This document shows, piece by piece, positions 1 to 64,000 of a stretch of DNA of 64,000 nucleotides (position 1 is its first letter; each line of letters begins with the position of its first letter). Below the pieces are notes generated by a model. That model saw only the letters and a program-made list of their open reading frames with translations. It searched no databases and had not been told where the DNA came from. A program made the translations under genes and the position numbers. Source of the DNA: Thiomargarita sp. (GTDB taxonomy: Bacteria > Pseudomonadota > Gammaproteobacteria > Beggiatoales > Beggiatoaceae); contig DYSU01000004.1 of NCBI GenBank assembly GCA_020726335.1, positions 3,747-67,746 on the forward strand. The letters are read 5' to 3'.

Positions 1-450
1 TTTGTCGCCATGTTAATCGGTGGCACAACAGGTTCAACCGCAGGTGGGGTGAAGGTGATTCGTTATGTTATTGTTTTTAAAAATATTTTCCTTGAAGTTA
101 AAACTTCTTTGCATCCCAATGCAATCGTCTCGGTTTTTATTGATAATCAGAAAATAAAAACCACTTTGGTCACGTCCATTTTTGGTTTCCTAACCCTTTA
201 TATTTTAACCGTTTTATTGTTAATGCTGTATCTTTATGCCCGTGGTTTGGATGAAATGAGTTCAATTTCAACGGCACTGGCCTTGGTGGGGAATATCGGG
301 CCGGGGTTTGGTTTAACAGGACCCGTGCAAAATTATGGCTTTTTCGCTTGGTATGACAAAATCATTCTCAGTTTTGCGATGATCATCGGGCGGTTAGAGT
401 GCTACACTGTTTTTTTGCTGTTTTATAAAGGATTTTGGCAGAAATTTTAA
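1..450 (+). CDS. trkH: TrkH-family potassium uptake protein, C-terminal part (5' end outside window)
   Basis: The reading frame is open from the first base and ends at 448-450, so only about 149 C-terminal residues are visible. The protein would be the membrane pore subunit of Trk-type K+ uptake, which works with the cytoplasmic NAD-binding subunit TrkA. The motif GGTTGSTAGGVKVIR is the characteristic selectivity-filter/P-loop region of the TrkH/KtrB superfamily. It is followed by a hydrophobic segment (FGFLTLYILTVLLLMLYLY) and a last filter-like stretch (LALVGNIGPGFG), which fits the fourth pore repeat. It converges on thiD with a 4-nt overlap of the two stop regions. No trkA is visible because the upstream side is cut off. 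Confidence 0.88.
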   Translation, partial: FVAMLIGGTTGSTAGGVKVIRYVIVFKNIFLEVKTSLHPNAIVSVFIDNQKIKTTLVTSIFGFLTLYILTVLLLMLYLYARGLDEMSSISTALALVGNIGPGFGLTGPVQNYGFFAWYDKIILSFAMIIGRLECYTVFLLFYKGFWQKF

Positions 451-1232
451 ACACTTATATTGCAGCCAACCCGTCGTTGCGGGAAAAACTGCCCTTGCCC
501 CAAGCGATAACCCGCTTGCAAACTGCGCCATGTATAAGCTTGCGCTTTTTTTGTCGCGTCGTTGAGGTCAAAACCATGAGCAAGATAAGCGGCAATCGCA
601 CTGCTGAGGGTACAACCTGAACCATGATAACTGCCTGCCAGCCGTGGCCAATGCAATATTTGCGGCGGTTTTTGTGCTTGATACAAACAATTGCTGACCT
701 CTGGGCTGTTTTCATGCGTACCCGTGATCAACACCGCTGAACAACCCTGTTGCAATAAAACTTCAGCCGCTTTATCCAATTGGCTTTCCCCTGTCAAGCG
801 GCGCGCTTCCTCGCTGTTGGGCGTGATGATGGTGGTCAATGGCACTAAATTTTCCCGCATATGGGTGATCAAATCTTGCTGGCTAAAATCTTTGCCACCG
901 CCTGCGGCTAAAATCGGGTCAAGCACCACGGGCAAATCAGGGTGCTGGCGTAACACGGCCATCACCGCATCCATCACTTCAATACTGCCGAGCAACCCCA
1001 GTTTAATCACTTTTGGGTGTAAATCAGCCAGCACAGGCGCAACTTGTTGGCTGATTTGCTGGGCTGACAGCGGTATCAATTGATAAACATTGTGGCTGTC
1101 TTGCACGGTTAAACAGGTGATGATTGGTATAGCATGTGCTTGTGCCTGAAACAAGGTTTCAATATCTGCTTGTATGCCCGCACCGCCTGTGGGATCATGA
1201 CCTGAAAAAACCAACACGGGTTGGGGAATCAT
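447..1232 (-). CDS. thiD: Hydroxymethylpyrimidine/phosphomethylpyrimidine kinase ThiD
   Basis: Thiamine biosynthesis enzyme of the ribokinase fold. It phosphorylates HMP and HMP-phosphate to HMP pyrophosphate in the cytoplasm. At 261 aa it has the usual length of a stand-alone ThiD. The N-terminal substrate motif SGHDPTGGAGIQAD (about residues 10-23), VLDPILAAGGG in the middle, and the anion-hole/active-site motif GSGCTLSSAIAA near residue 205 are all present. It is not fused to ThiE or to a TenA domain. It sits alone, convergent with trkH, and no other thi gene is in the window. Confidence 0.93.
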   Translation of the reverse strand: MIPQPVLVFSGHDPTGGAGIQADIETLFQAQAHAIPIITCLTVQDSHNVYQLIPLSAQQISQQVAPVLADLHPKVIKLGLLGSIEVMDAVMAVLRQHPDLPVVLDPILAAGGGKDFSQQDLITHMRENLVPLTTIITPNSEEARRLTGESQLDKAAEVLLQQGCSAVLITGTHENSPEVSNCLYQAQKPPQILHWPRLAGSYHGSGCTLSSAIAAYLAHGFDLNDATKKAQAYTWRSLQAGYRLGQGQFFPQRRVGCNISV

Positions 1233-1351
1233 TATAAAATAAGCCTGTCACTTAAAAATTAGCCTAAATTTCCGATTCACATCGGCCACTTAACTTGTAA
1301 AACGGTCGTACCTTTGCAGAATAGGAATCGCCTGCGCATCAAGGCCAAAAC

Positions 1352-2887
1352 ATGATCAAACAAAAACTTTTCCTGCATTTTATTGGACTCAATTTGATTT
1401 TAGCCATCAGTTTTGTGCTGTCTGTGGTAATTCTGGCCTATTATCATATCGCATTAGACAATCATTTGCTTGCCCATGACAATAAACAAACCTTGGTACA
1501 AATTTTAAACAGCGTTTATCCGCTAAGCAATGCGTTGCAAGTAGAAAATCAAACCAGTCATTTATATGGGTTTTCTAAAGAAAAATCTTATTATTTACAA
1601 CATCTTGACAAGATATATTTACGAACCAATCTTTATATTCAAAAAACAATAGAGAGCAATGGATTAAAATATCCCAACACTTTATTCAGTCAAACATTTT
1701 CAAAATTAAACAAACAGTTACAACAAATAACCCATTATCGTCAACTGTTAAAAACAAATGAATTTAAAAAAACATTTGATTATTATCAAGAGCTTAACCA
1801 ACAATTGTTTAATTTATATTCGCAAACAGAAGCTTATTTGCAAAATGAATCAATAGAGCCTGAAAGCGTGTTATTGCAAAGCCTCTTTCTGCTCAAAAGC
1901 CATATGCAACGTGAAAACAATTTGCGCATTCAACAACTGTTGGCTAAAAACGTAGATGGCGCGTTACAACAACAAATTTTATTGGCGCAGGAAAATCAGA
2001 AAAATATCCAAAATTTATTCATTGCTTCACGCAATGTGACGGTATATGCCTCATTAAACAACCAAAGTATGGATAAAAATTTAAATGACCTTGCGTTAGT
2101 TAATAAAACGCTGGTGCATTACGGAAAAACGCCAAGTAATTTTAATTTAAATCAATGGCTTAAGTTATATCATCAACGACTAAGTCAAGTGCAAACAATG
2201 GAACAATCCATTTTAGATAATTGGAAAATTCGCAATAAAAATCAGTTAGAGCAATTAAACACTGAAAAAAACCATTTACGCTGGGCCATGGTGGGCTTAT
2301 TGCTTTTGCTGTTGTTGGCGGTTTGGATATACCACGCTTTTTGGCGAAAAACAAAATTATTTTTCAATAAAATTCAACGACATCTACAGAATATCCTACA
2401 TAAATTGGGTAAAAAAAATCAAAACCTATTACAATCGCGTAAAAAATATTTATTCGGTGCCTCAATCTTGTTTAATACATTGGAAGAATTAGAAAACACA
2501 GTGGTTCAATATATTGAACAATACAACAAAACCACCCATGAGCTGGTTAATATTCATAATGTATTCAATGTATTGCCTGTTAATTTAATGTTATTAGACC
2601 AAAATAACATTATCACTTATATTAATCAACCTTTGCGCAGATTATTGCAACAAGTGCAAATTGCATTTCAACTGCACCTGCCTGAGTTTTCGGCCAGCAG
2701 TTTGTTGGGCAACAATTGGTCTATTTTTGATTTTTTAACGGAAAATGCGCAACAAGACGGTAATCAGCAAATCATTGTCTTGCATGAACAACAGTTGTAT
2801 TTGGAGTTTATTCCGATTTTTAACCCACAAAATAAAGGCCAATTGCAAGGCACGGTGGTTTGTTGGGCATTAAAAACCAGCGATTAA
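1352..2887 (+). CDS. Membrane sensor protein with NIT-like periplasmic domain and C-terminal PAS-like domain, no output domain
   Basis: This 511-aa protein has an N-terminal membrane anchor (about residues 8-30), a roughly 270-residue helical periplasmic region and a second membrane segment (about 307-327, very Leu-rich). A coiled-coil-like cytoplasmic linker and a C-terminal PAS-like domain follow (about 400-505; NVLPVNLMLLDQNNIITYIN resembles PAS domains of chemoreceptors). The periplasmic part has the all-helical character and the repeated E/R/N-rich motifs of nitrate/nitrite-sensing (NIT) domains, but this assignment is tentative. There is no histidine-kinase, GGDEF, EAL or methyl-accepting signalling domain after the PAS, and the stop codon is clean. 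A plausible RBS (AAGG) lies 7 nt before the ATG. The gene is AT-rich compared with its neighbours. It is convergent with the exoprotein gene, overlapping it by 4 nt. Confidence 0.6.
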   Translation: MIKQKLFLHFIGLNLILAISFVLSVVILAYYHIALDNHLLAHDNKQTLVQILNSVYPLSNALQVENQTSHLYGFSKEKSYYLQHLDKIYLRTNLYIQKTIESNGLKYPNTLFSQTFSKLNKQLQQITHYRQLLKTNEFKKTFDYYQELNQQLFNLYSQTEAYLQNESIEPESVLLQSLFLLKSHMQRENNLRIQQLLAKNVDGALQQQILLAQENQKNIQNLFIASRNVTVYASLNNQSMDKNLNDLALVNKTLVHYGKTPSNFNLNQWLKLYHQRLSQVQTMEQSILDNWKIRNKNQLEQLNTEKNHLRWAMVGLLLLLLLAVWIYHAFWRKTKLFFNKIQRHLQNILHKLGKKNQNLLQSRKKYLFGASILFNTLEELENTVVQYIEQYNKTTHELVNIHNVFNVLPVNLMLLDQNNIITYINQPLRRLLQQVQIAFQLHLPEFSASSLLGNNWSIFDFLTENAQQDGNQQIIVLHEQQLYLEFIPIFNPQNKGQLQGTVVCWALKTSD

Positions 2888-4683
2888 TACACGGGCAAAT
2901 GATAATAGCGGCGGAACACCAAGCGATTGCCCAATTGTGGATTGGCGCAATATTGGGCAGAAAATGGGCGGATGGATAAATACGATAACGGCTGATTGCC
3001 CAGATGGGCGTTGATGTCGGTATAGACCGCATGAATATTGATTTGCCCTGCAATCCCCAGCAATGAACTGGCATCAATGCGGCTTGAAGCCGATTGGAAT
3101 AAATAGCTTGCTTGCAAATCAATATTGCCGCCTTGGCCTGCTTTCGCGCCTGCAAAAATGTTGGCCGTTTCCAACACCATAAAAGTTGGTTTGTTCACGG
3201 TGATGTTGGCACCTTGGTGTTGCGTTTGCGCGCCCAATGCACGGCTGATCAGGTGGCTGTGGTTCAATTGCAACAAATCGCGCACCCCCAAATACAATTC
3301 GCCACCGCCCGCTTGTTGTGCTTGGCTGGTAATCGCGCTGTCGTGTTGCAATTGTATTTTTTGGCTGATAACGGAAATATTGCCCGCATTGCCCAAGCCC
3401 AAGCTTTCGGTGCTGATGGCGGAATTTTTTAATTGAACGTGCTGGCTGTCGATTGTAATATTGCCGCCTGTCACGCTGATGGGGGCGCGCAAACCCAACT
3501 GAGCCGCAATGCCGCTGTTCAATAAAGTTAAATTTTGATGTTGACGCAACATGATGTCGCCGCCCTGCCCTTTTAACCCCAAAGATGAAATCAAACTGTT
3601 GACTAAACTGTGTTGCTGGGCGGTGATTTCAATATTGCCTGCACGACCGCCGCCCAAGGCTGCACTGCTGATTAACGCATTTTCTAAACGCAATTGTTGA
3701 CAATCCAATTGAATCAAGCCGCCATCACCCGCGCCCAAATGACTGCTGATGATGCTGGCGTAGTCGGTCAAAGACAGGGTTTTGGCTTTGATCCAAATAT
3801 TGCCCGCATCAGCCGTTTGCCCCGGCAAAACACCTGTTTGAATACTGCTGTGGCCGTCTAAATGGATGTTATCAGCCGCCACCACAATCGGCCCGCCTTG
3901 GCTGTCGGTTTGGCTGACGGTGCTGTCCAACAGACTGCGCTGGCTCAAGCTCACGTTTTTGCTTTGTACACTGATGGGTGCGTGTTGACTGCTAATCTGG
4001 CTGTGATTGAGGTTTACAAATTGACCGTTTTGAATGAACACCCCCCGTGCTTGGATTTGGCTGTCGTTCAGTTGGACGCGGCCTTGGTCGCTTTGCACCA
4101 GCAAAGCACCTTCACAATGCACTTGGCTGTTGTCCCATTGCAGATGATGGCTGGTCAAAGACAAGTCATTGGCGTGGTTGATTTTTGCGTGGTCAAACTG
4201 CAACGGCGCGTCGCTGAGAAAACCAAATGCGATTGGCTCGGCACTGCTGAAGCGGCTTGCTGGCTTTGTGGCAGAAAAACTTTGGCCATCGCTGAAATTC
4301 AATTGTTGCGCCGTGGCCAAATGTAAACTGCCGTTGATGTCCAATTGGCTGTTTTGTCCCAACACGATGCCGTTGGGGTTGAAAAAATACAGTGCGCTGG
4401 GGGCAATCAATTTGCCATCAATAAAAGACACTTGTCCGCCTGTGACGCGGGCAATGATGTTGTTGACATTAGCGGGGGCTAAAAATTGGGCAGTTTGGTT
4501 GACGTTGATGTTAAATTCATGAAAACTATGAAATAAATTGCCGCCGTCTTGTTGGCCGTATTCAGCTTTAATCGCCAGTTGCGCACCTGACAGTGTCGCT
4601 TGTTGGCCTAGACTGCCGTCCAACACCACATCAGCCGATGATGTGGCTGTGGTTAAAATCAGTAAAAAAGTTAAATATTTCAT
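2884..4683 (-). CDS. Two-partner-secretion exoprotein (filamentous haemagglutinin N-terminal domain, TpsA type)
   Basis: Secreted beta-helical adhesin-like protein of 599 aa. Residues 1-17 form a signal peptide. The TPS (haemagglutination activity) domain follows, with the hallmark FFNPNGIVLGQNSQLDINGS around residues 100-120 and earlier NVNNIIARVTGGQVSFIDG. The rest is a run of degenerate Asn/Ser/Gln-rich beta-helix repeats (patterns such as NISVISQ, NITVNKP). The C-terminal CANPQ...RLVFRRY stretch corresponds to the short conserved tail often ending such proteins. It is small for a TpsA. A TpsB outer-membrane transporter would be needed for export, and none is encoded in this window. The start lies 3 nt after the stop of the upstream secreted protein, so the two are probably co-transcribed. 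Confidence 0.85.
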   Translation of the reverse strand: MKYLTFLLILTTATSSADVVLDGSLGQQATLSGAQLAIKAEYGQQDGGNLFHSFHEFNINVNQTAQFLAPANVNNIIARVTGGQVSFIDGKLIAPSALYFFNPNGIVLGQNSQLDINGSLHLATAQQLNFSDGQSFSATKPASRFSSAEPIAFGFLSDAPLQFDHAKINHANDLSLTSHHLQWDNSQVHCEGALLVQSDQGRVQLNDSQIQARGVFIQNGQFVNLNHSQISSQHAPISVQSKNVSLSQRSLLDSTVSQTDSQGGPIVVAADNIHLDGHSSIQTGVLPGQTADAGNIWIKAKTLSLTDYASIISSHLGAGDGGLIQLDCQQLRLENALISSAALGGGRAGNIEITAQQHSLVNSLISSLGLKGQGGDIMLRQHQNLTLLNSGIAAQLGLRAPISVTGGNITIDSQHVQLKNSAISTESLGLGNAGNISVISQKIQLQHDSAITSQAQQAGGGELYLGVRDLLQLNHSHLISRALGAQTQHQGANITVNKPTFMVLETANIFAGAKAGQGGNIDLQASYLFQSASSRIDASSLLGIAGQINIHAVYTDINAHLGNQPLSYLSIRPFSAQYCANPQLGNRLVFRRYYHLPVY

Positions 4684-4686
4684 GGG

Positions 4687-5331
4687 TTAAGGTGGCATCA
4701 CATACAAATGCCACAGCGGACACCATGCGATGTCATTCAATTGGCCGTTGGGCGCGCTGTAACCTTGCGGGCTGAGACAATAATCGGTGATGATACTCAT
4801 GCTGTGCAACGCATCTAAAAAATAGGGCGTGATTTTAACTGAAAAACTGCTGGCAACCCCCAAGCGAATGGCTTTATTTTCGCCTGCAACAGGGTTGAAC
4901 ACCCATGATAAAGTGTCTAACCGATATAAAAACAAACCACTGCGCAACACGGTTTCAACCGTGGCGGCGTTGTGCATTTCGATGATTAACGCTTGGGCGG
5001 GAATGTAATACACCGCTTTGACAAACGGGTCTTGGTTTTGTTGCAATAAGGCGTGGGTAAAACTCAAAAACGCCGCTTCATTGGGCAAATGCTGTTGTTG
5101 CGCCCAATAGACGGTTAAATAATTCAATGTTTGCCAACCCATGGTCATGGCGTAATTGACTTGCAACCGAATGCGTGCCGCATCAGGGTCTAAAGCTGAA
5201 CTCAATTGTTTTGATTTTAATGCACTGTTTAAATCAGCCGCCCAAATCGGTGCGACCAGCAAACAAAAAGCGAATGTCAACAGCATGATTTTATTATAAT
5301 TATTACAAGATTTTGCCATAAATTTCAACAT
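4687..5331 (-). CDS. Hypothetical secreted protein, upstream partner of the TPS exoprotein gene
   Basis: A 214-aa protein with a clear signal peptide (hydrophobic core LLTFAFCLLVAPIWAA; cleavage likely after AWA-type small residues near 30). The mature part is alpha-rich and contains two cysteines near the C-terminus (DYCLSP, AWCPLW). I do not recognise the family. The gene ends 3 nt before the exoprotein start, which argues for a joint operon and perhaps a joint surface or periplasmic function. The start is uncertain: internal Met codons at residues 5 and 16 would also leave an export signal. Confidence 0.6.
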   Translation of the reverse strand: MLKFMAKSCNNYNKIMLLTFAFCLLVAPIWAADLNSALKSKQLSSALDPDAARIRLQVNYAMTMGWQTLNYLTVYWAQQQHLPNEAAFLSFTHALLQQNQDPFVKAVYYIPAQALIIEMHNAATVETVLRSGLFLYRLDTLSWVFNPVAGENKAIRLGVASSFSVKITPYFLDALHSMSIITDYCLSPQGYSAPNGQLNDIAWCPLWHLYVMPP

Positions 5332-5486
5332 AATATGCCGTGTTGACGTGAATCAGCCCGCTTTTTGTCTAATAATGAACGGGTTACAACGGGCGGTGAT
5401 GACAAAGTGGAAAACTATAACACAAAACCTTGCGATTTAAATTAAAGCCGTTAAAATCGTTGTCAGGCAAGCATTTATTTAACAAC

Positions 5487-6224
5487 TTAAAAGGATTGAT
5501 TATACACATGAATGCGTGAATGCAGGTTGCGCCCGTCCCATTGAATTTGTCGCCAACAAGGCTGGGCATTGGCGATATAATTGGGGTGAAGCGTATTGAT
5601 TTGATTCATGGTTGACGGACAAAGATAAATCCATTTGCCATCACGGTATAACCGTTTGGCGGTGTGGTAATGGCCGCAAAAAATGTGTTTAATTTGTTGT
5701 AATTGTTGAAGTTGTGGCCAAACTTGTTGCCGATTCAGCAACGGATAGTGCGCATCCATAAAAGTGCATTGGCAATCCAAGGGCGGGTGGTGGATAAACA
5801 ACAACGCCGCTTGGCTCAAACATGGGTCTTGTTGGTGCAACCACTGCAATTGATGGGCTGACAAGGTATTGTCTGAACTGTCCAAACACAACAAGGGCAA
5901 GCCATTGATTTCATAACGATAAAAAAGCTCTTCATGTTCATGAGGTAAATCAAACACTTGGCGCATCACCGCCACTTTGTCATGATTACCCGCCAATAAA
6001 ATATAAGGCCGTTGCAAGCTGTCCAATTGCAATTTCAACCAGCAATACGCCTCAATTTCACCCGCTGTGGCCGCCAAATCGCCTGACACCACCAGCAAAT
6101 CCCACGCTTGTTGTCGAAACTTTTGCAATAAACGGCTGAGATTGGCGCGTGAATCAATGCCACCTACTTTGTTGCCCTCAGCACTGATATGTAAGTCACT
6201 GATTTGAATAATGGTTGTTTTCAC
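5487..6224 (-). CDS. cpdA: 3',5'-cyclic-AMP phosphodiesterase CpdA (class III metallophosphoesterase)
   Basis: Cytoplasmic metal-dependent phosphodiesterase expected to hydrolyse cAMP to AMP. The full metallophosphoesterase signature is visible in order: ISDLH (residues 7-11), VVSGDLA, LLAGNHDK, FIHHPPLDC and CGHYHT. The length of 245 aa is slightly short of E. coli CpdA. The start codon overlaps the stop of the upstream 774-aa membrane protein gene by 4 nt (ATGA), so translation is probably coupled. This places cAMP degradation in the same unit as two catalytically decayed signalling proteins. A related class III phosphodiesterase with another substrate cannot be excluded from sequence alone. 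Confidence 0.82.
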   Translation of the reverse strand: MKTTIIQISDLHISAEGNKVGGIDSRANLSRLLQKFRQQAWDLLVVSGDLAATAGEIEAYCWLKLQLDSLQRPYILLAGNHDKVAVMRQVFDLPHEHEELFYRYEINGLPLLCLDSSDNTLSAHQLQWLHQQDPCLSQAALLFIHHPPLDCQCTFMDAHYPLLNRQQVWPQLQQLQQIKHIFCGHYHTAKRLYRDGKWIYLCPSTMNQINTLHPNYIANAQPCWRQIQWDGRNLHSRIHVYNQSF

Positions 6225-8545
6225 AATGCAGCCCTTTTAAATAAGATTATATGCGCAGTCTGGCAGATGCCTAAAAACGCATTGATTTTTTCAGCCGCTG
6301 TATTTTGGCTGTCCATCAAGATAATATCCAAACCACCCCGCCGAATCACATTCAACAAAAAATGGCGGTTGCCCAACGTATGGGTATACGGCGGAAAATG
6401 TTGCAAAATGGCGTATTCAAGGCTGGTTTCGATTTCTTCACTGGACAAATAAAGCACAGGCTGTACCGATTGTACGGTGCGCAACCAAACCAGTTGGCTC
6501 TCTAAAAGGGTGATTTTATTGCAATAACTTGATTTTAATGGATTTATACGCAATTGTGGCAAAAAAGGGCGCAACAACAACCGCTGTAAAAAACCCATCT
6601 GTGAGATAAAAAAACCGATATAGCCAAAACCCGCCAGCTTGCGTACCACAGGATGCCACACCAGTTTGTGCCGCACCGCTTGATTGTGACTGGCAATGGC
6701 CAACAACAGCCACCAAGCCAAAAAGTGAATGGCCAAAATCGTCAATAGATTGATGGCCCAATGAAATAAGGTGTCAAGCTGTTCATCCCATTGTTTTTGC
6801 AATAATTTTTTTTGAAAGGCTTGGTTTGCTTTCACCAAAGCGTCTGATTTAACCCCTTCAGGTATCGTTTTCCACAACGCATTTATTTTTTCAGCATTTT
6901 GGGTTGAAACTTCGGTTTTATTGAGGGTTGCAACACCCAAGGCCAATGATTGATCAGTCAATAAGGGATAAGCGGCAACAGATGTCCATAGGTCATTGAT
7001 TTTATTCAACAACTGCCATTGTTTGTCTGGTTCGATATTGAATTGATTGCTGTGGTCATCCACCAGCAACAACAGCTCATGCCACAGCGCATCATCACCT
7101 GCCAGCATGTGATATAAAAACCGTGTGTCATTTTGATAAAAATGATTTGGCTCCAATAAATTGTTCAATAAAGTGAAAAAAATTAAAGGTTTACGCGAAT
7201 TTTGTTGCAACAATGCCACGATAACCGCATTGCGAATATCCTTGTCGTCACTGAACAAATTTTTTAACAGCGCGCTTTCTTGCTCTGTAGTGAGTGGTTG
7301 ATTAATAAAGCTTTTTATCGCCAACAAGCGCAAAGCGGCTTGTTCAGTCACCAAACTTTTTTGCAAAATTAATGAGAAATCTGCGTGCTGTTGCATCAAT
7401 TGTAAAGTTTGTTCATAAAGGCTGGTTTTTTGCCGTTGTTGCGCCAAGCAATTCAATAATTGTTGATACGGCTCTTGTAACCCGTTGTCAGATAAATTAT
7501 TTTTTATCGAATGGGCAACCGACCATGCTTTATAATTGCCACTTAAATGAACATTGTACCCATACAACGTATGGTCATTTTGTAGCCCTTGGTTGACGCA
7601 AGGCAATAAATCGGCAGAAAAATTAAATTCTTGGCTAAAAAGCCACGATAAATCAAGCGAGGACAATAGCTCTATTTTTTGGTGTTTTAATAAAACATAC
7701 AAAGCCGCCCAACGCAATTCATAACGTGATGAGTTTTTAAGTTGTTGTAAAATATCTTGATATAAGTAATCGTTCAAGTTGCCATGGCGGGCTATAAATT
7801 GTAACAGTGTAAAGACCAACGGCCAATTGGCTTCATTTTGACGTTGTTTTAAATCATCCCAGTAAGTTTGTAATAAATTCAAGCTGATATAGGATTGGTT
7901 ATTAAAAATTTGCAATATAAATTGGGCAATGTGTTCGTTATCGGTTTGCATGAGCAAACTGAATAAAGCATTGATTGAATTTTCATCTAAATCATTGTTT
8001 TCGCTTTGTTTTTTTGCAATCACTGCCAAAGCCGCTGCTTGGATAAAAATATCTTGTTGGTCTAAACAAGGCAAAACCGCAGGCAATGAAATCAGGTTAT
8101 GGGTTTGGCTGACCAAGGAACGCAATTGTGCAACTTGACATAAATCGTTGCCGACTGGAATCCACACGGGGTTTTCTGGGGCAGTCTCTGCCGTGTTAGT
8201 CTTTTTTAAAGATAAATCAGTCGGTTGTGTCGCTAACGCGGCTTTTAATACATCAGATGAGAGCAAGGGCAAGGCCAAATTGCAATCTTGTTGGCAATCA
8301 CGGCCATTTTGCAACCAAGTCGCCACTTGCGGCCAGTTTTGCAACGGAAATAAAAAATGCACCGCTTTGAATTGAACTTCTTGATGTTTGTCATCGGCCA
8401 ATGCGTAAGCCAAGCCTTTTTGTTGCCACAGCGGGAGAGCATCATTGAACTGGAGTGGGGGTTTAGCAGGCTCTTGTGCCACCACCACCGTTGTTAGGCA
8501 AAAAATTAACCCGCCGATAAACCATGGTATGTGGCCTGTCTTCAC
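6221..8545 (-). CDS. Membrane protein with periplasmic HEAT-like helical repeats and a decayed NACHT/STAND-like C-terminal domain
   Basis: 774 aa. It begins with a signal peptide or N-terminal membrane anchor (about 8-24). About 550 residues of helical HEAT/ARM-like repeats follow, typically with leucines and YELRWAALYVLL-type motifs. Two hydrophobic segments come next (about 590-618 and 637-658). The cytoplasmic tail 675-774 resembles the first half of STAND NTPase domains found after HEAT repeats in related bacteria. HFLLNVIRRGGLDIILMD corresponds to the usual ...LLLDGLNE Walker B region, and VQPVLYLSSEE corresponds to the strand after the P-loop. The P-loop itself (GxxGxGKS/T) is absent: the aligned stretch reads ITLLESQLVWLRTV. 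The NACHT relationship is from memory of family patterns and is not proven. The gene overlaps cpdA by 4 nt and follows the pseudo-kinase gene on the same strand. Confidence 0.6.
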   Translation of the reverse strand: MKTGHIPWFIGGLIFCLTTVVVAQEPAKPPLQFNDALPLWQQKGLAYALADDKHQEVQFKAVHFLFPLQNWPQVATWLQNGRDCQQDCNLALPLLSSDVLKAALATQPTDLSLKKTNTAETAPENPVWIPVGNDLCQVAQLRSLVSQTHNLISLPAVLPCLDQQDIFIQAAALAVIAKKQSENNDLDENSINALFSLLMQTDNEHIAQFILQIFNNQSYISLNLLQTYWDDLKQRQNEANWPLVFTLLQFIARHGNLNDYLYQDILQQLKNSSRYELRWAALYVLLKHQKIELLSSLDLSWLFSQEFNFSADLLPCVNQGLQNDHTLYGYNVHLSGNYKAWSVAHSIKNNLSDNGLQEPYQQLLNCLAQQRQKTSLYEQTLQLMQQHADFSLILQKSLVTEQAALRLLAIKSFINQPLTTEQESALLKNLFSDDKDIRNAVIVALLQQNSRKPLIFFTLLNNLLEPNHFYQNDTRFLYHMLAGDDALWHELLLLVDDHSNQFNIEPDKQWQLLNKINDLWTSVAAYPLLTDQSLALGVATLNKTEVSTQNAEKINALWKTIPEGVKSDALVKANQAFQKKLLQKQWDEQLDTLFHWAINLLTILAIHFLAWWLLLAIASHNQAVRHKLVWHPVVRKLAGFGYIGFFISQMGFLQRLLLRPFLPQLRINPLKSSYCNKITLLESQLVWLRTVQSVQPVLYLSSEEIETSLEYAILQHFPPYTHTLGNRHFLLNVIRRGGLDIILMDSQNTAAEKINAFLGICQTAHIILFKRAAL

Positions 8546-8664
8546 TTTGTTTGCCTCTGATACATCATTTCGGACAATTTCAGTTTAATGAGAACCGCAA
8601 AGGTTTCTGCAACAGCATTAGAAACAATTTTGCGCTCTGTGTCCAATCGTTTGAGTTTTTTAAC

Positions 8665-11019
8665 TTATTTCTTGCTGTGCCATTCTTGTAATATCTTCAC
8701 CAATTCGCTGGCTTGGATGGGTTTGGGCAGATAAAAATCCAAACCCATGGCACGGTATTGTTCGACATCATCGGGCAAAATTAAACTGCTAAAACCGATG
8801 ATGGGCATGTGGGAAAACGCATCCTGTTTGCGTAACCGTTTAAAAACATTAGAGATATTAAACTGGGTGATTTGCAAATTAATCAATAAGGCTTGAATTT
8901 GATAGGTTTGCGCCAATTTCACCACACTGTTGCCATTGTAGGCCAATTTAACTTGGTAGCCTTGACCCGTTAAATATTTGCTTAAGCGATCGCGGGTTTT
9001 TTCATGGTCTTCGGCCAACAACAGCGTCCATTGTTCTTGCATGGTTTCGTCAAAATTTTCCCAAGGTCGGTTACTGCTTTCAGCAATCACAGACGGGTTG
9101 TGCTGGGTCACGATGGGTTGCCATGGCAAACGCACACTGAAGCGGTTGCTGGGTTGATTTTCGATTTGCAAACTGCCTTCTAAATTATTGATTAAACTCT
9201 GAATTAATAACCATGGTTGCTCATTCTTATGTTCAGATGGTTGCAAAGGGTCAAATAAAGCGTGAATTTGCGCGTTGCTCAACAAGGGGGCCGTGTCCCA
9301 AACAGTGAGGATTAAATGGCCTTGTTGTGGTTGGGCATAGGTTTCCAAACCCATGCGCCCACCTGTTGGCGTGTGTTGAATGGCGTAATAGAGGATGTTG
9401 ACCAGAATTTGTTTGAGCCGAATCGGTTCAATCCGCGCTTGCAACAGTTCAGGGTCAAAACTGACGCTTAAATCAATGTTTTTATCTTGCGCGCTTTGAT
9501 AAACAAAATCCAAGCTGGCTTCGGCCACGCTGATGACTGAATTTTGTTGTATTTCCAACAACAATTTGCTGATGTCAAAATCGGTGATGTTCAAAGCTTG
9601 TTGCAATTGATTGAGCAGATAATCCGCGCTTTTGGTCATGCTGGCCAGTGATTTTTGTTGGCAAGGTTGTAATGTGCCGTGAATTTGTGCTTGCAAGGTT
9701 TGAATCAGCGTTTTAATTGAAGACAAGGGGCGGCGAAAATTTTGAGCCAACTGATTGATAAAACGTGTTTTTTTAATGCTTTCATGCAAGGCGTTGTTTT
9801 TCTCTTGTTGAATTTTCAATTCATTCTGCTTGAATTGGGTCAACACCCCATTGAAATCAGCCGCCAGTTGTCCCCATTCGTCACGGCTGTTCAGCGGAAT
9901 TTGCACATAACGGTTGCCGTTTCGAATCATTTTTAAAGTTTGTTGTATGGTTTGCATATGGCCGAGTATTTCATTGGCAAAACGGCGCGCCCACCAGCCC
10001 ATGCAACACAAAGCCAACAACAGCAAACTGGCCAACAACAGGTTATGCGCATTCAACAACGGGTTGTCAGGCAAATCATGCGACAACAACAACAACCAAT
10101 TGATGTCATCGCTGACCTTAACCGTTTGAAAACTCAACCATTGTTGCCCAACTTGCCCACTGCCTTGTTTTTGGGTCAAAATCTGTGCCGCATCATCGGG
10201 ATAATCGCGGATCAAACTATAGTGATGGTTCAAATCATGATAACCACCCCAACATTTGTTTTTCTCAGGGTGAGACAAATAATAGCCGTCTTGGTCAATC
10301 AGCATCGCACGCAGGGTTTGCAACAACACATCGGTGTTAATTTCCAACGACAACACCGCATGAACGTCATTGGCACGATAGACAGGCAACAACAAACGCA
10401 ACATGGGTTTGAGCGGTTTTTCAATTTGGCCATTGTGGCGGCGTAAAGTGGCGGGAAGAATCAAAAATTGGTCTTTGCTCAGTTTTAAAGCTTGGTTAAA
10501 ATAATTGCGGCCAAAATGCTGTTGCAACTGCAACGCATCCACTGCCACCACTTGATCCATTTGTTGTTCAATGCGCACCCATTCTTTGCCATGGCTGTCA
10601 TACAGTTGCAAACGATGAAAATAATCACGGTGACTGACCCAATGATGCAACAATGCGGTGAATTGTGCCTGATGCGCCAAAGTTAAATCAGCGGTCAACA
10701 GCGGGTTATGCGCCATCGCCAGCGCATCTTGTTTAATTTCGGTTAAATTGTGATAAAGATGAGCTATTAAAGCCTGCAATTGCCCATTTTGCAGGGTGCT
10801 GACCTGTTGAACCAATTGTTGCGACGCAAAATGCGTTGCATAAAAAATCAAGACCACGCAAGGAATTAACAGCAACAATCCCGTTGCCCTCATCATTCGC
10901 GTGGCTATTCCTTGATAAAAGGGCATGGCGATTGTCTCCTGTTCACCGTGTTTTATCCATCCTTGGCTATAAAACACGGTTTGGCTGGCGATTGTTTTGA
11001 GTTTATTTAACCAATGCAT
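8665..11019 (-). CDS. Degenerate hybrid sensor histidine kinase (Cache-HAMP-HisKA-HATPase-REC) lacking catalytic residues
   Basis: 784 aa. Two membrane segments (about 42-66 and 325-350) flank a periplasmic Cache-like sensor. HAMP (350-402), HisKA-like (415-480), HATPase-like (520-635) and receiver (664-784) regions follow. Every key catalytic site is altered. The H-box reads LAQNFRRPL, with Gln426 where the phosphorylated His belongs. The N-box reads NILYYAIQHT, with Tyr545 for the Mg-binding Asn. The G1 box reads DTAPL, with both glycines lost. The receiver phospho-acceptor is Asn714 (LLINLQIT), although the acidic pair Glu670-Asp671 and Lys766 remain. The fold appears intact and the ORF is uninterrupted, so it is more likely a non-enzymatic sensor or scaffold than a recent pseudogene. 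An AGGTGG RBS precedes the ATG. It is divergent from pepN. Confidence 0.85.
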   Translation of the reverse strand: MHWLNKLKTIASQTVFYSQGWIKHGEQETIAMPFYQGIATRMMRATGLLLLIPCVVLIFYATHFASQQLVQQVSTLQNGQLQALIAHLYHNLTEIKQDALAMAHNPLLTADLTLAHQAQFTALLHHWVSHRDYFHRLQLYDSHGKEWVRIEQQMDQVVAVDALQLQQHFGRNYFNQALKLSKDQFLILPATLRRHNGQIEKPLKPMLRLLLPVYRANDVHAVLSLEINTDVLLQTLRAMLIDQDGYYLSHPEKNKCWGGYHDLNHHYSLIRDYPDDAAQILTQKQGSGQVGQQWLSFQTVKVSDDINWLLLLSHDLPDNPLLNAHNLLLASLLLLALCCMGWWARRFANEILGHMQTIQQTLKMIRNGNRYVQIPLNSRDEWGQLAADFNGVLTQFKQNELKIQQEKNNALHESIKKTRFINQLAQNFRRPLSSIKTLIQTLQAQIHGTLQPCQQKSLASMTKSADYLLNQLQQALNITDFDISKLLLEIQQNSVISVAEASLDFVYQSAQDKNIDLSVSFDPELLQARIEPIRLKQILVNILYYAIQHTPTGGRMGLETYAQPQQGHLILTVWDTAPLLSNAQIHALFDPLQPSEHKNEQPWLLIQSLINNLEGSLQIENQPSNRFSVRLPWQPIVTQHNPSVIAESSNRPWENFDETMQEQWTLLLAEDHEKTRDRLSKYLTGQGYQVKLAYNGNSVVKLAQTYQIQALLINLQITQFNISNVFKRLRKQDAFSHMPIIGFSSLILPDDVEQYRAMGLDFYLPKPIQASELVKILQEWHSKK

Positions 11020-11095
11020 TTAATCTGCCACCTAGAATTTTACAATAAAATTCAATAATATATAAACTTTTTTAACCTAAAACGCCGAGTTACCC

Positions 11096-13684
11096 ATGAT
11101 AAAAACCAACCCCCCAGTGATTCATCGCCAAGATTATCAACCCCCTAATTATTGGATTAGCCAAGTCAACTTGAGTTTTAATTTAGAGCCTGAACACACA
11201 GAGGTGCATAGCCAGCTCCATTTGCAACGCAACCCCTCCAATCCCAGCGAGACATTACATTTACACGGTGAGAATCTACAGCTTAAGGCTGTGCATCTTA
11301 ACGGCAAAACCTTGGATGAAACCGCCTATCAATATAGTGATAACGGATTGATTTTATTCAATTTACCTGCAACCGCCTTGCTAGAAACATGGGTGGAAAT
11401 CAACCCCCAAGCCAACAGCGAATTGTCGGGTTTATACCAAAGCAACGGCAACTTTTGCACCCAATGCGAAGCCGAAGGTTTTCGGCGCATCACTTATTTT
11501 TTAGACCGTCCCGACGTGATGAGCGCATTCAACGTGCGCATTGAAGCCGACAAAACCGCCTATCCCGTCTTGCTGTCCAACGGCAACCGCATCGCCCACG
11601 GTGAAAGCGAAGCCAATCGCCATTGGGTGCAATGGCAAGACCCGCATTTAAAACCCTGTTATTTGTTCGCGTTGGTTGCGGGTGATTTGCGCTGTCAGCG
11701 GGGCGAATTCATCACCTGTTCAGGGCGCAAAGTGGCGTTAGAAATTTGGGTTGAGCCGCAAAACATTGATTATTGTGAACATGCCTTGATTTCGCTCCAA
11801 AAAGCGATGCGTTGGGATGAGGATGTTTACGGCTTGGAATATGATTTAGACACCTACATGATTGTCGCGGTCAATGATTTCAACATGGGCGCGATGGAAA
11901 ACAAAGGTTTAAACCTCTTCAACAGCAAATATGTGCTGGCGCAACCGCAAACCGCCACCGATGAAGACCATGCCAATATTGAAAGCGTGGTTGCTCACGA
12001 ATATTTCCACAATTGGACAGGCAACCGCGTCACTTGCCGCGATTGGTTTCAATTGACGTTGAAAGAAGGTTTAACCGTATTTCGTGACCAACAATTCAGT
12101 GCAACGATGGAATCGGCCACTGTGCAACGCATTCAAAATGTGCGGCTGTTGCGCAACAGTCAATTTTTGGAAGATGACAGCCCGATGCAACACCCGATTC
12201 GCCCCGAATCATACATCAAAATAAAAAATTTTTACACCAGTACAGTTTATAGTAAAGGCGCGGAAGTGGTGCGTATGCTCCACACCTTGCTGGGCGCGGA
12301 CGGTTTTCGCCGTGGCATGGCGGTGTATTTTCAACGTCACGATGGCCAAGCAGTGACTTGCGATGATTTTCTCGCCGCCATGGCCGATGCCAATCAACGC
12401 GATTTAAGCCAATTTGCCCGCTGGTACAGCCAAGCGGGTACACCCGTGATTGATGTGACGGAAGATTTTGATTTTTCAACTAAAACCTATCGTTTAACTT
12501 TAAGCCAATCGTGTGCTGTTGCAAGCTGGCAACCCTTGCATATCCCTGTCAAAATGGGTTTTATCGCCACCGATGGCGCGGCTTTACCCCCGTTTGACCG
12601 CGTTTTGGAACTGACTGAAGCAAGGCAAACTTTTGAATTTAAAGAATTTAATGAAAAACCTGTGGTTTCGTTGTTTCGTGATTTTTCCGCGCCTGTCAAA
12701 TGCCGTCAAGCGCGCACCCATGCGCAATTGGCGTTTGTGATGGCGCATGACAACGACCCGTTTAACCGTTGGGATGCGGGGCAAAGCTTGGCACAACAAG
12801 TGATTTTAGAGCTGATCCAAGCCATTTTAGACGGCAAAACCTTGATTTTAGACCCGTTGTTTGCCGCCAGTTTTGGTGCGATTTTACGTGATGAACGCTT
12901 GGATGGCGCAATCAAAGCGTTGCTGTTGACTTTGCCCGATGAAAACACCGTGGCGCAACACATGGCCATTGTTGAACCCGATGCCTTGCACTCAGCGCAT
13001 CAATTTGTCCAACGGCGGTTGGGTGAAGCGCATGATGAATGGCTGGCCGACACTTACCATGCCCAGCAAAGCGGTGCGTATCAAGCCACACCGCAGGCGA
13101 TTCAACAGCGGGCATTGAAAAATTGTTGTCTGGGCTATATCAGCGCAAACCCCGCCAACCACAGTCAATTGGCTTTGTTGCAATTCAAGCAAGCCGACAA
13201 CATGACCGACCAATACGCGGCCCTGGCGTGTTTGGTCAACCACGGTGGTGAATTGGCGGCGCAAGCGTTGCAAGCGTTTTATCAGCAATGGGAAAGCGAG
13301 CCTTTGGTGTTGGATAAATGGTTTAACGTGCAAGCCACCGCCCGCCATTCTCACGCGCTGGAACAAGTGATGGAACTTTGCGAACACACCGATTTTACCT
13401 TGCACGTTCCCAATCGGGTTTACGCGCTGTTGGTGGCTTTCAGCCGCAAAACCGCCGCTTTTCACCGCCCAGATGGCAGGGGCTATCAATTCATTGCTGA
13501 TAAAGTGCTGGCTTTGGACGGCATCAATCCTCAAGTGGCGGCGCGGCTGGCCAGTGCGTTCAATCAATGGCGACGGTTTGACCCCGTGCGCCAACAACTG
13601 ATGCAAACCCAATTGCAACGGCTGTTGGCCACGACAACGTTATCGGTTGATGTGTACGAAATCGTCAGCAAAAACCTCTCGTGA
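11096..13684 (+). CDS. pepN: Aminopeptidase N (M1 family zinc metallopeptidase)
   Basis: Cytoplasmic broad-specificity aminopeptidase in peptide turnover. The 862 aa match the gammaproteobacterial PepN length (about 870). The substrate-anchoring GAMEN motif is at residues 265-269. The zinc site is HEYFH at 301-305, with the third ligand Glu324 in TLKEG, exactly the M1 HEXXH-(X18)-E spacing. The C-terminal alpha-helical domain is complete. The gene is divergent from the pseudo-kinase gene and is followed on the same strand by a CcsA-like membrane protein gene after a 73-nt gap. Confidence 0.96.
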   Translation: MIKTNPPVIHRQDYQPPNYWISQVNLSFNLEPEHTEVHSQLHLQRNPSNPSETLHLHGENLQLKAVHLNGKTLDETAYQYSDNGLILFNLPATALLETWVEINPQANSELSGLYQSNGNFCTQCEAEGFRRITYFLDRPDVMSAFNVRIEADKTAYPVLLSNGNRIAHGESEANRHWVQWQDPHLKPCYLFALVAGDLRCQRGEFITCSGRKVALEIWVEPQNIDYCEHALISLQKAMRWDEDVYGLEYDLDTYMIVAVNDFNMGAMENKGLNLFNSKYVLAQPQTATDEDHANIESVVAHEYFHNWTGNRVTCRDWFQLTLKEGLTVFRDQQFSATMESATVQRIQNVRLLRNSQFLEDDSPMQHPIRPESYIKIKNFYTSTVYSKGAEVVRMLHTLLGADGFRRGMAVYFQRHDGQAVTCDDFLAAMADANQRDLSQFARWYSQAGTPVIDVTEDFDFSTKTYRLTLSQSCAVASWQPLHIPVKMGFIATDGAALPPFDRVLELTEARQTFEFKEFNEKPVVSLFRDFSAPVKCRQARTHAQLAFVMAHDNDPFNRWDAGQSLAQQVILELIQAILDGKTLILDPLFAASFGAILRDERLDGAIKALLLTLPDENTVAQHMAIVEPDALHSAHQFVQRRLGEAHDEWLADTYHAQQSGAYQATPQAIQQRALKNCCLGYISANPANHSQLALLQFKQADNMTDQYAALACLVNHGGELAAQALQAFYQQWESEPLVLDKWFNVQATARHSHALEQVMELCEHTDFTLHVPNRVYALLVAFSRKTAAFHRPDGRGYQFIADKVLALDGINPQVAARLASAFNQWRRFDPVRQQLMQTQLQRLLATTTLSVDVYEIVSKNLS

Positions 13685-13757
13685 CGCAAGGAATATGGCA
13701 TTTTGCGCGCATTGGCGTTAAGATGTTTTGGGTTTTAATCCAGAAAAAGGATGCTTT

Positions 13758-14561
13758 ATGACAATCACGGCTTGGTTGGGGTCTTTAACTTTACTATTGT
13801 ATATCGCCATTACAGTGCGCATTTTTACCTTTGATTCGCCGCGCAAACCCGCCACAGCACAAAAAATCCAATTGTCTGTGTTGTTGCTGGCCGCTTTAAT
13901 CAGCCACGCTTGTTTGCTTTATACGCAATTGTTAAACGATAAAAGTTTGAATCTGGGCTTTTTTAACATGGTGTCACTGATTTCATGGTTGGTGGTGTTG
14001 TTGCTCCGTTTGGCTTTGTTGCAAAAATCAGTGGAAAGTTTGCTGGCCGTGTTTGCGCCCATCACGGCAGTGACCGTGCTGTTGGCCCTGTATTTCCCCA
14101 GTGAAGGGCTGTTGACAGGCCATTTGGCAGGTGGGGTGAAAATGCACATTGTCACGTCGGTGTTGGCATACAGCATTTTGGTGTTGGCCGCGTTACAGGC
14201 GATTTTCATGGCGGTGCAAGAATATAAACTGCGCCACAAACGTCCGACATGGATCATGCAACATTTGCCGCCGTTGCAGAGCATGGAAACTTTATTGTTT
14301 CAGCTTTTGCAAGCGGGTTGGTTTTTTTTGACGCTGGGTTTGATCAGCGGTTCACTGTTTTTAGAAGACATGTTTGCCCAACACCTTGCCCACAAAACGG
14401 TGTTGTCGTTTATCGCTTGGTTGATTTTCGCCACGTTGTTGTTTGGCCGCTGGCGATACGGCTGGCGTGGTCGGCGCGCCATTCGCTGGACATGGGTGGG
14501 TTTTGCTTGTTTAATGCTCGGCTATTTGGGCAGTAAATTCATTTATGAATGGATTAAATAA
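13758..14561 (+). CDS. CcsA/YpjD-family inner-membrane protein (cytochrome c assembly-like)
   Basis: 267-aa polytopic membrane protein with about eight hydrophobic segments. Two conserved histidines sit at membrane edges (GGVKMHIVTSVLAYS, HKTVLSFIAWLIF), and GWFFLTLGLISGSLF is characteristic of the cytochrome c assembly (CcsA/HemX/YpjD) family. The Trp-rich WWD haem-handling loop of true CcsA/CcmC is not present, so this is the YpjD-like branch of uncertain role, perhaps haem-related. I chose the ATG at 13758 because AAAAGGA lies 7 nt upstream. A longer frame opening 30 nt earlier lacks such a site. The 3' end overlaps the convergent glycosyltransferase gene by 19 nt. Confidence 0.8.
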   Translation: MTITAWLGSLTLLLYIAITVRIFTFDSPRKPATAQKIQLSVLLLAALISHACLLYTQLLNDKSLNLGFFNMVSLISWLVVLLLRLALLQKSVESLLAVFAPITAVTVLLALYFPSEGLLTGHLAGGVKMHIVTSVLAYSILVLAALQAIFMAVQEYKLRHKRPTWIMQHLPPLQSMETLLFQLLQAGWFFLTLGLISGSLFLEDMFAQHLAHKTVLSFIAWLIFATLLFGRWRYGWRGRRAIRWTWVGFACLMLGYLGSKFIYEWIK

Positions 14562-15292
14562 TGGCCATAGCGATATGCACGGTATAATCTGCCATACAAC
14601 CGATACAACCCGCGTTGCCAAAAACAGCGGCTGTTTTTCAAATGCACGCGCTGTTCTTCAATGAACCGACGGCGCAAACTCGGCCAATCGCGGCGCGAAC
14701 TGATGCCCGTATCGCGCATCACCGCCAACACCGTGTCATCGCGTTGCACCTTCACCCCATGGCGATAAAGCCGCAACAAAAAATCATAGTCCATGGTGAT
14801 TTTCAGATGGACATCAAAACCACCGTATTGGGCAAACAATTGACGGCGGCACACAATGCCTTGATGACAAGCGGGCATTTTAAGATAAATCAACGGCCAC
14901 CACGGGCGCGGGCGATGAACACGCGGGTTTTGGCCGCTGAATAACACCGCAGCCGTATAAACATCGGTGTCAGGTTGTAATTGCGCAAGCAAATGGCGAA
15001 TGCTGTCAGGCCGCGCCAAATAATCATCGGCGTGCAAAAACAACAGATAATCGCCCGTGGCCTGTTGCACCCCTTGGTTCATCGCATCGCTGATACCGTG
15101 GTCTGCTCGGCTGTGCCAATAATTGATATATGATTGATGTTGTTGAATAATTTCAACACTGCCATCGGTGGAACCGCCGTCAATGATGATATATTCCAAA
15201 GCGGCATAATCTTGTTGCGCGACGCTGGCAATGGTGTGTGCCAAATGTTGAGCGGCGTTCAAACACACGGTGATGATGCTGATTTTAATCAT
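14543..15292 (-). CDS. Family 2 glycosyltransferase
   Basis: 249-aa GT-A fold transferase, probably acting on a polysaccharide or glycolipid at the inner face of the membrane. It shows the N-terminal SIITVCLNAAQHL strand, the nucleotide-binding IIIDGGSTDGS motif and a metal-binding HADD (DXD-type) motif near residue 90. The C-terminal half is typical of WcaA/PGL-type family 2 enzymes (CHQGIVCRRQLF, MDYDFLLRL). The acceptor cannot be deduced. It begins 22 nt after the stop of the TIR-WD40 gene on the same strand, so it may be co-transcribed. Its stop region overlaps the CcsA-like gene. Confidence 0.85.
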   Translation of the reverse strand: MIKISIITVCLNAAQHLAHTIASVAQQDYAALEYIIIDGGSTDGSVEIIQQHQSYINYWHSRADHGISDAMNQGVQQATGDYLLFLHADDYLARPDSIRHLLAQLQPDTDVYTAAVLFSGQNPRVHRPRPWWPLIYLKMPACHQGIVCRRQLFAQYGGFDVHLKITMDYDFLLRLYRHGVKVQRDDTVLAVMRDTGISSRRDWPSLRRRFIEEQRVHLKNSRCFWQRGLYRLYGRLYRAYRYGHYLIHS

Positions 15293-15314
15293 GGCGTTAA
15301 ACCGCTTGGCAAGA

Positions 15315-18107
15315 TTAATCGGGGTTTTGACAAAGGCGTTTATCTTGCGCGCTGAGTTTGGGATTGGTGGCCAAATAATCGTGCAACAAAGCGCAACCGC
15401 GACTGAGTATTTGATTTAATGACGAATTTCGCCGCAACAATTCTGTTTTCAATGCCTTTAATTGCCAAATAATCACCCGTTCATCGGCACTGGCTGAGCC
15501 GATTTCATCGCCTTCGGGGCTGAAACTGACCGCCCGCACCCAACTGCTGTGCTGGTTTAAAGTCAACAACAGCTTGCCTTGCCTATAATCCCAAATGCGC
15601 ACGGTGTTGTCTGAACCGCCTGAAACCAACAGCGGCGATTGTTGATTGGGCGAAAAATTAACATCCCAAACCCAATCGCTGTGTCCCAGCAAGGTTTTTG
15701 CTAATTGGCCCGTGGACGTGTGCCACAGTTTGATGGTGTTATCTGAACTGGCACTGGCCAAATAGCGGTCATCAGGGCTGAAGCTGAGGTTGTTGACCCA
15801 ATCTTTATGGCCTTTTAATTCAAACAACAACCGCCCCGTGTTGTCCCACAATTTTACAGCGTTGTCCGCACCACCTGAGGCTAAATATTGCCCGCCGTGG
15901 CTGAACACCACGCTGTTGACGGTGCGCTCATGGGCCTGTTCAATTTTTTGTTGCGCCTCGCCTGTGGCTGACCAAAATTGAAGCGCGTCGTTATTGGCAC
16001 TGACCATCACGCCGTTTGGGGCAACGCTGATGCTTTTGCTTTGCGTGGTTTTTTGTGCAATGACTTTGGTCACTGTGCCATCGGCGGCCATAAACCGCAG
16101 TTTGTTGTCATAACCGACGGCCACCATTTCATTGCTGTGGGGTAGAAAATCAACATCACGCACGCTGACCCCCATTTTGATGGTGCGTGCCAACGTGTAG
16201 TTGCCGTTGTGCCGTCGCCATAAACGCACCGTGGCATCACTGCCCGTGGTGGCCAAAAAATCGCCCGTTGCCGAAAAATCCAAATCTTTCAGCCCTGACG
16301 TGTGGCCTTCAATGATTTTTACCACATTGCCTGCGTCCAAATGATACAAACGAATACGCTTGTCTGAATTGGCCGAAGCCAAGGTTTTGTCCTCGGGGTC
16401 AAATGCGATTTGCATCACTTGGGTTTTAGGGTTTTTAAATAATTTCAACAAGGTACCATCACGGCTCCAAATGCGAATTTCACCGTTGGCATTGGCTGAA
16501 GCCAGCATGGTGCCTGCGTTGTTGAATTTAACATCAAACACCCAGTTGTTTTGATAATACAGCGTGTCAGCGTTCAATAATTGGGGGGGTTGTGCGCGCA
16601 AATCCCACAGCCGCACAGTGGTGTCCGCGCTGCTTGTGGCCAACACCTCACCTGTTGGGTCAAAAGCCACGCCATAAATTCGATCAGTATGGCCTCGCAA
16701 ACTGTACAGGCATTGACCCGTGTTCACTGACCACAATTTGACCAAACGGTCTGCCCCGACAGTGGCCAAGGTTTGGCCATCAGGGCTAAAAGCCACTCTT
16801 TGCACCGAATTGTTATGGGCCAAAAATTTACGGTGCAACGTGCCTGAAGTGTGCCATAAATGAACCCAACCGTTTTCATCGGCGACTGCGATTAAACGTT
16901 GATCGGGTGAAAATTTGACATCATAAATTTGGCTGTGGTGTTGAAAAACCCGTTGCAACTGGCCTGTGTCCAACTGCCAAAATTTCACTTTTTTATCTCG
17001 ACTGCCAGAAATAAAATAGCGGCTGTCGGCACTGATGTCCACTGTGGTGACGCTTTCACGGTGTTGGCGGCGATACAATTTTTGGCCATTGGGTCGCCAC
17101 ACCACCACCCCAAAATCGGAGCTGGCAGACACCAAATAGCGATTGTCGGGCGAAAATACCACAGCGCGCACTTTGTCGCTGTGCAATTCTAAACGATTGA
17201 ATTCATGTGAATTTTGAATCGCTTCCACCAAACTGCGGGTCACATCGTTGCGCAAGGGCAACAACTGGGGGTCGTTTTTTTTATTAAAATGCTTGCTCTG
17301 TATTTCCTTGCCTGCTTTGACGCTGGCCAACAAAGCCCCCAATTGGTCATCCGTTTTTAAACGCGCATGGGTCAGCGCAGTCAGCGTATTGATTTCATTG
17401 ATTAAAGCTTGGTAATGGGCGTTGGCTTCGCGTTGGCGGTGGTAATTGACGGAAATCACCAATACGATGGCAATCAACAAACTGAACGCCATCAACAAAA
17501 ATTGTCGGCGTTGGGATTTGGCCTGCAAACGGCGGCTGTGGATGATATAACGGGTGTGCAAATGGGTGGGTTCGGGTGTTTGCTCTGCTCTGTGGTTGTC
17601 CAGCCATTGTTCAGCCACGGATAAATCCGTGCCGTGCAACAAAAAACTGTTATCAAAATCATGTTCTTGCCATTCTTTGGCGCGAACCAATAAACGGGTG
17701 TGGGTTTTGACAAAATCTAAATCGGTGTCTAAAGTCTGCAACAAATTGGCAAACGATTGGGGAAAATCCTCTTGATCACGAAAAAAAATCCAATTTAATT
17801 GCGCCAATTCAGCGGGAATTTTCTCGCTAACCTCCTGATATGAAATAGGAATAAGCCGTTTGTTGTGTGAAACGGCGTATTTTAATTCGGTTTGACAAAC
17901 TTTTGAGGTGATAGAATCGGGGCTGATGACGAAAATAAACGCATTGCTTTCTTCAATGCCCGCTTCAATTTCATCCCACCATTGCGCACCCAGCGGAATT
18001 TTTTCCCAATCAACCCAAACCCCGCGTTGTTGGGCTTCAAATGCGGCTGTCAATTGCTGGACAAACGCTTTGTTTTTACGTGAATATGAAATAAAGGCTT
18101 CTTTCAT
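15315..18107 (-). CDS. TIR domain - transmembrane - 14-blade WD40 signalling protein
   Basis: 930 aa. An N-terminal TIR domain spans residues 1-135 (FISYSRKN, WVDWEKIPLG, VISPDSITSKVCQTEL). The putative NADase glutamate is retained as Glu74. A conserved linker follows (VRAKEWQEH, LLHGTDLSVAEQWL, YIIHSRR), then one membrane segment (about 203-221). Fourteen recognisable WD40 repeats (about 305-890) are enough for two seven-bladed propellers. The tail (GCALLHDYL...LC) is typical of large bacterial WD40 proteins. No NTPase (NB-ARC/NACHT) domain lies between the TIR and the propellers. The topology suggests a cytoplasmic TIR and an extracytoplasmic propeller sensor. Whether it acts in defence or in envelope signalling is unknown. 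It lies 36 nt downstream of carA on the same strand, with a GAGGTGGGA RBS. Confidence 0.88.
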   Translation of the reverse strand: MKEAFISYSRKNKAFVQQLTAAFEAQQRGVWVDWEKIPLGAQWWDEIEAGIEESNAFIFVISPDSITSKVCQTELKYAVSHNKRLIPISYQEVSEKIPAELAQLNWIFFRDQEDFPQSFANLLQTLDTDLDFVKTHTRLLVRAKEWQEHDFDNSFLLHGTDLSVAEQWLDNHRAEQTPEPTHLHTRYIIHSRRLQAKSQRRQFLLMAFSLLIAIVLVISVNYHRQREANAHYQALINEINTLTALTHARLKTDDQLGALLASVKAGKEIQSKHFNKKNDPQLLPLRNDVTRSLVEAIQNSHEFNRLELHSDKVRAVVFSPDNRYLVSASSDFGVVVWRPNGQKLYRRQHRESVTTVDISADSRYFISGSRDKKVKFWQLDTGQLQRVFQHHSQIYDVKFSPDQRLIAVADENGWVHLWHTSGTLHRKFLAHNNSVQRVAFSPDGQTLATVGADRLVKLWSVNTGQCLYSLRGHTDRIYGVAFDPTGEVLATSSADTTVRLWDLRAQPPQLLNADTLYYQNNWVFDVKFNNAGTMLASANANGEIRIWSRDGTLLKLFKNPKTQVMQIAFDPEDKTLASANSDKRIRLYHLDAGNVVKIIEGHTSGLKDLDFSATGDFLATTGSDATVRLWRRHNGNYTLARTIKMGVSVRDVDFLPHSNEMVAVGYDNKLRFMAADGTVTKVIAQKTTQSKSISVAPNGVMVSANNDALQFWSATGEAQQKIEQAHERTVNSVVFSHGGQYLASGGADNAVKLWDNTGRLLFELKGHKDWVNNLSFSPDDRYLASASSDNTIKLWHTSTGQLAKTLLGHSDWVWDVNFSPNQQSPLLVSGGSDNTVRIWDYRQGKLLLTLNQHSSWVRAVSFSPEGDEIGSASADERVIIWQLKALKTELLRRNSSLNQILSRGCALLHDYLATNPKLSAQDKRLCQNPD

Positions 18108-18143
18108 TGTCCCACCTCGTAAAGCATCATACCGCGTACAGGC

Positions 18144-19301
18144 TTATGTACAGGGCTGTGTTTTGAATTGTCGCATTAAATCAATGAATTGGTCAAATAA
18201 ACCGCTGACATCGTGCGGGCCGGGGCTGGCTTCGGGATGGCCTTGAAAGCTGAACGCAGGGCATTGGGTGTGGCGAATGCCTTGCAATGAGTGGTCAAAC
18301 AAGGAATAATGCGTGGCCTCTAAATGCGCGGGCAAGCTGTCTTTGTTCACACTAAAGCCGTGATTTTGGCTGGTGATCAACACTTGCCCCGTTTTCAGGT
18401 CTTTAACGGGGTGGTTTGCGCCATGATGGCCGACGGGCATTTTTTCGGTTTTCGCGCCTGAAGCGATGGCCAGCAATTGATGTCCCAAGCAAATACCAAA
18501 CAACGGCATTTTTTTCTCCAAGAATATTTTAATGTTATCAATGGCATATATGCAAGGCGCGGGATCGCCCGGCCCATTGGACAAAAACACGCCATCGGGT
18601 TGCATGGCCAACACCTCTGCCGCTGGAGTTTGGGCAGGCACGACCGTGACATCGCAACCACGTGCCACCAACAGGCGCAAAATCATGCGTTTAACGCCAA
18701 AGTCATACACTACCACGTTGAATTTTTGTTCATGACTGATTTTGTGATAGCCGTTGGCCAAATCCCAATCACCATAATGCCATTGATAAGCTGTTTGGGT
18801 GGAAACTTCTTTGGCCAAGTCCATGCCTTTTAAGCCTGCAAAAGCTTGAATCGCTTGTTGCGCTTTTTCGATAAAACAGCGTTCATTTTCACTGTCGCAA
18901 GTGACAATGCAGCCTGTTTGCGTCCCGTGTTCGCGCAAAATGCGGGTTAAACGGCGGGTGTCAATGTTGCTGATGGCGACGATGCCGCGCTCTTGCAGAA
19001 AATTGTCTAACGGCTCTTGACTGCGCCAATTGCTGTCCAACAGCGGTAAATCGCGGATAATCAAGCCTGCGGCAAATATTTCACTGGCTTCGCTGTCATC
19101 GATGTTCACGCCGACATTGCCAATGTGCGGATAAGTCAATGTCACCAATTGCCGCGCATAAGAAGGGTCGGTGAGGATTTCTTGATAGCCTGTCATGGCG
19201 GTGTTGAACACCACTTCGCCAACGGTCAAACCAGTCGCACCAATGGATTCACCGTGAAAAACGTTGCCATCGGCTAACACAAGAATTGCGGGATATTTCA
19301 A
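18144..19301 (-). CDS. carA: Carbamoyl-phosphate synthase small (glutaminase) subunit
   Basis: Provides ammonia from glutamine to the large subunit CarB for carbamoyl phosphate, the precursor of arginine and pyrimidines. The class I glutamine amidotransferase triad is present: Cys271 in FGICLGHQ, and His355 and Glu357 in [11 protein letters not shown]. The 385 aa match the E. coli enzyme (382). The N-terminal CarA-specific domain is complete ([23 protein letters not shown]). carB is not adjacent. Downstream is the TIR-WD40 gene instead, an unusual arrangement. The cupin gene ends 9 nt upstream. Confidence 0.96.
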
Positions 19302-19310
19302 GCTAAACTC

Positions 19311-19634
19311 CTAATAATGTAAAGCCAACCAAATCGTTTGTTGTGTAGGGTCAGTCCAAGCGACACGGTGTTTAATGTGGGCATCAAGGTGCAAATAATC
19401 GCCTGCTTTCAAGTCAATCAATTCGCCTGAAGCCATCGCCAAGCGCGCCTGACCTTGCAACACCATCACCCATTCACGGTCACTTTGTTGATACCAAAAA
19501 TCATCTGCACTGCATTGACCGTGGGAAACAATGCGTTCAAGGCGAAAATTCGCCGTTTGCAACAAAGTTTCAAACACTTCTTCGGGCAGGTTGGCGGGTA
19601 AGTATTGAAAAAGATTGTGTTTTTCTAACATCAT
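19311..19634 (-). CDS. Small cupin-domain protein
   Basis: 107-aa single cupin. It shows the beta-barrel metal-site pattern in relaxed form: VLQGQARLAM, then GDYLHLDAHIKHRVAWT, with histidines of the second cupin motif. A likely family is the small bacterial cupins next to amino-acid or nucleotide genes; no substrate can be assigned. Its start codon overlaps the stop of the M16 peptidase gene by 4 nt (ATGA), and carA starts 9 nt downstream. M16 peptidase, cupin and carA therefore look like one transcription unit. Confidence 0.75.
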   Translation of the reverse strand: MMLEKHNLFQYLPANLPEEVFETLLQTANFRLERIVSHGQCSADDFWYQQSDREWVMVLQGQARLAMASGELIDLKAGDYLHLDAHIKHRVAWTDPTQQTIWLALHY

Positions 19635-20986
19635 AAAGGCTGTGGCTCTAACACGGCCACGGTTAAACCGTCATCAATCAAATATTTTTGCGCCACTTCG
19701 CGCACTTGTTCAGGCGTAATTTTGCTAACACGCTGAATATAGTCATCATATAACCGCCAATCCAAATCAAGACTGGCCAATTGGCCCATGATATAGGCTT
19801 GATAATACACAGAATCTTTGGCAAACACCCAACCTGCGGTCAACTGGGCTTTGACCCGCTGTAATTCATCGGCACTGACCAACTGTGTTTGCACTTGTTG
19901 AATTTGGGCGCGCAAAGCGCGCTCTAATTGGGCGACATCGGCTTTTTGGCTGGGCGTACCCGCGAGGATAAATAAACCATCCAAACGTTGAAACAAACTG
20001 TAATCGGTGGTTAAACTGCTGGCGATTTCGGCACCGCGAATCACCCGTTTGGACAAGCGCGCACTGTTGCCACCATCCAACACCCAAGCCAGCACTTCCA
20101 GTGCATAGGGTTGCCAATCTTGGGCTTGGGCTTGAGACGTGATGCTGGGGGTTTTATAGCCCATCATGAGTTTGGCCACTTTGGCAGGGCGTTTTAAGGT
20201 CACGCGCTTGATGCCATATTGTGGCACTTCCGTGCGTTTGGGTGCGGGTTTTATGGTAAACGGTTGGATTGCGCCAAAATGCTGTTTGGCCAAAGCCAGC
20301 ACCGCTTGCGGTTCAACATCGCCGACCACCACCACGGTCGCATTGTTGGGGCTATACCAGCGTTGATACCATTGTTTGACATCATCGACCGTTGTGTGTG
20401 TGATGTCATCCATCCAGCCAATGACAGGGTGATGATACGGACTGGTTTGAAACGCACTGGCATTGAACAATTCATTCAATAACGCTTCAGGATCGTCTTC
20501 GGTGCGCAAACGGCGTTCTTCCAGCACCACTTGTTGTTCTTTCTTAAATTCAGCCGCATCAAACACCACGTTTTGCATTCTATCGGCTTCCAGTTCAAAA
20601 CTGACCGCCAAGCGCGAAGCCTCAAGCTGTTGTACATAAGCGGTAAAATCATAACTGGTGAACGCATTTTCATCTGCGCCGTTTTCGGCCATGATGCGCG
20701 AAAACTCTCCCATGGGGTGTTTCTGCGTACCTTTAAACATCATGTGTTCCAACAGATGCGCCAGCCCTGTTTTTCCCGCTTCTTCAAAAACCGAACCTGT
20801 TTTATACCACACCTGCGAAGCGACCACAGGCGTGCGATGGTCTTCGCGCACAATCAAACGCAAACCATTATCCAACATGAATTCATGGATTTGCCCCGCT
20901 TGTGCCGCAGTAGCCGCACAAAGCCACAAGACAGCCAGCATAAAAATGCTAAAATACCGATCCATACGCACCAACACCCTAATCAT
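19631..20986 (-). CDS. M16 family zinc peptidase, periplasmic (insulinase/PqqL-like)
   Basis: Exported metallopeptidase of about 450 aa. It has a signal peptide (SIFMLAVLWLCAATAAQA) and the inverted zinc motif HLLEHMMFKG, with the downstream acidic ligand region EEQ/ERRLRTEDDP typical of M16. A second M16 half follows (GGNSARLSKRVIRG). Such proteins usually act as pairs or two-domain clamshells, and no partner gene is adjacent. The start is uncertain: Met codons at 20986 and 20965 both keep the signal peptide, and an even longer frame opens at 21022. It is divergent from dnaB with almost no intergenic space and overlaps the cupin gene by 4 nt. Confidence 0.88.
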   Translation of the reverse strand: MIRVLVRMDRYFSIFMLAVLWLCAATAAQAGQIHEFMLDNGLRLIVREDHRTPVVASQVWYKTGSVFEEAGKTGLAHLLEHMMFKGTQKHPMGEFSRIMAENGADENAFTSYDFTAYVQQLEASRLAVSFELEADRMQNVVFDAAEFKKEQQVVLEERRLRTEDDPEALLNELFNASAFQTSPYHHPVIGWMDDITHTTVDDVKQWYQRWYSPNNATVVVVGDVEPQAVLALAKQHFGAIQPFTIKPAPKRTEVPQYGIKRVTLKRPAKVAKLMMGYKTPSITSQAQAQDWQPYALEVLAWVLDGGNSARLSKRVIRGAEIASSLTTDYSLFQRLDGLFILAGTPSQKADVAQLERALRAQIQQVQTQLVSADELQRVKAQLTAGWVFAKDSVYYQAYIMGQLASLDLDWRLYDDYIQRVSKITPEQVREVAQKYLIDDGLTVAVLEPQPL

Positions 20987-21053
20987 AAAAGCTGTAGACT
21001 TTCGATTATAACAAGAAGGCAATGGCTTGTCAGTTCAGGCTTATACCGCACAC

Positions 21054-22412
21054 ATGTCCCTAGAGCAATTCAAAACACCTCCCCATTCCATTGAGGCAGA
21101 ACAAGCCGTGCTGGGCGGTTTGATGCTGGACAACGACGCATGGCTTCTTTGTGCCGACATGCTCCATGAAGCCGATTTTTATCGCCGTGAGCATCAATTG
21201 ATTTTTCGCGCCATCAGAGCCTTGGCTGAAAACAACCAGCCCAGCGACATCATCACCTTAACCGAGTGGTTAGACAGACAAAAAAAACTGGCAGAAGCGG
21301 GAACAATGGCCTACCTTGGCACCATGGTCAACAACACGCCCAGCGCGGCCAATATCGCCAGCTATGCCCACATTGTGCGCGAATATTCGGTGTTGCGTCA
21401 ACTGGCCAAAGTCGGCACTGACATCAGCAACAGCGCGTATCAAACCGAAGGGCGTAGCATTGCCGAACTTTTGGATTTGGCTGAACGCAGGGTGTTTGAA
21501 ATTGCCGAACAAGACCAACGTCAAGGCGGATTTCAACCGATCAAAAGACTGCTCACCACCGCTGTTGATCGCCTTGACACCTTGTTTCACAGCGATCAAA
21601 GCGGCATCACAGGTTTGTCCACAGGATTTACCGATTTAGACCAAAAAACTTCAGGCTTGCAACCTGCCGACATGGTCATCGTTGCGGGCAGGCCGTCCAT
21701 GGGTAAAACCGCGTTTTCAATGAACATCGCCGAACATGTGGCCATTCATGAACAAAAGCCTGTGGCGGTGTTCAGCATGGAAATGCCGGGCGAACAACTG
21801 GCGATGCGCATGTTGTCGTCGTTGGGGCGCATTGACCAAAATAAAATGCGCACAGGAAAATTGGGGGATGATGATTGGCCGCGCTTAACTTCGGCGTTGA
21901 GTTTGTTGTCTGACAAACAGATGTTTATTGATGACACCGCCGCTTTGAGTCCCACCGAATTGCGCGCCAGATCGCGGCGGCTGGCACGGGAACACGGCCC
22001 ATTGGGCTTGATTGTGGTGGATTATTTGCAGTTGATGCAAGTGCCAAGCAACAAAGAAAACCGCGCCACTGAAGTGGGCGAAATTTCACGCGCAATCAAA
22101 TCGTTGGCCAAAGAATTGAATGTGCCAATCATCGCATTATCCCAGTTAAACCGCAGTTTAGAACAACGCCCCGACAAACGACCCAAAATGGCCGATTTGC
22201 GCGAATCGGGCAGTTTAGAGCAAGATGCTGATTTGATTATGTTTATTTACAGAGATGAGGTGTATAACCCCGACACTGAACACAAAGGGGTGGCAGAAAT
22301 CATCATAGGCAAACAGCGCAACGGCCCGATTGGCTCGGTACGGTTGACTTTTTTGGGTCAATTCACCCAGTTTGCCAATTACACCAACGATTATTATTTG
22401 CCTGAAGAATAG
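21054..22412 (+). CDS. dnaB: Replicative DNA helicase DnaB
   Basis: Hexameric 5'-3' helicase of the replication fork. The N-terminal DnaG/DnaC-interaction domain begins TPPHSIEAEQAVLGGLML. The RecA-like domain has Walker A GRPSMGKTA, Walker B VVDYLQLM and the arginine-finger region SQLNRSLEQRPDKRP. There is no intein. With the ATG at 21054 it is 452 aa, normal for the family. An in-frame TTG at 21027 is preceded by AGAAGG at 8 nt and could be the true start, giving 461 aa. The gene stands alone, with no rplI or alr neighbour. It is convergent with msbA, 2 nt apart. Confidence 0.96.
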   Translation: MSLEQFKTPPHSIEAEQAVLGGLMLDNDAWLLCADMLHEADFYRREHQLIFRAIRALAENNQPSDIITLTEWLDRQKKLAEAGTMAYLGTMVNNTPSAANIASYAHIVREYSVLRQLAKVGTDISNSAYQTEGRSIAELLDLAERRVFEIAEQDQRQGGFQPIKRLLTTAVDRLDTLFHSDQSGITGLSTGFTDLDQKTSGLQPADMVIVAGRPSMGKTAFSMNIAEHVAIHEQKPVAVFSMEMPGEQLAMRMLSSLGRIDQNKMRTGKLGDDDWPRLTSALSLLSDKQMFIDDTAALSPTELRARSRRLAREHGPLGLIVVDYLQLMQVPSNKENRATEVGEISRAIKSLAKELNVPIIALSQLNRSLEQRPDKRPKMADLRESGSLEQDADLIMFIYRDEVYNPDTEHKGVAEIIIGKQRNGPIGSVRLTFLGQFTQFANYTNDYYLPEE

Positions 22413-22414
22413 GG

Positions 22415-24154
22415 CTATAACGGTTGATTGCCGAGTTGATGGGCTTGGTACAGTTTGGCATAAATGCCCCCTTTGGCCATCAAACTGTTGTGGTTGCCGA
22501 TTTCTTTGATTTCGCCTTGATCTAACACCACGATTCTATTGGCATTTTTGATGGTAGACAGCCGATGAGCGATGATAACAGTGGTGCGATTTTGGCGCAA
22601 ATGCTCCAAAGAATCTTGCACTTGCGCTTCAGCCACGTTGTCCAAAGCGGATGTGGCTTCATCAAAAATTAAAATGGGCGCGTCTTTCAAAAAAGCGCGT
22701 GCAATCGCCAAACGTTGGCGTTGACCGCCTGACAGTTTGGTGCCGCGTTCGCCCACAGGGGTTTTTAAGCCTTGCGGCAGTTGTTCGATGAATTCCCACG
22801 CATGGGCGGCTTTGGCCGCTTGAATGATGCGCGCCTCGTCGGTTTCGGCCAAACTGCCATAGGCGATGTTGGCCGCCACGGTGTCGTTAAACAGCACCAC
22901 GTCTTGACTGACCAAGGCAATGTTGGCGCGTAAATCGGCCAGCGGCAAGCTGTTGACATCAATCGCATCAAAACGCAAACAATCGGCGGGCAAATCGTAA
23001 AAGCGGGCGATTAAATGGGCCAAAGTGGTTTTGCCACTGCCTGACGCGCCAACCAAAGCGATGGTTTCACCCGCATGGATGTTCAGCTCTAAATTTTTTA
23101 AAATGCTTTTGTCGCCGTTGTAATTGAAATTGAGCGCGTAAAAGTCGATTTGGCCTGACAACCGATGGATATGGTGGGTGCCACTGTCACACTCGGCGGG
23201 TTCATCCATCAAACTGAACACGCTTTCAGCCGCCGCCAAGCCTTGTTGCAGTTGTTCGTTGACTTTGGTCAGGCGTTTAATCGGCGCAAACAACATGCCC
23301 ATGGCGGTGAACAAAGAAATGAAACTGCCCACGCTGATGCGCTCTGCGCCTGCTTTTTGGGTGGCGATATAGATGATGGTGGCCAACACCAACGCGGTCA
23401 GCATTTGGATGATGAAAATCGTGGTTTGTGAGGTCACTTGTACTTTGACTTCAAATTGGCGCACTTGGTCACTGCCGTGGGCAAAACGGCGGGCTTCGTA
23501 GTTTTGTCCCGCGAAAATTTTGACCAATTTATGCCCGCTGATGACTTCTTCTAAAATTTGGGTCATGTTGCCCATCATGTTTTGCAAGGCTTGGTTGATT
23601 TTGCGCAATTGCACGCTGGATATTTTGACCACGCCCATGATGAGCGGCACAATGGAAAACACAATCAGCGACAATTGCCAATCCAAATAAAACATCCACG
23701 CCAATAAACCGATGACCGCCAAACTGTCGCGCACCAAGATGATCAACGCATCGGTGGCGGCCAGCATCACCCGCGAAACGTCATAAGTGACTTTGGACAT
23801 CAAAACACCCGAAGAACAGTTGTCATAGCGGTGGGTGGGCAAGCTGAGCAAACGGGCAAACATCCGTTGGCGCAAATCAGTGACCAACATGCTGGCCACC
23901 CATGTCATCGACACTTGCGTGATAAAACCGGCGATACCACGCACCAAAGCCAATAAAATCAACAACACAGGAATCCATTGCATTAAGGCGGGGTCTTTCT
24001 CGACAAAACCGCCGTCTAACAGCGGCTTCAACAAGGCGGGCAACAAAGGTTCAGTGAGGGCCAACACCACCATAGCGACAATCGCCAACGTAAAAACACG
24101 CCAATAGGGTTTAACGTGGTCGAGTAACCGCCAATACAATGATTTTGCTTTCAT
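22415..24154 (-). CDS. msbA: Lipid A/phospholipid flippase MsbA (ABC exporter)
   Basis: Homodimeric inner-membrane exporter that flips core-lipid A across the inner membrane. The 579 aa match E. coli MsbA (582). Six membrane segments form the N-terminal half, including ALTEPLLPALLKPLLDGGF, which is typical of MsbA. The ATPase has Walker A GASGSGKTT, signature LSGGQRQRLAIARA and Walker B ILIFDEATSALD. It begins at the base immediately next to the ccmB stop, so the two are likely co-transcribed. lpxK, the common partner, is not adjacent. Confidence 0.93.
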   Translation of the reverse strand: MKAKSLYWRLLDHVKPYWRVFTLAIVAMVVLALTEPLLPALLKPLLDGGFVEKDPALMQWIPVLLILLALVRGIAGFITQVSMTWVASMLVTDLRQRMFARLLSLPTHRYDNCSSGVLMSKVTYDVSRVMLAATDALIILVRDSLAVIGLLAWMFYLDWQLSLIVFSIVPLIMGVVKISSVQLRKINQALQNMMGNMTQILEEVISGHKLVKIFAGQNYEARRFAHGSDQVRQFEVKVQVTSQTTIFIIQMLTALVLATIIYIATQKAGAERISVGSFISLFTAMGMLFAPIKRLTKVNEQLQQGLAAAESVFSLMDEPAECDSGTHHIHRLSGQIDFYALNFNYNGDKSILKNLELNIHAGETIALVGASGSGKTTLAHLIARFYDLPADCLRFDAIDVNSLPLADLRANIALVSQDVVLFNDTVAANIAYGSLAETDEARIIQAAKAAHAWEFIEQLPQGLKTPVGERGTKLSGGQRQRLAIARAFLKDAPILIFDEATSALDNVAEAQVQDSLEHLRQNRTTVIIAHRLSTIKNANRIVVLDQGEIKEIGNHNSLMAKGGIYAKLYQAHQLGNQPL

Positions 24155-24835
24155 TTAGGCCAAACTGATGCGTAACGCGGCGGCAACCGCCAACGGGGCT
24201 AAGGTGATGGCCAACACCAACAAGGCGGCCAAAAAATACAACTGGCCGCTGACCGATAAACCATCAGCGGCAACATTGACCGCATTGGCGGCGAAAATCA
24301 ACACAGGAATATACAAAGGCAACACCAATAAAGACAACAAGATACCGCCACGGCGTAAACCAACGGTCAACGCCACGCCGATTGCGCCGATTAAACTCAA
24401 CACGGGTGTGCCAAGCAACAAAGTATAAATCAAAGTCAACATCGCATCGGCAGGCAAAAACAACAACACCCCCAACAAAGGCGCGAGAACAATCAGCGGC
24501 AAGCCTGTCACCAGCCAATGCGCCAACACCTTGGCCAACACCAGCACCGACACAGGATGGGCGGTCAACACCATTTGTTCCAGCGCGCCATCGGCAAAAT
24601 CAGAGCGAAACAAGCTGTCCAGCGACAACATCGCCGCCAACAGCGCGGCCACCCAAATCACGCCGGGGGCGAGGGTTTGCAAAATTTTGGATTCAGGGCT
24701 GACCCCCAATGGAAACAGGCTGACGACAATCACAAAAAACAACAACGGATTGGCCAACTCCGAGCGATGGCGATAAGCCAAAGTCAAATCACGTTTCAGC
24801 ACCGTAACAAAAGCTTGCAAACTGTTGTTTTTCAT
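24155..24835 (-). CDS. ccmB: Haem exporter protein B (CcmB), orphan
   Basis: 226-aa six-helix membrane protein, the membrane half of the CcmAB ABC transporter that drives haem release from CcmE in system I cytochrome c maturation. Characteristic segments are RDLTLAYRHRSELANPLLFF near the N-terminus and SLFRSDFADGALEQMVLTAHP, both strongly conserved in CcmB. I chose the ATG at 24835 because TGAGGTG precedes it, rather than the GTG nine bases upstream. No ccmA, ccmC, ccmD or ccmE is adjacent; a GT4 gene lies upstream and msbA downstream. The ccm genes are thus dispersed. Confidence 0.9.
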   Translation of the reverse strand: MKNNSLQAFVTVLKRDLTLAYRHRSELANPLLFFVIVVSLFPLGVSPESKILQTLAPGVIWVAALLAAMLSLDSLFRSDFADGALEQMVLTAHPVSVLVLAKVLAHWLVTGLPLIVLAPLLGVLLFLPADAMLTLIYTLLLGTPVLSLIGAIGVALTVGLRRGGILLSLLVLPLYIPVLIFAANAVNVAADGLSVSGQLYFLAALLVLAITLAPLAVAAALRISLA

Positions 24836-24883
24836 CGCTTTCACCTCAAATCATACCCATCAAAACAAACGGCGCGCATTGTA

Positions 24884-26065
24884 TCATGTTTTGTTCAATA
24901 ACAGGTGATAAGCTTGGGCAATCTGTGACCAATCGTATCGTTGCAACACCGTTTGCCGACCCGTGGCGGCCAATTGTTGGCGCAACGTGGGTTGGGATAA
25001 CAAGTGCTGAATCGCTTCGGCCAACACCGTGGCATTTTGTTGTGGCACAATCCACGCGGTTTGCAGGTGATGCAACATGTCTTGCATCGCGGGCAAGTCG
25101 GTGGCAATCACCGCGCAACCACAGCCCAAAGCCTCCACCGACACCAAACCAAAGCCTTCTTGGTCACCGTTTGACGCGACAATTGACGGAAACACCACAA
25201 TCGCCGCTTCTTGATAAAACGCAGGCAACGCGCTGTTTTTAACCGCACCAAAAAAATGGACATGTGCGTGCAACTTTTTGTCTGCCACCTGCGCCAGTAA
25301 ATGGGGTTTTTCCGCGCCGTCACCGACAACATTGAGGCGTACAAAAGGATATTTTTCAATCACTTGTACCAAGGCATCCAACAAAAAACGCAGGCCTTTT
25401 TTTTCCACCAACCGCCCGACAAACAGCAGTTGCATCGGCTGTTGTTGGGTCAAATTGGGTACAAACTGCTGTTGTAAATCCACGCCCATGGGCAACACTG
25501 TGATGTCTTGTGCAGCCATACCCAACGCTTGCGCCGCTTGTTGCATGGCCCCACTGACCACCGTCAAATGCTGACAACGTTTGACAACAAAGCGTTTGAT
25601 AGCATTGAATAAACGCCCACGCAAAGCGAACAAATCCGCACCGTGGGCAGTGCAAATGATGGTCGGTTTTTTTCCACGAGCGGCCAAAACCGCCAACAAA
25701 CCTTGTGGAATCAGCCAATGGGCATGAATCACATCAAATGGATGTTGTTTGAGCAAACGAACGATGGCGACATATTGCGCCAGCAAAAAAAACGGCACCA
25801 GCAGGCTTTTCCACCGCTGTTGTTTGAGGCGGGTTAAAATACCGCCCTCATAGGCCAAGGTTTGATAACGGGGCAGAAAATAGCGAAACCGATGGATGTG
25901 CAAACCGTCCCACTCTTCTGCCAGCAACGCCTTGGGCGCGTGTGGGGCAAGCACATGCACTTCATTGTGTTGCGCCAAACGGCGGCAAAGTTCATAGACA
26001 AACGGCGGTTCATGATCGCCTTGCCAACGGGGGAAAGTGGAGGTTAAAACCAGAATGCGTGCCAT
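24884..26065 (-). CDS. Family 4 glycosyltransferase (GT-B fold)
   Basis: 393 aa with the GT-B layout. The N-terminal acceptor domain starts LVLTSTFPRWQGD and contains FDVIHAHWLIPQGLLAV. The C-terminal donor domain has LLFVGRLVEKKGLRFLLDAL and the E-x7-E type motif in DQEGFGLVSVEALGCGCAVI. Enzymes of this form build exopolysaccharides or glycolipids. Its ATG overlaps the galE stop by 1 nt (TGATG), which suggests use of a UDP-sugar made by GalE. The exact product is unknown. Confidence 0.88.
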   Translation of the reverse strand: MARILVLTSTFPRWQGDHEPPFVYELCRRLAQHNEVHVLAPHAPKALLAEEWDGLHIHRFRYFLPRYQTLAYEGGILTRLKQQRWKSLLVPFFLLAQYVAIVRLLKQHPFDVIHAHWLIPQGLLAVLAARGKKPTIICTAHGADLFALRGRLFNAIKRFVVKRCQHLTVVSGAMQQAAQALGMAAQDITVLPMGVDLQQQFVPNLTQQQPMQLLFVGRLVEKKGLRFLLDALVQVIEKYPFVRLNVVGDGAEKPHLLAQVADKKLHAHVHFFGAVKNSALPAFYQEAAIVVFPSIVASNGDQEGFGLVSVEALGCGCAVIATDLPAMQDMLHHLQTAWIVPQQNATVLAEAIQHLLSQPTLRQQLAATGRQTVLQRYDWSQIAQAYHLLLNKT

Positions 26066-27036
26066 CAGTGCTTACGATGCCATTGCCACGCATGTTGGAT
26101 AATCGTGGCCAAATCCGCATAACGCGGTTGCCAGCCCAGTTGTTGTTTGGCCCATGTGGCATCGGCGACCAAACGCGCAGGGTCACCTTCACGGCGTTGG
26201 CCATAAACCACGGGAATGTTCATACCTGTGATTTGTTGAGCCATATCAATCACTTGCTTAACTGAAAACCCTGTGCCGTTGCCCAAATTATAGGCGCGGC
26301 TGTCGCCACCGTTGAGCAGATGTTGCAATGCCAATAAATGCGCTTGGCACAAATCGACGATGTGAATGTAATCGCGGACACAAGTGCCATCAGGCGTGGG
26401 ATAATCTTGGCCAAACACGGTGATGTGTGACCGCTGACCCAATGCGGCTTGTAGCACCAGCGGAATCAAATGGGTTTCAGGGTTGTGACGTTCACCCAAT
26501 TGGCCTTCAAGGTCTGCGCCTGCGGCGTTGAAATAGCGCAAACACACCGCTTTGAATTGATGGGCAAAGTCAAAATCGCGCAAAATTTGTTCAACCATCC
26601 ATTTTGTCCAGCCATAGGGGTTGATGGGTTGTTGCGGGTGATTTTCATCCAATGGCACATATTGGGGTTCGCCAAAAGTGGCCGCTGACGAGGAAAAAAT
26701 GAACCGTTTGACCCCGTGTTGTTGCATGGTTTCGAGTAAATTCAAGGTGTTGCTGACGTTGTTGCGATAATACAACGCGGGGTTAATGACCGATTCGCCC
26801 ACTTGAATGCTGGAAGCGAAGTGCATCACGGCGGCAAAATCATAACGTTGGAACAACGCATCCAAGCCTGCTTTGTCGGCCAAATCCCGTTGGACAAAAT
26901 CACCGCCCAACACTGCATCGCGGTAGCCCGCGCTTAAATTGTCCAGCGTGACGACTTGATACCCGTTGGCCAACAATATTTTGACCATGTGCGAGCCGAT
27001 ATAGCCCGCGCCGCCTGCCACTAAAATGGTTTGCAT
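26065..27036 (-). CDS. galE: UDP-glucose 4-epimerase
   Basis: NAD-dependent short-chain dehydrogenase-type epimerase interconverting UDP-glucose and UDP-galactose (or the N-acetyl forms) for surface glycans. The NAD-binding GGAGYIGSH is at residues 7-15, the catalytic FSSSAATFG precedes NPYGWTKWMVEQ (Tyr-x3-Lys), and DYIHIVDL is the usual C-terminal motif. The 323 aa are normal for GalE. It is translationally coupled (1-nt overlap) to the GT4 gene downstream. Upstream is the convergently unrelated fadL-like gene on the same strand. Confidence 0.93.
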   Translation of the reverse strand: MQTILVAGGAGYIGSHMVKILLANGYQVVTLDNLSAGYRDAVLGGDFVQRDLADKAGLDALFQRYDFAAVMHFASSIQVGESVINPALYYRNNVSNTLNLLETMQQHGVKRFIFSSSAATFGEPQYVPLDENHPQQPINPYGWTKWMVEQILRDFDFAHQFKAVCLRYFNAAGADLEGQLGERHNPETHLIPLVLQAALGQRSHITVFGQDYPTPDGTCVRDYIHIVDLCQAHLLALQHLLNGGDSRAYNLGNGTGFSVKQVIDMAQQITGMNIPVVYGQRREGDPARLVADATWAKQQLGWQPRYADLATIIQHAWQWHRKH

Positions 27037-27077
27037 ATTAAAAACTTGATAGCTTGTTGGGCTGTCAAGTCACTGTT

Positions 27078-28376
27078 TTAAAAGGTTTTAGAAATACCGA
27101 GTTCGATTTCCCATTGATCCATTTCCAAAAAACCTGTTTGTGGCCCTGTGTTGGGGTTGGTGCCATACACTTTTTCGGAAGGGGAATACATGAACGCGGC
27201 GTTTAATTCCAAGTTTTTGGCCATTTTTTTACCCAAGCCAAAAGTATAATGGCGTTTGCTGACCGCAGGCGCAAGTATATTTATCAAGGCTTGCGTGCCT
27301 TGGAACGCATCAGAGGTGTAGCTGTAACCTGCGCGCAAGGTTAAATCATCGCTGTATTGCCATTGGATGCCGAATTTATAAATATCCATGTCGTCCCAGC
27401 CAAAACCCATGCCATCGCTGGTGCCTAACAAGGTTTGTCCCGGCATAAAAGAAACGTCGGAACGGTTGCCAATGGCTTTGACTTTGTCAAATTGCAATTG
27501 TTGAAAATGGAAAGAAAAAGTTAATGCAGGGGTAATGTCATAAGCAAAGCCGGCATCAATCACAGGCGGAATATCAAAATCACCGTCTTCAGCAAACAAG
27601 CCTTTATAATCATCAAAGGCCGTCATATACAGCTTGGTTTGATAAGACAAACCCAAACGCAATTTGTCGGTCATTTGGCCTGACCAACCGATGCGCCCGC
27701 CCATGCCATAAGAATAATCGGTGCCGTTGTTGGTGACGGATTCAGGGTGTTTTGAAAACGGGATAAACGGTTGTAAACCTTGGGCTTTGAAGGTTTGCAT
27801 GGCAAAAATCGGCGTGATGCCAATGCCGTGATTTTCATTCAATTTGTGGGCATAGGTGACCCCTGCAAACGCTTGTTTCAAATCAATGCCTGTTGGGGTT
27901 GATGGCGTGGTTTGCGGGTAAGCGGGATGGGCAAAATTTTGAAACACGGCGGTGTTTTTATATTCGGTGTTCATGCCGCCGTTGGCACCGATGCTGATGC
28001 CCACGCTGTTGTCGCTGTCAATTGGGTGGTTGTAGGCGATGTGTGGAATTAAAAACAAGGTGTTTTCGCTGTCATAACTGCCTGAGGGAATGGAAGCGGG
28101 GCCTTGTGGGCCGGGAATGGCCGCATTGTTATCCGCAGTAAAACCGCGTTTGGGTGAAAATAAACTCAAACCCAGTTCCAACCGTTCCCCTACAAACACC
28201 ATGGAACCGGGGTTGCTGGCCGCACACATCGCACCAAAACGCATGGCCACACACGCGCCCGCCATGGATTTTGATTTGGGGCCATAACCGTGTGACCAAT
28301 AGCCATTGGTCGCAAATGTTTGACTGGTTTGCATGCCCGCCAAACCCGCCAGCAATAAAGTATATCGTTTTTTCAT
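27078..28376 (-). CDS. FadL/OmpP1/TodX-family outer-membrane transporter
   Basis: 432-aa beta-barrel protein with a signal peptide (MKKRYTLLLAGLAGMQTSQTFA). The mature N-terminus TNGYWSHGYGPKSKSMAGA is a form of the hatch sequence of FadL-type channels, and NPGSMVFVGERLELGLSLFSP is also diagnostic. The C-terminus ends in Phe (ELGISKTF), as expected for an outer-membrane barrel. The family imports long-chain fatty acids or other hydrophobic compounds. RBS AGAAGAAG precedes the start. The 204 nt between its start and the next gene upstream are AT-rich with no clear feature beyond a likely promoter. Confidence 0.92.
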   Translation of the reverse strand: MKKRYTLLLAGLAGMQTSQTFATNGYWSHGYGPKSKSMAGACVAMRFGAMCAASNPGSMVFVGERLELGLSLFSPKRGFTADNNAAIPGPQGPASIPSGSYDSENTLFLIPHIAYNHPIDSDNSVGISIGANGGMNTEYKNTAVFQNFAHPAYPQTTPSTPTGIDLKQAFAGVTYAHKLNENHGIGITPIFAMQTFKAQGLQPFIPFSKHPESVTNNGTDYSYGMGGRIGWSGQMTDKLRLGLSYQTKLYMTAFDDYKGLFAEDGDFDIPPVIDAGFAYDITPALTFSFHFQQLQFDKVKAIGNRSDVSFMPGQTLLGTSDGMGFGWDDMDIYKFGIQWQYSDDLTLRAGYSYTSDAFQGTQALINILAPAVSKRHYTFGLGKKMAKNLELNAAFMYSPSEKVYGTNPNTGPQTGFLEMDQWEIELGISKTF

Positions 28377-28580
28377 TTGACTTCTTCTCTATCCTCTTTA
28401 TGTGGTTTACAGTGAATGTCCTTGATTCATCAAGGCAGACAAACCCGCCCGCAGTATAGCGGAAAGTCAAAAACAGCATTATTGGATAAAAATATCTATA
28501 AATAGAATGAATTAATGATGCAATATTTTTATATTATAACATTCTAATATGGTGAGGCTAAGAGGCCAGCCGTGTTCACT

Positions 28581-30311
28581 TCAGCGGATGAGCCAAATTT
28601 CCATTTGTTGTCCATGGGCTAAAGCCGCCCAGTGATGGGGACAATGGGTTAAAGTGTATTGATGAGCCAAAGGGCGTTCAATTAACGGTTGGTCACAATA
28701 CGGTTGCAATTGCGCATTGGACAAGGTTTCAGGCAATGGCCAAACCAGCATTTCGCTGTAGCCCGCCAAGGCCAGCAACGCCATTTTCTGTTGGGGATGT
28801 TGATAAATCGTGCCATAGACTTCGGCTTGCCAATCAAAATCTTGGCTTGACCACGCTTTTAACACCGCCAAAGAAGCGGGATCGCGTTTGATGTATTGCC
28901 CTAATTTTAAAGGTGTTTTCCACTGTTGGCGGGCTTTGGGGGTTTTATGGCTTAAATCGCAAGCGGCTTTGGCACACACCTGTTGTTGTATTGGCGACGG
29001 CAATTGTTGCGCCTGTTTGGCCAAAAGTTGCCATTGTTGTGTTGCGCCTGAACGCCCCCGCTCTTCCAGCAAACGGGCAAGATTGTAATGCAACAACGGG
29101 TTGTCGTGTCGGCTGGCCAATTGTTGCAACAGCGTGATGGCCGCAGGCCAAGTGTCTGTTGCTAAACCTTCTTTATACAAAATCAACGCCCGCAACGTTT
29201 GAATGGCAACATCATCAGGCGCAAGTTCCCGTGCTTGTTCAATCGCGGCGCGGGCAACATAAATTTCATCGGCATAAAACGCGCTGACGGCTAAATTGAC
29301 CCACGCAGGCACATAATAGGGGTCGGCCTCGCTGGCGGCTTGTAAAAATTCGTGGGCTTTATGCAACAATTGTTTGGCCGTGGTTGATAATGAACCGTTG
29401 CGCGTTGTGCCACTGGGCAAAGCCAGTTGCGCAAGCTGGGTTTGGCTGTCTAACAGCAAAGGCAACCAATAGGTGTACGCTTCGTTGCCCAATTCTTTGC
29501 GCGCTTCTTGTAAATAGCAATAGCCCAAGTTGTTCAATAATTCGCGGGCAGGAAAATGTTGTTGAAAAGCTTGAAAAAAATAAATGGCATCGTCACAGCG
29601 ATCAAACGCGCTGAGGCGTACCCCAAAATAATAAAATTGCAGTTGTTGCAATAATTCGCTCAAGCGTTGTCGCAAGCTGTCGCTGCGGGTATCTGCCGAT
29701 GGATGGCTGTTTTTATCGCTGTCGCTGGGCAGTTGCTGTTGCCAATAGCGAAAAAAATCACGGTTTTGCCCATCGGGCTGTAATAATTTGTCCACGGCAA
29801 AACCCGCCATTGCCGCATAGATAAAACCGCGTTCATCGGCGGCCAATTCTTTGCCGTGGTCAAGGGTTTGTTGAATTTGGGTTTCAATGGTTTTGAAGCC
29901 GTTGATTTGATTGAATAATGAATGATGGTAAAAATCGCCGTTGGCCAAGTGCGCCAGTTCGTGGCCTAAAATAAAAGCCAAACGGGCATGACCCGTGGTT
30001 GGGTCGGCATTGAAAGCCAGATTTAATGCGTGCTGGGATAGAATGATGCTGCCATCGGCCAAAGCCAAGGCCAGCGGTGCATGGTTGTTGGGTGATTTGA
30101 TCACCACCAATTGTGGCCAGCGGTTGAGTTTTTTATCGGCCAGCGCACTGACGCGCTCGAAAATGGTTTGCGCTTGCCGCGCTTGTGGGTGTTGGCTGTC
30201 CAGCCGCCCATATTTTTCAATATAAAATGCGGCTTGATTTTGTTTGGATAAAGGTTCTGCCGCCACGGTTGTCAGCAGAAAAGCACAACATAACGTTAAA
30301 AACCAACGCAT
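28581..30311 (-). CDS. M48-family metalloprotease with TPR region, exported
   Basis: 576 aa. Signal peptide about 1-18. The M48 domain has the zinc motif LGHELAHLANGDF (around residue 120) and a third ligand in GKELAADERG. TPR-like helices follow (RELLNNLGYCYLQEA, AWVNLAVSAFYADEIY, LLHYNLARLLEERGR), as in BepA/YfgC-type periplasmic proteases. A roughly 130-residue C-terminal domain without a recognised family ends the protein. It is the last gene of a three-gene unit after the sigma and anti-sigma genes, each joined by a 1-nt overlap. This suggests a role in envelope quality control or in processing of the anti-sigma factor. Confidence 0.87.
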   Translation of the reverse strand: MRWFLTLCCAFLLTTVAAEPLSKQNQAAFYIEKYGRLDSQHPQARQAQTIFERVSALADKKLNRWPQLVVIKSPNNHAPLALALADGSIILSQHALNLAFNADPTTGHARLAFILGHELAHLANGDFYHHSLFNQINGFKTIETQIQQTLDHGKELAADERGFIYAAMAGFAVDKLLQPDGQNRDFFRYWQQQLPSDSDKNSHPSADTRSDSLRQRLSELLQQLQFYYFGVRLSAFDRCDDAIYFFQAFQQHFPARELLNNLGYCYLQEARKELGNEAYTYWLPLLLDSQTQLAQLALPSGTTRNGSLSTTAKQLLHKAHEFLQAASEADPYYVPAWVNLAVSAFYADEIYVARAAIEQARELAPDDVAIQTLRALILYKEGLATDTWPAAITLLQQLASRHDNPLLHYNLARLLEERGRSGATQQWQLLAKQAQQLPSPIQQQVCAKAACDLSHKTPKARQQWKTPLKLGQYIKRDPASLAVLKAWSSQDFDWQAEVYGTIYQHPQQKMALLALAGYSEMLVWPLPETLSNAQLQPYCDQPLIERPLAHQYTLTHCPHHWAALAHGQQMEIWLIR

Positions 30312-31174
30312 CAGTCAATGACCATCGCCAGTTGTTGTAATTGCCGACTCAAGGTTTCATACAACTTGGGCTGTTCTTTTTGGGGTAATTTTATGACAAG
30401 TTTTTGAATATCTTGAAGTAATTGAACAATGTGGTCATCTGTTTTTAACGCTTCTAGCAGTTGTTCACCACTGTATTGTTGTTGTCGCCAAAAAGTCTCT
30501 TCAACATCGCTGGGCAATTGGCAAACTGTCCACAACAACACCGACCATTCTCCCAATTGTTGATAAGTGGCGGGTAAATCGGGGTTGTTGGCAATGCTTT
30601 TGTTTAACAGCCGTTGTTGACCGATGGCCACGCCGGCCAAAAAAGCTTGGTGGTTGAGGCTGTCGGCTTGGCTGGGGCTAAAACCCAAGGGCGGGTTGTC
30701 TTGGCTGGCGGTCAATAAATAATTTTGTTGACTTAACACGGTTGCCAATGCGGCTTGATGGGGTTTTAGTTGCTGATAAACAGGGTTGTCTACAGGGTGT
30801 AAAATTTTAGGTAATACAATAACTAACAATAAAATACTGAAAACCACGCCCAAGTGATAAGGTTGCCATGTCATCAGTTGTGCGCTTAATTTTTTCCACC
30901 AAGGGATTTTATGCGCGTTTTGGCGCACCACCACAGGCAACGGCAGTTCTTGCATCACACTTTCACTCATTTGCCAAACTTCATAGCATTCATGGCAATG
31001 GTTTAAATGACGCAAAATTTGCTGTGCCTGAGCGGGCTTTAATTCGTTTGCAATAAAGGCGGCTAATTGGGCATCATCAGGGCAATGGCTGGTTTGTGGC
31101 TGGCGGTTGGCGAGCAAACCCAACAGCAGTTGGCAACGTTGCCAGTTGTCGGTTAATAGGGTATCGTTGTTCAT
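30311..31174 (-). CDS. Membrane anti-sigma factor with ZAS zinc finger
   Basis: 287 aa. The N-terminal cytoplasmic zf-HC2/ZAS domain carries the H-x3-C-x2-C motif in HLNHCHEC (about residues 57-64), preceded by SHCPDDAQLAAFIANEL. One membrane segment follows (about 109-128, VVFSILLLVIVL). A periplasmic domain of about 150 residues has no recognised family. It would bind and hold the adjacent sigma factor until an envelope signal releases it. Its ATG overlaps the sigma gene stop by 1 nt, and its stop overlaps the protease ATG by 1 nt. Confidence 0.83.
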   Translation of the reverse strand: MNNDTLLTDNWQRCQLLLGLLANRQPQTSHCPDDAQLAAFIANELKPAQAQQILRHLNHCHECYEVWQMSESVMQELPLPVVVRQNAHKIPWWKKLSAQLMTWQPYHLGVVFSILLLVIVLPKILHPVDNPVYQQLKPHQAALATVLSQQNYLLTASQDNPPLGFSPSQADSLNHQAFLAGVAIGQQRLLNKSIANNPDLPATYQQLGEWSVLLWTVCQLPSDVEETFWRQQQYSGEQLLEALKTDDHIVQLLQDIQKLVIKLPQKEQPKLYETLSRQLQQLAMVID

Positions 31175-32016
31175 TAAAGTAACTCACGCAGTTCTTGTTC
31201 TAAATTGCAAGATTGAAATGCTTTTAATAGGCGACTGAGCAAACGGCGATGACGGCCTTGCACTTGGTTGGTGTTCAAATGTAATCGCCTGCCCGCTTCA
31301 GTCACTTGTAATCCTTCCTGATAAATCAGCCGCAACAATAAATATTCTTCACTGCTGAGGGTCAACAAAGGTTTTAATTGGGTTAACCACAGGTCTAATT
31401 GCGGCGTAATGGCCTGTTGTCTCGTGTTTTCATTGTTATCATTAGTCAAATAATCCAGCAATTGAAACAACAAGTTGCTGAGTTGATCCACTTGTGATTG
31501 CTCTAAACAATCGGCAGGGTTGAGTTCTGCACTGACAGGTTCATCAATGTTTTCATTTTCAACCGAGAGGAATTGTTTGCGTTCTTTAAGTTTCTCTCGG
31601 CTTAAAATTTCCAATACCACCGTTTTAACAAAATCTGCTTGTAGGCCGCAGGTTCTGGCTTCATCGGTCAATAAATGGGTCGCTTCTTGGCGATTAATCC
31701 CTTTGACACACAATAAAAAATAGGCTTTTTTCCAAAATGCACCGCGTTGGTTAATCCACTTTGGCACATGCGGCACTTCGCCAATTTTGCGACAAAAATC
31801 AGTGATTAACCTATTGGCCGTCACGCTGATAAAGGCAGTAAACCCCCGACCTTGGTATTCACGGATACGCCGCCATTGGTTGACCTCTAATTTATCCAAC
31901 AAATAATCTAAAGCTTGATCAGCCAATTGACCATCATAAGGAAAACGTTTATTGGCAATGCGCTCTAAATATTGCCAATGTTGAAACACCAATGCCTTAG
32001 CTTCCTCTGGAGACAT
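31174..32016 (-). CDS. Divergent ECF-like sigma-70 family RNA polymerase sigma factor
   Basis: 280 aa. The N-terminal region (EYQGRGFTAFISVTANRLITDFCRK) fits sigma region 2, with a core-binding and -10 melting helix. The C-terminal SSEEYLLLRLIYQEGLQVTE...LHLNTNQVQGRHRRLLSRL is a sigma region 4 helix-turn-helix. The spacer between regions 2 and 4 is longer than in most ECF factors (typical length about 190 aa). It is paired with a ZAS anti-sigma gene, the standard ECF arrangement. The start at 32016 has a weak AAGAAAG site upstream. No GGAAC promoter element was found just before this gene. Confidence 0.8.
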   Translation of the reverse strand: MSPEEAKALVFQHWQYLERIANKRFPYDGQLADQALDYLLDKLEVNQWRRIREYQGRGFTAFISVTANRLITDFCRKIGEVPHVPKWINQRGAFWKKAYFLLCVKGINRQEATHLLTDEARTCGLQADFVKTVVLEILSREKLKERKQFLSVENENIDEPVSAELNPADCLEQSQVDQLSNLLFQLLDYLTNDNNENTRQQAITPQLDLWLTQLKPLLTLSSEEYLLLRLIYQEGLQVTEAGRRLHLNTNQVQGRHRRLLSRLLKAFQSCNLEQELRELL

Positions 32017-32140
32017 AAACGGTTCTTTCTTCTAAGTTAAAAACTATAGACGCAATGTTGATAAAACTTGTCGTCAACATCAGGCACAAATAAAAGCGCA
32101 GTATAAGCGGTTTATGGCGGATTTTAAAATCAATCAACTT

Positions 32141-32180
32141 AAGAAAAAATACTACCTTCGGTAAAATACCGAGGGTAGTA
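32141..32180 (-). terminator. Strong Rho-independent terminator
   Basis: A 14-bp stem (32180-32150 read on the minus strand, arms CTACCCTCGGTA and TACCGAAGGTAG with one G-T wobble, 3-nt loop) is followed by ATTTTTTCTT. It ends transcription from the Cys-rich gene and/or the small RNA, and insulates the sigma-factor operon that starts at 32016. The remaining bases 32017-32140 hold the presumed promoter region of the sigma gene; no clear -35/-10 pair stands out there. Confidence 0.8.
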
Positions 32181-32241
32181 GTAGGCAAGGTTAAGGCAGG
32201 TTTAAGAGGGAGGTTCATCCCCATGCGTGGGGAGTGCTGTA
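32142..32241 (-). ncRNA. Candidate small RNA of about 100 nt carrying a solitary CRISPR-like hairpin and an intrinsic terminator
   Basis: Between the sigma gene and the Cys-rich gene the minus strand shows a complete small transcription unit. A promoter-like pair (TTGACT, 16 nt, TAAAAC) places a start near 32241. The transcript would begin with the hairpin CCCCACGCATGGGG, continue through an unstructured C-rich stretch (AACCTCCCTCTT, able to pair with Shine-Dalgarno sequences), and end at a 14-bp stem followed by TTTTTTCTT. No open reading frame of note lies inside. The alternative is that this is only the 3' region of the Cys-rich gene transcript. No known RNA family was recognised. Confidence 0.45.
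32212..32239 (-). repeat. Solitary type I-E-like CRISPR repeat
   Basis: Read on the minus strand this 28-nt segment has the type I-E repeat architecture: a short 5' part (CAGCACT), the palindromic core CCCCACGCATGGGG with a 5-bp stem, and the 3' handle GATGAACC. The usual repeat is 29 nt with a slightly longer stem, so this one appears shortened. I saw no second copy within the next several hundred bases on either side and no cas gene in the window. It may be a relic, or a chance hairpin used by the small RNA. Confidence 0.4.
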
Positions 32242-32247
32242 ACGCCA

Positions 32248-32275
32248 GTTTTATGATTTATATGATAAAAGTCAA
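32248..32275 (-). promoter_or_regulatory. Candidate sigma-70 promoter for the small RNA
   Basis: On the minus strand TTGACT (32275-32270) is followed after 16 nt by TAAAAC (32253-32248), matching 5/6 and 4/6 consensus positions. The surrounding 100 bases are AT-rich. The predicted start falls 0-3 nt before the CRISPR-like repeat. Prediction by eye only. Confidence 0.4.
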
Positions 32276-32343
32276 GCCATATTTGTGAAAAACAGTTTAG
32301 CTGAAAATATAAATGAGACGATGAATCATTTCAAATAGATGAA

Positions 32344-32613
32344 CTATTTGCCTTCGGCTTTAGCGCGGCATTCGTCATAACTTTTTTTACATTTCGTATC
32401 CAAACAACTTAACTCATCAGGAGGTGTTTTGGCACTTTTTTTACAATCGCTTTGGCAGCCACTGTATTGTTTTGAACAAACTTTCAAAGCTTTTTCCAAT
32501 TCGGGATTACTGACAGCCCATGTGGTGGTAGGTACAACTGTCGTCATGGTCAACATCAAAGCCATCGCCATCACTGACATAACCTGATATACTCTATTGT
32601 TGTGCGATTTCAT
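32344..32613 (-). CDS. Small cysteine-rich secreted protein
   Basis: 89 aa. A signal peptide (VMSVMAMALMLTMTTVVPTTTWA) is followed by a mature peptide of about 55 residues with six cysteines (VCSKQYSGCQSDC ... LSCLDTKCKKSYDEC), enough for three disulfides or a metal site. The mature part is lysine-rich. AAGGA lies 7 nt before the ATG. I do not recognise the family. It is on the same strand as the sigma/anti-sigma/protease operon, upstream of it but separated by a terminator. A GGAAC element upstream suggests that the ECF factor may control it. Confidence 0.75.
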   Translation of the reverse strand: MKSHNNRVYQVMSVMAMALMLTMTTVVPTTTWAVSNPELEKALKVCSKQYSGCQSDCKKSAKTPPDELSCLDTKCKKSYDECRAKAEGK

Positions 32614-32639
32614 AACTATGTCCTTATCAATTTCAGCTA

Positions 32640-32666
32640 TAACCTATACAGAGCAAGTCATGTTCC
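32640..32666 (-). promoter_or_regulatory. Candidate ECF-type promoter of the Cys-rich gene
   Basis: On the minus strand GGAAC (32666-32662), the hallmark -35 element of many ECF sigma factors, lies 16 nt before AGGTTA/TATAGG, about 30 nt ahead of the ATG at 32613. The -10 part is not a clear match to any known ECF class. Link to the neighbouring sigma factor is inference from proximity. Confidence 0.35.
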
Positions 32667-32866
32667 AGTCGATTTTCGCCTTTTCCATAATAAGCATGTT
32701 TAATTTAATTAATTGATAATTATAAAAACAATGATCATAAAACCTTATCTTTTAACAGTGAATTCAAATCACAACCCGTTGCAAAAAGCGTAAAGCTTAG
32801 CCCCTATTTGCAATATTCAAAGCCTGTCAAGCAGATAGATAAACCATTCTCAAACAACAACTCAAT

Positions 32867-33511
32867 ATGATAAAAGCCATTTTTTTTGACCTAGACGGCA
32901 CATTGGCCGATACTGCGCCTGATTTGGCTTTTGCGCTCAACTGGGTACGCCAACGACAAGGCCACGCCCCATTGCCTTACAGCGCGATACGCCCTTGGGT
33001 TTCCCATGGGGGGCGTGAAATGATTCGCCGCAGCTTTGGTTCATTGGCACAAAGTGAAGAAACCTTGTTGTGGCAGACTTTAATCACCGTTTATCGCCAA
33101 CACATCGCCGCGCAAACCCAATTATTCAACGGCATGGCGCAAGTGCTGGCCCACATCGAAAACCAACAAAAAAAATGGGGTGTGGTCACCAACAAATCAC
33201 AGGCGTTGACAGAACCTTTAATGTGCGCGCTCAACTTACAGCATCGCAGCACCGTCACCGTCAGCGGCGACAGCTTAAAACACAAAAAACCCCATCCCGA
33301 GCCGCTCTATTATGCCTGCAAACAAGCCCAATGCCATCCCAACCAATGCTTGTATGTCGGTGATGCGTTGCGCGACATCCAAGCAGGCCGCGCCGCAGGC
33401 ATAAAAACCGCTGCCGCCGCTTTTGGCTATCTGGATGTCAACGACAACATTCAGCAATGGGGCGCAGATTACATCATCAACCAACCTTTAGATTTATTGG
33501 CCTATATCTGA
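32867..33511 (+). CDS. gph: HAD-family phosphatase: phosphoglycolate phosphatase / MupP
   Basis: 214 aa. HAD motif I FFDLDGTLADTAPD, motif II VVTNKSQ, motif III Lys in KHKKPHPEPL and motif IV YVGDALRDIQAG are all intact. The cap domain fits the Gph group, in which the Pseudomonas-type members act as MupP (MurNAc-6-phosphate phosphatase, peptidoglycan recycling) and others as phosphoglycolate phosphatases. Sequence alone does not separate these. The stop codon overlaps the trmB ATG by 1 nt. The 253 nt upstream to the divergent Cys-rich gene are AT-rich, with no convincing sigma-70 promoter identified. Confidence 0.88.
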   Translation: MIKAIFFDLDGTLADTAPDLAFALNWVRQRQGHAPLPYSAIRPWVSHGGREMIRRSFGSLAQSEETLLWQTLITVYRQHIAAQTQLFNGMAQVLAHIENQQKKWGVVTNKSQALTEPLMCALNLQHRSTVTVSGDSLKHKKPHPEPLYYACKQAQCHPNQCLYVGDALRDIQAGRAAGIKTAAAAFGYLDVNDNIQQWGADYIINQPLDLLAYI

Positions 33512-34218
33512 TGGACAAAATTGAACACCCGCGCACCGTGCGCAGTTTTATTCGCCGCAATGGACGGCTGACCCATGGCCAACAACAGGCATTGAATGAA
33601 GCGTGGTCACGCTATGGCATTGAATTCAATGGATTTTTAGATTTATCGGCTCTTTTTCAAAATCAAAACCCTTGCTGGCTGGAAATCGGTTTTGGCATGG
33701 GCGACAACTTGTTACACAGGGCAGCACAAAATCTTAACCACAATCACCTTGGCATTGATGTCCATTTACCCGGTATTGGCCGTTTATTACACCATATAAA
33801 AGAACAACAACTCAATAACCTGCGCATTGTCAATGGCGATGCGTCGCAATGGCTCAGCCACCTGCCCGATGCCTGTTTAGCGGGGGTTTATCTGTTATTT
33901 CCCGACCCATGGCCCAAGAAAAAACACCACAAACGCCGCATCGTGCAACCGCCTTTTGTTCAACTGCTCAGGCAAAAACTGCAACCTTGCGGTGTTTTTC
34001 ACTTGGCGACCGATTGGCAAGCCTATGCGCAACACATGTTGACGGTGATGGAAAATGAAGAGGGTTGGCGCAATTTAGCAGGCCAAGGCCAGTATTCACC
34101 GCGACCTGCACGGCCTTTGACCAAATTTGAACAACGCGGCCTGCGCCTTGGCCACGGCATTTGGGATTTATGCTATCAAAAAGATGACGATTGCAACAGC
34201 ACCGTTGCCACCACATAA
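33511..34218 (+). CDS. trmB: tRNA (guanine-N7-)-methyltransferase TrmB
   Basis: SAM-dependent enzyme making m7G46 in tRNA variable loops. The characteristic N-terminus RTVRSFIRRNGRLTHGQ, the SAM motif EIGFGMGDNL and YLLFPDPWPKKKHHKRR are all present. The ATG at 33511 overlaps the gph stop (TGATG), giving 235 aa, the usual length; a longer frame begins 54 nt earlier inside gph. The last 43 nt overlap the convergent acpS gene, so both C-termini share DNA. Confidence 0.95.
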   Translation: MDKIEHPRTVRSFIRRNGRLTHGQQQALNEAWSRYGIEFNGFLDLSALFQNQNPCWLEIGFGMGDNLLHRAAQNLNHNHLGIDVHLPGIGRLLHHIKEQQLNNLRIVNGDASQWLSHLPDACLAGVYLLFPDPWPKKKHHKRRIVQPPFVQLLRQKLQPCGVFHLATDWQAYAQHMLTVMENEEGWRNLAGQGQYSPRPARPLTKFEQRGLRLGHGIWDLCYQKDDDCNSTVATT

Positions 34219-34565
34219 TGGCGTTCATCGCTCAAGCTCAGATGGGCTTGCGTGATCTGCTGTTGTTGGCAAAGCTGTTGTGCCGTGGCAAAAAACTGCA
34301 ACAGCGGCTTGCCCCGTACATCGTGGCTGATGGCGATATGGGCAAAATGCAAACCGTGCTGAAACCCCGTGCCAAAGGCTTTGGCGCACGCTTCTTTGGC
34401 GGCAAACCGTTTGGCCAAGAACACCGCTTGCCGTTCAGGCTTTTGCTGGGCAAAATCCAATAATTCTGCTGGGGCTAAAATCCGCGCCGCCAAGTTTAAG
34501 TTTTTGGCCAAGATTTTTTCAATGCGTTGAATTTCAACCATATCCACGCCAAGACCCACAATCAT
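34176..34565 (-). CDS. acpS: Holo-[acyl-carrier-protein] synthase
   Basis: 129-aa phosphopantetheinyl transferase activating acyl carrier protein. Motifs: [13 protein letters not shown] (N-terminal metal site) and [16 protein letters not shown] (catalytic Glu/Lys). The length is typical. It overlaps pdxJ by 4 nt (ATGA), reproducing the pdxJ-acpS pair known in many gammaproteobacteria. Its 3' end overlaps trmB antisense by 43 nt. Confidence 0.95.
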
Positions 34566-35290
34566 CGCACCGCCTGTATCAACGCTCTCATCTCACGCAC
34601 CGCGTTTTCCAAACCGAGAAACAACGCCCGCGCAATGATCGCATGGCCGATGTTCAGCTCTCTCAATGAAGGGATTTGGGCAATCGCCCCCACATTTTGA
34701 TAATTCAGCCCATGGCCTGCGTTCACTTGCAAACCCGCTTGGTGTGCTTGCGTCACAGCGGCGATAATGCGTTGATATTCATCGCGTTGCGCCTGTCCTG
34801 TGCTGCCGGCAAAGCGACCTGTGTGAATCTCAACAGTGGTTGCGTTGACTGCAACAGCGGCGGCGATTTGTTCGGGATCAGGGTCGATGAACAGCGACAC
34901 TTCCACATTGGCCGCCGCCAGCCGTTGACAGGCCGCTTGAATTTTGTCCAATTGATCTGCGACATCCAAACCGCCTTCCGTGGTCAGCTCTTCGCGCCGC
35001 TCTGGCACTAAACAACAATTTTCGGGTCGCAGGGCTTCGGCAAACGTCAGCATGTTTTCGGTTACGGCCATTTCTAAATTCATGCGCGTCACCTGCACTT
35101 GTTGAATTAAACGCACATCGCGTTCTTGAATATGTCGCCTGTCTTCGCGCAAATGCAAAGTGATGGCATCAGCACCCGCTTGTTCGGCCAAAATCGCCGC
35201 TTGCACAGGGTCAGGATAACGGGTGCCACGCGCTTGACGCAAGGTGGCGATGTGGTCAATATTGACCCCAAGTAATAATGGATGGTTCAT
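34562..35290 (-). CDS. pdxJ: Pyridoxine 5'-phosphate synthase
   Basis: TIM-barrel enzyme joining 1-deoxyxylulose-5-phosphate and 3-amino-2-oxopropyl phosphate to form pyridoxine phosphate. Family hallmarks are [21 protein letters not shown] at the N-terminus and [17 protein letters not shown]. The C-terminal [19 protein letters not shown] is complete. The 242 aa are normal. It is followed by acpS with a 4-nt overlap and is divergent from hemH. Confidence 0.96.
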
Positions 35291-35409
35291 GATTTTATAC
35301 AGAATTGAAGGCGAAACAGGCGGCTGATGATACGAAAAAACCTGTTAAAATGCAAACCAACATCAGCGAATCTGTTTGTCATCAATCAGCATCAAATTTT
35401 GGCAAAAAT

Positions 35410-36402
35410 ATGAAACAAAAACCAACACAGGGTATTTTAATCAGCAATTTAGGCACGCCCGACGCGCCAACTGCGCCCGCCTTGCGCCGCTATTTAAAAC
35501 AATTTTTATCTGACCCGCGCATTGACACGGGTTTGCCCGCGTGGTTGTGGTGGCTGATTTTGCACGGCATTATTTTGCGTGTTCGTCCACCACAATCAGC
35601 ACGGTTATACCAAAAAATTTGGACGGCACAAGGTTCACCGTTGTTGGCCATCAGTCAACAGCAAGTCATTGCTTTACAACAACATTTACAACATTTGTTG
35701 CCACAAACGCCGCTGTATATTGAATTGGGGATGCGCTATGGTCAACCGAGTATCGCCGCCGCCTTGGCGCGGTTGCAACAGAATAATGTAAACAAAATCA
35801 TTGTGTTGCCGCTGTATCCTCAATATGCGTCTGCCACAACGGCTTCGACTTTTGATGCCATCAGCGCGTATTTTCGCAACCAGCGGTTTATTCCCGCGTT
35901 GCAGTTTATCAGCGATTACCACCAGCATCCGCTGTATATTCAAGCCTTGGCTGACAGTGTGCGCGAACATTGGCAAGAACACGGTCAGAGCGATTTGCTG
36001 TTGTTGTCGTTTCACGGCATTCCGCAATGCATTGCCGATGACGGCGACCCCTATCCGCAACAATGTCAAACCACAGCTCAACTTTTGGCACAGGCGTTGA
36101 ATTTAGCCCCTGAACACTGGCGGCTGTGTTATCAATCGCGCTTTGGCAAAGAGCCGTGGTTGCAACCGTATACCGATGAAACATTGCAAGCCTTGGCCAG
36201 TCAACACCGCCGCGTTGATGTGATTTGCGCAGGCTTTGCCGCCGATTGTTTGGAAACGCTGGAAGAAATCCAAGGCGAAAAGCGCGCCTTGTTTTTGCGA
36301 GCAGGCGGGCAAGATTTTCATTATATTCCTGCACTTAATGCGTGCCAAAGCCATGTTCACGCTTTAAGCCAAATCCTTGTCGATGCGTTATCCCCAGTCT
36401 AA
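35410..36402 (+). CDS. hemH: Ferrochelatase
   Basis: Inserts Fe2+ into protoporphyrin IX in the last step of haem synthesis. N-terminal GILISNLGTPDAPTAPALRRYL, LLLSFHGIP with the catalytic His, and the later YQSRFGKEPWLQPYT and CAGFAADCLETLEEI motifs are diagnostic. The ATG at 35410 gives 330 aa, normal for the family. Upstream in-frame starts at 35350 and 35305 would add residues with no ferrochelatase similarity. The 3' end overlaps the ftsW reading frame by about 20 nt. Haem supply fits the multihaem cytochrome gene nearby. Confidence 0.94.
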   Translation: MKQKPTQGILISNLGTPDAPTAPALRRYLKQFLSDPRIDTGLPAWLWWLILHGIILRVRPPQSARLYQKIWTAQGSPLLAISQQQVIALQQHLQHLLPQTPLYIELGMRYGQPSIAAALARLQQNNVNKIIVLPLYPQYASATTASTFDAISAYFRNQRFIPALQFISDYHQHPLYIQALADSVREHWQEHGQSDLLLLSFHGIPQCIADDGDPYPQQCQTTAQLLAQALNLAPEHWRLCYQSRFGKEPWLQPYTDETLQALASQHRRVDVICAGFAADCLETLEEIQGEKRALFLRAGGQDFHYIPALNACQSHVHALSQILVDALSPV

Positions 36403-37558
36403 ACCACGGGTGATGGGGGTCAAACGCCATGATCCATGGTTGCTGATTCCCAGCCTGTTGTTGTTGGCGCTGGGTTTGATCATGGTGTTGTCCACGTCCA
36501 TCAACATTGCCGAAAAGCAGTTTAACGACCCCTTGGCTTTGTTTTGGCGACAAACCACGTTTGCCGCGTTGGGTTTGTTATGGGGTTTGGTTTTTTATCA
36601 AATTCCGATCATGTTTTGGCAACGCATTAATGGCTATCTCATTATATTAACAGGGCTTTTATTGTTGTTGGTGTTGATTCCGCCGCTGGGTCATGAAGTT
36701 AACGGCAGTATGCGCTGGTTCAGATTGAGCGGTTTTTCCCTGCAACCGTCCGAAGCGATGAAACTGGCGATGATCATGTATTTGGCAGGCTATTTAATCC
36801 GCCGCCAAGATGAAATTCGCCTTGCGTTGAAAGGCTTTTTTAAAGCCATGCTGGTGTTGATTGTCATCAGCAGTTTGATTTTGCTTGAACCCGATTACGG
36901 CGCGACCGTGGTGTTGTTCAGCACCGCGTTGGGCATGTTGTTCATCGCAGGCGTGCCAATGCGTCATTTTTTGCTGTGGTTTGGCAGCGTCAGCTTGGCA
37001 TTGGCTTTAATCGGTGTGTTCGCTTCTTATCGCATCCAACGCTTGACCACGTTTTTAGACCCGTGGGCAGACCCGTTTGACAAAGGGTTTCAATTGGTGC
37101 AAGCCTTGATCGCCATAGGCCGTGGCCATTGGTTTGGCGTGGGTTTGGGTGCAAGCGTGCAAAAATTCACCTATTTGCCCGAAGCCCACACCGATTTTTT
37201 GTTTGCCATTTTGGCTGAAGAGCTGGGGTTTATCGGCAGTGTCAGCGTGTTAATCTTGTTCAGCCTGTTGATTTTTCGCAGTTTTTATATTGCCCAACAA
37301 GCGATGCAGGCAAAACTGTATTACGCCGCTTATTTGGCCTATGGCATCAGTTTGAGTTTGGGTTTGCAAGTGGGGATCAATTTGGGCGTGAATATGGGGC
37401 TGTTGCCAACCAAAGGTTTAACCTTGCCCTTGATGAGTTACGGCGGCAGTAACTTATTGATTATATTCATCATGCTGGCGATTTTGTCGCGGGTTCATTA
37501 TGAAACCCCAATCACCTCCAGCAAGCCTAAAAAATGTGATTCACAGGCAAATGTTTGA
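36383..37558 (+). CDS. ftsW: Peptidoglycan glycosyltransferase FtsW (SEDS family)
   Basis: Ten-helix membrane glycan polymerase of the division septum. PLGHEVNGSMRWFRLSGFSLQPSE, LLEPDYGATVVL (catalytic Asp region), PEAHTDFLFAILAEELG and LPLMSYGGSNLL are the FtsW signatures. It could start at 36383 (ATG, overlapping hemH) or at 36413 (ATG, 10 nt after the hemH stop). The latter gives 381 aa, and the upstream signals are weak in both cases. It is not in a division/cell-wall cluster: the murD-like and murG genes lie 21 kb away, and two other genes occupy the usual place of ftsW there. Confidence 0.92.
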   Translation: MRYPQSKPRVMGVKRHDPWLLIPSLLLLALGLIMVLSTSINIAEKQFNDPLALFWRQTTFAALGLLWGLVFYQIPIMFWQRINGYLIILTGLLLLLVLIPPLGHEVNGSMRWFRLSGFSLQPSEAMKLAMIMYLAGYLIRRQDEIRLALKGFFKAMLVLIVISSLILLEPDYGATVVLFSTALGMLFIAGVPMRHFLLWFGSVSLALALIGVFASYRIQRLTTFLDPWADPFDKGFQLVQALIAIGRGHWFGVGLGASVQKFTYLPEAHTDFLFAILAEELGFIGSVSVLILFSLLIFRSFYIAQQAMQAKLYYAAYLAYGISLSLGLQVGINLGVNMGLLPTKGLTLPLMSYGGSNLLIIFIMLAILSRVHYETPITSSKPKKCDSQANV

Positions 37559-37594
37559 AATCTTGGCAAGAACCGCTGAAAATAGACCAAAAAT

Positions 37595-37603
37595 TGCTAT
37601 ACT
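37595..37603 (+). promoter_or_regulatory. Candidate extended -10 promoter of the multihaem cytochrome gene
   Basis: TGCTATACT forms an extended -10 element 46 nt before the start codon. No good -35 hexamer is visible, which is tolerated with extended -10 promoters. Confidence 0.4.
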
Positions 37604-37648
37604 CAATTTTGCAGAAAAATGCTTAAAATCAATGAAAAGGAAAATATA

Positions 37649-38848
37649 ATGCGTTGGATTAAACAAAAAATCATCTATGGAGGTTGTCTTTTTATTGGGT
37701 TGGCAGTCAATGCTTCGATGGCTGAAACCACGTTGCCTTATCGGGTTTCGGCACAAACGTGCGGCGCAGTCGGCTGTCACGATGACATTTATGCCCAATG
37801 GCAAGACTCCATGCACGCCCACAGTTCACCGTTGCGTGATGAAGTCCATGCCGCCGCCTATCAACAAGTTGTCGGCGACCCCAAAAAAGAAGGCCTGACG
37901 CTCAACGGCCAATACCCCATTTGCTTAAAATGTCACGCGCCCAACGCGGCCAAAGACCGAAAAACCAAAATTGACCAAGAAAACTACGCCGAAGGGGTCA
38001 ATTGTTTAACCTGTCATACGGTCAAACGATTTTTAGGCGTGAAAGGCGAGCAAGTGGGCATTGAAGCGTATGACATTTCCACCACCCATTTACAAGGGCC
38101 TTCGGGGCGGTTTCTCAACCCTGATCAAGAGGCTGTTCACCCGTTTCCAATGCAACCCCGCCAAGCCACGTTGCGCAGCAGTGAAATTTGTTTGGGCTGT
38201 CACAGCCGCTATTTTGATGCCAAAGGCCATGAAATTTGCGCCACAGGCGAAGAATATCAACAAAATGCAAACAATATCACCTGCCAATCATGCCACATGC
38301 CCAAGCTGGGCGGACAAGATTCCACTGACCACAGCTTTTTAGGTGGCCACAGCGATACTTTGCTCAAACGCGCAGTGATTTTAACCGTAGACAGCCAAAT
38401 CCAAGCCGACCAACTGCAATTGACCGTCACCCTTCGCAACATGTTGCCGCACAAATTTCCCAGCGGCAGCCCATACCGCTACGTGTTATTAACCCTCAGC
38501 GCGCTGGACACTAAAAATGAATTGTTGTGGTCAAACTTTGATTCTTTGCCCCGTGATTTGAGCCAAGACCCCAAAGCCGTGTTTAAATACACCCTGTTAG
38601 ATAAAAAAAGCCAGCCAGCCAGTCCGTTTATAGCGGATAAAACAGGTGATGACAGCCGCTTAAAACCCAACGAAACGCGCCAGCTCCGCTATCAAATTCC
38701 GCAGGCTAAAGTGGCAAAAATTCGGGCTGAATTGCTGTATAACGTTTTAACGCCCGAAGTGATTGACGCATTGGGCGATGAATTAACGGGCGATTTGGCC
38801 AGCCCTGCGGTGGTCGCCATCAGTGAAATTCGCTTGCCCGCTGAATAA
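37649..38848 (+). CDS. Periplasmic multihaem cytochrome c (cytochrome c554/NrfA-like family)
   Basis: 399 aa. After a signal peptide (IIYGGCLFIGLAVNASMA) come haem motifs CGAVGCH (Cys38-His44, a C-x4-C-H form), CLKCH, CLTCH, CLGCH and CQSCH, so four canonical and one extended site, five haems in all. The first segment (DDIYAQWQDSMHA) is typical of the cytochrome c554-type family found in sulfur and nitrogen oxidisers. The C-terminal 170 residues are haem-free and beta-rich. Electron partner and substrate are unknown. AAAAGGA precedes the ATG at 37649; a longer frame from 37619 lacks an RBS. Confidence 0.85.
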   Translation: MRWIKQKIIYGGCLFIGLAVNASMAETTLPYRVSAQTCGAVGCHDDIYAQWQDSMHAHSSPLRDEVHAAAYQQVVGDPKKEGLTLNGQYPICLKCHAPNAAKDRKTKIDQENYAEGVNCLTCHTVKRFLGVKGEQVGIEAYDISTTHLQGPSGRFLNPDQEAVHPFPMQPRQATLRSSEICLGCHSRYFDAKGHEICATGEEYQQNANNITCQSCHMPKLGGQDSTDHSFLGGHSDTLLKRAVILTVDSQIQADQLQLTVTLRNMLPHKFPSGSPYRYVLLTLSALDTKNELLWSNFDSLPRDLSQDPKAVFKYTLLDKKSQPASPFIADKTGDDSRLKPNETRQLRYQIPQAKVAKIRAELLYNVLTPEVIDALGDELTGDLASPAVVAISEIRLPAE

Positions 38849-38863
38849 ACCAGAGATTTCACC

Positions 38864-41752
38864 ATGTTGCCCGATGAATTACAGCCCATTTTTGCCCAAC
38901 AACAACAGCAATTTCAACACACAGCCGCTTTTAACGCGCTCTTGGCCCAGCATCCCGACATCGCCAACAGCCATGCCAGAGTGTGGGCGTGTAGTCCGTT
39001 TGCCTTTCAAATTTGCAACCGTTATTTCAATTTATTCAATGAGTTGGTTAAGTCTGGCGATTTGCAACGCCACTACAGCCCAACCGATTATCTTGATAAA
39101 TTACAACGCGATATTCCCCAAATTGACCACGAACCCCTGTTTTGGCAACAACTGCGCCAGATGCGTGCGCTTGAGATGTTGCGCATCGTGTGGCGCGATT
39201 TGGCGGGTTGGTCAGATTTGACGGAACAACTGGCCGATTTGAGCCAACTGGCCGATGCGATGATTCAATTCGTGGTCGAAAAACTCTACGCACTGCAAGT
39301 GGCGCGCTTTGGCACACCTTGCGATGCCAAAGGTTTGCCGCAACCGTTGCTGGTGTTGGGTATGGGCAAATTGGGCGGGCGTGAGCTGAATTTTTCCTCT
39401 GATATTGATTTGATTTTTTGTTATCCCGATACAGGGCAAACCCAGCACCCCAACCCAAAACAAGTGCGTGATAATCAAGAATTTTTTACCCGCTTGGGGC
39501 AAAAAGTGATTCAGGCGTTGAACAACAAAACCGCTGATGGCTTTGTCTATCGGGTGGACATGCGTCTGCGTCCGTTTGGCGACAGCGGCGCGCTGGTCGC
39601 CACCTTTGCCGCATTGGAAGATTATTATCAAAGCCATGGGCGCGAATGGGAACGCTATGCGATGATCAAAATGCGGGTCATCAACGGCACGCTTGCTGAA
39701 CAACAAACCGTGGCAAAACTGATTCAACCCTTTGTTTATCGGCGTTATTTGGACTTTTCGGCGTTTCGCGCCTTGCAAGAGATGAAACAGCAGATTAACC
39801 AAGAAATGCGGCGCAAAGGACAAGCCACAGATTTAAAGCTGGGACAAGGCGGCATCCGTGAAATTGAATTCATTTGTCAGGCATTGCAATTATTGCGCGG
39901 CGGTCGCCAGCCCTTGTTGCAACAACGCCATTTGCTCACCAGTTTGCGCCATCTGGCACAATGCAAACTGTTGCCCGAAACTGTGGCCACCGAATTGAGC
40001 CAAGCCTATATTTTTCTGCGCACGGCTGAACACCGTTTACAAATGATTGAAGACCAGCAAACCCAATGCTTGCCCAGCGACCGTTTGAATCAACAACGGT
40101 TGACTTTTGCCATGGGCTTTCCTGATTGGCCCCGTTTTTTGGACACCTTGCAGGCTTTACAACAGCGGGTTCACAGCCATTATAACCAAGTGGTTTCAGG
40201 GGTTTATTGCGATGAAGATGTTTGTGCCATGGCAACGCAACCGCCGCGTTACGATTGGGTTATCGTTTGGCAACAATGCCGACAAAACCCTGCGCAGATT
40301 GATAAAAAAATCTTGCAACAACAAGGCTTTAAACAAAGTGATCGGCTTGTCGAAAAACTGCAACAATTCCTGTCCAGCTATGGAGTGCGCAACATGGACG
40401 CGCTCAGTGACAGCCGTTTGCAACAATTCATGCCGCTGTTGTTGGCGCAAGTCAGCCAAGCCAAAACGCCTGATGCCACGTTCTTGCGTTTACTCTTGTT
40501 GGTGGAAAAAATTGCGCGCCGCAGTGTTTATTTGTCGCTGTTGCTTGAAAACCCGCGGGCGTTGGCTTTGTTGGTCAATTTATTTGAGCAAAGCGAATGG
40601 GTGGCGCAACAGGTGACGCAATACCCGCTGTTGTTGGATGGCTTGCTGGATTCGCGCCGTTTATACGACATTTTAGACAGCCACGCGCTGGACAATGCGT
40701 TGCAAGCCAACTTAACCCATCTGCCGCTGGATGACATGGAAATGCAAATGGATGTGATGCGTCAATTTAAATTGGCGCAGGTGTTGAGCATCGCCGCCAG
40801 CGAATTGGCAGGCAAATTGGCGGTGGAGAAAACCAGCGATTATTTGACCGCGATTGCCGACAGTTTAATTCGGCAAACCTTGGCCATGGCATGGCAACAA
40901 TTGGCCGAAAAACACGGCGAACCGAGGGTGGAACGCGATGGCTCGTTGCAAAAAGTTGGGTTTTGTATCATCGCTTATGGCAAAGCGGGCGGCATTGAAA
41001 TGAGCTATGGTTCAGACATCGACATGGTGTTTTTACACGACAGCGAAGGCGATGGCCACACAGACGGCGCGAAGTCCCTGGATAACAACGTGTTTTTCGC
41101 CCGATTGGCCAAGCGCATCATCCATTTATTGATGACCCCCACGGCGGCGGGTTATTTATATCAAGTGGACAACCGTTTGCGCCCGCGTGGCAATGCAGGG
41201 CTGTTGGTCAGCAGTTTGGCCGCATTTTGGCAGTATCAACAAAGCGAAGCGTGGACGTGGGAACATCAAGCGTTGATTCGCGCCCGTCCTGTCGCAGGTG
41301 ATGTGGCGTGCCAACAACAGTTTACCGCCCTGCGCCATGAGATTTTAAGCCAGCCACGCGACCTTGAAAAACTGCGTCGAGACATTCACGCCATGCGGCA
41401 AAAAATGCGCGACAATTTAGACCGCTCCACAACCGAGGTTTTTGACCTCAAGCAAGGCGCGGGCGGCATCACCGACATTGAATTTTTGGTGCAATATTGG
41501 GTGTTGCGCCATGCGCACCTATACCCTGTGTTGATCAGCAACACGGGCATGTTGCCATTGCTAAAATTTTGTTTTCAAAATCAACTGGTTAGTGAAGAAG
41601 ATTACAATACATTGTCTTCGGCTTATCGCAACTACCGCACTGCCGTGCATCGCTTGGTCTTGCAAAACCAAGCGGCGCAAGTTTCCGAAAATCTTTATCA
41701 AGAACAAAAACTTGCAGTGCAAGCGGTGTATCAACGCTTGTTGGCTTGTTGA
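38864..41752 (+). CDS. glnE: Bifunctional glutamine synthetase adenylyltransferase / adenylyl-removing enzyme
   Basis: Cytoplasmic regulator that adds AMP to and removes it from glutamine synthetase in response to PII and glutamine. The 962 aa are near the E. coli length (946). Two nucleotidyltransferase domains are visible: GMGKLGGRELNFSSDIDLIF (about residues 167-186, deadenylylase side) and AYGKAGGIEMSYGSDIDMVF (about 706-725, adenylylase side). In the second, the usual GKLGG is GKAGG. Both GSDxD acid pairs are intact. The gene overlaps the tlpA-like gene in antisense by 164 nt. No glnA, glnD or glnB is adjacent. Confidence 0.96.
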   Translation: MLPDELQPIFAQQQQQFQHTAAFNALLAQHPDIANSHARVWACSPFAFQICNRYFNLFNELVKSGDLQRHYSPTDYLDKLQRDIPQIDHEPLFWQQLRQMRALEMLRIVWRDLAGWSDLTEQLADLSQLADAMIQFVVEKLYALQVARFGTPCDAKGLPQPLLVLGMGKLGGRELNFSSDIDLIFCYPDTGQTQHPNPKQVRDNQEFFTRLGQKVIQALNNKTADGFVYRVDMRLRPFGDSGALVATFAALEDYYQSHGREWERYAMIKMRVINGTLAEQQTVAKLIQPFVYRRYLDFSAFRALQEMKQQINQEMRRKGQATDLKLGQGGIREIEFICQALQLLRGGRQPLLQQRHLLTSLRHLAQCKLLPETVATELSQAYIFLRTAEHRLQMIEDQQTQCLPSDRLNQQRLTFAMGFPDWPRFLDTLQALQQRVHSHYNQVVSGVYCDEDVCAMATQPPRYDWVIVWQQCRQNPAQIDKKILQQQGFKQSDRLVEKLQQFLSSYGVRNMDALSDSRLQQFMPLLLAQVSQAKTPDATFLRLLLLVEKIARRSVYLSLLLENPRALALLVNLFEQSEWVAQQVTQYPLLLDGLLDSRRLYDILDSHALDNALQANLTHLPLDDMEMQMDVMRQFKLAQVLSIAASELAGKLAVEKTSDYLTAIADSLIRQTLAMAWQQLAEKHGEPRVERDGSLQKVGFCIIAYGKAGGIEMSYGSDIDMVFLHDSEGDGHTDGAKSLDNNVFFARLAKRIIHLLMTPTAAGYLYQVDNRLRPRGNAGLLVSSLAAFWQYQQSEAWTWEHQALIRARPVAGDVACQQQFTALRHEILSQPRDLEKLRRDIHAMRQKMRDNLDRSTTEVFDLKQGAGGITDIEFLVQYWVLRHAHLYPVLISNTGMLPLLKFCFQNQLVSEEDYNTLSSAYRNYRTAVHRLVLQNQAAQVSENLYQEQKLAVQAVYQRLLAC

Positions 41753-42260
41753 GCCGCACAGGGACATGCGGCGTGCCATATTGGGCTTTTAATTGGGTCA
41801 ATTTCAGCTCCAATTGATCATAGCTGATCAAGCCTAAATATTTATCCATCACCTGTCCATCGGGGTTGATAAAATAGCTGGCGGGCAAGGCATCGACAAG
41901 CAAAATATTGCTAATGCGTTGATTTTCCTGCACATCAGCATAAACTGGATAAGGAATGGCATAATCATCAATCAATTGCTTAAGTTGCACATTGTTGATG
42001 CGGTCTTGATTAATGCCAATCAAGGTTACATCGTCGTTTTGCTCATGAAAGCTGATTAAATCAGGGATTTCCGTCCGACACGGCGGACACCAACTGGCCC
42101 AATAATTCAACACCACCCATTGACCGCGATAATCAGCCAAATGATGTTGTTGGCCGTCCACATCCTGCAACGCAAAATCCAATGCTTGGCTTTGGTCAAA
42201 TGCCAATATTCGTCCGCTCAAAAACCCCAATAACAGCAAAAATAAAACTTTTTTCAACAT
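41589..42260 (-). CDS. TlpA-like periplasmic thiol-disulfide oxidoreductase
   Basis: 223 aa. A signal peptide (KVLFLLLLGFLSGRILA) is followed by a thioredoxin fold with the redox motif WASWCPPCRTEIPD and the cis-Pro region VDALPASYFINPDG. This class reduces apocytochrome c or other periplasmic disulfides. The thioredoxin domain ends about residue 168. The last 54 codons lie antisense within the 3' end of glnE and encode a basic tail unlike the family, as if the ancestral stop had been lost. I chose the ATG at 42260 because AAAAGG lies 8 nt upstream; a GTG 9 nt earlier is less likely. Confidence 0.88.
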   Translation of the reverse strand: MLKKVLFLLLLGFLSGRILAFDQSQALDFALQDVDGQQHHLADYRGQWVVLNYWASWCPPCRTEIPDLISFHEQNDDVTLIGINQDRINNVQLKQLIDDYAIPYPVYADVQENQRISNILLVDALPASYFINPDGQVMDKYLGLISYDQLELKLTQLKAQYGTPHVPVRLNKPTSVDTPLALQVFVLDKDFRKLAPLGFARPSDARQCGSCDKPKTMYCNLLH

Positions 42261-42315
42261 ATTGCACACCTTTTCTAAAAAATCGTTTTAATTTTAAAGA
42301 GCTTAACCATAATAA

Positions 42316-42453
42316 TCAAGCTTTTTGCATGGCGGCCAATACCCCGTCCCAAAAATCCAATCGCGCTTTAATTGCACGCTGGGCGGCGGCAATCGCTTGT
42401 TCGGTTTTGTTCGCATCTGGGCCGAAGGAAAATGACGGTGCATCAAGGCGCAT
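42316..42453 (-). CDS. Possible small protein of 45 aa
   Basis: A short minus-strand frame starting with ATG at 42453. It encodes a peptide rich in Ala, with charged residues (GPDANKTEQAIAAAQRAIKA, then RLDFWDG) and an amphipathic helix pattern that looks protein-coding rather than random. No clear RBS is present. The frame upstream is blocked by a TAA about 24 nt before the ATG. It could be a genuine small protein in front of the tlpA-like gene or the remnant C-terminus of an older gene. I do not recognise a family. Confidence 0.35.
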   Translation of the reverse strand: MRLDAPSFSFGPDANKTEQAIAAAQRAIKARLDFWDGVLAAMQKA

Positions 42454-42460
42454 TCGCCAC

Positions 42461-42490
42461 GAGACAAGCCGCTCAATTTATCGGTATAAT
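42461..42490 (+). promoter_or_regulatory. Candidate sigma-70 promoter of the YciC-like gene
   Basis: GAGACA (42461-42466), an 18-nt spacer and a perfect TATAAT (42485-42490) lie about 30 nt before the start codon of the membrane-protein gene on the plus strand. Confidence 0.55.
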
Positions 42491-42520
42491 GGGCGTTGGT
42501 TTAATGATTTTTAAAAAACA

Positions 42521-43309
42521 ATGTTCAAATTGGCAACTGCTCCACAAAACCCTGACCAAGTGATTCAAAATGCTTGGTTTTTATTTATCCACAGTTGGCG
42601 TTCAGTGGCCGCGTGGGCGTTTTTATTGGCCTTGATCAGCATTTTGCCTAACGTATTGATTCCCGAACTGAATGCCAGTGACTACCCCACTAAAATTCAA
42701 GGGACAAAAATTTTCAGCGATTATTTGTTGCTGTATTTTATGCTGTTGATTTTCTTTCAAAACAGTTTAATTTTGCGCTTGCATCAATTTATGCACCAAC
42801 AAAGCAAGCCTTTGGCCTACACCTTAACCCATGCTTTTTATAAAATGTTGCCGCTGTTTTTGGCTTCGGTGTTGTTTGCCGTGGTGGTGGGTTTGGGTTT
42901 GATGGCGTTTGTGTTGCCGGGCTTGTTTTTCGCGTTGCGCTTGGTGTTTTATACGCCGCTGATACTGTTGCATGAACAAGGGGTTTTGTCCAGCCTGCAA
43001 GCCAGTTTTCAATTGACCCAAAACCAAAGCTGGCGCACTTTGCAAGTCATGTTGATGCCTATTGCTGTCTTTTTTATCAGTTCATTGCTGTTGACTTTGT
43101 TCTCTAATTTATTGATACAATTGGGTTTAACCGCAGACAGCCAGAGCTTCAATACCCTCATTTTATGGGCGCAATTTGGCTTGACGGCATTGATCAGCCC
43201 GCTGTTTTATGCCTTCATCCTGGTACAATTACACGATTTACAATTGCGTGCGGGTTTAAAACCCAAAAATAACAGCAATGAAAACAATGACAAGGAGTTG
43301 ATTGCCTGA
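42521..43309 (+). CDS. YciC/UPF0259-like polytopic membrane protein
   Basis: 262 aa with about six hydrophobic segments. The sequence GLMAFVLPGLFFALRLVFYTPLILLHEQGVLSSLQASF is typical of the YciC/UPF0259 and glycerophosphodiesterase-type membrane domain group. In that group, an amphipathic segment after xLPGLxxxxR precedes a conserved F/L-S xxSxxL motif. Function is unknown; envelope-related roles have been proposed for relatives. There is no good RBS before the ATG and the leader is short. The stop overlaps the ATG of the OsmC-like gene by 1 nt. Confidence 0.7.
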   Translation: MFKLATAPQNPDQVIQNAWFLFIHSWRSVAAWAFLLALISILPNVLIPELNASDYPTKIQGTKIFSDYLLLYFMLLIFFQNSLILRLHQFMHQQSKPLAYTLTHAFYKMLPLFLASVLFAVVVGLGLMAFVLPGLFFALRLVFYTPLILLHEQGVLSSLQASFQLTQNQSWRTLQVMLMPIAVFFISSLLLTLFSNLLIQLGLTADSQSFNTLILWAQFGLTALISPLFYAFILVQLHDLQLRAGLKPKNNSNENNDKELIA

Positions 43310-43725
43310 TGAATGTAACGGTGAAATGGTTGAAAAATGCACGCATGTTGGGGCAAACAGGCAGTGGCCATGAAGTGAGCATGGACGGCCCTGAATCCAT
43401 CGGCGGGCAAAATTTGGGTGCGCGTCCCATGGAAATGGTGTTGCTCGGTTTGGGCGGTTGCGCCATGGTTGATGTGGTGTCAATTCTGCAAAAAAGTCGG
43501 CAAAATGTGCGCGGTTGCCATGTTGAAATCAGCGCGCAACGGGCTGAAAATCAAGTGCCTGCGGTGTTCACTGATATTCATTTGCATTTTGTCGTCAGCG
43601 GTGATGGTTTGAAAAGCACCCAAGTGGCGCGGGCGGTCAGTTTGTCGGCAGAAAAATATTGTTCGGTGTCGAAAATGTTGGAAAAAACCGCCACCATCAG
43701 CCATGATTATGAAGTTTTATCATGA
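43309..43725 (+). CDS. OsmC/Ohr-family protein (YhfA-like)
   Basis: 138 aa of the OsmC fold. The two family cysteines are present: one in [12 protein letters not shown] (about residue 49) and one in [12 protein letters not shown] (about residue 121). Relatives remove organic hydroperoxides with these thiols, though the YhfA-type branch is less clear. The N-terminal [20 protein letters not shown] is typical of the YhfA group. It is coupled by a 1-nt overlap to the upstream gene and by a 4-nt overlap to fcl. Confidence 0.85.
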
Positions 43726-44696
43726 GGCCTGACGAACGGATTTATGTCGCCGGCCACCGTGGTTTGGTGGGTTCAGCAATTGTGCGCCAACTGCGCCAAG
43801 CAGGGTTTAACCCGCTCATCACGCGCAACCATCAAGAGCTGGATTTGACCCAACAAGCGGCGGTGCAACAGTTTTTTCAACAAAATAAAATTGATCGCGT
43901 GGTGTTGGCGGCGGCCAAAGTCGGCGGCATTTATGCCAACAATACCCAACCTGCTGAATTCATTTATCAAAATTTAATGATGGCCAGCAATGTGATTCAC
44001 AGCGCGTGGCAAGCGGGGATAAAACATCTGTTGTTTTTGGGCAGTTCGTGTATTTATCCCAAACGGGCTGCGCAACCGATGAGCGAAAGCGCGCTGTTGC
44101 AAGGTTCTTTAGAGCCGACCAATGAGCCTTATGCCATTGCCAAAATTGCGGGCATCAAACTGTGCGAATCGTATAACCGCCAATACCAAACCCAATACCG
44201 TGCGGTCATGCCCACCAATTTATACGGCCCTGAAGACAATTTTCATCCGACCCACAGCCATGTGATTCCCGCGTTGATCGGCAAATTTCATCACGCAGTC
44301 AGCCATCATCTGCCGCAGGTGGAAATTTGGGGAACAGGCCAAGCGCGGCGCGAATTTTTGCATGTGGATGACATGGCGGAGGCGTGTATTTTTGTCATGG
44401 ATTTGGATGAGCAAGTTTATCAACAACAGACCCAACCGATGTGTTCCCATTTGAATATTGGCACAGGCCAAGATATTCGCATCCAAGAGCTGGCGGACAT
44501 GCTGGCCGACATCAGCGGTTTTACGGGCGAAATCGTTTATAACCACGATAAACCCGATGGCGCGCCGCGCAAACTGCTCAACACCGCTAAAATCAACCAA
44601 CTGGGTTGGCGGGCAAAAATTGATTTGTATACAGGATTAAAACAGACTTATCAATGGTTTGCCTGTTCACATTGGGCAAATACATCGGCCATATGA
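43722..44696 (+). CDS. fcl: GDP-L-fucose synthase
   Basis: 324-aa NADPH-dependent epimerase/reductase converting GDP-4-keto-6-deoxymannose to GDP-L-fucose for surface glycans. The Rossmann motif [25 protein letters not shown] and catalytic [11 protein letters not shown] (Tyr-x3-Lys) are present, as is the C-terminal [12 protein letters not shown]. gmd (GDP-mannose dehydratase), the usual partner, is not in the window. The gene overlaps the OsmC-like gene by 4 nt and the convergent TPR gene by 46 nt. Confidence 0.93.
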
Positions 44697-47600
44697 TAGA
44701 GCTTGTGATTGAGCCGCTCGGGGAAAATTTGTTGATAAGGTAGTTTGAATAATTTTTGTTGTTGCGCGTTGTCGGCGGCCAACGGGATGATGGACAGGTT
44801 TTGTACAAAACTCAATTGCGCGGCCATGGTTTGCCAAAGTGGGGGGTATAATGCTGGGTTTGATTGATCTTGGTGTAAATAATCTGTTAATTCAGGTAGA
44901 TAAATAACATCCCAATGCTGGGCATGAAGCAACAAGGCAAAGCTTTGTTGGGCTACAGGCAATTGGGCTTCATGCACTAAAAACAAAATGACACTGTCAT
45001 CACTGGGATGATTCAGCCGTTGTTGTAGGTTTTGTTGGCTGATGTATAACAGTGGCTGGGCATAGGCGGATAAAATATGGGCTTCAAACAAAGTTTGTTT
45101 GAGGTGGCGATAATCGTCCAATAATTGTTGGTATTGGCTGAACACAGTTGATGCGCGCTGTTGTTGGCTTAAATCCAGTTCATCATGGGGGTCTTCTTGG
45201 TCTAACGCATTGACAGGTAAATAAATTTGTTGGCTGATCAGTTGCAAAGCGGTCGCTTGGCGTTGAATTTTTTCAGGAAAGGCCAGACAACGTTGTTTAT
45301 TGGCCATGTTGCGACCATCGACCAAAGCGTGTTGCAGTTGCCGATTGAGAAAATCATGGCTGGCCAAACTGCTGTAAGCCAACAGCGCGTAAAAAATAGC
45401 GATATTTTGCGGTTGGTTCAAACTGACAATCAAACATTGGACACACGCTTGATGAAAAATTTTCTGATTATTTTCATGCGGTTGCCCTGTGTTTTGCAAC
45501 ACCAGCAAGGCTTCGGGAAACAAAGCCAGCACATGGCGAAAATAATTGTGAATGCTTTGTTGTTGGCTGTGGTCTAAAGTCTGGCTTTTTAAGGCCATAT
45601 CAGCCAATAATTGACAAAAAGCCAAGGCCATCGACGGCCATAAATGGTCATATGGACTGCTGATCAATAATTGCAATACCTCTTGTAAGGTGTTCAAAGC
45701 CATTGTCCAGCGGTGCATTTGTTGCCACAAGCTGGCGATGCGCAATCCAAGAATAACCCGATGTTTGTAGAGCAAAGGGCTTTGTCCAAAAGGGTTTTTT
45801 TGATAACAGGCTTCGGCTTGGTTGTAATACGACATCACATGGCTGTAGCTGTTAATCGACAAACTTTTGGCCAACAAAGCTTGATGGGCATAGCCCATAT
45901 CACTGTACAAACGTGCCGCCAAGTGGTTCATTTGTGGTTGTTCAAATAATTTGGCACGCAAATAAAGGTTGGTTGCTTGTTGATAATGGCTGAGTGCGCG
46001 TTCCCATTGGCACAGGCTGTGAAATAAATTAGCACTTTGCAAGTGAATGAACACTTCGGCAATGGGCAATGATTCGTCATCATTGGGTTTGTCATACAAA
46101 GCAAAAGCTTCACGGTACAAGCTTTCTGCTTGTTTAACCCATTGTTTTTGTTGCAATGACAGTTTTTTTGGGCAGTCTTTGCTCAACAACAGCCACGGTT
46201 GAATCCCCGCCTTGGCGATTAAAATCATCGCCAAATGAACCAATAAACGCGGGTATTGTTTGGCGGAAACCCGTTGTTCTTGTTGCATTTTTAACGCTTC
46301 TTGACCATAAGCCCATGCTTGCTCTAATTTGTTCATTTCGCGCAAACTGTCTAACATATTAATTTGTAATGATAAATATGCTTGTCGATGGTTTTGTTGT
46401 TGTACGGCTGATAAAGCTTGATACAAAGCCAGCGCAGGCACGCCATGGGTATAGGCTTTATCAGGTCGTCCTAACACATTGAAAATATGGACTAAACGGA
46501 ACAAATTGGCTTGGCGTTGGCTGCTGTCATAATCGGTTATTTTGGCTTCGTGGTATAACCGCTCGGTGTACACATAATAGCGGGCGGCGTTTTCCAGCTT
46601 GCCCAACACATAAAAATAATGGCCACTGCGTTGATTCTGGGTCAATTCTTGTTGATAATAGGCTGCGGCCATTGCGGGTTGTTGCGCTAAAACCAAGCTG
46701 TTGGCCGTTTTATGGTATAAACGACCCAAATCGGGATTGACTTGGTGGGCAAACAACACGTCATGCAAAGTTTCATACAATTCAATGGCTTGGCTATAGC
46801 CATTGACCGCTTGGTCAAAAGCCTGTTGTTTGACATGCTCATCGGCCATTTTTTCATAAATCAAGGCCCGCTCAAAATCCAAATGCTTGGCCAAATCAGG
46901 TTGTTGTTGCCGTTGACCGCGTAAATAAGCGGATGTTTCGCGCAATTCCAATACTTCGTGCAACAAGGCGATGGCATCGCTTCCTGCGTCTAAATTCTGA
47001 TAAGCCTGTGCTTGCCATTCTTTTAAGCTAACCCGTTGTAAATCATAGCTGTTTTGTTGGCGAAACGGCATTTCATCCAATAAATTCAAGCCTTTTTGGG
47101 TACAGTGCAAAACATCTGACCAACGGTTTAATTGGACATACGTTTGGCTGATGTGGATGAACAATTGTAATTTTTGTTGTTGTAATTCAATGCTGTAGAG
47201 CGCGGGCGATGGGGTGTCGATTTGAAACATGCGCAACGCTTGCAAGTAATCATTCAAGCCATCATCCCATTGGCCTTGCTCATTGGCATTTTGCGCACTG
47301 TTGCTTAAATAATTGATTTGCTGATGATAATGTGCAATTAACGCGGCATCATCATCCAATTCATGCAACACAATGGCAATTTCAGTGCTGATGTCTTGGG
47401 TCAGGGGTGACGCGCTGAGATTGAAATGCGCCAAGGCGGCTGTGGCCAGATTGAGATGAATCAAGGCTTGTTCTAAACAGTGTTTGATCGTCAAGCCTTC
47501 GCTGTTCATCGCTAATTGGTGACATAATTTCGCGTATTTGACGTATAAACCGACAAAAGGTTGGCCATCGACGGTGGGCAGTTTGTTGATTAAATACAAG

Positions 47601-47959
47601 GCATCTTTATAATAGGGTTGTGCGCGGTCGATTTTTTGTTGTTGGCTTAAAATATCGCCTATTTTTTCCAGCCATTGAATTTGCAGTATTAAATAACACG
47701 GCTGGTTGCTTAAGTATAAAAACGGCGCGTATTGAATTTTATAGATTTTCAGTGCGCGTTGATAAAATAACAAAGCTTGGTCATACTGTTGATTGTGTTC
47801 AAACGCTTTGGCATATTGGGCATGGTTTTGTGCTATATGACTGATATTACTAATTTTATGTTGGGTTCTTTGCCAAAACCAATACAATTGTCCAAAAAAG
47901 ACAAACAGGCGGGGCATTTTTTGTCGCACGAAATGACTGATGGCAGTTGTGATAGGCAT
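44651..47959 (-). CDS. Large TPR protein with a truncated CHAT-like C-terminal domain
   Basis: 1102 aa made almost entirely of helical TPR-type repeats (for example [55 protein letters not shown]) across about residues 30-900. The end (about 972-1102) resembles the start of CHAT protease-like domains. [20 protein letters not shown] followed by FLVHEAQLP matches the entry strands, and [10 protein letters not shown]...[10 protein letters not shown] matches the usual ...IIPDGxLxxLPFEAL motif. The protein stops before the catalytic His and Cys of a CHAT domain, so no protease activity is expected. This relation is inferred from pattern similarity. There is no signal peptide. The 3' end overlaps fcl. 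Confidence 0.7.
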
Positions 47960-48047
47960 AATGCAATTAAAAATAAAGGGCTTGTTGTGGTAATTCGTAA
48001 AGCCTCGGAATCATACCAGCAAATTCGCAAAAAAGGTGACAAACTGT

Positions 48048-48791
48048 ATGAGCAATCTCGCAATCATCGGTGGCAGTGGTTTAACTTCATTGGTGGGGTT
48101 GAAAATTGAACGCCGTCAAATGGTACACACCCCTTATGGCTCGCCTTCAGGGCCGATATTACACGGCATTTACCAGGGCAAAGCGGTTAAATTTATTCCG
48201 CGTCATGGCCAAAAACACACCATTCCCCCGCATCGAGTCAATTATCGCGCCAACTTATGGGCTTTACAATCGGTGGGCGTGGATAAAATCATTGCCGTGT
48301 CGGCTGTTGGGGCGATCAATGCCCACATGCAAGCCACTGATTTGGTGATTCCCCATCAACTGATTGATTATACTGTTGGCCGTGACCATACATTTTTTGA
48401 AGATACCGAACGTTCCGTGACCCATATTGATTTTACCCACCCCTATTGCGAAAACCTGCGCCAACAGTTGTTGCAAGCGGCTACTGAAACGGATTTGGTG
48501 GTGCATGAACAGGGCGTTTATGCCACAACCCAAGGGCCGCGTTTGGAAACAGCGGCTGAAGTGGACAGGCTGGCGCGCGATGGTTGCGACATTGTCGGCA
48601 TGACAGGGATGCCCGAGGCGGCCTTGGCCAAAGAGCTGGATTTGTGTTATGCCGCTTGCGCGGTGGTGTCTAATCCTGCCGCAGGGCGTGGCACAGAAAC
48701 GTTGACCCTTGATGGCATTCGCGCCCATTTAATCGATGGCATTGAAAACGTACGCCAATTATTGGCGCACGTCATTCCCAAGGTGGTTTAA
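48048..48791 (+). CDS. MTAP/PNP-type nucleoside phosphorylase, probably S-methyl-5'-thioinosine phosphorylase
   Basis: 247-aa member of nucleoside phosphorylase family 2. IIGGSGLTSL, FIPRHGQKHTIPPHRVNYRANLWAL, the QGPRLETAAEV motif and DIVGMTGMPEAALAKEL are conserved. Members of this size in gammaproteobacteria that lack a true MTAP act on methylthioinosine in methylthioadenosine salvage; MTAP or PNP activity cannot be excluded. AAAAAGG lies 11 nt before the ATG at 48048. A GTG at 48036 would extend it by four residues. fxsA follows with no gap, so the two are probably co-transcribed. Confidence 0.85.
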   Translation: MSNLAIIGGSGLTSLVGLKIERRQMVHTPYGSPSGPILHGIYQGKAVKFIPRHGQKHTIPPHRVNYRANLWALQSVGVDKIIAVSAVGAINAHMQATDLVIPHQLIDYTVGRDHTFFEDTERSVTHIDFTHPYCENLRQQLLQAATETDLVVHEQGVYATTQGPRLETAAEVDRLARDGCDIVGMTGMPEAALAKELDLCYAACAVVSNPAAGRGTETLTLDGIRAHLIDGIENVRQLLAHVIPKVV

Positions 48792-49226
48792 ATGCGCTTA
48801 TCTCAAACCTTGCTTGTTGTTTTTATTCTTGTTCCCATCATTGAAATTTATTTTTTAATCAAAGTGGGGCAGACCATCGGCGCGGGCTGGACACTGCTGT
48901 ATATCATCCTCACGGCCTTGATTGGCACACATTTATTAAAGCGACAAGGCTTGTACACGCTGAACAAAGCACAAAGCTTGATGGCGCAAGGTCAAATGCC
49001 GACTGAAGCCTTGTTGGAAGGTTTGTTGTTATTAATCAGTGGTTTGTTGTTGCTGACCCCCGGTTTTTTTACGGATGCCATCGGTTTGGCGATTCTACTG
49101 CCCCCTTTTCGCCGTTATTGGCTGGCGCATCTGCTGGGCTATTTTCAACACCGTGCGGTTTATCGCCATCAAACAAACGCCACAAGCAATCACACCATTG
49201 AAGGTGAATATTCCAAAGATGATTGA
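48792..49226 (+). CDS. fxsA: FxsA-family membrane protein
   Basis: 144-aa cytoplasmic-membrane protein of the FxsA family (named for suppression of phage T7 F exclusion when overproduced in E. coli). It shows VVFILVPIIEIYFLIKVG, a second segment LLYIILTALIGTHLLKRQG, and the signature LLLTPGFFTDAIGLAILLPPFR. The C-terminal tail is hydrophilic. It directly follows the phosphorylase gene. Confidence 0.92.
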   Translation: MRLSQTLLVVFILVPIIEIYFLIKVGQTIGAGWTLLYIILTALIGTHLLKRQGLYTLNKAQSLMAQGQMPTEALLEGLLLLISGLLLLTPGFFTDAIGLAILLPPFRRYWLAHLLGYFQHRAVYRHQTNATSNHTIEGEYSKDD

Positions 49227-49294
49227 GTGCAATCGCGCCTTTTTCTCGCAAAATGCAATGCAGGCCTTGTGGCAATTTCCTTGACATTACAGAG

Positions 49295-49312
49295 GTTGCA
49301 ATCTGTTGCAAC
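49295..49312. promoter_or_regulatory. Inverted repeat GTTGCAA-N4-TTGCAAC upstream of pgaCD
   Basis: Perfect 7-bp arms around a 4-nt spacer, in the 220-nt region between fxsA and pgaC. A TTGACA hexamer sits just upstream (49281-49286), but no -10 at correct distance was found. There is no T-run after it, so an operator is more likely than a terminator. Binding factor unknown. Confidence 0.35.
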
Positions 49313-49446
49313 TTCGTAATAAATCAGCAATAAAATTCAATCCTATCTCTTTGTTTTTATTTGGTAATTAATAAAAATATTACACCAAACTGCTTGGTAT
49401 ATATCCTGTATTGTCTGTCATTAAGAATAACAGAGGAGTTTATACC

Positions 49447-50715
49447 ATGGAATCTACAAGCTTATGGGCTGATTTTTTTTCGGTCTTTTACAGTTTCATT
49501 TTCCATTATCCATTGGCCATGGCCTATGTCTGGATGTTGGCGGGAACGTATTATTATTTTCACTGGGAACGTAAAGACCCAAAAGACCGCTTGCCCGAAT
49601 TGAAAAGCCATCCCGCCGTTTCGGTGTTGGTGCCTTGCCATAACGAAGGCGATAATGTGGTTGAAACCATGAATTATCTGATGCGAAACAAATACCCTGA
49701 TTTTGAAGTCATCGCCATCAATGACGGCAGCACCGACAACACGGGGAAAATTTTGGATGTGTTGGCCAGACGTTTTGACAAATTGCGCGTCATTCATTTG
49801 GCCACCAACCAAGGCAAAGCGATGGCCTTGCGCATGGGTGCGCTGATGTCGCCCAATGAATTTTTAGTCGGCATTGATGGCGATACCTTGTTGGACACCA
49901 ACGCCATCACATGGATGGTGCGTCATTTTGACAGCCCACGGGTGGCCGCAGTCACAGGCAATCCACGCATTCGCAACCGTTCCACCCTTTTGGGCAAAAT
50001 TCAAGTGGGCGAATTTTCTTCCATCGTCGGCATGATTAAACGGGCGCAACGCATTTATGGTCGCTTGTTCACGGTTTCGGGGGTGATTGTCGCCTTTCGT
50101 AAAAGCGCGTTGCACCGCGTCGGTTATTGGAGTACCGACATGGTGACTGAAGACATTGACATCAATTGGCAATTGCAATTAGACCATTGGGAAGTGCGCT
50201 ATGAACCCAATGCCTTGTGTTGGACGCTGATGCCTGAAACCTTGAAAGGTTTGTTTAAACAACGGGTACGCTGGGCGCAAGGTGGGTCTGAAGTGTTGAT
50301 TCGCTATTTCAAAAACATGTTTGATTGGCGGATGCGCAGGATGTGGATTATTTTCGCTGAATATTTCACCAGTTTGGTGTGGGCCTACAGCATTTTAGCC
50401 GCCGCCACTGTCACGATTTTAGGCCAATTCATTGAATTACCGATTTATATGCAAGTCAATGTGATTGTCCCCAGTTGGAACGGTTTGTTGTTGGGCTTCA
50501 CCTGTATGTTTCAATTTATGGTCAGTTTAATGATTGATTCGCGTTATGAACGCGGTTTGGGCAAATACTATTATTGGATGATTTGGTATCCACTGATTTA
50601 TTGGCTTATTACCACCATCGCCAGTGTGGTTGCTTTCCCAAAAGCGATGTTCAAACAACGCGGCGAACGTGCGGTTTGGATCAGCCCTGACCGTGGTTTA
50701 CGAGCAAGAACATAG
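49447..50715 (+). CDS. pgaC: Poly-beta-1,6-N-acetyl-D-glucosamine synthase PgaC
   Basis: 422-aa inner-membrane family 2 glycosyltransferase polymerising UDP-GlcNAc into PNAG biofilm polysaccharide. Motifs: VSVLVPCHNEGDNV, AINDGSTDNTGKIL, GIDGDTLLD, the TEDIDINWQLQL acceptor motif and QRVRWAQGGSEV (Q-x2-RW). An N-terminal helix and C-terminal membrane segments flank the GT domain, as in E. coli PgaC. AGAGGAG lies 8 nt before the ATG at 49447. pgaD follows after 49 nt. pgaA is absent and pgaB is 12 kb away. Confidence 0.95.
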   Translation: MESTSLWADFFSVFYSFIFHYPLAMAYVWMLAGTYYYFHWERKDPKDRLPELKSHPAVSVLVPCHNEGDNVVETMNYLMRNKYPDFEVIAINDGSTDNTGKILDVLARRFDKLRVIHLATNQGKAMALRMGALMSPNEFLVGIDGDTLLDTNAITWMVRHFDSPRVAAVTGNPRIRNRSTLLGKIQVGEFSSIVGMIKRAQRIYGRLFTVSGVIVAFRKSALHRVGYWSTDMVTEDIDINWQLQLDHWEVRYEPNALCWTLMPETLKGLFKQRVRWAQGGSEVLIRYFKNMFDWRMRRMWIIFAEYFTSLVWAYSILAAATVTILGQFIELPIYMQVNVIVPSWNGLLLGFTCMFQFMVSLMIDSRYERGLGKYYYWMIWYPLIYWLITTIASVVAFPKAMFKQRGERAVWISPDRGLRART

Positions 50716-50764
50716 GGATAGATTTTTTTCACAAGGACGTGAAACCCTTTTTGAGGATATTGTC

Positions 50765-51289
50765 ATGAGTAATGTAAATGTTGCAACTTTCGGGAACAGC
50801 TTGTTTCGAGACAAAGAACACTTGATTATTGAAGAGCCTAAATTACAATCGCTCAAACAACGTTATGGCCAAAAAACCTTGGCGTTTATCGGCTGGGCAG
50901 GTTGGTTGTATTTATTGTTGCCTTTATTGAACATGGTCGGTTGGTTTTTTGGGATTCAATTGTTCTATGAAAAAATCGTGATTCAAGGCGACAAAGTACA
51001 GTTGACCGCCTTGATCATCGCCTATGTGATTTTAATCACCGTGGTATTGAACATGATTGCAGGTTGGGCGTTGTATCACATTTGGCGGTTCGCAGGCAAA
51101 GAGCGGCGCAAACTCCAACCCCCTGCCAGCGTAGAAGATATGTCGCGTTATTTTCATGTCAAATCGTATCGTGTGCCTGAATGGCAACACGCCAAACGCA
51201 TGACCTTGTATTTAAACGACAAAGGCTTGTTGGAAACCGTTGACACCCTCGGCGAAGAGGTTCGCCGTGCTGCACAACGCTTGGGCTAG
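50765..51289 (+). CDS. pgaD: PgaD, accessory subunit of the PNAG synthase
   Basis: 174-aa protein with two membrane segments (WAGWLYLLLPLLNMVGWFFG and ALIIAYVILITVVLNMIAGW) and cytoplasmic tails. It has the size and topology of PgaD, which with PgaC forms the c-di-GMP-responsive synthase. GAGGATA precedes the ATG at 50765; a longer open frame starting inside pgaC lacks support. The assignment relies on position after pgaC plus topology, and the sequence (AGKERRKLQPPAS) is compatible. It is convergent with lpdA, 2 nt apart. Confidence 0.85.
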   Translation: MSNVNVATFGNSLFRDKEHLIIEEPKLQSLKQRYGQKTLAFIGWAGWLYLLLPLLNMVGWFFGIQLFYEKIVIQGDKVQLTALIIAYVILITVVLNMIAGWALYHIWRFAGKERRKLQPPASVEDMSRYFHVKSYRVPEWQHAKRMTLYLNDKGLLETVDTLGEEVRRAAQRLG

Positions 51290-51291
51290 AG

Positions 51292-53016
51292 CTACCACGG
51301 CGTTTTGCGCGGCGCGTACAAATCGGTGATGGTGCCTGCCGCCATTTCAGCGGCAAAAGCCACTGTTTCGCTCAAAGTCGGATGGGCGTGCATGATCCAC
51401 GACAAATCATCGACATCCGCCCCCATTTCATAAGCCACCATCACCTCAGCCAGCAATTCACCCGCGCAGGTGCCGACAATGCCCGCGCCCAACAAGCGTT
51501 TGGTTTCTTTATCAAACAACAGCTTGGTCAAGCCTTCATTGCGCCCAATGCTCAATGAACGCCCGCTGGCCGCCCATGGGAAACTGCCTTTTTCATAGGC
51601 GATGCCTTGGGCTTTTAATTGCTCTTCGGTCATGCCCATCCACGCCACTTCAGGGTCGGTATACGCGACGCTGGGAATCGCCGCATCGAATTGGACTTTA
51701 TGGCCGCAGATGACTTCAGCCGCCACTTTGGCTTCATGCACCGCTTTGTGCGCCAACATCGGTTGCCCCACCACATCGCCGATGGCAAAAATATGCGGCA
51801 GGTTGGTGCGCATTTGTTTGTCCACCGCAATAAAACCACGCGCATCCACCGCCACACCCGCGTTTTGCGCGCCGATTTTGCCGCCGTTGGGTTGGCGACC
51901 GACGGCCACCAAGACTTTGTCAAACACCGCTGTTTTGGGCGCGCTGTTGCCGTTGAATGAGACCTCTAAACCCGCATCGGTGGGTTTGCACGCCGTCACT
52001 TGGGTGTTGAGCCACACATTTTGATAACGTTCGCTCAAGCGTTTTTGCAATGGGCGCACGATGTCGCGGTCACAGCCCATGATCAAGTCGTTGCCCAATT
52101 CAGCAATGCTGATGGCGCAATCAGGCAGATTGGCACTGCCGCTTAAGCCTGCGTACACGGTCGCCATTTCCAAGCCGATGATGCCGCCGCCGATAATCAG
52201 CAAGCTTTTGGGCAAGTCGTTGAGTGCCAGCGCGTCGGTGGAATCCATTACACGGGGGTCATCATAGGGGAAGTTAGGGATTTTCGTCGCTTGCGAACCC
52301 ACGGCGATGATGGCTTGTTCAAATTGCACCACGGTTTGTTGGCCATCGGGTGTCGTCACGCTCAAGTGATGGCTGTCGCTGAATTGCCCAACACCTTGCA
52401 CCACGGTGATGCCGCGTTTTTTGGCCAAACCCGCCAAGCCGCCTGTCAGTTGTTGAATGACTTTGTTTTTCCACATCACCACTTGACTCAAATCAGTGCT
52501 GGGCGCAACAAATTGCACCCCGTGGCTTTTGAGGGTTTGGCTTTCTTCGATGATGTGAGCCAAGTGCAACAAGGCTTTGGACGGAATACAGCCCACATTC
52601 AAACACACGCCGCCCAAATCGGCATAACGCTCCACCAACAGCACTTTTTTGCCCAAATCAGCCGCCCGAAACGCGGCGGTATAACCGCCCGGCCCTGCAC
52701 CCAAAACCAGCACTTCAGTGGCCATGAGATTGTTGGGTACAACTGCCACCGTTGCAACGGGTTTGCTTTCAGTTTCAAGCAATTGCAGTTGCCCCAACAC
52801 ATCGCCTTCTGACAGCAAATCACCGACCTTAACCGACAAGCGGGTGATGCTTCCGCTTTGTGGCACGGGAATTTCCATGGCCGCTTTATCGCTTTCCAAG
52901 GTCAAGAAAGGCTGTTCAGCTTGCACCACATCGCCGACTTTGACATGCAGTTCAATCACCGCCACCTTGCTAAAATCGCCGATGTTGGGCAATTTAATGT
53001 CTATGGTTTGACTCAT
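51292..53016 (-). CDS. lpdA: Dihydrolipoyl dehydrogenase with N-terminal lipoyl domain
   Basis: 574 aa. The N-terminal lipoyl domain (1-75) has the lipoylation site ESDKAAMEIP (Lys about 44). A short linker leads to the flavin disulfide reductase: FAD motif VLGAGPGGYTAA, redox pair GGVCLNVGCIPSKA, NAD motif LIIGGGIIGLEMA and C-terminal HAHPTLSE. This lipoyl-fused E3 is typical of pyruvate dehydrogenase clusters in betaproteobacteria and some gammaproteobacteria. Here no aceE or aceF lies beside it. It is divergent from thyA. Confidence 0.96.
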   Translation of the reverse strand: MSQTIDIKLPNIGDFSKVAVIELHVKVGDVVQAEQPFLTLESDKAAMEIPVPQSGSITRLSVKVGDLLSEGDVLGQLQLLETESKPVATVAVVPNNLMATEVLVLGAGPGGYTAAFRAADLGKKVLLVERYADLGGVCLNVGCIPSKALLHLAHIIEESQTLKSHGVQFVAPSTDLSQVVMWKNKVIQQLTGGLAGLAKKRGITVVQGVGQFSDSHHLSVTTPDGQQTVVQFEQAIIAVGSQATKIPNFPYDDPRVMDSTDALALNDLPKSLLIIGGGIIGLEMATVYAGLSGSANLPDCAISIAELGNDLIMGCDRDIVRPLQKRLSERYQNVWLNTQVTACKPTDAGLEVSFNGNSAPKTAVFDKVLVAVGRQPNGGKIGAQNAGVAVDARGFIAVDKQMRTNLPHIFAIGDVVGQPMLAHKAVHEAKVAAEVICGHKVQFDAAIPSVAYTDPEVAWMGMTEEQLKAQGIAYEKGSFPWAASGRSLSIGRNEGLTKLLFDKETKRLLGAGIVGTCAGELLAEVMVAYEMGADVDDLSWIMHAHPTLSETVAFAAEMAAGTITDLYAPRKTPW

Positions 53017-53103
53017 TTATATATCCTTATCCATTCAATGCGCGCCATGCTAGCATGTTGAAAAAATAAATTAAAGCCGTAAAATAGCGCGCTATTTAGG
53101 TTG

Positions 53104-53901
53104 ATGATGCAAACATATTTAGATTTTCTCGCCCATATTCAACAAAATGGCGTGGTCAAGGCCGACCGCACAGGCACAGGCACGCTCAGCATTTTTGGCC
53201 ATCAAATGCGCTTTGATTTAAGCCAAGGTTTTCCGCTGTTGACCACCAAAAAACTGCATTTTCACAGCATCAAACATGAATTGCTGTGGTTTTTGCGCGG
53301 TGAGAGCAACATCGCTTATTTGCGGCAGAACAATGTGCGCATTTGGAATGAATGGGCCGATGAAAACGGTGAATTGGGTGCGATTTACGGCGTGCAATGG
53401 CGTTCGTGGCCCCGTTATGACGGTCAGCACATTGATCAAATAAGTCAAGTTTTACAAGAACTTAAACAAAATCCTGATTCGCGCCGCCATGTCGTCAGCG
53501 CGTGGAATGTGGCGCAATTGGCACACATGGCGTTGCCGCCGTGTCATGTGTTGTTTCAATTTTATGTCGCCAATGGGCGGTTGTCGTGCCAGCTTTATCA
53601 ACGCTCTGCCGATGCGTTTTTGGGCGTGCCGTTTAACATCGCTTCTTATGCGTTGCTGACCCATTTGCTGGCGGCACAATGTTGTATGGCCGTGGGCGAT
53701 TTTATTTGGACAGGCGGCGATTGTCATATTTATCACAACCATTTCAATCAGATAGCCCAACAAATGCGTCGTCAGCCGTATCCATTGCCGCGCTTGTGGC
53801 TCAACCCTGCGGTGTCTTCGTTGTTTGCCTATACGGGTGATGATATTGCAGTGGTTGATTACCACGCCCATCCACCTATCAAAGGCGATGTATCGGTGTA
53901 A
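53104..53901 (+). CDS. thyA: Thymidylate synthase ThyA
   Basis: Converts dUMP to dTMP with methylenetetrahydrofolate. Motifs: [36 protein letters not shown], the catalytic [13 protein letters not shown] and [16 protein letters not shown]. The 265 aa are identical in size class to E. coli ThyA (264). The start is one of two consecutive ATGs (53104 or 53107); a TTG at 53101 is also in frame. folA and lgt, common partners, are not adjacent. It is convergent with hisH, 4 nt apart. Confidence 0.96.
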
Positions 53902-53905
53902 CTGA

Positions 53906-54541
53906 TTAAAAATCCAAGAAATTTTTTAACAGCGTCAAACCCGATCGCTGGCTTTTTTCAGGATGAAATTGCACCGCCAATACATGGTCAAAGGCGATGG
54001 CAGAGGTGAAATTGTGGCCATAAGGCGTGGTGGCGGCGATGTATTGCGGGTCATCGGGTTGGGCATGGTAGCTGTGGACAAAATAAAACCGACTGCCATC
54101 GGGAATGTTGCGCCACAACGGGTGGTCGCAAGCTTGAAACACTTGGTTCCAACCCATGTGTGGCACTTTGAGTGTGTGGTTTTGGTTGTCGCGCAACGGT
54201 TGAACGAAGCGTTTGACCGTGCCTTGGATGATGTCAAACCCTTGGGTGCCGCCGTTTTCTTCGCTGTGGGTCAACAGCGTTTGCAAGCCCAAGCAAATGC
54301 CCAAAAAAGGGCGTTGATGAATGGTTTTCAAAATGGCGGCATCCAAGCCTTGGGCTTTGAGCAAACGCATACATTCGCCACTGGCACCTTGGCCGGGAAA
54401 AACGATTTTATCTGCTTGTTCAACCACTTGGGCATCTGATGTGACCACCACTTGCCAATCGTTGCCTGCAACATATTCAAGCGCACGATTGACCGAATGC
54501 AAATTGCTCATGCCATAGTCGATAATCGCCACTTTTTTCAT
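53906..54541 (-). CDS. hisH: Imidazole glycerol phosphate synthase glutaminase subunit HisH
   Basis: 211 aa. The glutaminase triad is complete: catalytic Cys in FLGICLGLQ, and His-Glu in [10 protein letters not shown]. It feeds ammonia to HisF in histidine synthesis. I chose the start at 54541 ([16 protein letters not shown]); a longer open frame reading 165 nt into hisB is not credible. Its ATG overlaps the hisB stop by 4 nt. hisA and hisF, the usual next genes, are missing here. Confidence 0.95.
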
Positions 54542-55128
54542 GCCAAACTGCCTTTGGTTGAGGGGATAAGGTCTTGTGCTTTGGGGTCGATTTGGCAAGC
54601 CATGCGTAAAGCGCGGCCAAAGGCTTTGAACACGGTTTCGGCAATGTGGTGGTCGTTGTCGCCACGGATGTTGTCGATGTGTAAAGTGACCAGCGCGTGG
54701 TTGCAAAAACCTTGGAAAAATTCTTTGAATAAATCGGTTTCAAATGCACCGATGTGCTGGCGTTTGTAGCTGACGTTATGAACCAAACCTGCACGGCCTG
54801 AAAAATCAATCACCACCCGCGACAAGGCTTCATCCAGCGGCACATAAGCGTGGCCGTAGCGTTGGATGCCTTTTTTATCGCCCATGGCTTGCCAAAACGC
54901 TTGGCCTAGGGCGATGCCGATGTCTTCCACGCTGTGGTGGGCATCAATGTGTAAATCGCCTTGGCATTGAATGCGAAGATCAAGCAAACCATGGCGCGCC
55001 ACTTGGTCAAGCATGTGTTCTAAAAACGGCAAACCTGTGTCAAGCTGTGCGTCGCCGTGGCCATCTAAAGCGAGCTGAATTTGAATGTTGGTTTCCAGCG
55101 TCTGGCGTTGAATCTTGGCTGTTCTCAT
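54538..55128 (-). CDS. hisB: Imidazoleglycerol-phosphate dehydratase HisB (monofunctional)
   Basis: 196-aa Mn-dependent dehydratase of histidine synthesis, without the N-terminal phosphatase of E. coli HisB. Two metal-binding repeats are present, [14 protein letters not shown] and [15 protein letters not shown], plus [11 protein letters not shown]. The ATG at 55128 has AGGA 6 nt upstream. The gene begins inside the preceding membrane-protein gene, overlapping it by 89 nt in another frame, and is coupled to hisH by 4 nt. Confidence 0.95.
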
Positions 55129-55582
55129 CGGTGTCCTTGGGTTCATGTTCGGCTGGGGAATCGTCTTCCTCTTTGGCCACGGGTTCAACTTGCAATGCGG
55201 TGATTTCTTCATGGACCAACTGTTTGACACAGCCTTCTTCGTGTTTGCTCAAACGGTTTGCGCCCAACATTTGTCGATAGGTTGCTGAAAAGGGTAAAAC
55301 GGGAATACACACAAACACACTGACCACCACCACCACGGCAATAACCATATAATAAGCTTGGGTCGTGGCTTGTTCAGGCAATTGTAACCCTATGTTATTT
55401 AACAATTTAAGTTCACTGAACGTGGATTGAATGGTGGGATAAAGCTTGGGAATGTTATAAGCGAAAATGGCCGCTATCAAGGCCACGCCGACAATGTATA
55501 AATCGGCCAATAAACTGATGATAAAAAACAATAAATAGATGGCAAAAAAAACCACCACCGCAAAAACCCAAGGTGAATCCAT
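55040..55582 (-). CDS. Hypothetical membrane protein overlapping hisB
   Basis: 180 aa. Hydrophobic segments are [37 protein letters not shown] and [20 protein letters not shown]. An acidic cytoplasmic tail ([20 protein letters not shown]) and a basic end encoded within hisB (residues about 152-180, another frame) follow. I do not recognise the family. It starts 21 nt after the cyclophilin stop and seems to belong to the cyclophilin-his unit. The tail read inside hisB may be non-essential. Confidence 0.65.
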
Positions 55583-55603
55583 TAACGCCTCCGTGATTTA
55601 AAG

Positions 55604-56323
55604 TTATTCTATTGCAGGTACATCTGGGGGTTCGGGCAACCATCGTGCGGTGTCAGTTTTATCGGTTTTATCCACTTTGAGCGCAGGTGTTTTGGATTTA
55701 ACGACAATGGTTGGTTTGCTTGGCTCAACAGGTTGAACGGCCAGTTGATTGATTTCAATCGAATGAATGATGATTTCTTTTTGTGGTGCATAGGGGTTTA
55801 AACCGCTTGCATCGGTTTTGCTCTGGTGAATGTGTTCCACCACGTCCATGCCGTCGATCACTTGGCCAAACACGGTATAACCCCAACCAAGAGGCGTTGA
55901 ACTGGCATAATCTAACCGCTGGCGGTTGTCGGTGACATTGATGAAAAACTGGGTGGTGGCAGAATGCGGGTCTTTGCCGCGCATCATGCCGAGCGTGCCA
56001 ACGCTGTGGCCAGTGCTGTTGGCCGCTTCGTTTTGAATGGGTGGATAAGAGGGGCTTTTAGGGCGACAGCCTTTGCCACACAACCCGCCTTGAATCAAAC
56101 TGGGCGTGATGCGATGAAACAAGCTGTCATTATAAAAACCATCGTTGACATAACGCAGAAAATTTTCCACGGTTTTGGTGGCTTGTTGGTCAAACAGTGC
56201 CAGTTGAATATCGCCTAAATTAGTGTGCAAAGTGACATGGGTTTGTTCATTGTTTTGTGCCAACGCCAAAGTTGACCCCAAAAGCAGAGAGAAACCCAAT
56301 AAAAAACCTGATAATCTGCACAT
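55604..56323 (-). CDS. Periplasmic cyclophilin-type peptidyl-prolyl isomerase, long C-terminal tail
   Basis: 239 aa. A signal peptide (LLGFSLLLGSTLALA) is followed by a cyclophilin domain of about 165 residues: NFLRYVNDGFYNDSLFHRI, MMRGKDPHSATTQFFINVTD and YTVFGQVIDGMDVVEHI. A roughly 45-residue Pro/Lys/Thr-rich tail follows that cyclophilins usually lack. An insertion GLCGKGCRPKSPS carries two cysteines. It catalyses X-Pro isomerisation in the periplasm. It is adjacent to and paralogous with the next gene upstream; a short hairpin separates them. Confidence 0.92.
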   Translation of the reverse strand: MCRLSGFLLGFSLLLGSTLALAQNNEQTHVTLHTNLGDIQLALFDQQATKTVENFLRYVNDGFYNDSLFHRITPSLIQGGLCGKGCRPKSPSYPPIQNEAANSTGHSVGTLGMMRGKDPHSATTQFFINVTDNRQRLDYASSTPLGWGYTVFGQVIDGMDVVEHIHQSKTDASGLNPYAPQKEIIIHSIEINQLAVQPVEPSKPTIVVKSKTPALKVDKTDKTDTARWLPEPPDVPAIE

Positions 56324-56340
56324 AAAACATTCCCTTCAAA

Positions 56341-56358
56341 GGTTGGCGCACGCCAACC
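56341..56358 (-). other. Perfect 8-bp inverted repeat between the two cyclophilin genes
   Basis: GGTTGGCG and CGCCAACC with a 2-nt centre lie just after the upstream cyclophilin stop. On the minus strand only TTT follows, so it is a weak terminator, attenuator or mRNA-processing hairpin. It directly precedes the GAAGGG RBS of the next gene and could tune its expression. Confidence 0.4.
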
Positions 56359-56363
56359 ATCCA

Positions 56364-56984
56364 TTATTTGACCAAGGTCGCTTTTTCAATCACCATGGGT
56401 TCAGTTGGCACATCTGTGTGAAAAGGGCCGCCACTGCCTGTTTTGATCGCTTTGATTTTATCGACCACGTCCATGCCTTCAACCACTTGGCCAAACACCG
56501 CATAACCCCAACCCATGGCATTTTTGGCGTTGAAATTCAAAAAATCATTGTCCACCACATTGATGAAAAACTGCGCTGTGGCAGAATGCGGGTCATTGGT
56601 GCGTGCCATCGCAATGGCGTATTTGTTGTTTTTCAAGCCATTGTCGGCTTCGTTTTCGATGGGGTCGTGCGTGGCTTTTTGAACAAAATCGGCAGTAAAA
56701 CCACCGCCTTGAATCATAAAACCATTGATGACGCGGTGGAAAATGGTGCCATCAAAAAAGCCCTCATCTACATACCGCAGAAAATTTTCTACGGTTTTAG
56801 GGGCTTTTTCCGCATTCAATTCCAAAACAATTGAACCCACTGAGGTTTTCATTTCTACCCTTTGCATGGTAACGACTTTCTCCTTCTCTTTTGTTGAATC
56901 GGGTTTTTTCAAGGTGTCTTCGGCATAGGGACTGGCAGAAAAAAACAGACCGAATAAAAATAAGCACTTAATAAAATGTTTCAT
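56364..56984 (-). CDS. Periplasmic cyclophilin-type peptidyl-prolyl isomerase (PpiA-like)
   Basis: 206 aa with a signal peptide ([15 protein letters not shown]), a short Lys/Glu-rich linker and a complete cyclophilin domain: [40 protein letters not shown] and [20 protein letters not shown]. It is close to the downstream cyclophilin, as a tandem duplication would give, but without that protein's cysteine insert and tail. A TATAAT-like sequence lies very close (8 nt) to the ATG; its relevance is unclear. The gene is divergent from gltX. Confidence 0.93.
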
Positions 56985-57084
56985 GTTGTTGTATTATACT
57001 CTGGTTTGTAGGGGACGGGAAGTTTGATGCTTAACTGTCCATTCAACTTAAAATACATTGACCAACCTATTTTACAGTATGTGT

Positions 57085-58497
57085 ATGAAAAAAATAAAGA
57101 CCCGCTTTGCCCCCAGCCCGACAGGTTTCCTTCATCTGGGCAATTTACGCACCGCCTTATTCAACGCCTTATACGCCTATCACCACCAAGGCACTTTTTT
57201 ATTGCGGCTAGAAGACACCGACAGCGAACGCAGCAAAAGCGAATATGCCCAGCAATTACAAGATGACTTAACTTGGCTGGGCTTACACTGGCAAGAAGGT
57301 CCCCAAGTGGGCGGCGAACACACCCCTTATATCCAGTCACAACGCAGTGATATTTATGAAAATTATTATCGCCAACTGGAAAACACAGGCCAAGCTTACC
57401 CCTGTTTTTGTTCCGCACAAGAGCTGGCCATTTCGCGCAAATTACAACGCAGTGCAGGCAAAGCCCCGCGCTATGCAGGTGTGTGCGCCCATTTAAGCCC
57501 CGAAGACGTTTTACGCAATGTGGCCAAAGGCCTAAAACCCACGTTGCGCTTTCGAGTCGAGCGCGATAAAATAATCCAATTCAATGACTTGGTACGCGGC
57601 GAACAACGCTTTGTTGGCGAAGACATCGGTGACTTCATCATTCGTCGCGCCGATGGCACACCTGCGTTTTTCTTTTGCAATGCAGTCGATGACGCGCTGA
57701 TGCAAGTCACCCATGTGTTGCGTGGCGAAGACCACTTAAGCAACACCCCGCGTCAATTGCTGATTTTACAAGCCCTTGGCTTGGACGCGCCGCAATACGG
57801 CCACATCGCCATGATTGTCGGCAACGATAACAAACCCTTGTCCAAACGCCACGGCAGTCAAAGCTTGGTCGCTGTGCGCCAAGCGGGTTGGTTGCCGTCG
57901 GCCATCAACAATTATTTGGCGCGCTTGGGTCACCATTATCGCAATGAAAACTGGCTGTCATTGCCCGATTTGGCTGCACAATTCAGTTTGGAACATTTAG
58001 GCCGCGCCCCCGCCCATTTTGATGCGCAACAACTGCAACGCTGGCAACCGATTGCCATTGCCCACACCGCTGATGCCGATCTGCAAACAAACTTAAACCG
58101 TGAAACTAAAGATTTAGTGCCTGAAAATCAACAACTTGATTTCATCGCAGCGGTTAAGACCAACAGTTGTTATCCCAAAGATTTCGATGATTGGGCGCAA
58201 CGCTTGTTCACCGACCCCGTCGCTTACGACAGCGACGGCCAAGCGGCGATCACACAGGCAGGTGCCGCCTATTTTCAGCACGCCCGTGCCGCATTACAAA
58301 CCAGCCAAGGCGATTATTCAATTTTAGTCAATGAATTGAAAAAGTTGACTGGCACGAAAGGCAAAGCGTTGTTCATGCCTTTGCGCGCCGCGTTGACAGG
58401 TTTAAGCCATGGCCCTGAAATGGTGAAATTATTGCCGTTGCTGGGGCTGGAACGCGCCGCCGCCCGTCTCAAACAAGCGCAAAATTCAGCGGCATAA
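57085..58497 (+). CDS. gltX: Glutamyl-tRNA synthetase
   Basis: Class I aminoacyl-tRNA synthetase of about 470 aa. TRFAPSPTGFLHLGNLRTALF contains the HIGH-equivalent motif (HLGN) and KPLSKRHGSQS the KMSKS-equivalent. A CFCS zinc-like motif and the C-terminal anticodon-binding domain are present. Start 57085 gives the canonical MKKIKTRFAPSPTG; the open frame extends 27 nt upstream to a TTG. It is convergent with murG, overlapping 12 nt. Confidence 0.95.
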   Translation: MKKIKTRFAPSPTGFLHLGNLRTALFNALYAYHHQGTFLLRLEDTDSERSKSEYAQQLQDDLTWLGLHWQEGPQVGGEHTPYIQSQRSDIYENYYRQLENTGQAYPCFCSAQELAISRKLQRSAGKAPRYAGVCAHLSPEDVLRNVAKGLKPTLRFRVERDKIIQFNDLVRGEQRFVGEDIGDFIIRRADGTPAFFFCNAVDDALMQVTHVLRGEDHLSNTPRQLLILQALGLDAPQYGHIAMIVGNDNKPLSKRHGSQSLVAVRQAGWLPSAINNYLARLGHHYRNENWLSLPDLAAQFSLEHLGRAPAHFDAQQLQRWQPIAIAHTADADLQTNLNRETKDLVPENQQLDFIAAVKTNSCYPKDFDDWAQRLFTDPVAYDSDGQAAITQAGAAYFQHARAALQTSQGDYSILVNELKKLTGTKGKALFMPLRAALTGLSHGPEMVKLLPLLGLERAAARLKQAQNSAA

Positions 58498-59532
58498 CGC
58501 CAAACAATGCGCCACCACTTGGGCGGTGGCTTCGGGCTGGGCGCATTGCTTGGCCGCTTTGCCCCTTTGTTGCAATTCTGCACCATCCAATTGTTGCAAT
58601 AAATTCAATAAGTTATCTTGATTAAATGCTGTTTGTGGCAACAGCCATGCGGCGCGGACGTTGACCAAAACGTGTGCATTGGCGGTTTGATGGTCATCGA
58701 CCGCATGGGGATACGGCACTAAAATCGCCGCCACCCCCGCTTGCGCCAATTCGCTGACGGTCAACGCGCCTGCGCGACAAATCACCAGATCGGCCCATTG
58801 ATAAGCCAATGCCATATTATCAATAAACGCGCTGACTTTGACTTCGGGAAACATTGCATAAGCGGCGCGGGTGGCTTGGTATTGTGCAAGCCCTGTTTGA
58901 TGCCACAACTGAATCGGCGGGCTTAATTTCGCATACACCTGCGGCAATACCTGATTGAACACCTGCGCCCCCAAACTGCCGCCAAACACCAACACTTTAA
59001 ACGGCGCGTGGCTGGTTTTGTCTTGATTCAAGCGCAAAATTTCAGCGCGCAACGGATTGCCCACACACACACTGTTGCGCGTCAAAGCAAGGGGAAACGC
59101 AGTCAACACCTGTTGAGCCAACCGCGCCAGCAAACGGTTGGTCAAGCCTGCAATCGCGTTTTGTTCGTGAATCACCAGCGGAATGCCCAACAGCCACGCG
59201 GCCAACCCCGCAGGCCCTGTGACAAAACCGCCCATACCCAGCACCACATCGGGCTTGAAGCGGCGCAAAATGGCGATGGCCTGCCACAAAGCGCGCACTA
59301 AATTCAGCGGCGCAAGCAACAAGGTCAGGCGACTTTTGCCACGCAAACCTGTGATGGACAAATAATGAAGGGGAATTTGATGCGCTAAAATCACCCGCGC
59401 TTCCAAGCCTTTTTGTGTGCCTAACCAATGCACGTTGTGGCCTTGTTCAATCAAAGCTTTGGCGCAGGCCAGCGCGGGAAACACATGGCCGCCCGTGCCA
59501 CCTGCCATGACCAAAATCCTTTTGTTAAGCAT
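58486..59532 (-). CDS. murG: Lipid II synthase MurG
   Basis: 348-aa peripheral membrane GT-B transferase adding GlcNAc from UDP-GlcNAc to lipid I. MAGGTGGHVFPALA, GMGGFVTGPAGLAAWLLGIP, HEQNAIAGLTNRLLAR and CRAGALTVSELAQAGVAAILVPYP are diagnostic. The first 8 nt overlap the upstream transferase gene. In a typical dcw cluster ftsW would precede murG and murC follow; here a WecA/WbpL-like gene precedes and gltX lies downstream on the other strand. Confidence 0.96.
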   Translation of the reverse strand: MLNKRILVMAGGTGGHVFPALACAKALIEQGHNVHWLGTQKGLEARVILAHQIPLHYLSITGLRGKSRLTLLLAPLNLVRALWQAIAILRRFKPDVVLGMGGFVTGPAGLAAWLLGIPLVIHEQNAIAGLTNRLLARLAQQVLTAFPLALTRNSVCVGNPLRAEILRLNQDKTSHAPFKVLVFGGSLGAQVFNQVLPQVYAKLSPPIQLWHQTGLAQYQATRAAYAMFPEVKVSAFIDNMALAYQWADLVICRAGALTVSELAQAGVAAILVPYPHAVDDHQTANAHVLVNVRAAWLLPQTAFNQDNLLNLLQQLDGAELQQRGKAAKQCAQPEATAQVVAHCLALCR

Positions 59533-60511
59533 GGGTGTCCCTTCCTATGCGTCGAATGCGATAACACAACAGGCCATAAATACCCGCCCAAGCGAGCAAT
59601 AAACCGTTTTGAAACAAGGGGTTAAGCCACAGCATCGCCAACGCTGACCCCGCACAAGCGGCCATCAGCCCATAGCTGTGCAACACGGTTTTTTGGTGAG
59701 TCCAGCCATGGTTGACCAAACGTTGATAATGGTGGGTTTTGTGCGCCTGCCAGATTTTTTCTTTGTTGAACAAGCGGATCACTATCGTCACCGTGGCATC
59801 AACGATGAACGGCGAAAACAACAGCAAACCCGCGCCCAACGGCAAAATTTTGGCTTGTGCCGCCCATAAAATCAGCACGCTGGCGATATAACCCAAGGTG
59901 GATGAACCCACATCGCCCATGAAAATGCGCGCAGGCGGAAAATTAAAGCGCAAAAAGCCCACACTGCTGACGGCAAGCAAGGCCGCGCTGGTGGCAAAAA
60001 ACGGTTGTTCCGCCCAATAACCCGCAATCGCCAAGCCGCCAAAGCCAAACACAGTCATGCCGCCTGCAAAACCGTCCATGCCGTCCATAAAATTATAAAG
60101 GTTGATCATCCACACCACCCACAGCCAACTGACCACAGGCAAGGCAGGCCAATGCAAATCATTGAAAAACAACAAACTGGCGGCGATAAAATGAACCAAC
60201 AACCGCCACCACGGGGAAATTGGGTGTTTGTCGTCGATAAAAGACACTGTGGCCAACAACAGCGCGCCCGCATAAACAGGGGCTAACGGCAATGACGGCG
60301 CGGGCAACAGCCCATGCGCCGCGCACAGCCCCAAACTGACGCTGGCCAAAATGGCCAAACCGCCGTTGCCGTGGGTTGGGTTTTGGTGCAATGAACGTTC
60401 GTTGGCATGGTTGATACAACTGAGCCAATGTTGATGCGGTCTGTGAACCAAATAATGGGTGAACAACAAAGAAAGAACCCAGACAACGCATAAAATAATC
60501 AATATATTCAT
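59525..60511 (-). CDS. Glycosyltransferase of the WecA/WbpL/MraY family (polyprenyl-phosphate sugar-1-phosphate transferase)
   Basis: 328 aa with about ten membrane helices. Features of the family are HGNGGLAILAS near the N-terminus, FMDGMDGFAGG (metal-binding Asp motif) and FMGDVGSSTLGY. The sequence is closer to WbpL-type enzymes, which start O-antigen or capsule lipid carriers, than to MraY, judging by NLYNFMDGMDG and the absence of MraY-type loops. It lies between the epimerase and murG, overlapping the first by 1 nt and the second by 8 nt. It probably makes a lipid-linked sugar primer. Confidence 0.85.
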   Translation of the reverse strand: MNILIILCVVWVLSLLFTHYLVHRPHQHWLSCINHANERSLHQNPTHGNGGLAILASVSLGLCAAHGLLPAPSLPLAPVYAGALLLATVSFIDDKHPISPWWRLLVHFIAASLLFFNDLHWPALPVVSWLWVVWMINLYNFMDGMDGFAGGMTVFGFGGLAIAGYWAEQPFFATSAALLAVSSVGFLRFNFPPARIFMGDVGSSTLGYIASVLILWAAQAKILPLGAGLLLFSPFIVDATVTIVIRLFNKEKIWQAHKTHHYQRLVNHGWTHQKTVLHSYGLMAACAGSALAMLWLNPLFQNGLLLAWAGIYGLLCYRIRRIGRDTHA

Positions 60512-61380
60512 TAATTTAACGCATCTCTGTCGGGTTGGAACGGGCGCGGTTTAAAGCCAAAATCACGTTGTGCGGCTTGGTGGTCAAAAAATAAATCTTG
60601 GTTCATGCGCTCAAACATGCTCATTGATAAATGGCGAAACTGGGGCAAGATCGCCAGCACTTTCACCGCCACCGCCAAGCTGAAAGCGGGCAGTTTGCAC
60701 AGCCGCACAGGTTTGTTGAGGGCGTGAAAAATGTGTTCGACCATTTGTTGATAAGTCAAGCTGGAACCGCCGCTGAGATTATAAGCGCGGTTAAAACTTA
60801 ATTGACAATCAATGACTTGCAAGCAAGCCAAGGCCAAATCATCGGCATGAACAGGTTGGCGCAGGCCGTTGGCTTGACCCAGCAAGGGAAAAAAGCCAAA
60901 GCGTTGAATAAAACGGGCAATGAAACGGATGTTTTTGTCTTGACCACAGCCATAAACCAGCGTCGGGCGCAACAGTGTCCATGCGATGTGCTGGCGTTGA
61001 CATTGTTGTATCACGGCGTTTTCAGCGTCGATATAGGTTTGTGCCAGTTGGCGTTCTGTTGCGTCGCGGGAATCGGTTTTGGTGTAGCGGCTGGTGGTGC
61101 CAAAGGCGATCAACCGTTCAACCCCCGTCGGGGCGTTTTGCAACAGCGCGGGCAACAACGGCAAAGGCGCGGCATAAATGATGACATCGGCCAAAATATT
61201 GCTGAAATCGTCGTGTTTGAGGTTGCCTTGTCGCCATTCGATGGCCATGTGTGGCGATTGTGGTTGGCGACTGATGGCAATCAGCTTGAAGCCTTGTTCA
61301 GCCACCAAGCGTTTTAACAGAAAAAAGCCGATTTGATTGCTTGCGCCAAAAATCAGTAAAGTGGGTTTATCTTCGATCAT
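60511..61380 (-). CDS. NAD-dependent epimerase/dehydratase (WbpV/WbpK-like)
   Basis: 289-aa extended short-chain dehydrogenase. The N-terminal Rossmann motif is weak (LIFGASNQIGFFLLKRL). The middle has FGTTSRYTKTDS, where the Tyr of the Tyr-x3-Lys pair falls in an unusual context, and RPTLVYGCGQDKNI. The C-terminal part includes YNLSGGSSLTYQQMVEHIF. Such enzymes make the deoxy-amino sugars used with WbpL-like transferases, and this gene is joined to one by a 1-nt overlap. Whether it is catalytically complete is uncertain. Confidence 0.78.
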   Translation of the reverse strand: MIEDKPTLLIFGASNQIGFFLLKRLVAEQGFKLIAISRQPQSPHMAIEWRQGNLKHDDFSNILADVIIYAAPLPLLPALLQNAPTGVERLIAFGTTSRYTKTDSRDATERQLAQTYIDAENAVIQQCQRQHIAWTLLRPTLVYGCGQDKNIRFIARFIQRFGFFPLLGQANGLRQPVHADDLALACLQVIDCQLSFNRAYNLSGGSSLTYQQMVEHIFHALNKPVRLCKLPAFSLAVAVKVLAILPQFRHLSMSMFERMNQDLFFDHQAAQRDFGFKPRPFQPDRDALN

Positions 61381-62681
61381 TTTAAGCCACTGTGGTGCAA
61401 AAAAGCCTGTCCCCGTTGTTGAAAATTATCAAACAAGCCATAGCTGGGCGCGCCCGGCGACAATAAAATGATGCCGTCTTGGGGCGTGATGCGTTGCGCC
61501 AGTTGCACCGCTTCGGCCAAACTGTTGCTGGCCCATAACCGCCTTTCGGCATGAGCGTACTTTTGCAAACAACGTTGAATTTTATCGCCATTTTGCGGCA
61601 TGGTGATGACCGCATGGACATGGGGGTTGTGCGGCAAATAATCCGCCAGCACCTGCCAATCTAAACCACGGTCATAGCCGCCGACCAACACGGTGATGGT
61701 TTGTTGTGGATAAGCCTTGAGTGCCGCCACCACGGATTGGGGTGTCGTGGAAATGCTGTCATCAATATAGCGATGATGTCGTTTACCCAAGTCATACAAA
61801 CGATGTGGCAAACCACAGAAGGCGCGGACATGGGTCAGCAAAGCTTGAGGAGGATAACCCATGGTTTGCGCCAAACAAAGCGCGGCGCAGACATTGGACA
61901 AATTATGACCGCCGACCAATTTAAGTTCAGTCAAGGATAACAATTTTTGCGCGCCCAAATAAAGGTGCTGGTCATCGTGGTGAAAGCCTTGCGCCTGATT
62001 AAAATACAGTTTTTTGTGTATTTGCCTTGTGTGCGCCAACAAAGTGGCATCGGCGGCATTTAACACCACCGTTTGCGCTTGGGACAACAAATTGAGCTTG
62101 TCGCGGTAATAGCGCGCCACATCGCCGTGCCAATCCAAATGTTCGGGAAACAAATTCAACACCGCCGCCACCGTTGCTTGGCCTGTAAAATCAGCGGTTT
62201 GATAACTTGATAATTCAATCACATACACATCGGCGTTGTCAGGTAAATCAAACAACGCGGTGCCGACATTGCCACCCAACACTGCATGGACCCCGTGTTG
62301 CTGTAATACAAACGCCAGCAAACTGCTGGTGGTCGATTTGCCTTTGCTGGCGGTGATGCACACTGTTTTAGCGTTTGGATGGGCAGCAAACCATAAATTG
62401 ACCAGTGACGTGACGCGCACCCCCGCTTGTTGCGCGGCGACGATATTGGGTTGGTACAAGGAAACGCCCGGCGACTTAACCAATATATCTATTTGATTTA
62501 ACTGAGTTTTTATTTGTTCGCCCGTATACACTGGCAGATCAACATCGACCGTCAACGCACTGTCATTGAGAATACACAGTGGCGTTATTTTGTGCTGACG
62601 TAAAAAGCGATACACTGCTTGACCTTCGCGCCCAAAGCCATAAAGGGCGATGCGTTGATTTTGCAGGGCTGGGCTGTCCAT
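61377..62681 (-). CDS. murD: MurD-type Mur ligase, possibly the MurD2 (L-glutamate) subfamily
   Basis: 434 aa of Mur ligase fold adding glutamate to UDP-MurNAc-Ala. The P-loop reads ITASKGKSTTSS instead of the usual TGSNGKST/TGTNGKT. VKSPGVSLYQPN, the EHLDWHGDVARYYRDKLNLL stretch, LPHRLYDLG, YIDDSISTTPQSVVAAL and VGGYDRGLDW follow. These resemble a divergent MurD group that includes MurD2 (L-Glu adding, partner MurL) rather than the classic NDSKATN form of MurD. Assignment to MurD2 is from memory and needs a tree. It overlaps the epimerase by 4 nt. No murC, murE or murF is adjacent. Confidence 0.8.
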   Translation of the reverse strand: MDSPALQNQRIALYGFGREGQAVYRFLRQHKITPLCILNDSALTVDVDLPVYTGEQIKTQLNQIDILVKSPGVSLYQPNIVAAQQAGVRVTSLVNLWFAAHPNAKTVCITASKGKSTTSSLLAFVLQQHGVHAVLGGNVGTALFDLPDNADVYVIELSSYQTADFTGQATVAAVLNLFPEHLDWHGDVARYYRDKLNLLSQAQTVVLNAADATLLAHTRQIHKKLYFNQAQGFHHDDQHLYLGAQKLLSLTELKLVGGHNLSNVCAALCLAQTMGYPPQALLTHVRAFCGLPHRLYDLGKRHHRYIDDSISTTPQSVVAALKAYPQQTITVLVGGYDRGLDWQVLADYLPHNPHVHAVITMPQNGDKIQRCLQKYAHAERRLWASNSLAEAVQLAQRITPQDGIILLSPGAPSYGLFDNFQQRGQAFLHHSGLK

Positions 62682-62872
62682 TAAAAGGGCAATTCGTCTA
62701 AGGTGTCGGCGGTTGCATCAATCGCCGCATCAGCGGTGTTGCCCACCACGGGAATAATCGACACCACCGCCCCACCCACGCGCATGGGAACAGTCACCAA
62801 TTTGGTGAAAAAACAACCGCTTAAAACGGGGATTAAAGAGAGTAAAATGAACAACTTAATGATATGTTGCAT
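62681..62872 (-). CDS. Small lipoprotein (DUF6726-like)
   Basis: 63 aa. A lipoprotein signal (LFILLSLIPVLSGC with lipobox LSGC) is followed by a conserved-looking short mature part (FFTKLVTVPMRVGGAVVSII, VVGNTADAAIDATADTLDEL). Proteins of this pattern are widespread and uncharacterised. I place the start at 62872; an open frame continues to 62920 but would put a long extension before the signal. The stop overlaps the Mur ligase start by 1 nt. Confidence 0.72.
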   Translation of the reverse strand: MQHIIKLFILLSLIPVLSGCFFTKLVTVPMRVGGAVVSIIPVVGNTADAAIDATADTLDELPF

Positions 62873-63005
62873 ATTGCTTGGCTCTGATGGAAAAGTCAAA
62901 ATCATAGCATTTTTATCCATTTTGGACTGAATTTTTTTGTTTTCACTGTTGGCATCGTTCCTGCGTTAAATCCTCTATAAAATCATAGATGTTAAGGAAA
63001 ACAAA

Positions 63006-64000
63006 ATGTTATATAAAATTGCTTGGTTGGTTTTTTGCAGTTTATGGAGTGTGCAAAGCCATGCGGTTGCTTTTCAAGCCTTGTGTTATCACGACGTGCG
63101 CGATGATGTGACTAAAAATTTGGATGCTGATTCTGCCGCCGTCAGCACCCAGCGGTTAATCGCTCATTTCAGTTGGTTTAAGCAACACGGGTTTCAGCCT
63201 GTGAGTATTCAAGATTTATTGGATGCCCGTGAAGGCAAAAAAAACTTGCCTGAAAAACCGCTGTTGTTGACTTTTGATGACGGTTATCAAAGTTTTTACA
63301 GCCGCGTTTTTCCGTTGTTGAAATTGTTCAATTATCCTGCGGTGTTGGGTTTGGAAACCGCTTGGCTGTCCGCGCCCCCTGAGGCACAAATTGACTATGG
63401 CACCAAAGAAACCCGTCCGCGTGATTTCTTCTTGGATTGGGGGAAAATTCGAGAAATGCAGGCATCGGGTTGGGTGGAGCTGGCTTCACACAGCCATGAT
63501 TTGCATCACGGGGAGCTGAGCAATCCACAAGGCAACACCCAAGCGGCTGCGATTAGCCGACGTTATGACCCAAAAACCCAACAATATGAAGGTGATGCAC
63601 ATTATGAACAACGGGTGCGCAACGATTTAAAAACCAGCATGGACATCATTGAACAACACACGGGCGTGCGGCCACGGGCGATGGTCTGGCCTTATGGCGC
63701 GTATAATCAAAAAACCATTGAAATGGCCAAAGATTTGGGTATGCCCATCACGTTATCATTGGATGAAGGTGAATTTGTCGGTTTTTCTGACAGCGCGCAT
63801 TTAGACCGTGTGGCGCGGTTGCTGATAGATGCCAACATTGAAACCAACGATTTGAATTGGCGATTGCGCCATTGGCTGGTGGGCGACCCACAACGGGTGA
63901 TGCAAATTGATTTGGATTTGTTGTATAACCCTGATATTAAAGTGCAACAAAAAAATCTGGATGTGTTGATTGAGCGGGTCAGGGCAATGCGCGTCAGCAC
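63006..64000 (+). CDS. pgaB: PNAG N-deacetylase PgaB, N-terminal part (3' end outside window)
   Basis: 331 codons are visible, without a stop. A signal peptide (KIAWLVFCSLWSVQSHAVA) is followed by a family 4 polysaccharide deacetylase. Its motifs are CYHDVRDDV, TFDDGYQSFY (catalytic Asp pair), ASHSHDLHHGEL (metal-binding His pair) and MVWPYGAYNQKTIEMAKDLG, all in the order of PgaB/IcaB. After residue 285 begins the WLVGDPQRVMQIDLDLLYN part leading to the second, hydrolase-like domain. The periplasmic lipid-anchored PgaB removes acetyl groups from PNAG before export through PgaA. RBS AAGGAAAA precedes the ATG. It is separated from pgaCD. Confidence 0.93.
   Translation, partial: MLYKIAWLVFCSLWSVQSHAVAFQALCYHDVRDDVTKNLDADSAAVSTQRLIAHFSWFKQHGFQPVSIQDLLDAREGKKNLPEKPLLLTFDDGYQSFYSRVFPLLKLFNYPAVLGLETAWLSAPPEAQIDYGTKETRPRDFFLDWGKIREMQASGWVELASHSHDLHHGELSNPQGNTQAAAISRRYDPKTQQYEGDAHYEQRVRNDLKTSMDIIEQHTGVRPRAMVWPYGAYNQKTIEMAKDLGMPITLSLDEGEFVGFSDSAHLDRVARLLIDANIETNDLNWRLRHWLVGDPQRVMQIDLDLLYNPDIKVQQKNLDVLIERVRAMRVS

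Follow-up and report, generated by a model that had tools for sequence, protein, structure and literature searches.

A probable CRISPR-derived unit of leader, single type I-E repeat, spacer-length segment and terminator in Thiomargarita sp.

The locus and its transcription signals

The window, by which we mean the whole stretch of 64,000 nucleotides analysed here, carries on its minus strand, between 32284 and 32144, a promoter followed in turn by a stem-loop, a C-rich stretch that is unpaired in the fold, and a strong terminator. Upstream lies the gene of a small Cys-rich (CX3C-type) exported protein of 89 aa (32344..32613, minus strand) and downstream that of a 280-aa sigma-factor-like protein (31174..32016, minus strand), both products being without a Pfam match and the sigma label of the second being that of the first-pass annotation. 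The downstream gene heads an operon of sigma, zinc-finger anti-sigma-like and M48 peptidase genes, and the neighbours of the element are those of a chromosomal housekeeping region (a trmB-like methyltransferase, acpS, pdxJ, ferrochelatase and ftsW/rodA). The sigma-like protein has relatives at 31-50% identity in several genera of the family; a search of genome contigs found none, and the DNA around three family relatives of the gene (46-50% identity) contains no I-E repeat. A 75-aa open frame at 31997-32224, starting inside the repeat described below, was rejected as a gene because it extends past the terminator into the following gene.

The promoter consists of a -35 box, TTGACT (32275-32270), and, after 17 nt, a weak -10 box, AAAACT (32252-32247), with a predicted start at about 32241. 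From 32241 to 32142 on the minus strand, fold prediction gives two stem-loops with an unpaired stretch between them and U6 at the end; the predicted energy of these 100 nt is -26.8 kcal/mol, compared with -15.5 +/- 2.5 for shuffled sequences (z = -4.44; 0 of 200 shuffles as good). The first stem-loop, at about 32234-32218, is the hairpin UCCCCA-CGCA-UGGGGA with a perfect 6-bp stem. The second belongs to an intrinsic terminator (32144..32180, minus strand), in which a hairpin of -17.2 kcal/mol (32180-32150) is followed by six U. Strong hairpins abutting T6 occur twice in the 64-kb window when both strands are counted, and that of the element is the stronger; a simple consensus terminator scan did not pick it up, probably because of an internal mismatch in the stem. 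The hairpin is unique in the genome, which rules it out as a dispersed repeat. Every feature described by the first-pass annotation, namely the promoter-like pair, the predicted start at 32241, the stem-loop, the unpaired CCTCCC stretch and the strong terminator, is present on the minus strand. Its proposal that these parts make up a compact candidate small-RNA gene, served by a promoter and an intrinsic terminator of its own, is supported by the promoter pair, the z-score of the fold and the rarity of the terminator. What it overlooked is the CRISPR origin of the promoter and first hairpin.

CRISPR origin of the element

The -35 box with its surroundings (GGCTTGACTTTTATCATATAAATCA) is present at two further places in the genome, and the leader core exists in exactly three copies. 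With the region 32300-32100 (minus strand) as query against its own genome, both extra matches cover the promoter and first hairpin. One of them, on contig C63 (BLAST E 5.8e-8 over window positions 32284-32212), is the leader plus first repeat of a type I-E array, in which 29-nt repeats (GTATTCCCCACACACGTGGGGATGAACCG) follow each other with an exact period of 61 nt and hence with 32-nt spacers; the contig stops within this array. The other, on contig C55 (E 7.0e-7), is the third leader copy and is followed by a decayed 29-nt repeat (GTATTCCCCACGTGCGCGTGAACGAACCT) whose stem is lost. This homology of leader and first hairpin to both loci implies that the element in the window is a leader plus one repeat: a CRISPR leader with its promoter at 32241..32284 and a single type I-E repeat of 27 nt (GCACTCCCCACGCATGGGGATGAACCT) at 32211..32237, both on the minus strand. 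From its position in the array repeat, the 8-nt sequence AUGAACCU at 32211..32218 (minus strand) is the predicted 5' handle of a crRNA.

Between the handle and the expected start of a second repeat lie 32 nt (CCCTCTTAAACCTGCCTTAACCTTGCCTACTA; 32179..32210, minus strand), which are unpaired in the fold and have the spacer length of the C63 array, since a period of 61 nt less a repeat of 29 nt leaves 32 nt. The terminator lies in the register of a second repeat: its loop is centred on position 46 after the handle, that of repeat 2 in the array on position 45.5, and the terminator can therefore be said to occupy the place of the second repeat. By a rough estimate, such a register would arise by coincidence about 1 time in 20. 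We conclude that the element is almost certainly a CRISPR-derived unit, a mini-CRISPR of leader, repeat, spacer and terminator. It possesses an I-E type repeat with hairpin and AUGAACC handle, and a leader homologous to that of an array (C63) in a cas-bearing genome; having one repeat, it falls short of the at least two spacer-separated repeats by which an I-E array is defined.

Recognition of this origin also changes the reading of the C-rich stretch, which is the junction of the handle AUGAACCU and the spacer-like segment (CCCUC...) and is already explained by CRISPR homology. The first-pass annotation had suggested that CCTCCC pairs with ribosome-binding sites, and an ordinary trans-acting small RNA blocking such sites would indeed be expected to have a promoter, an unpaired C-rich stretch and a terminator, all of which are present. 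The suggestion was not borne out: over 50 translation starts of the window the best pairing reaches -17.2 kcal/mol, a value attained by 98% of mononucleotide shuffles, which, being confined to window genes and single-letter shuffles, is modest evidence. Homology to the CRISPR loci, moreover, accounts for the promoter and hairpin, and no Rfam family was found for the element; an ordinary small RNA is very improbable. The covariance models of Rfam matched neither any part of the window nor, at a lenient threshold, the three leader loci; because the true C63 array likewise goes unmatched, this test is powerless for CRISPR repeats.

The repeat of the element differs from that of the array in having one stem pair fewer, an altered loop and a last base changed from G to T, and the remaining stem and the AUGAACC core of the handle are identical in the two. 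Between the two leaders 31 of 42 positions are identical (26% of sites differ), and at this rate of identity the chance of finding all 18 retained stem and handle positions unchanged, as they are, would be 0.4%. The C55 leader is nearer to the array leader than the leader of the element is, and the predicted fold of its repeat is -3.7 kcal/mol, against -9.6 for the repeat in the window. These comparisons favour selection on the hairpin of the element. Selection may, however, have acted on the locus while it was still an array, prior to its collapse, and the conservation of the stem is then no proof of a present function.

Cas machinery and a candidate guide RNA

The genome encodes a complete Cascade (Cas8e, Cse2, Cas7e, Cas5e, Cas6e) in a cse1-cse2-cas7-cas5-cas6e operon on contig C41, all genes scoring above the I-E family cut-offs bar one of the two cse1 models. 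The 5' neighbour of this operon is a divergent mnmA-like gene. An I-E type cas3 stands alone on contig C74, apart from the Cascade operon (L033, G000:C74, 2841-5396), and adjoins polA. The cas1 gene (L013, G000:C41, about 40-630, minus strand) lacks about 100 internal residues and has a stop codon between the N-terminal and C-terminal pieces that are left, as read from one draft assembly. No second copy was found in the genome and, the sole cas1 being internally deleted, adaptation has probably been lost.

It is quite possible, if a little short of an even chance, that the element is still expressed and yields a guide RNA with one handle that loads onto Cascade. In this mechanism the CRISPR leader promoter would drive transcription, from about 32241 to 32144, of the single I-E repeat, the 32-nt spacer-like stretch and the terminator standing at the place of repeat 2. 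Cas6e, the gene of which is present in the genome, is predicted to cut at the base of the first hairpin and so to produce the handle AUGAACCU, and the 3' end of the guide would come from termination rather than from a second Cas6e cut. The resulting one-handle, crRNA-like RNA would load onto Cascade, and the loaded guide might seed-pair with DNA and act as CreA and CreR RNAs do, by repression or interference, or it might simply occupy Cascade. Such a guide is supported by the homology of leader and repeat, by the true array with a 61-nt period and the same repeat type, by the intact Cascade and cas3, by the retention of stem and handle despite the divergence of the leader while the stem at C55 was lost, and by a terminator in the register of repeat 2. 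Against it stand the changed last base and stem length of the repeat relative to the array, and the outcome of the target searches described in the following section.

Target searches

Searches of the genome, the cas promoters, and viral, phage and plasmid sequences yielded no convincing target. When as many as 3 mismatches are tolerated over 21 nt, the spacer has the element itself as its sole match in its own genome. The PAMs of the E. coli I-E system are AAG, AGG, ATG and GAG; this E. coli rule was applied in the search because spacers 1 and 2 of the array had no viral match from which a PAM could be learned. The seed comprises guide positions 1-5 and 7-11 (PMC8501985). The seed pattern of the guide occurs at 23 other places in the genome, below the count of a control pattern. 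At two non-self sites, with PAMs ATG and AGG, guide positions 1-5 and 7-12 are matched in full (11/11); both sites lie within coding sequence, in an hflD-like gene and rpsM (G000:C51:20614 and G000:C65:24421; L036 and L037), and are probably chance matches. That the best seed sites are coding also speaks against a working guide.

Neither the cas8e nor the cas3 promoter, where a Cas-regulating CreR RNA would be expected to pair, holds a seed match above background: the best at the cas8e promoter is 8/10, next to TTC, which is not a known PAM, and 23 of 302 background stretches also reach 8. Within 750 bp around the element, where a CreA guide would find the promoter of an adjacent toxin gene, the guide matches nothing save the element itself.

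The element might alternatively be an immune unit, a one-spacer array producing a crRNA against a mobile element missing from the databases, for which the canonical length of the spacer, its position behind a usable handle and the intactness of Cascade and Cas3 can be cited. The first 20 nt of the spacer match none of 2.9 million viral contigs, and the spacer has chance-level matches alone among phages and plasmids. Spacers 1 and 2 of the C63 array are likewise without a match in the viral contigs, and the viral null for the element is accordingly weak evidence against immunity. Since a second repeat is also missing, we regard an immune unit as improbable.

Relation to known systems

The closest parallel is the one-repeat creA of Haloarcula hispanica, a type I-B system in which the second repeat is thought to have been lost as a terminator evolved (PMC8501985). 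Both elements have one repeat, an 8-nt 5' handle and a spacer-like guide; in both a terminator replaces the second repeat, and in both Cascade is encoded in the same genome. CreA is characterized by a degenerate repeat and a spacer-like guide, together with either a terminator or another degenerate repeat (PMC8501985), and this combination is found here. The window element differs in being type I-E and bacterial, in having a barely degenerate repeat and a still recognisable CRISPR leader, and in lying away from the cas operon, with neither a neighbouring toxin gene nor a seed-matching promoter found. With the CreR RNAs, Cas-regulating mini-CRISPR RNAs (PMC12737573, PMC12948488), it shares a minimal crRNA-like unit, a type I host and the lack of a toxin, but neither the cas8e nor the cas3 promoter offers it a seed match, and it is at least 35 kb from the contig of the cas operon. 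The promoter target that defines either class was sought and not found, and the element is for this reason not filed as CreA or CreR.

Solitary repeat units, from which Racr RNAs inhibiting Cas proteins by mimicry are expressed, likewise have a lone repeat 3' of a promoter and of the subtype of the host's CRISPR (PMC10651486), and the promoter directly ahead of the single repeat in the window resembles this arrangement. Racrs are borne by phages, prophages or plasmids, whereas the element has chromosomal housekeeping neighbours, keeps the host's own leader and possesses a spacer-length segment and a terminator; in addition, a 23-nt stretch of the repeat was not found in viral contigs. On context the assignment to Racr was rejected, and a Racr-like inhibitor is very unlikely.

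An active element would carry the guide design of one repeat plus terminator over from the haloarchaeal I-B creA to bacterial type I-E, and it would provide a reason for a complete Cascade being kept beside a broken cas1. A more specific proposal, which we consider unlikely, is that of a non-immune chromosomal guide gene, an I-E mini-CRISPR with a terminator for repeat 2 through which Cascade would control the transcription of some gene other than the cas genes or an adjacent toxin, thereby helping to retain Cascade in a genome with a broken cas1.

Array remnants in the genome and the family

The element may equally be the inert relic of an I-E array that collapsed through recombination between repeats to a leader, one repeat and a trailer, in which case the 32-nt stretch and the terminator would represent the downstream flank of the former array and would do nothing specific even if transcribed. 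The internal deletion of the sole cas1, which leaves arrays not renewable, the clearly decayed repeat behind the second leader on C55 and the empty target searches all agree with this. Orphan and collapsed arrays resemble the element in having the leader and repeat of a host array without adjacent cas genes; the element differs from them in being reduced to one repeat and in having a terminator in the register of the second, the roughly 1-in-20 coincidence that a relic would require. Changes in leader and loop, moreover, have left the stem and handle whole, and hairpin decay of the C55 type is absent. Taking both sides together, we hold a working guide and the relic of a collapsed array to be about equally probable, each slightly below an even chance. 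If inert, the element would be a clear case of a collapsed array that can be mistaken for a small-RNA gene, which matters for small-RNA annotation.

Among relatives, the DNA of the element has no match in 57 other relatives searched; 36 members of the family gave none, in a set without a second genome of the genus, and plasmids gave no match either. I-E repeats of the GGGGATGAACC type occur in 6 of 43 genomes of the order, all of one family, and these family members carry long arrays as well as two-repeat units with a degenerate second repeat (G013:C31, G062:C41, G033:C160). No cas genes were found beside the two-repeat mini-arrays in the short stretches fetched. Two-repeat remnants and lone repeats of this kind, without cas genes in the fetched stretches, are common among the relatives and support the relic reading; the terminator arrangement of the window element is absent from the family mini-arrays examined. 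Four of the mini-array loci (L094, L095, L096 and L097, in G013, G062 and G033) are two-repeat I-E units, most with a degenerate second repeat, and a further locus (L093, G013:C5, minus strand) consists of one perfect I-E repeat that lies close to the end of its contig and has no recognisable leader. In the genome of the element itself, the decayed repeat on C55 (L005, G000:C55, 545-660, minus strand) ends in GAACCT, as does that of the window element, and this leader with its repeat lies directly upstream of the gene of an exported-looking protein of at least 174 aa without a Pfam match, which the leader may serve as a promoter.
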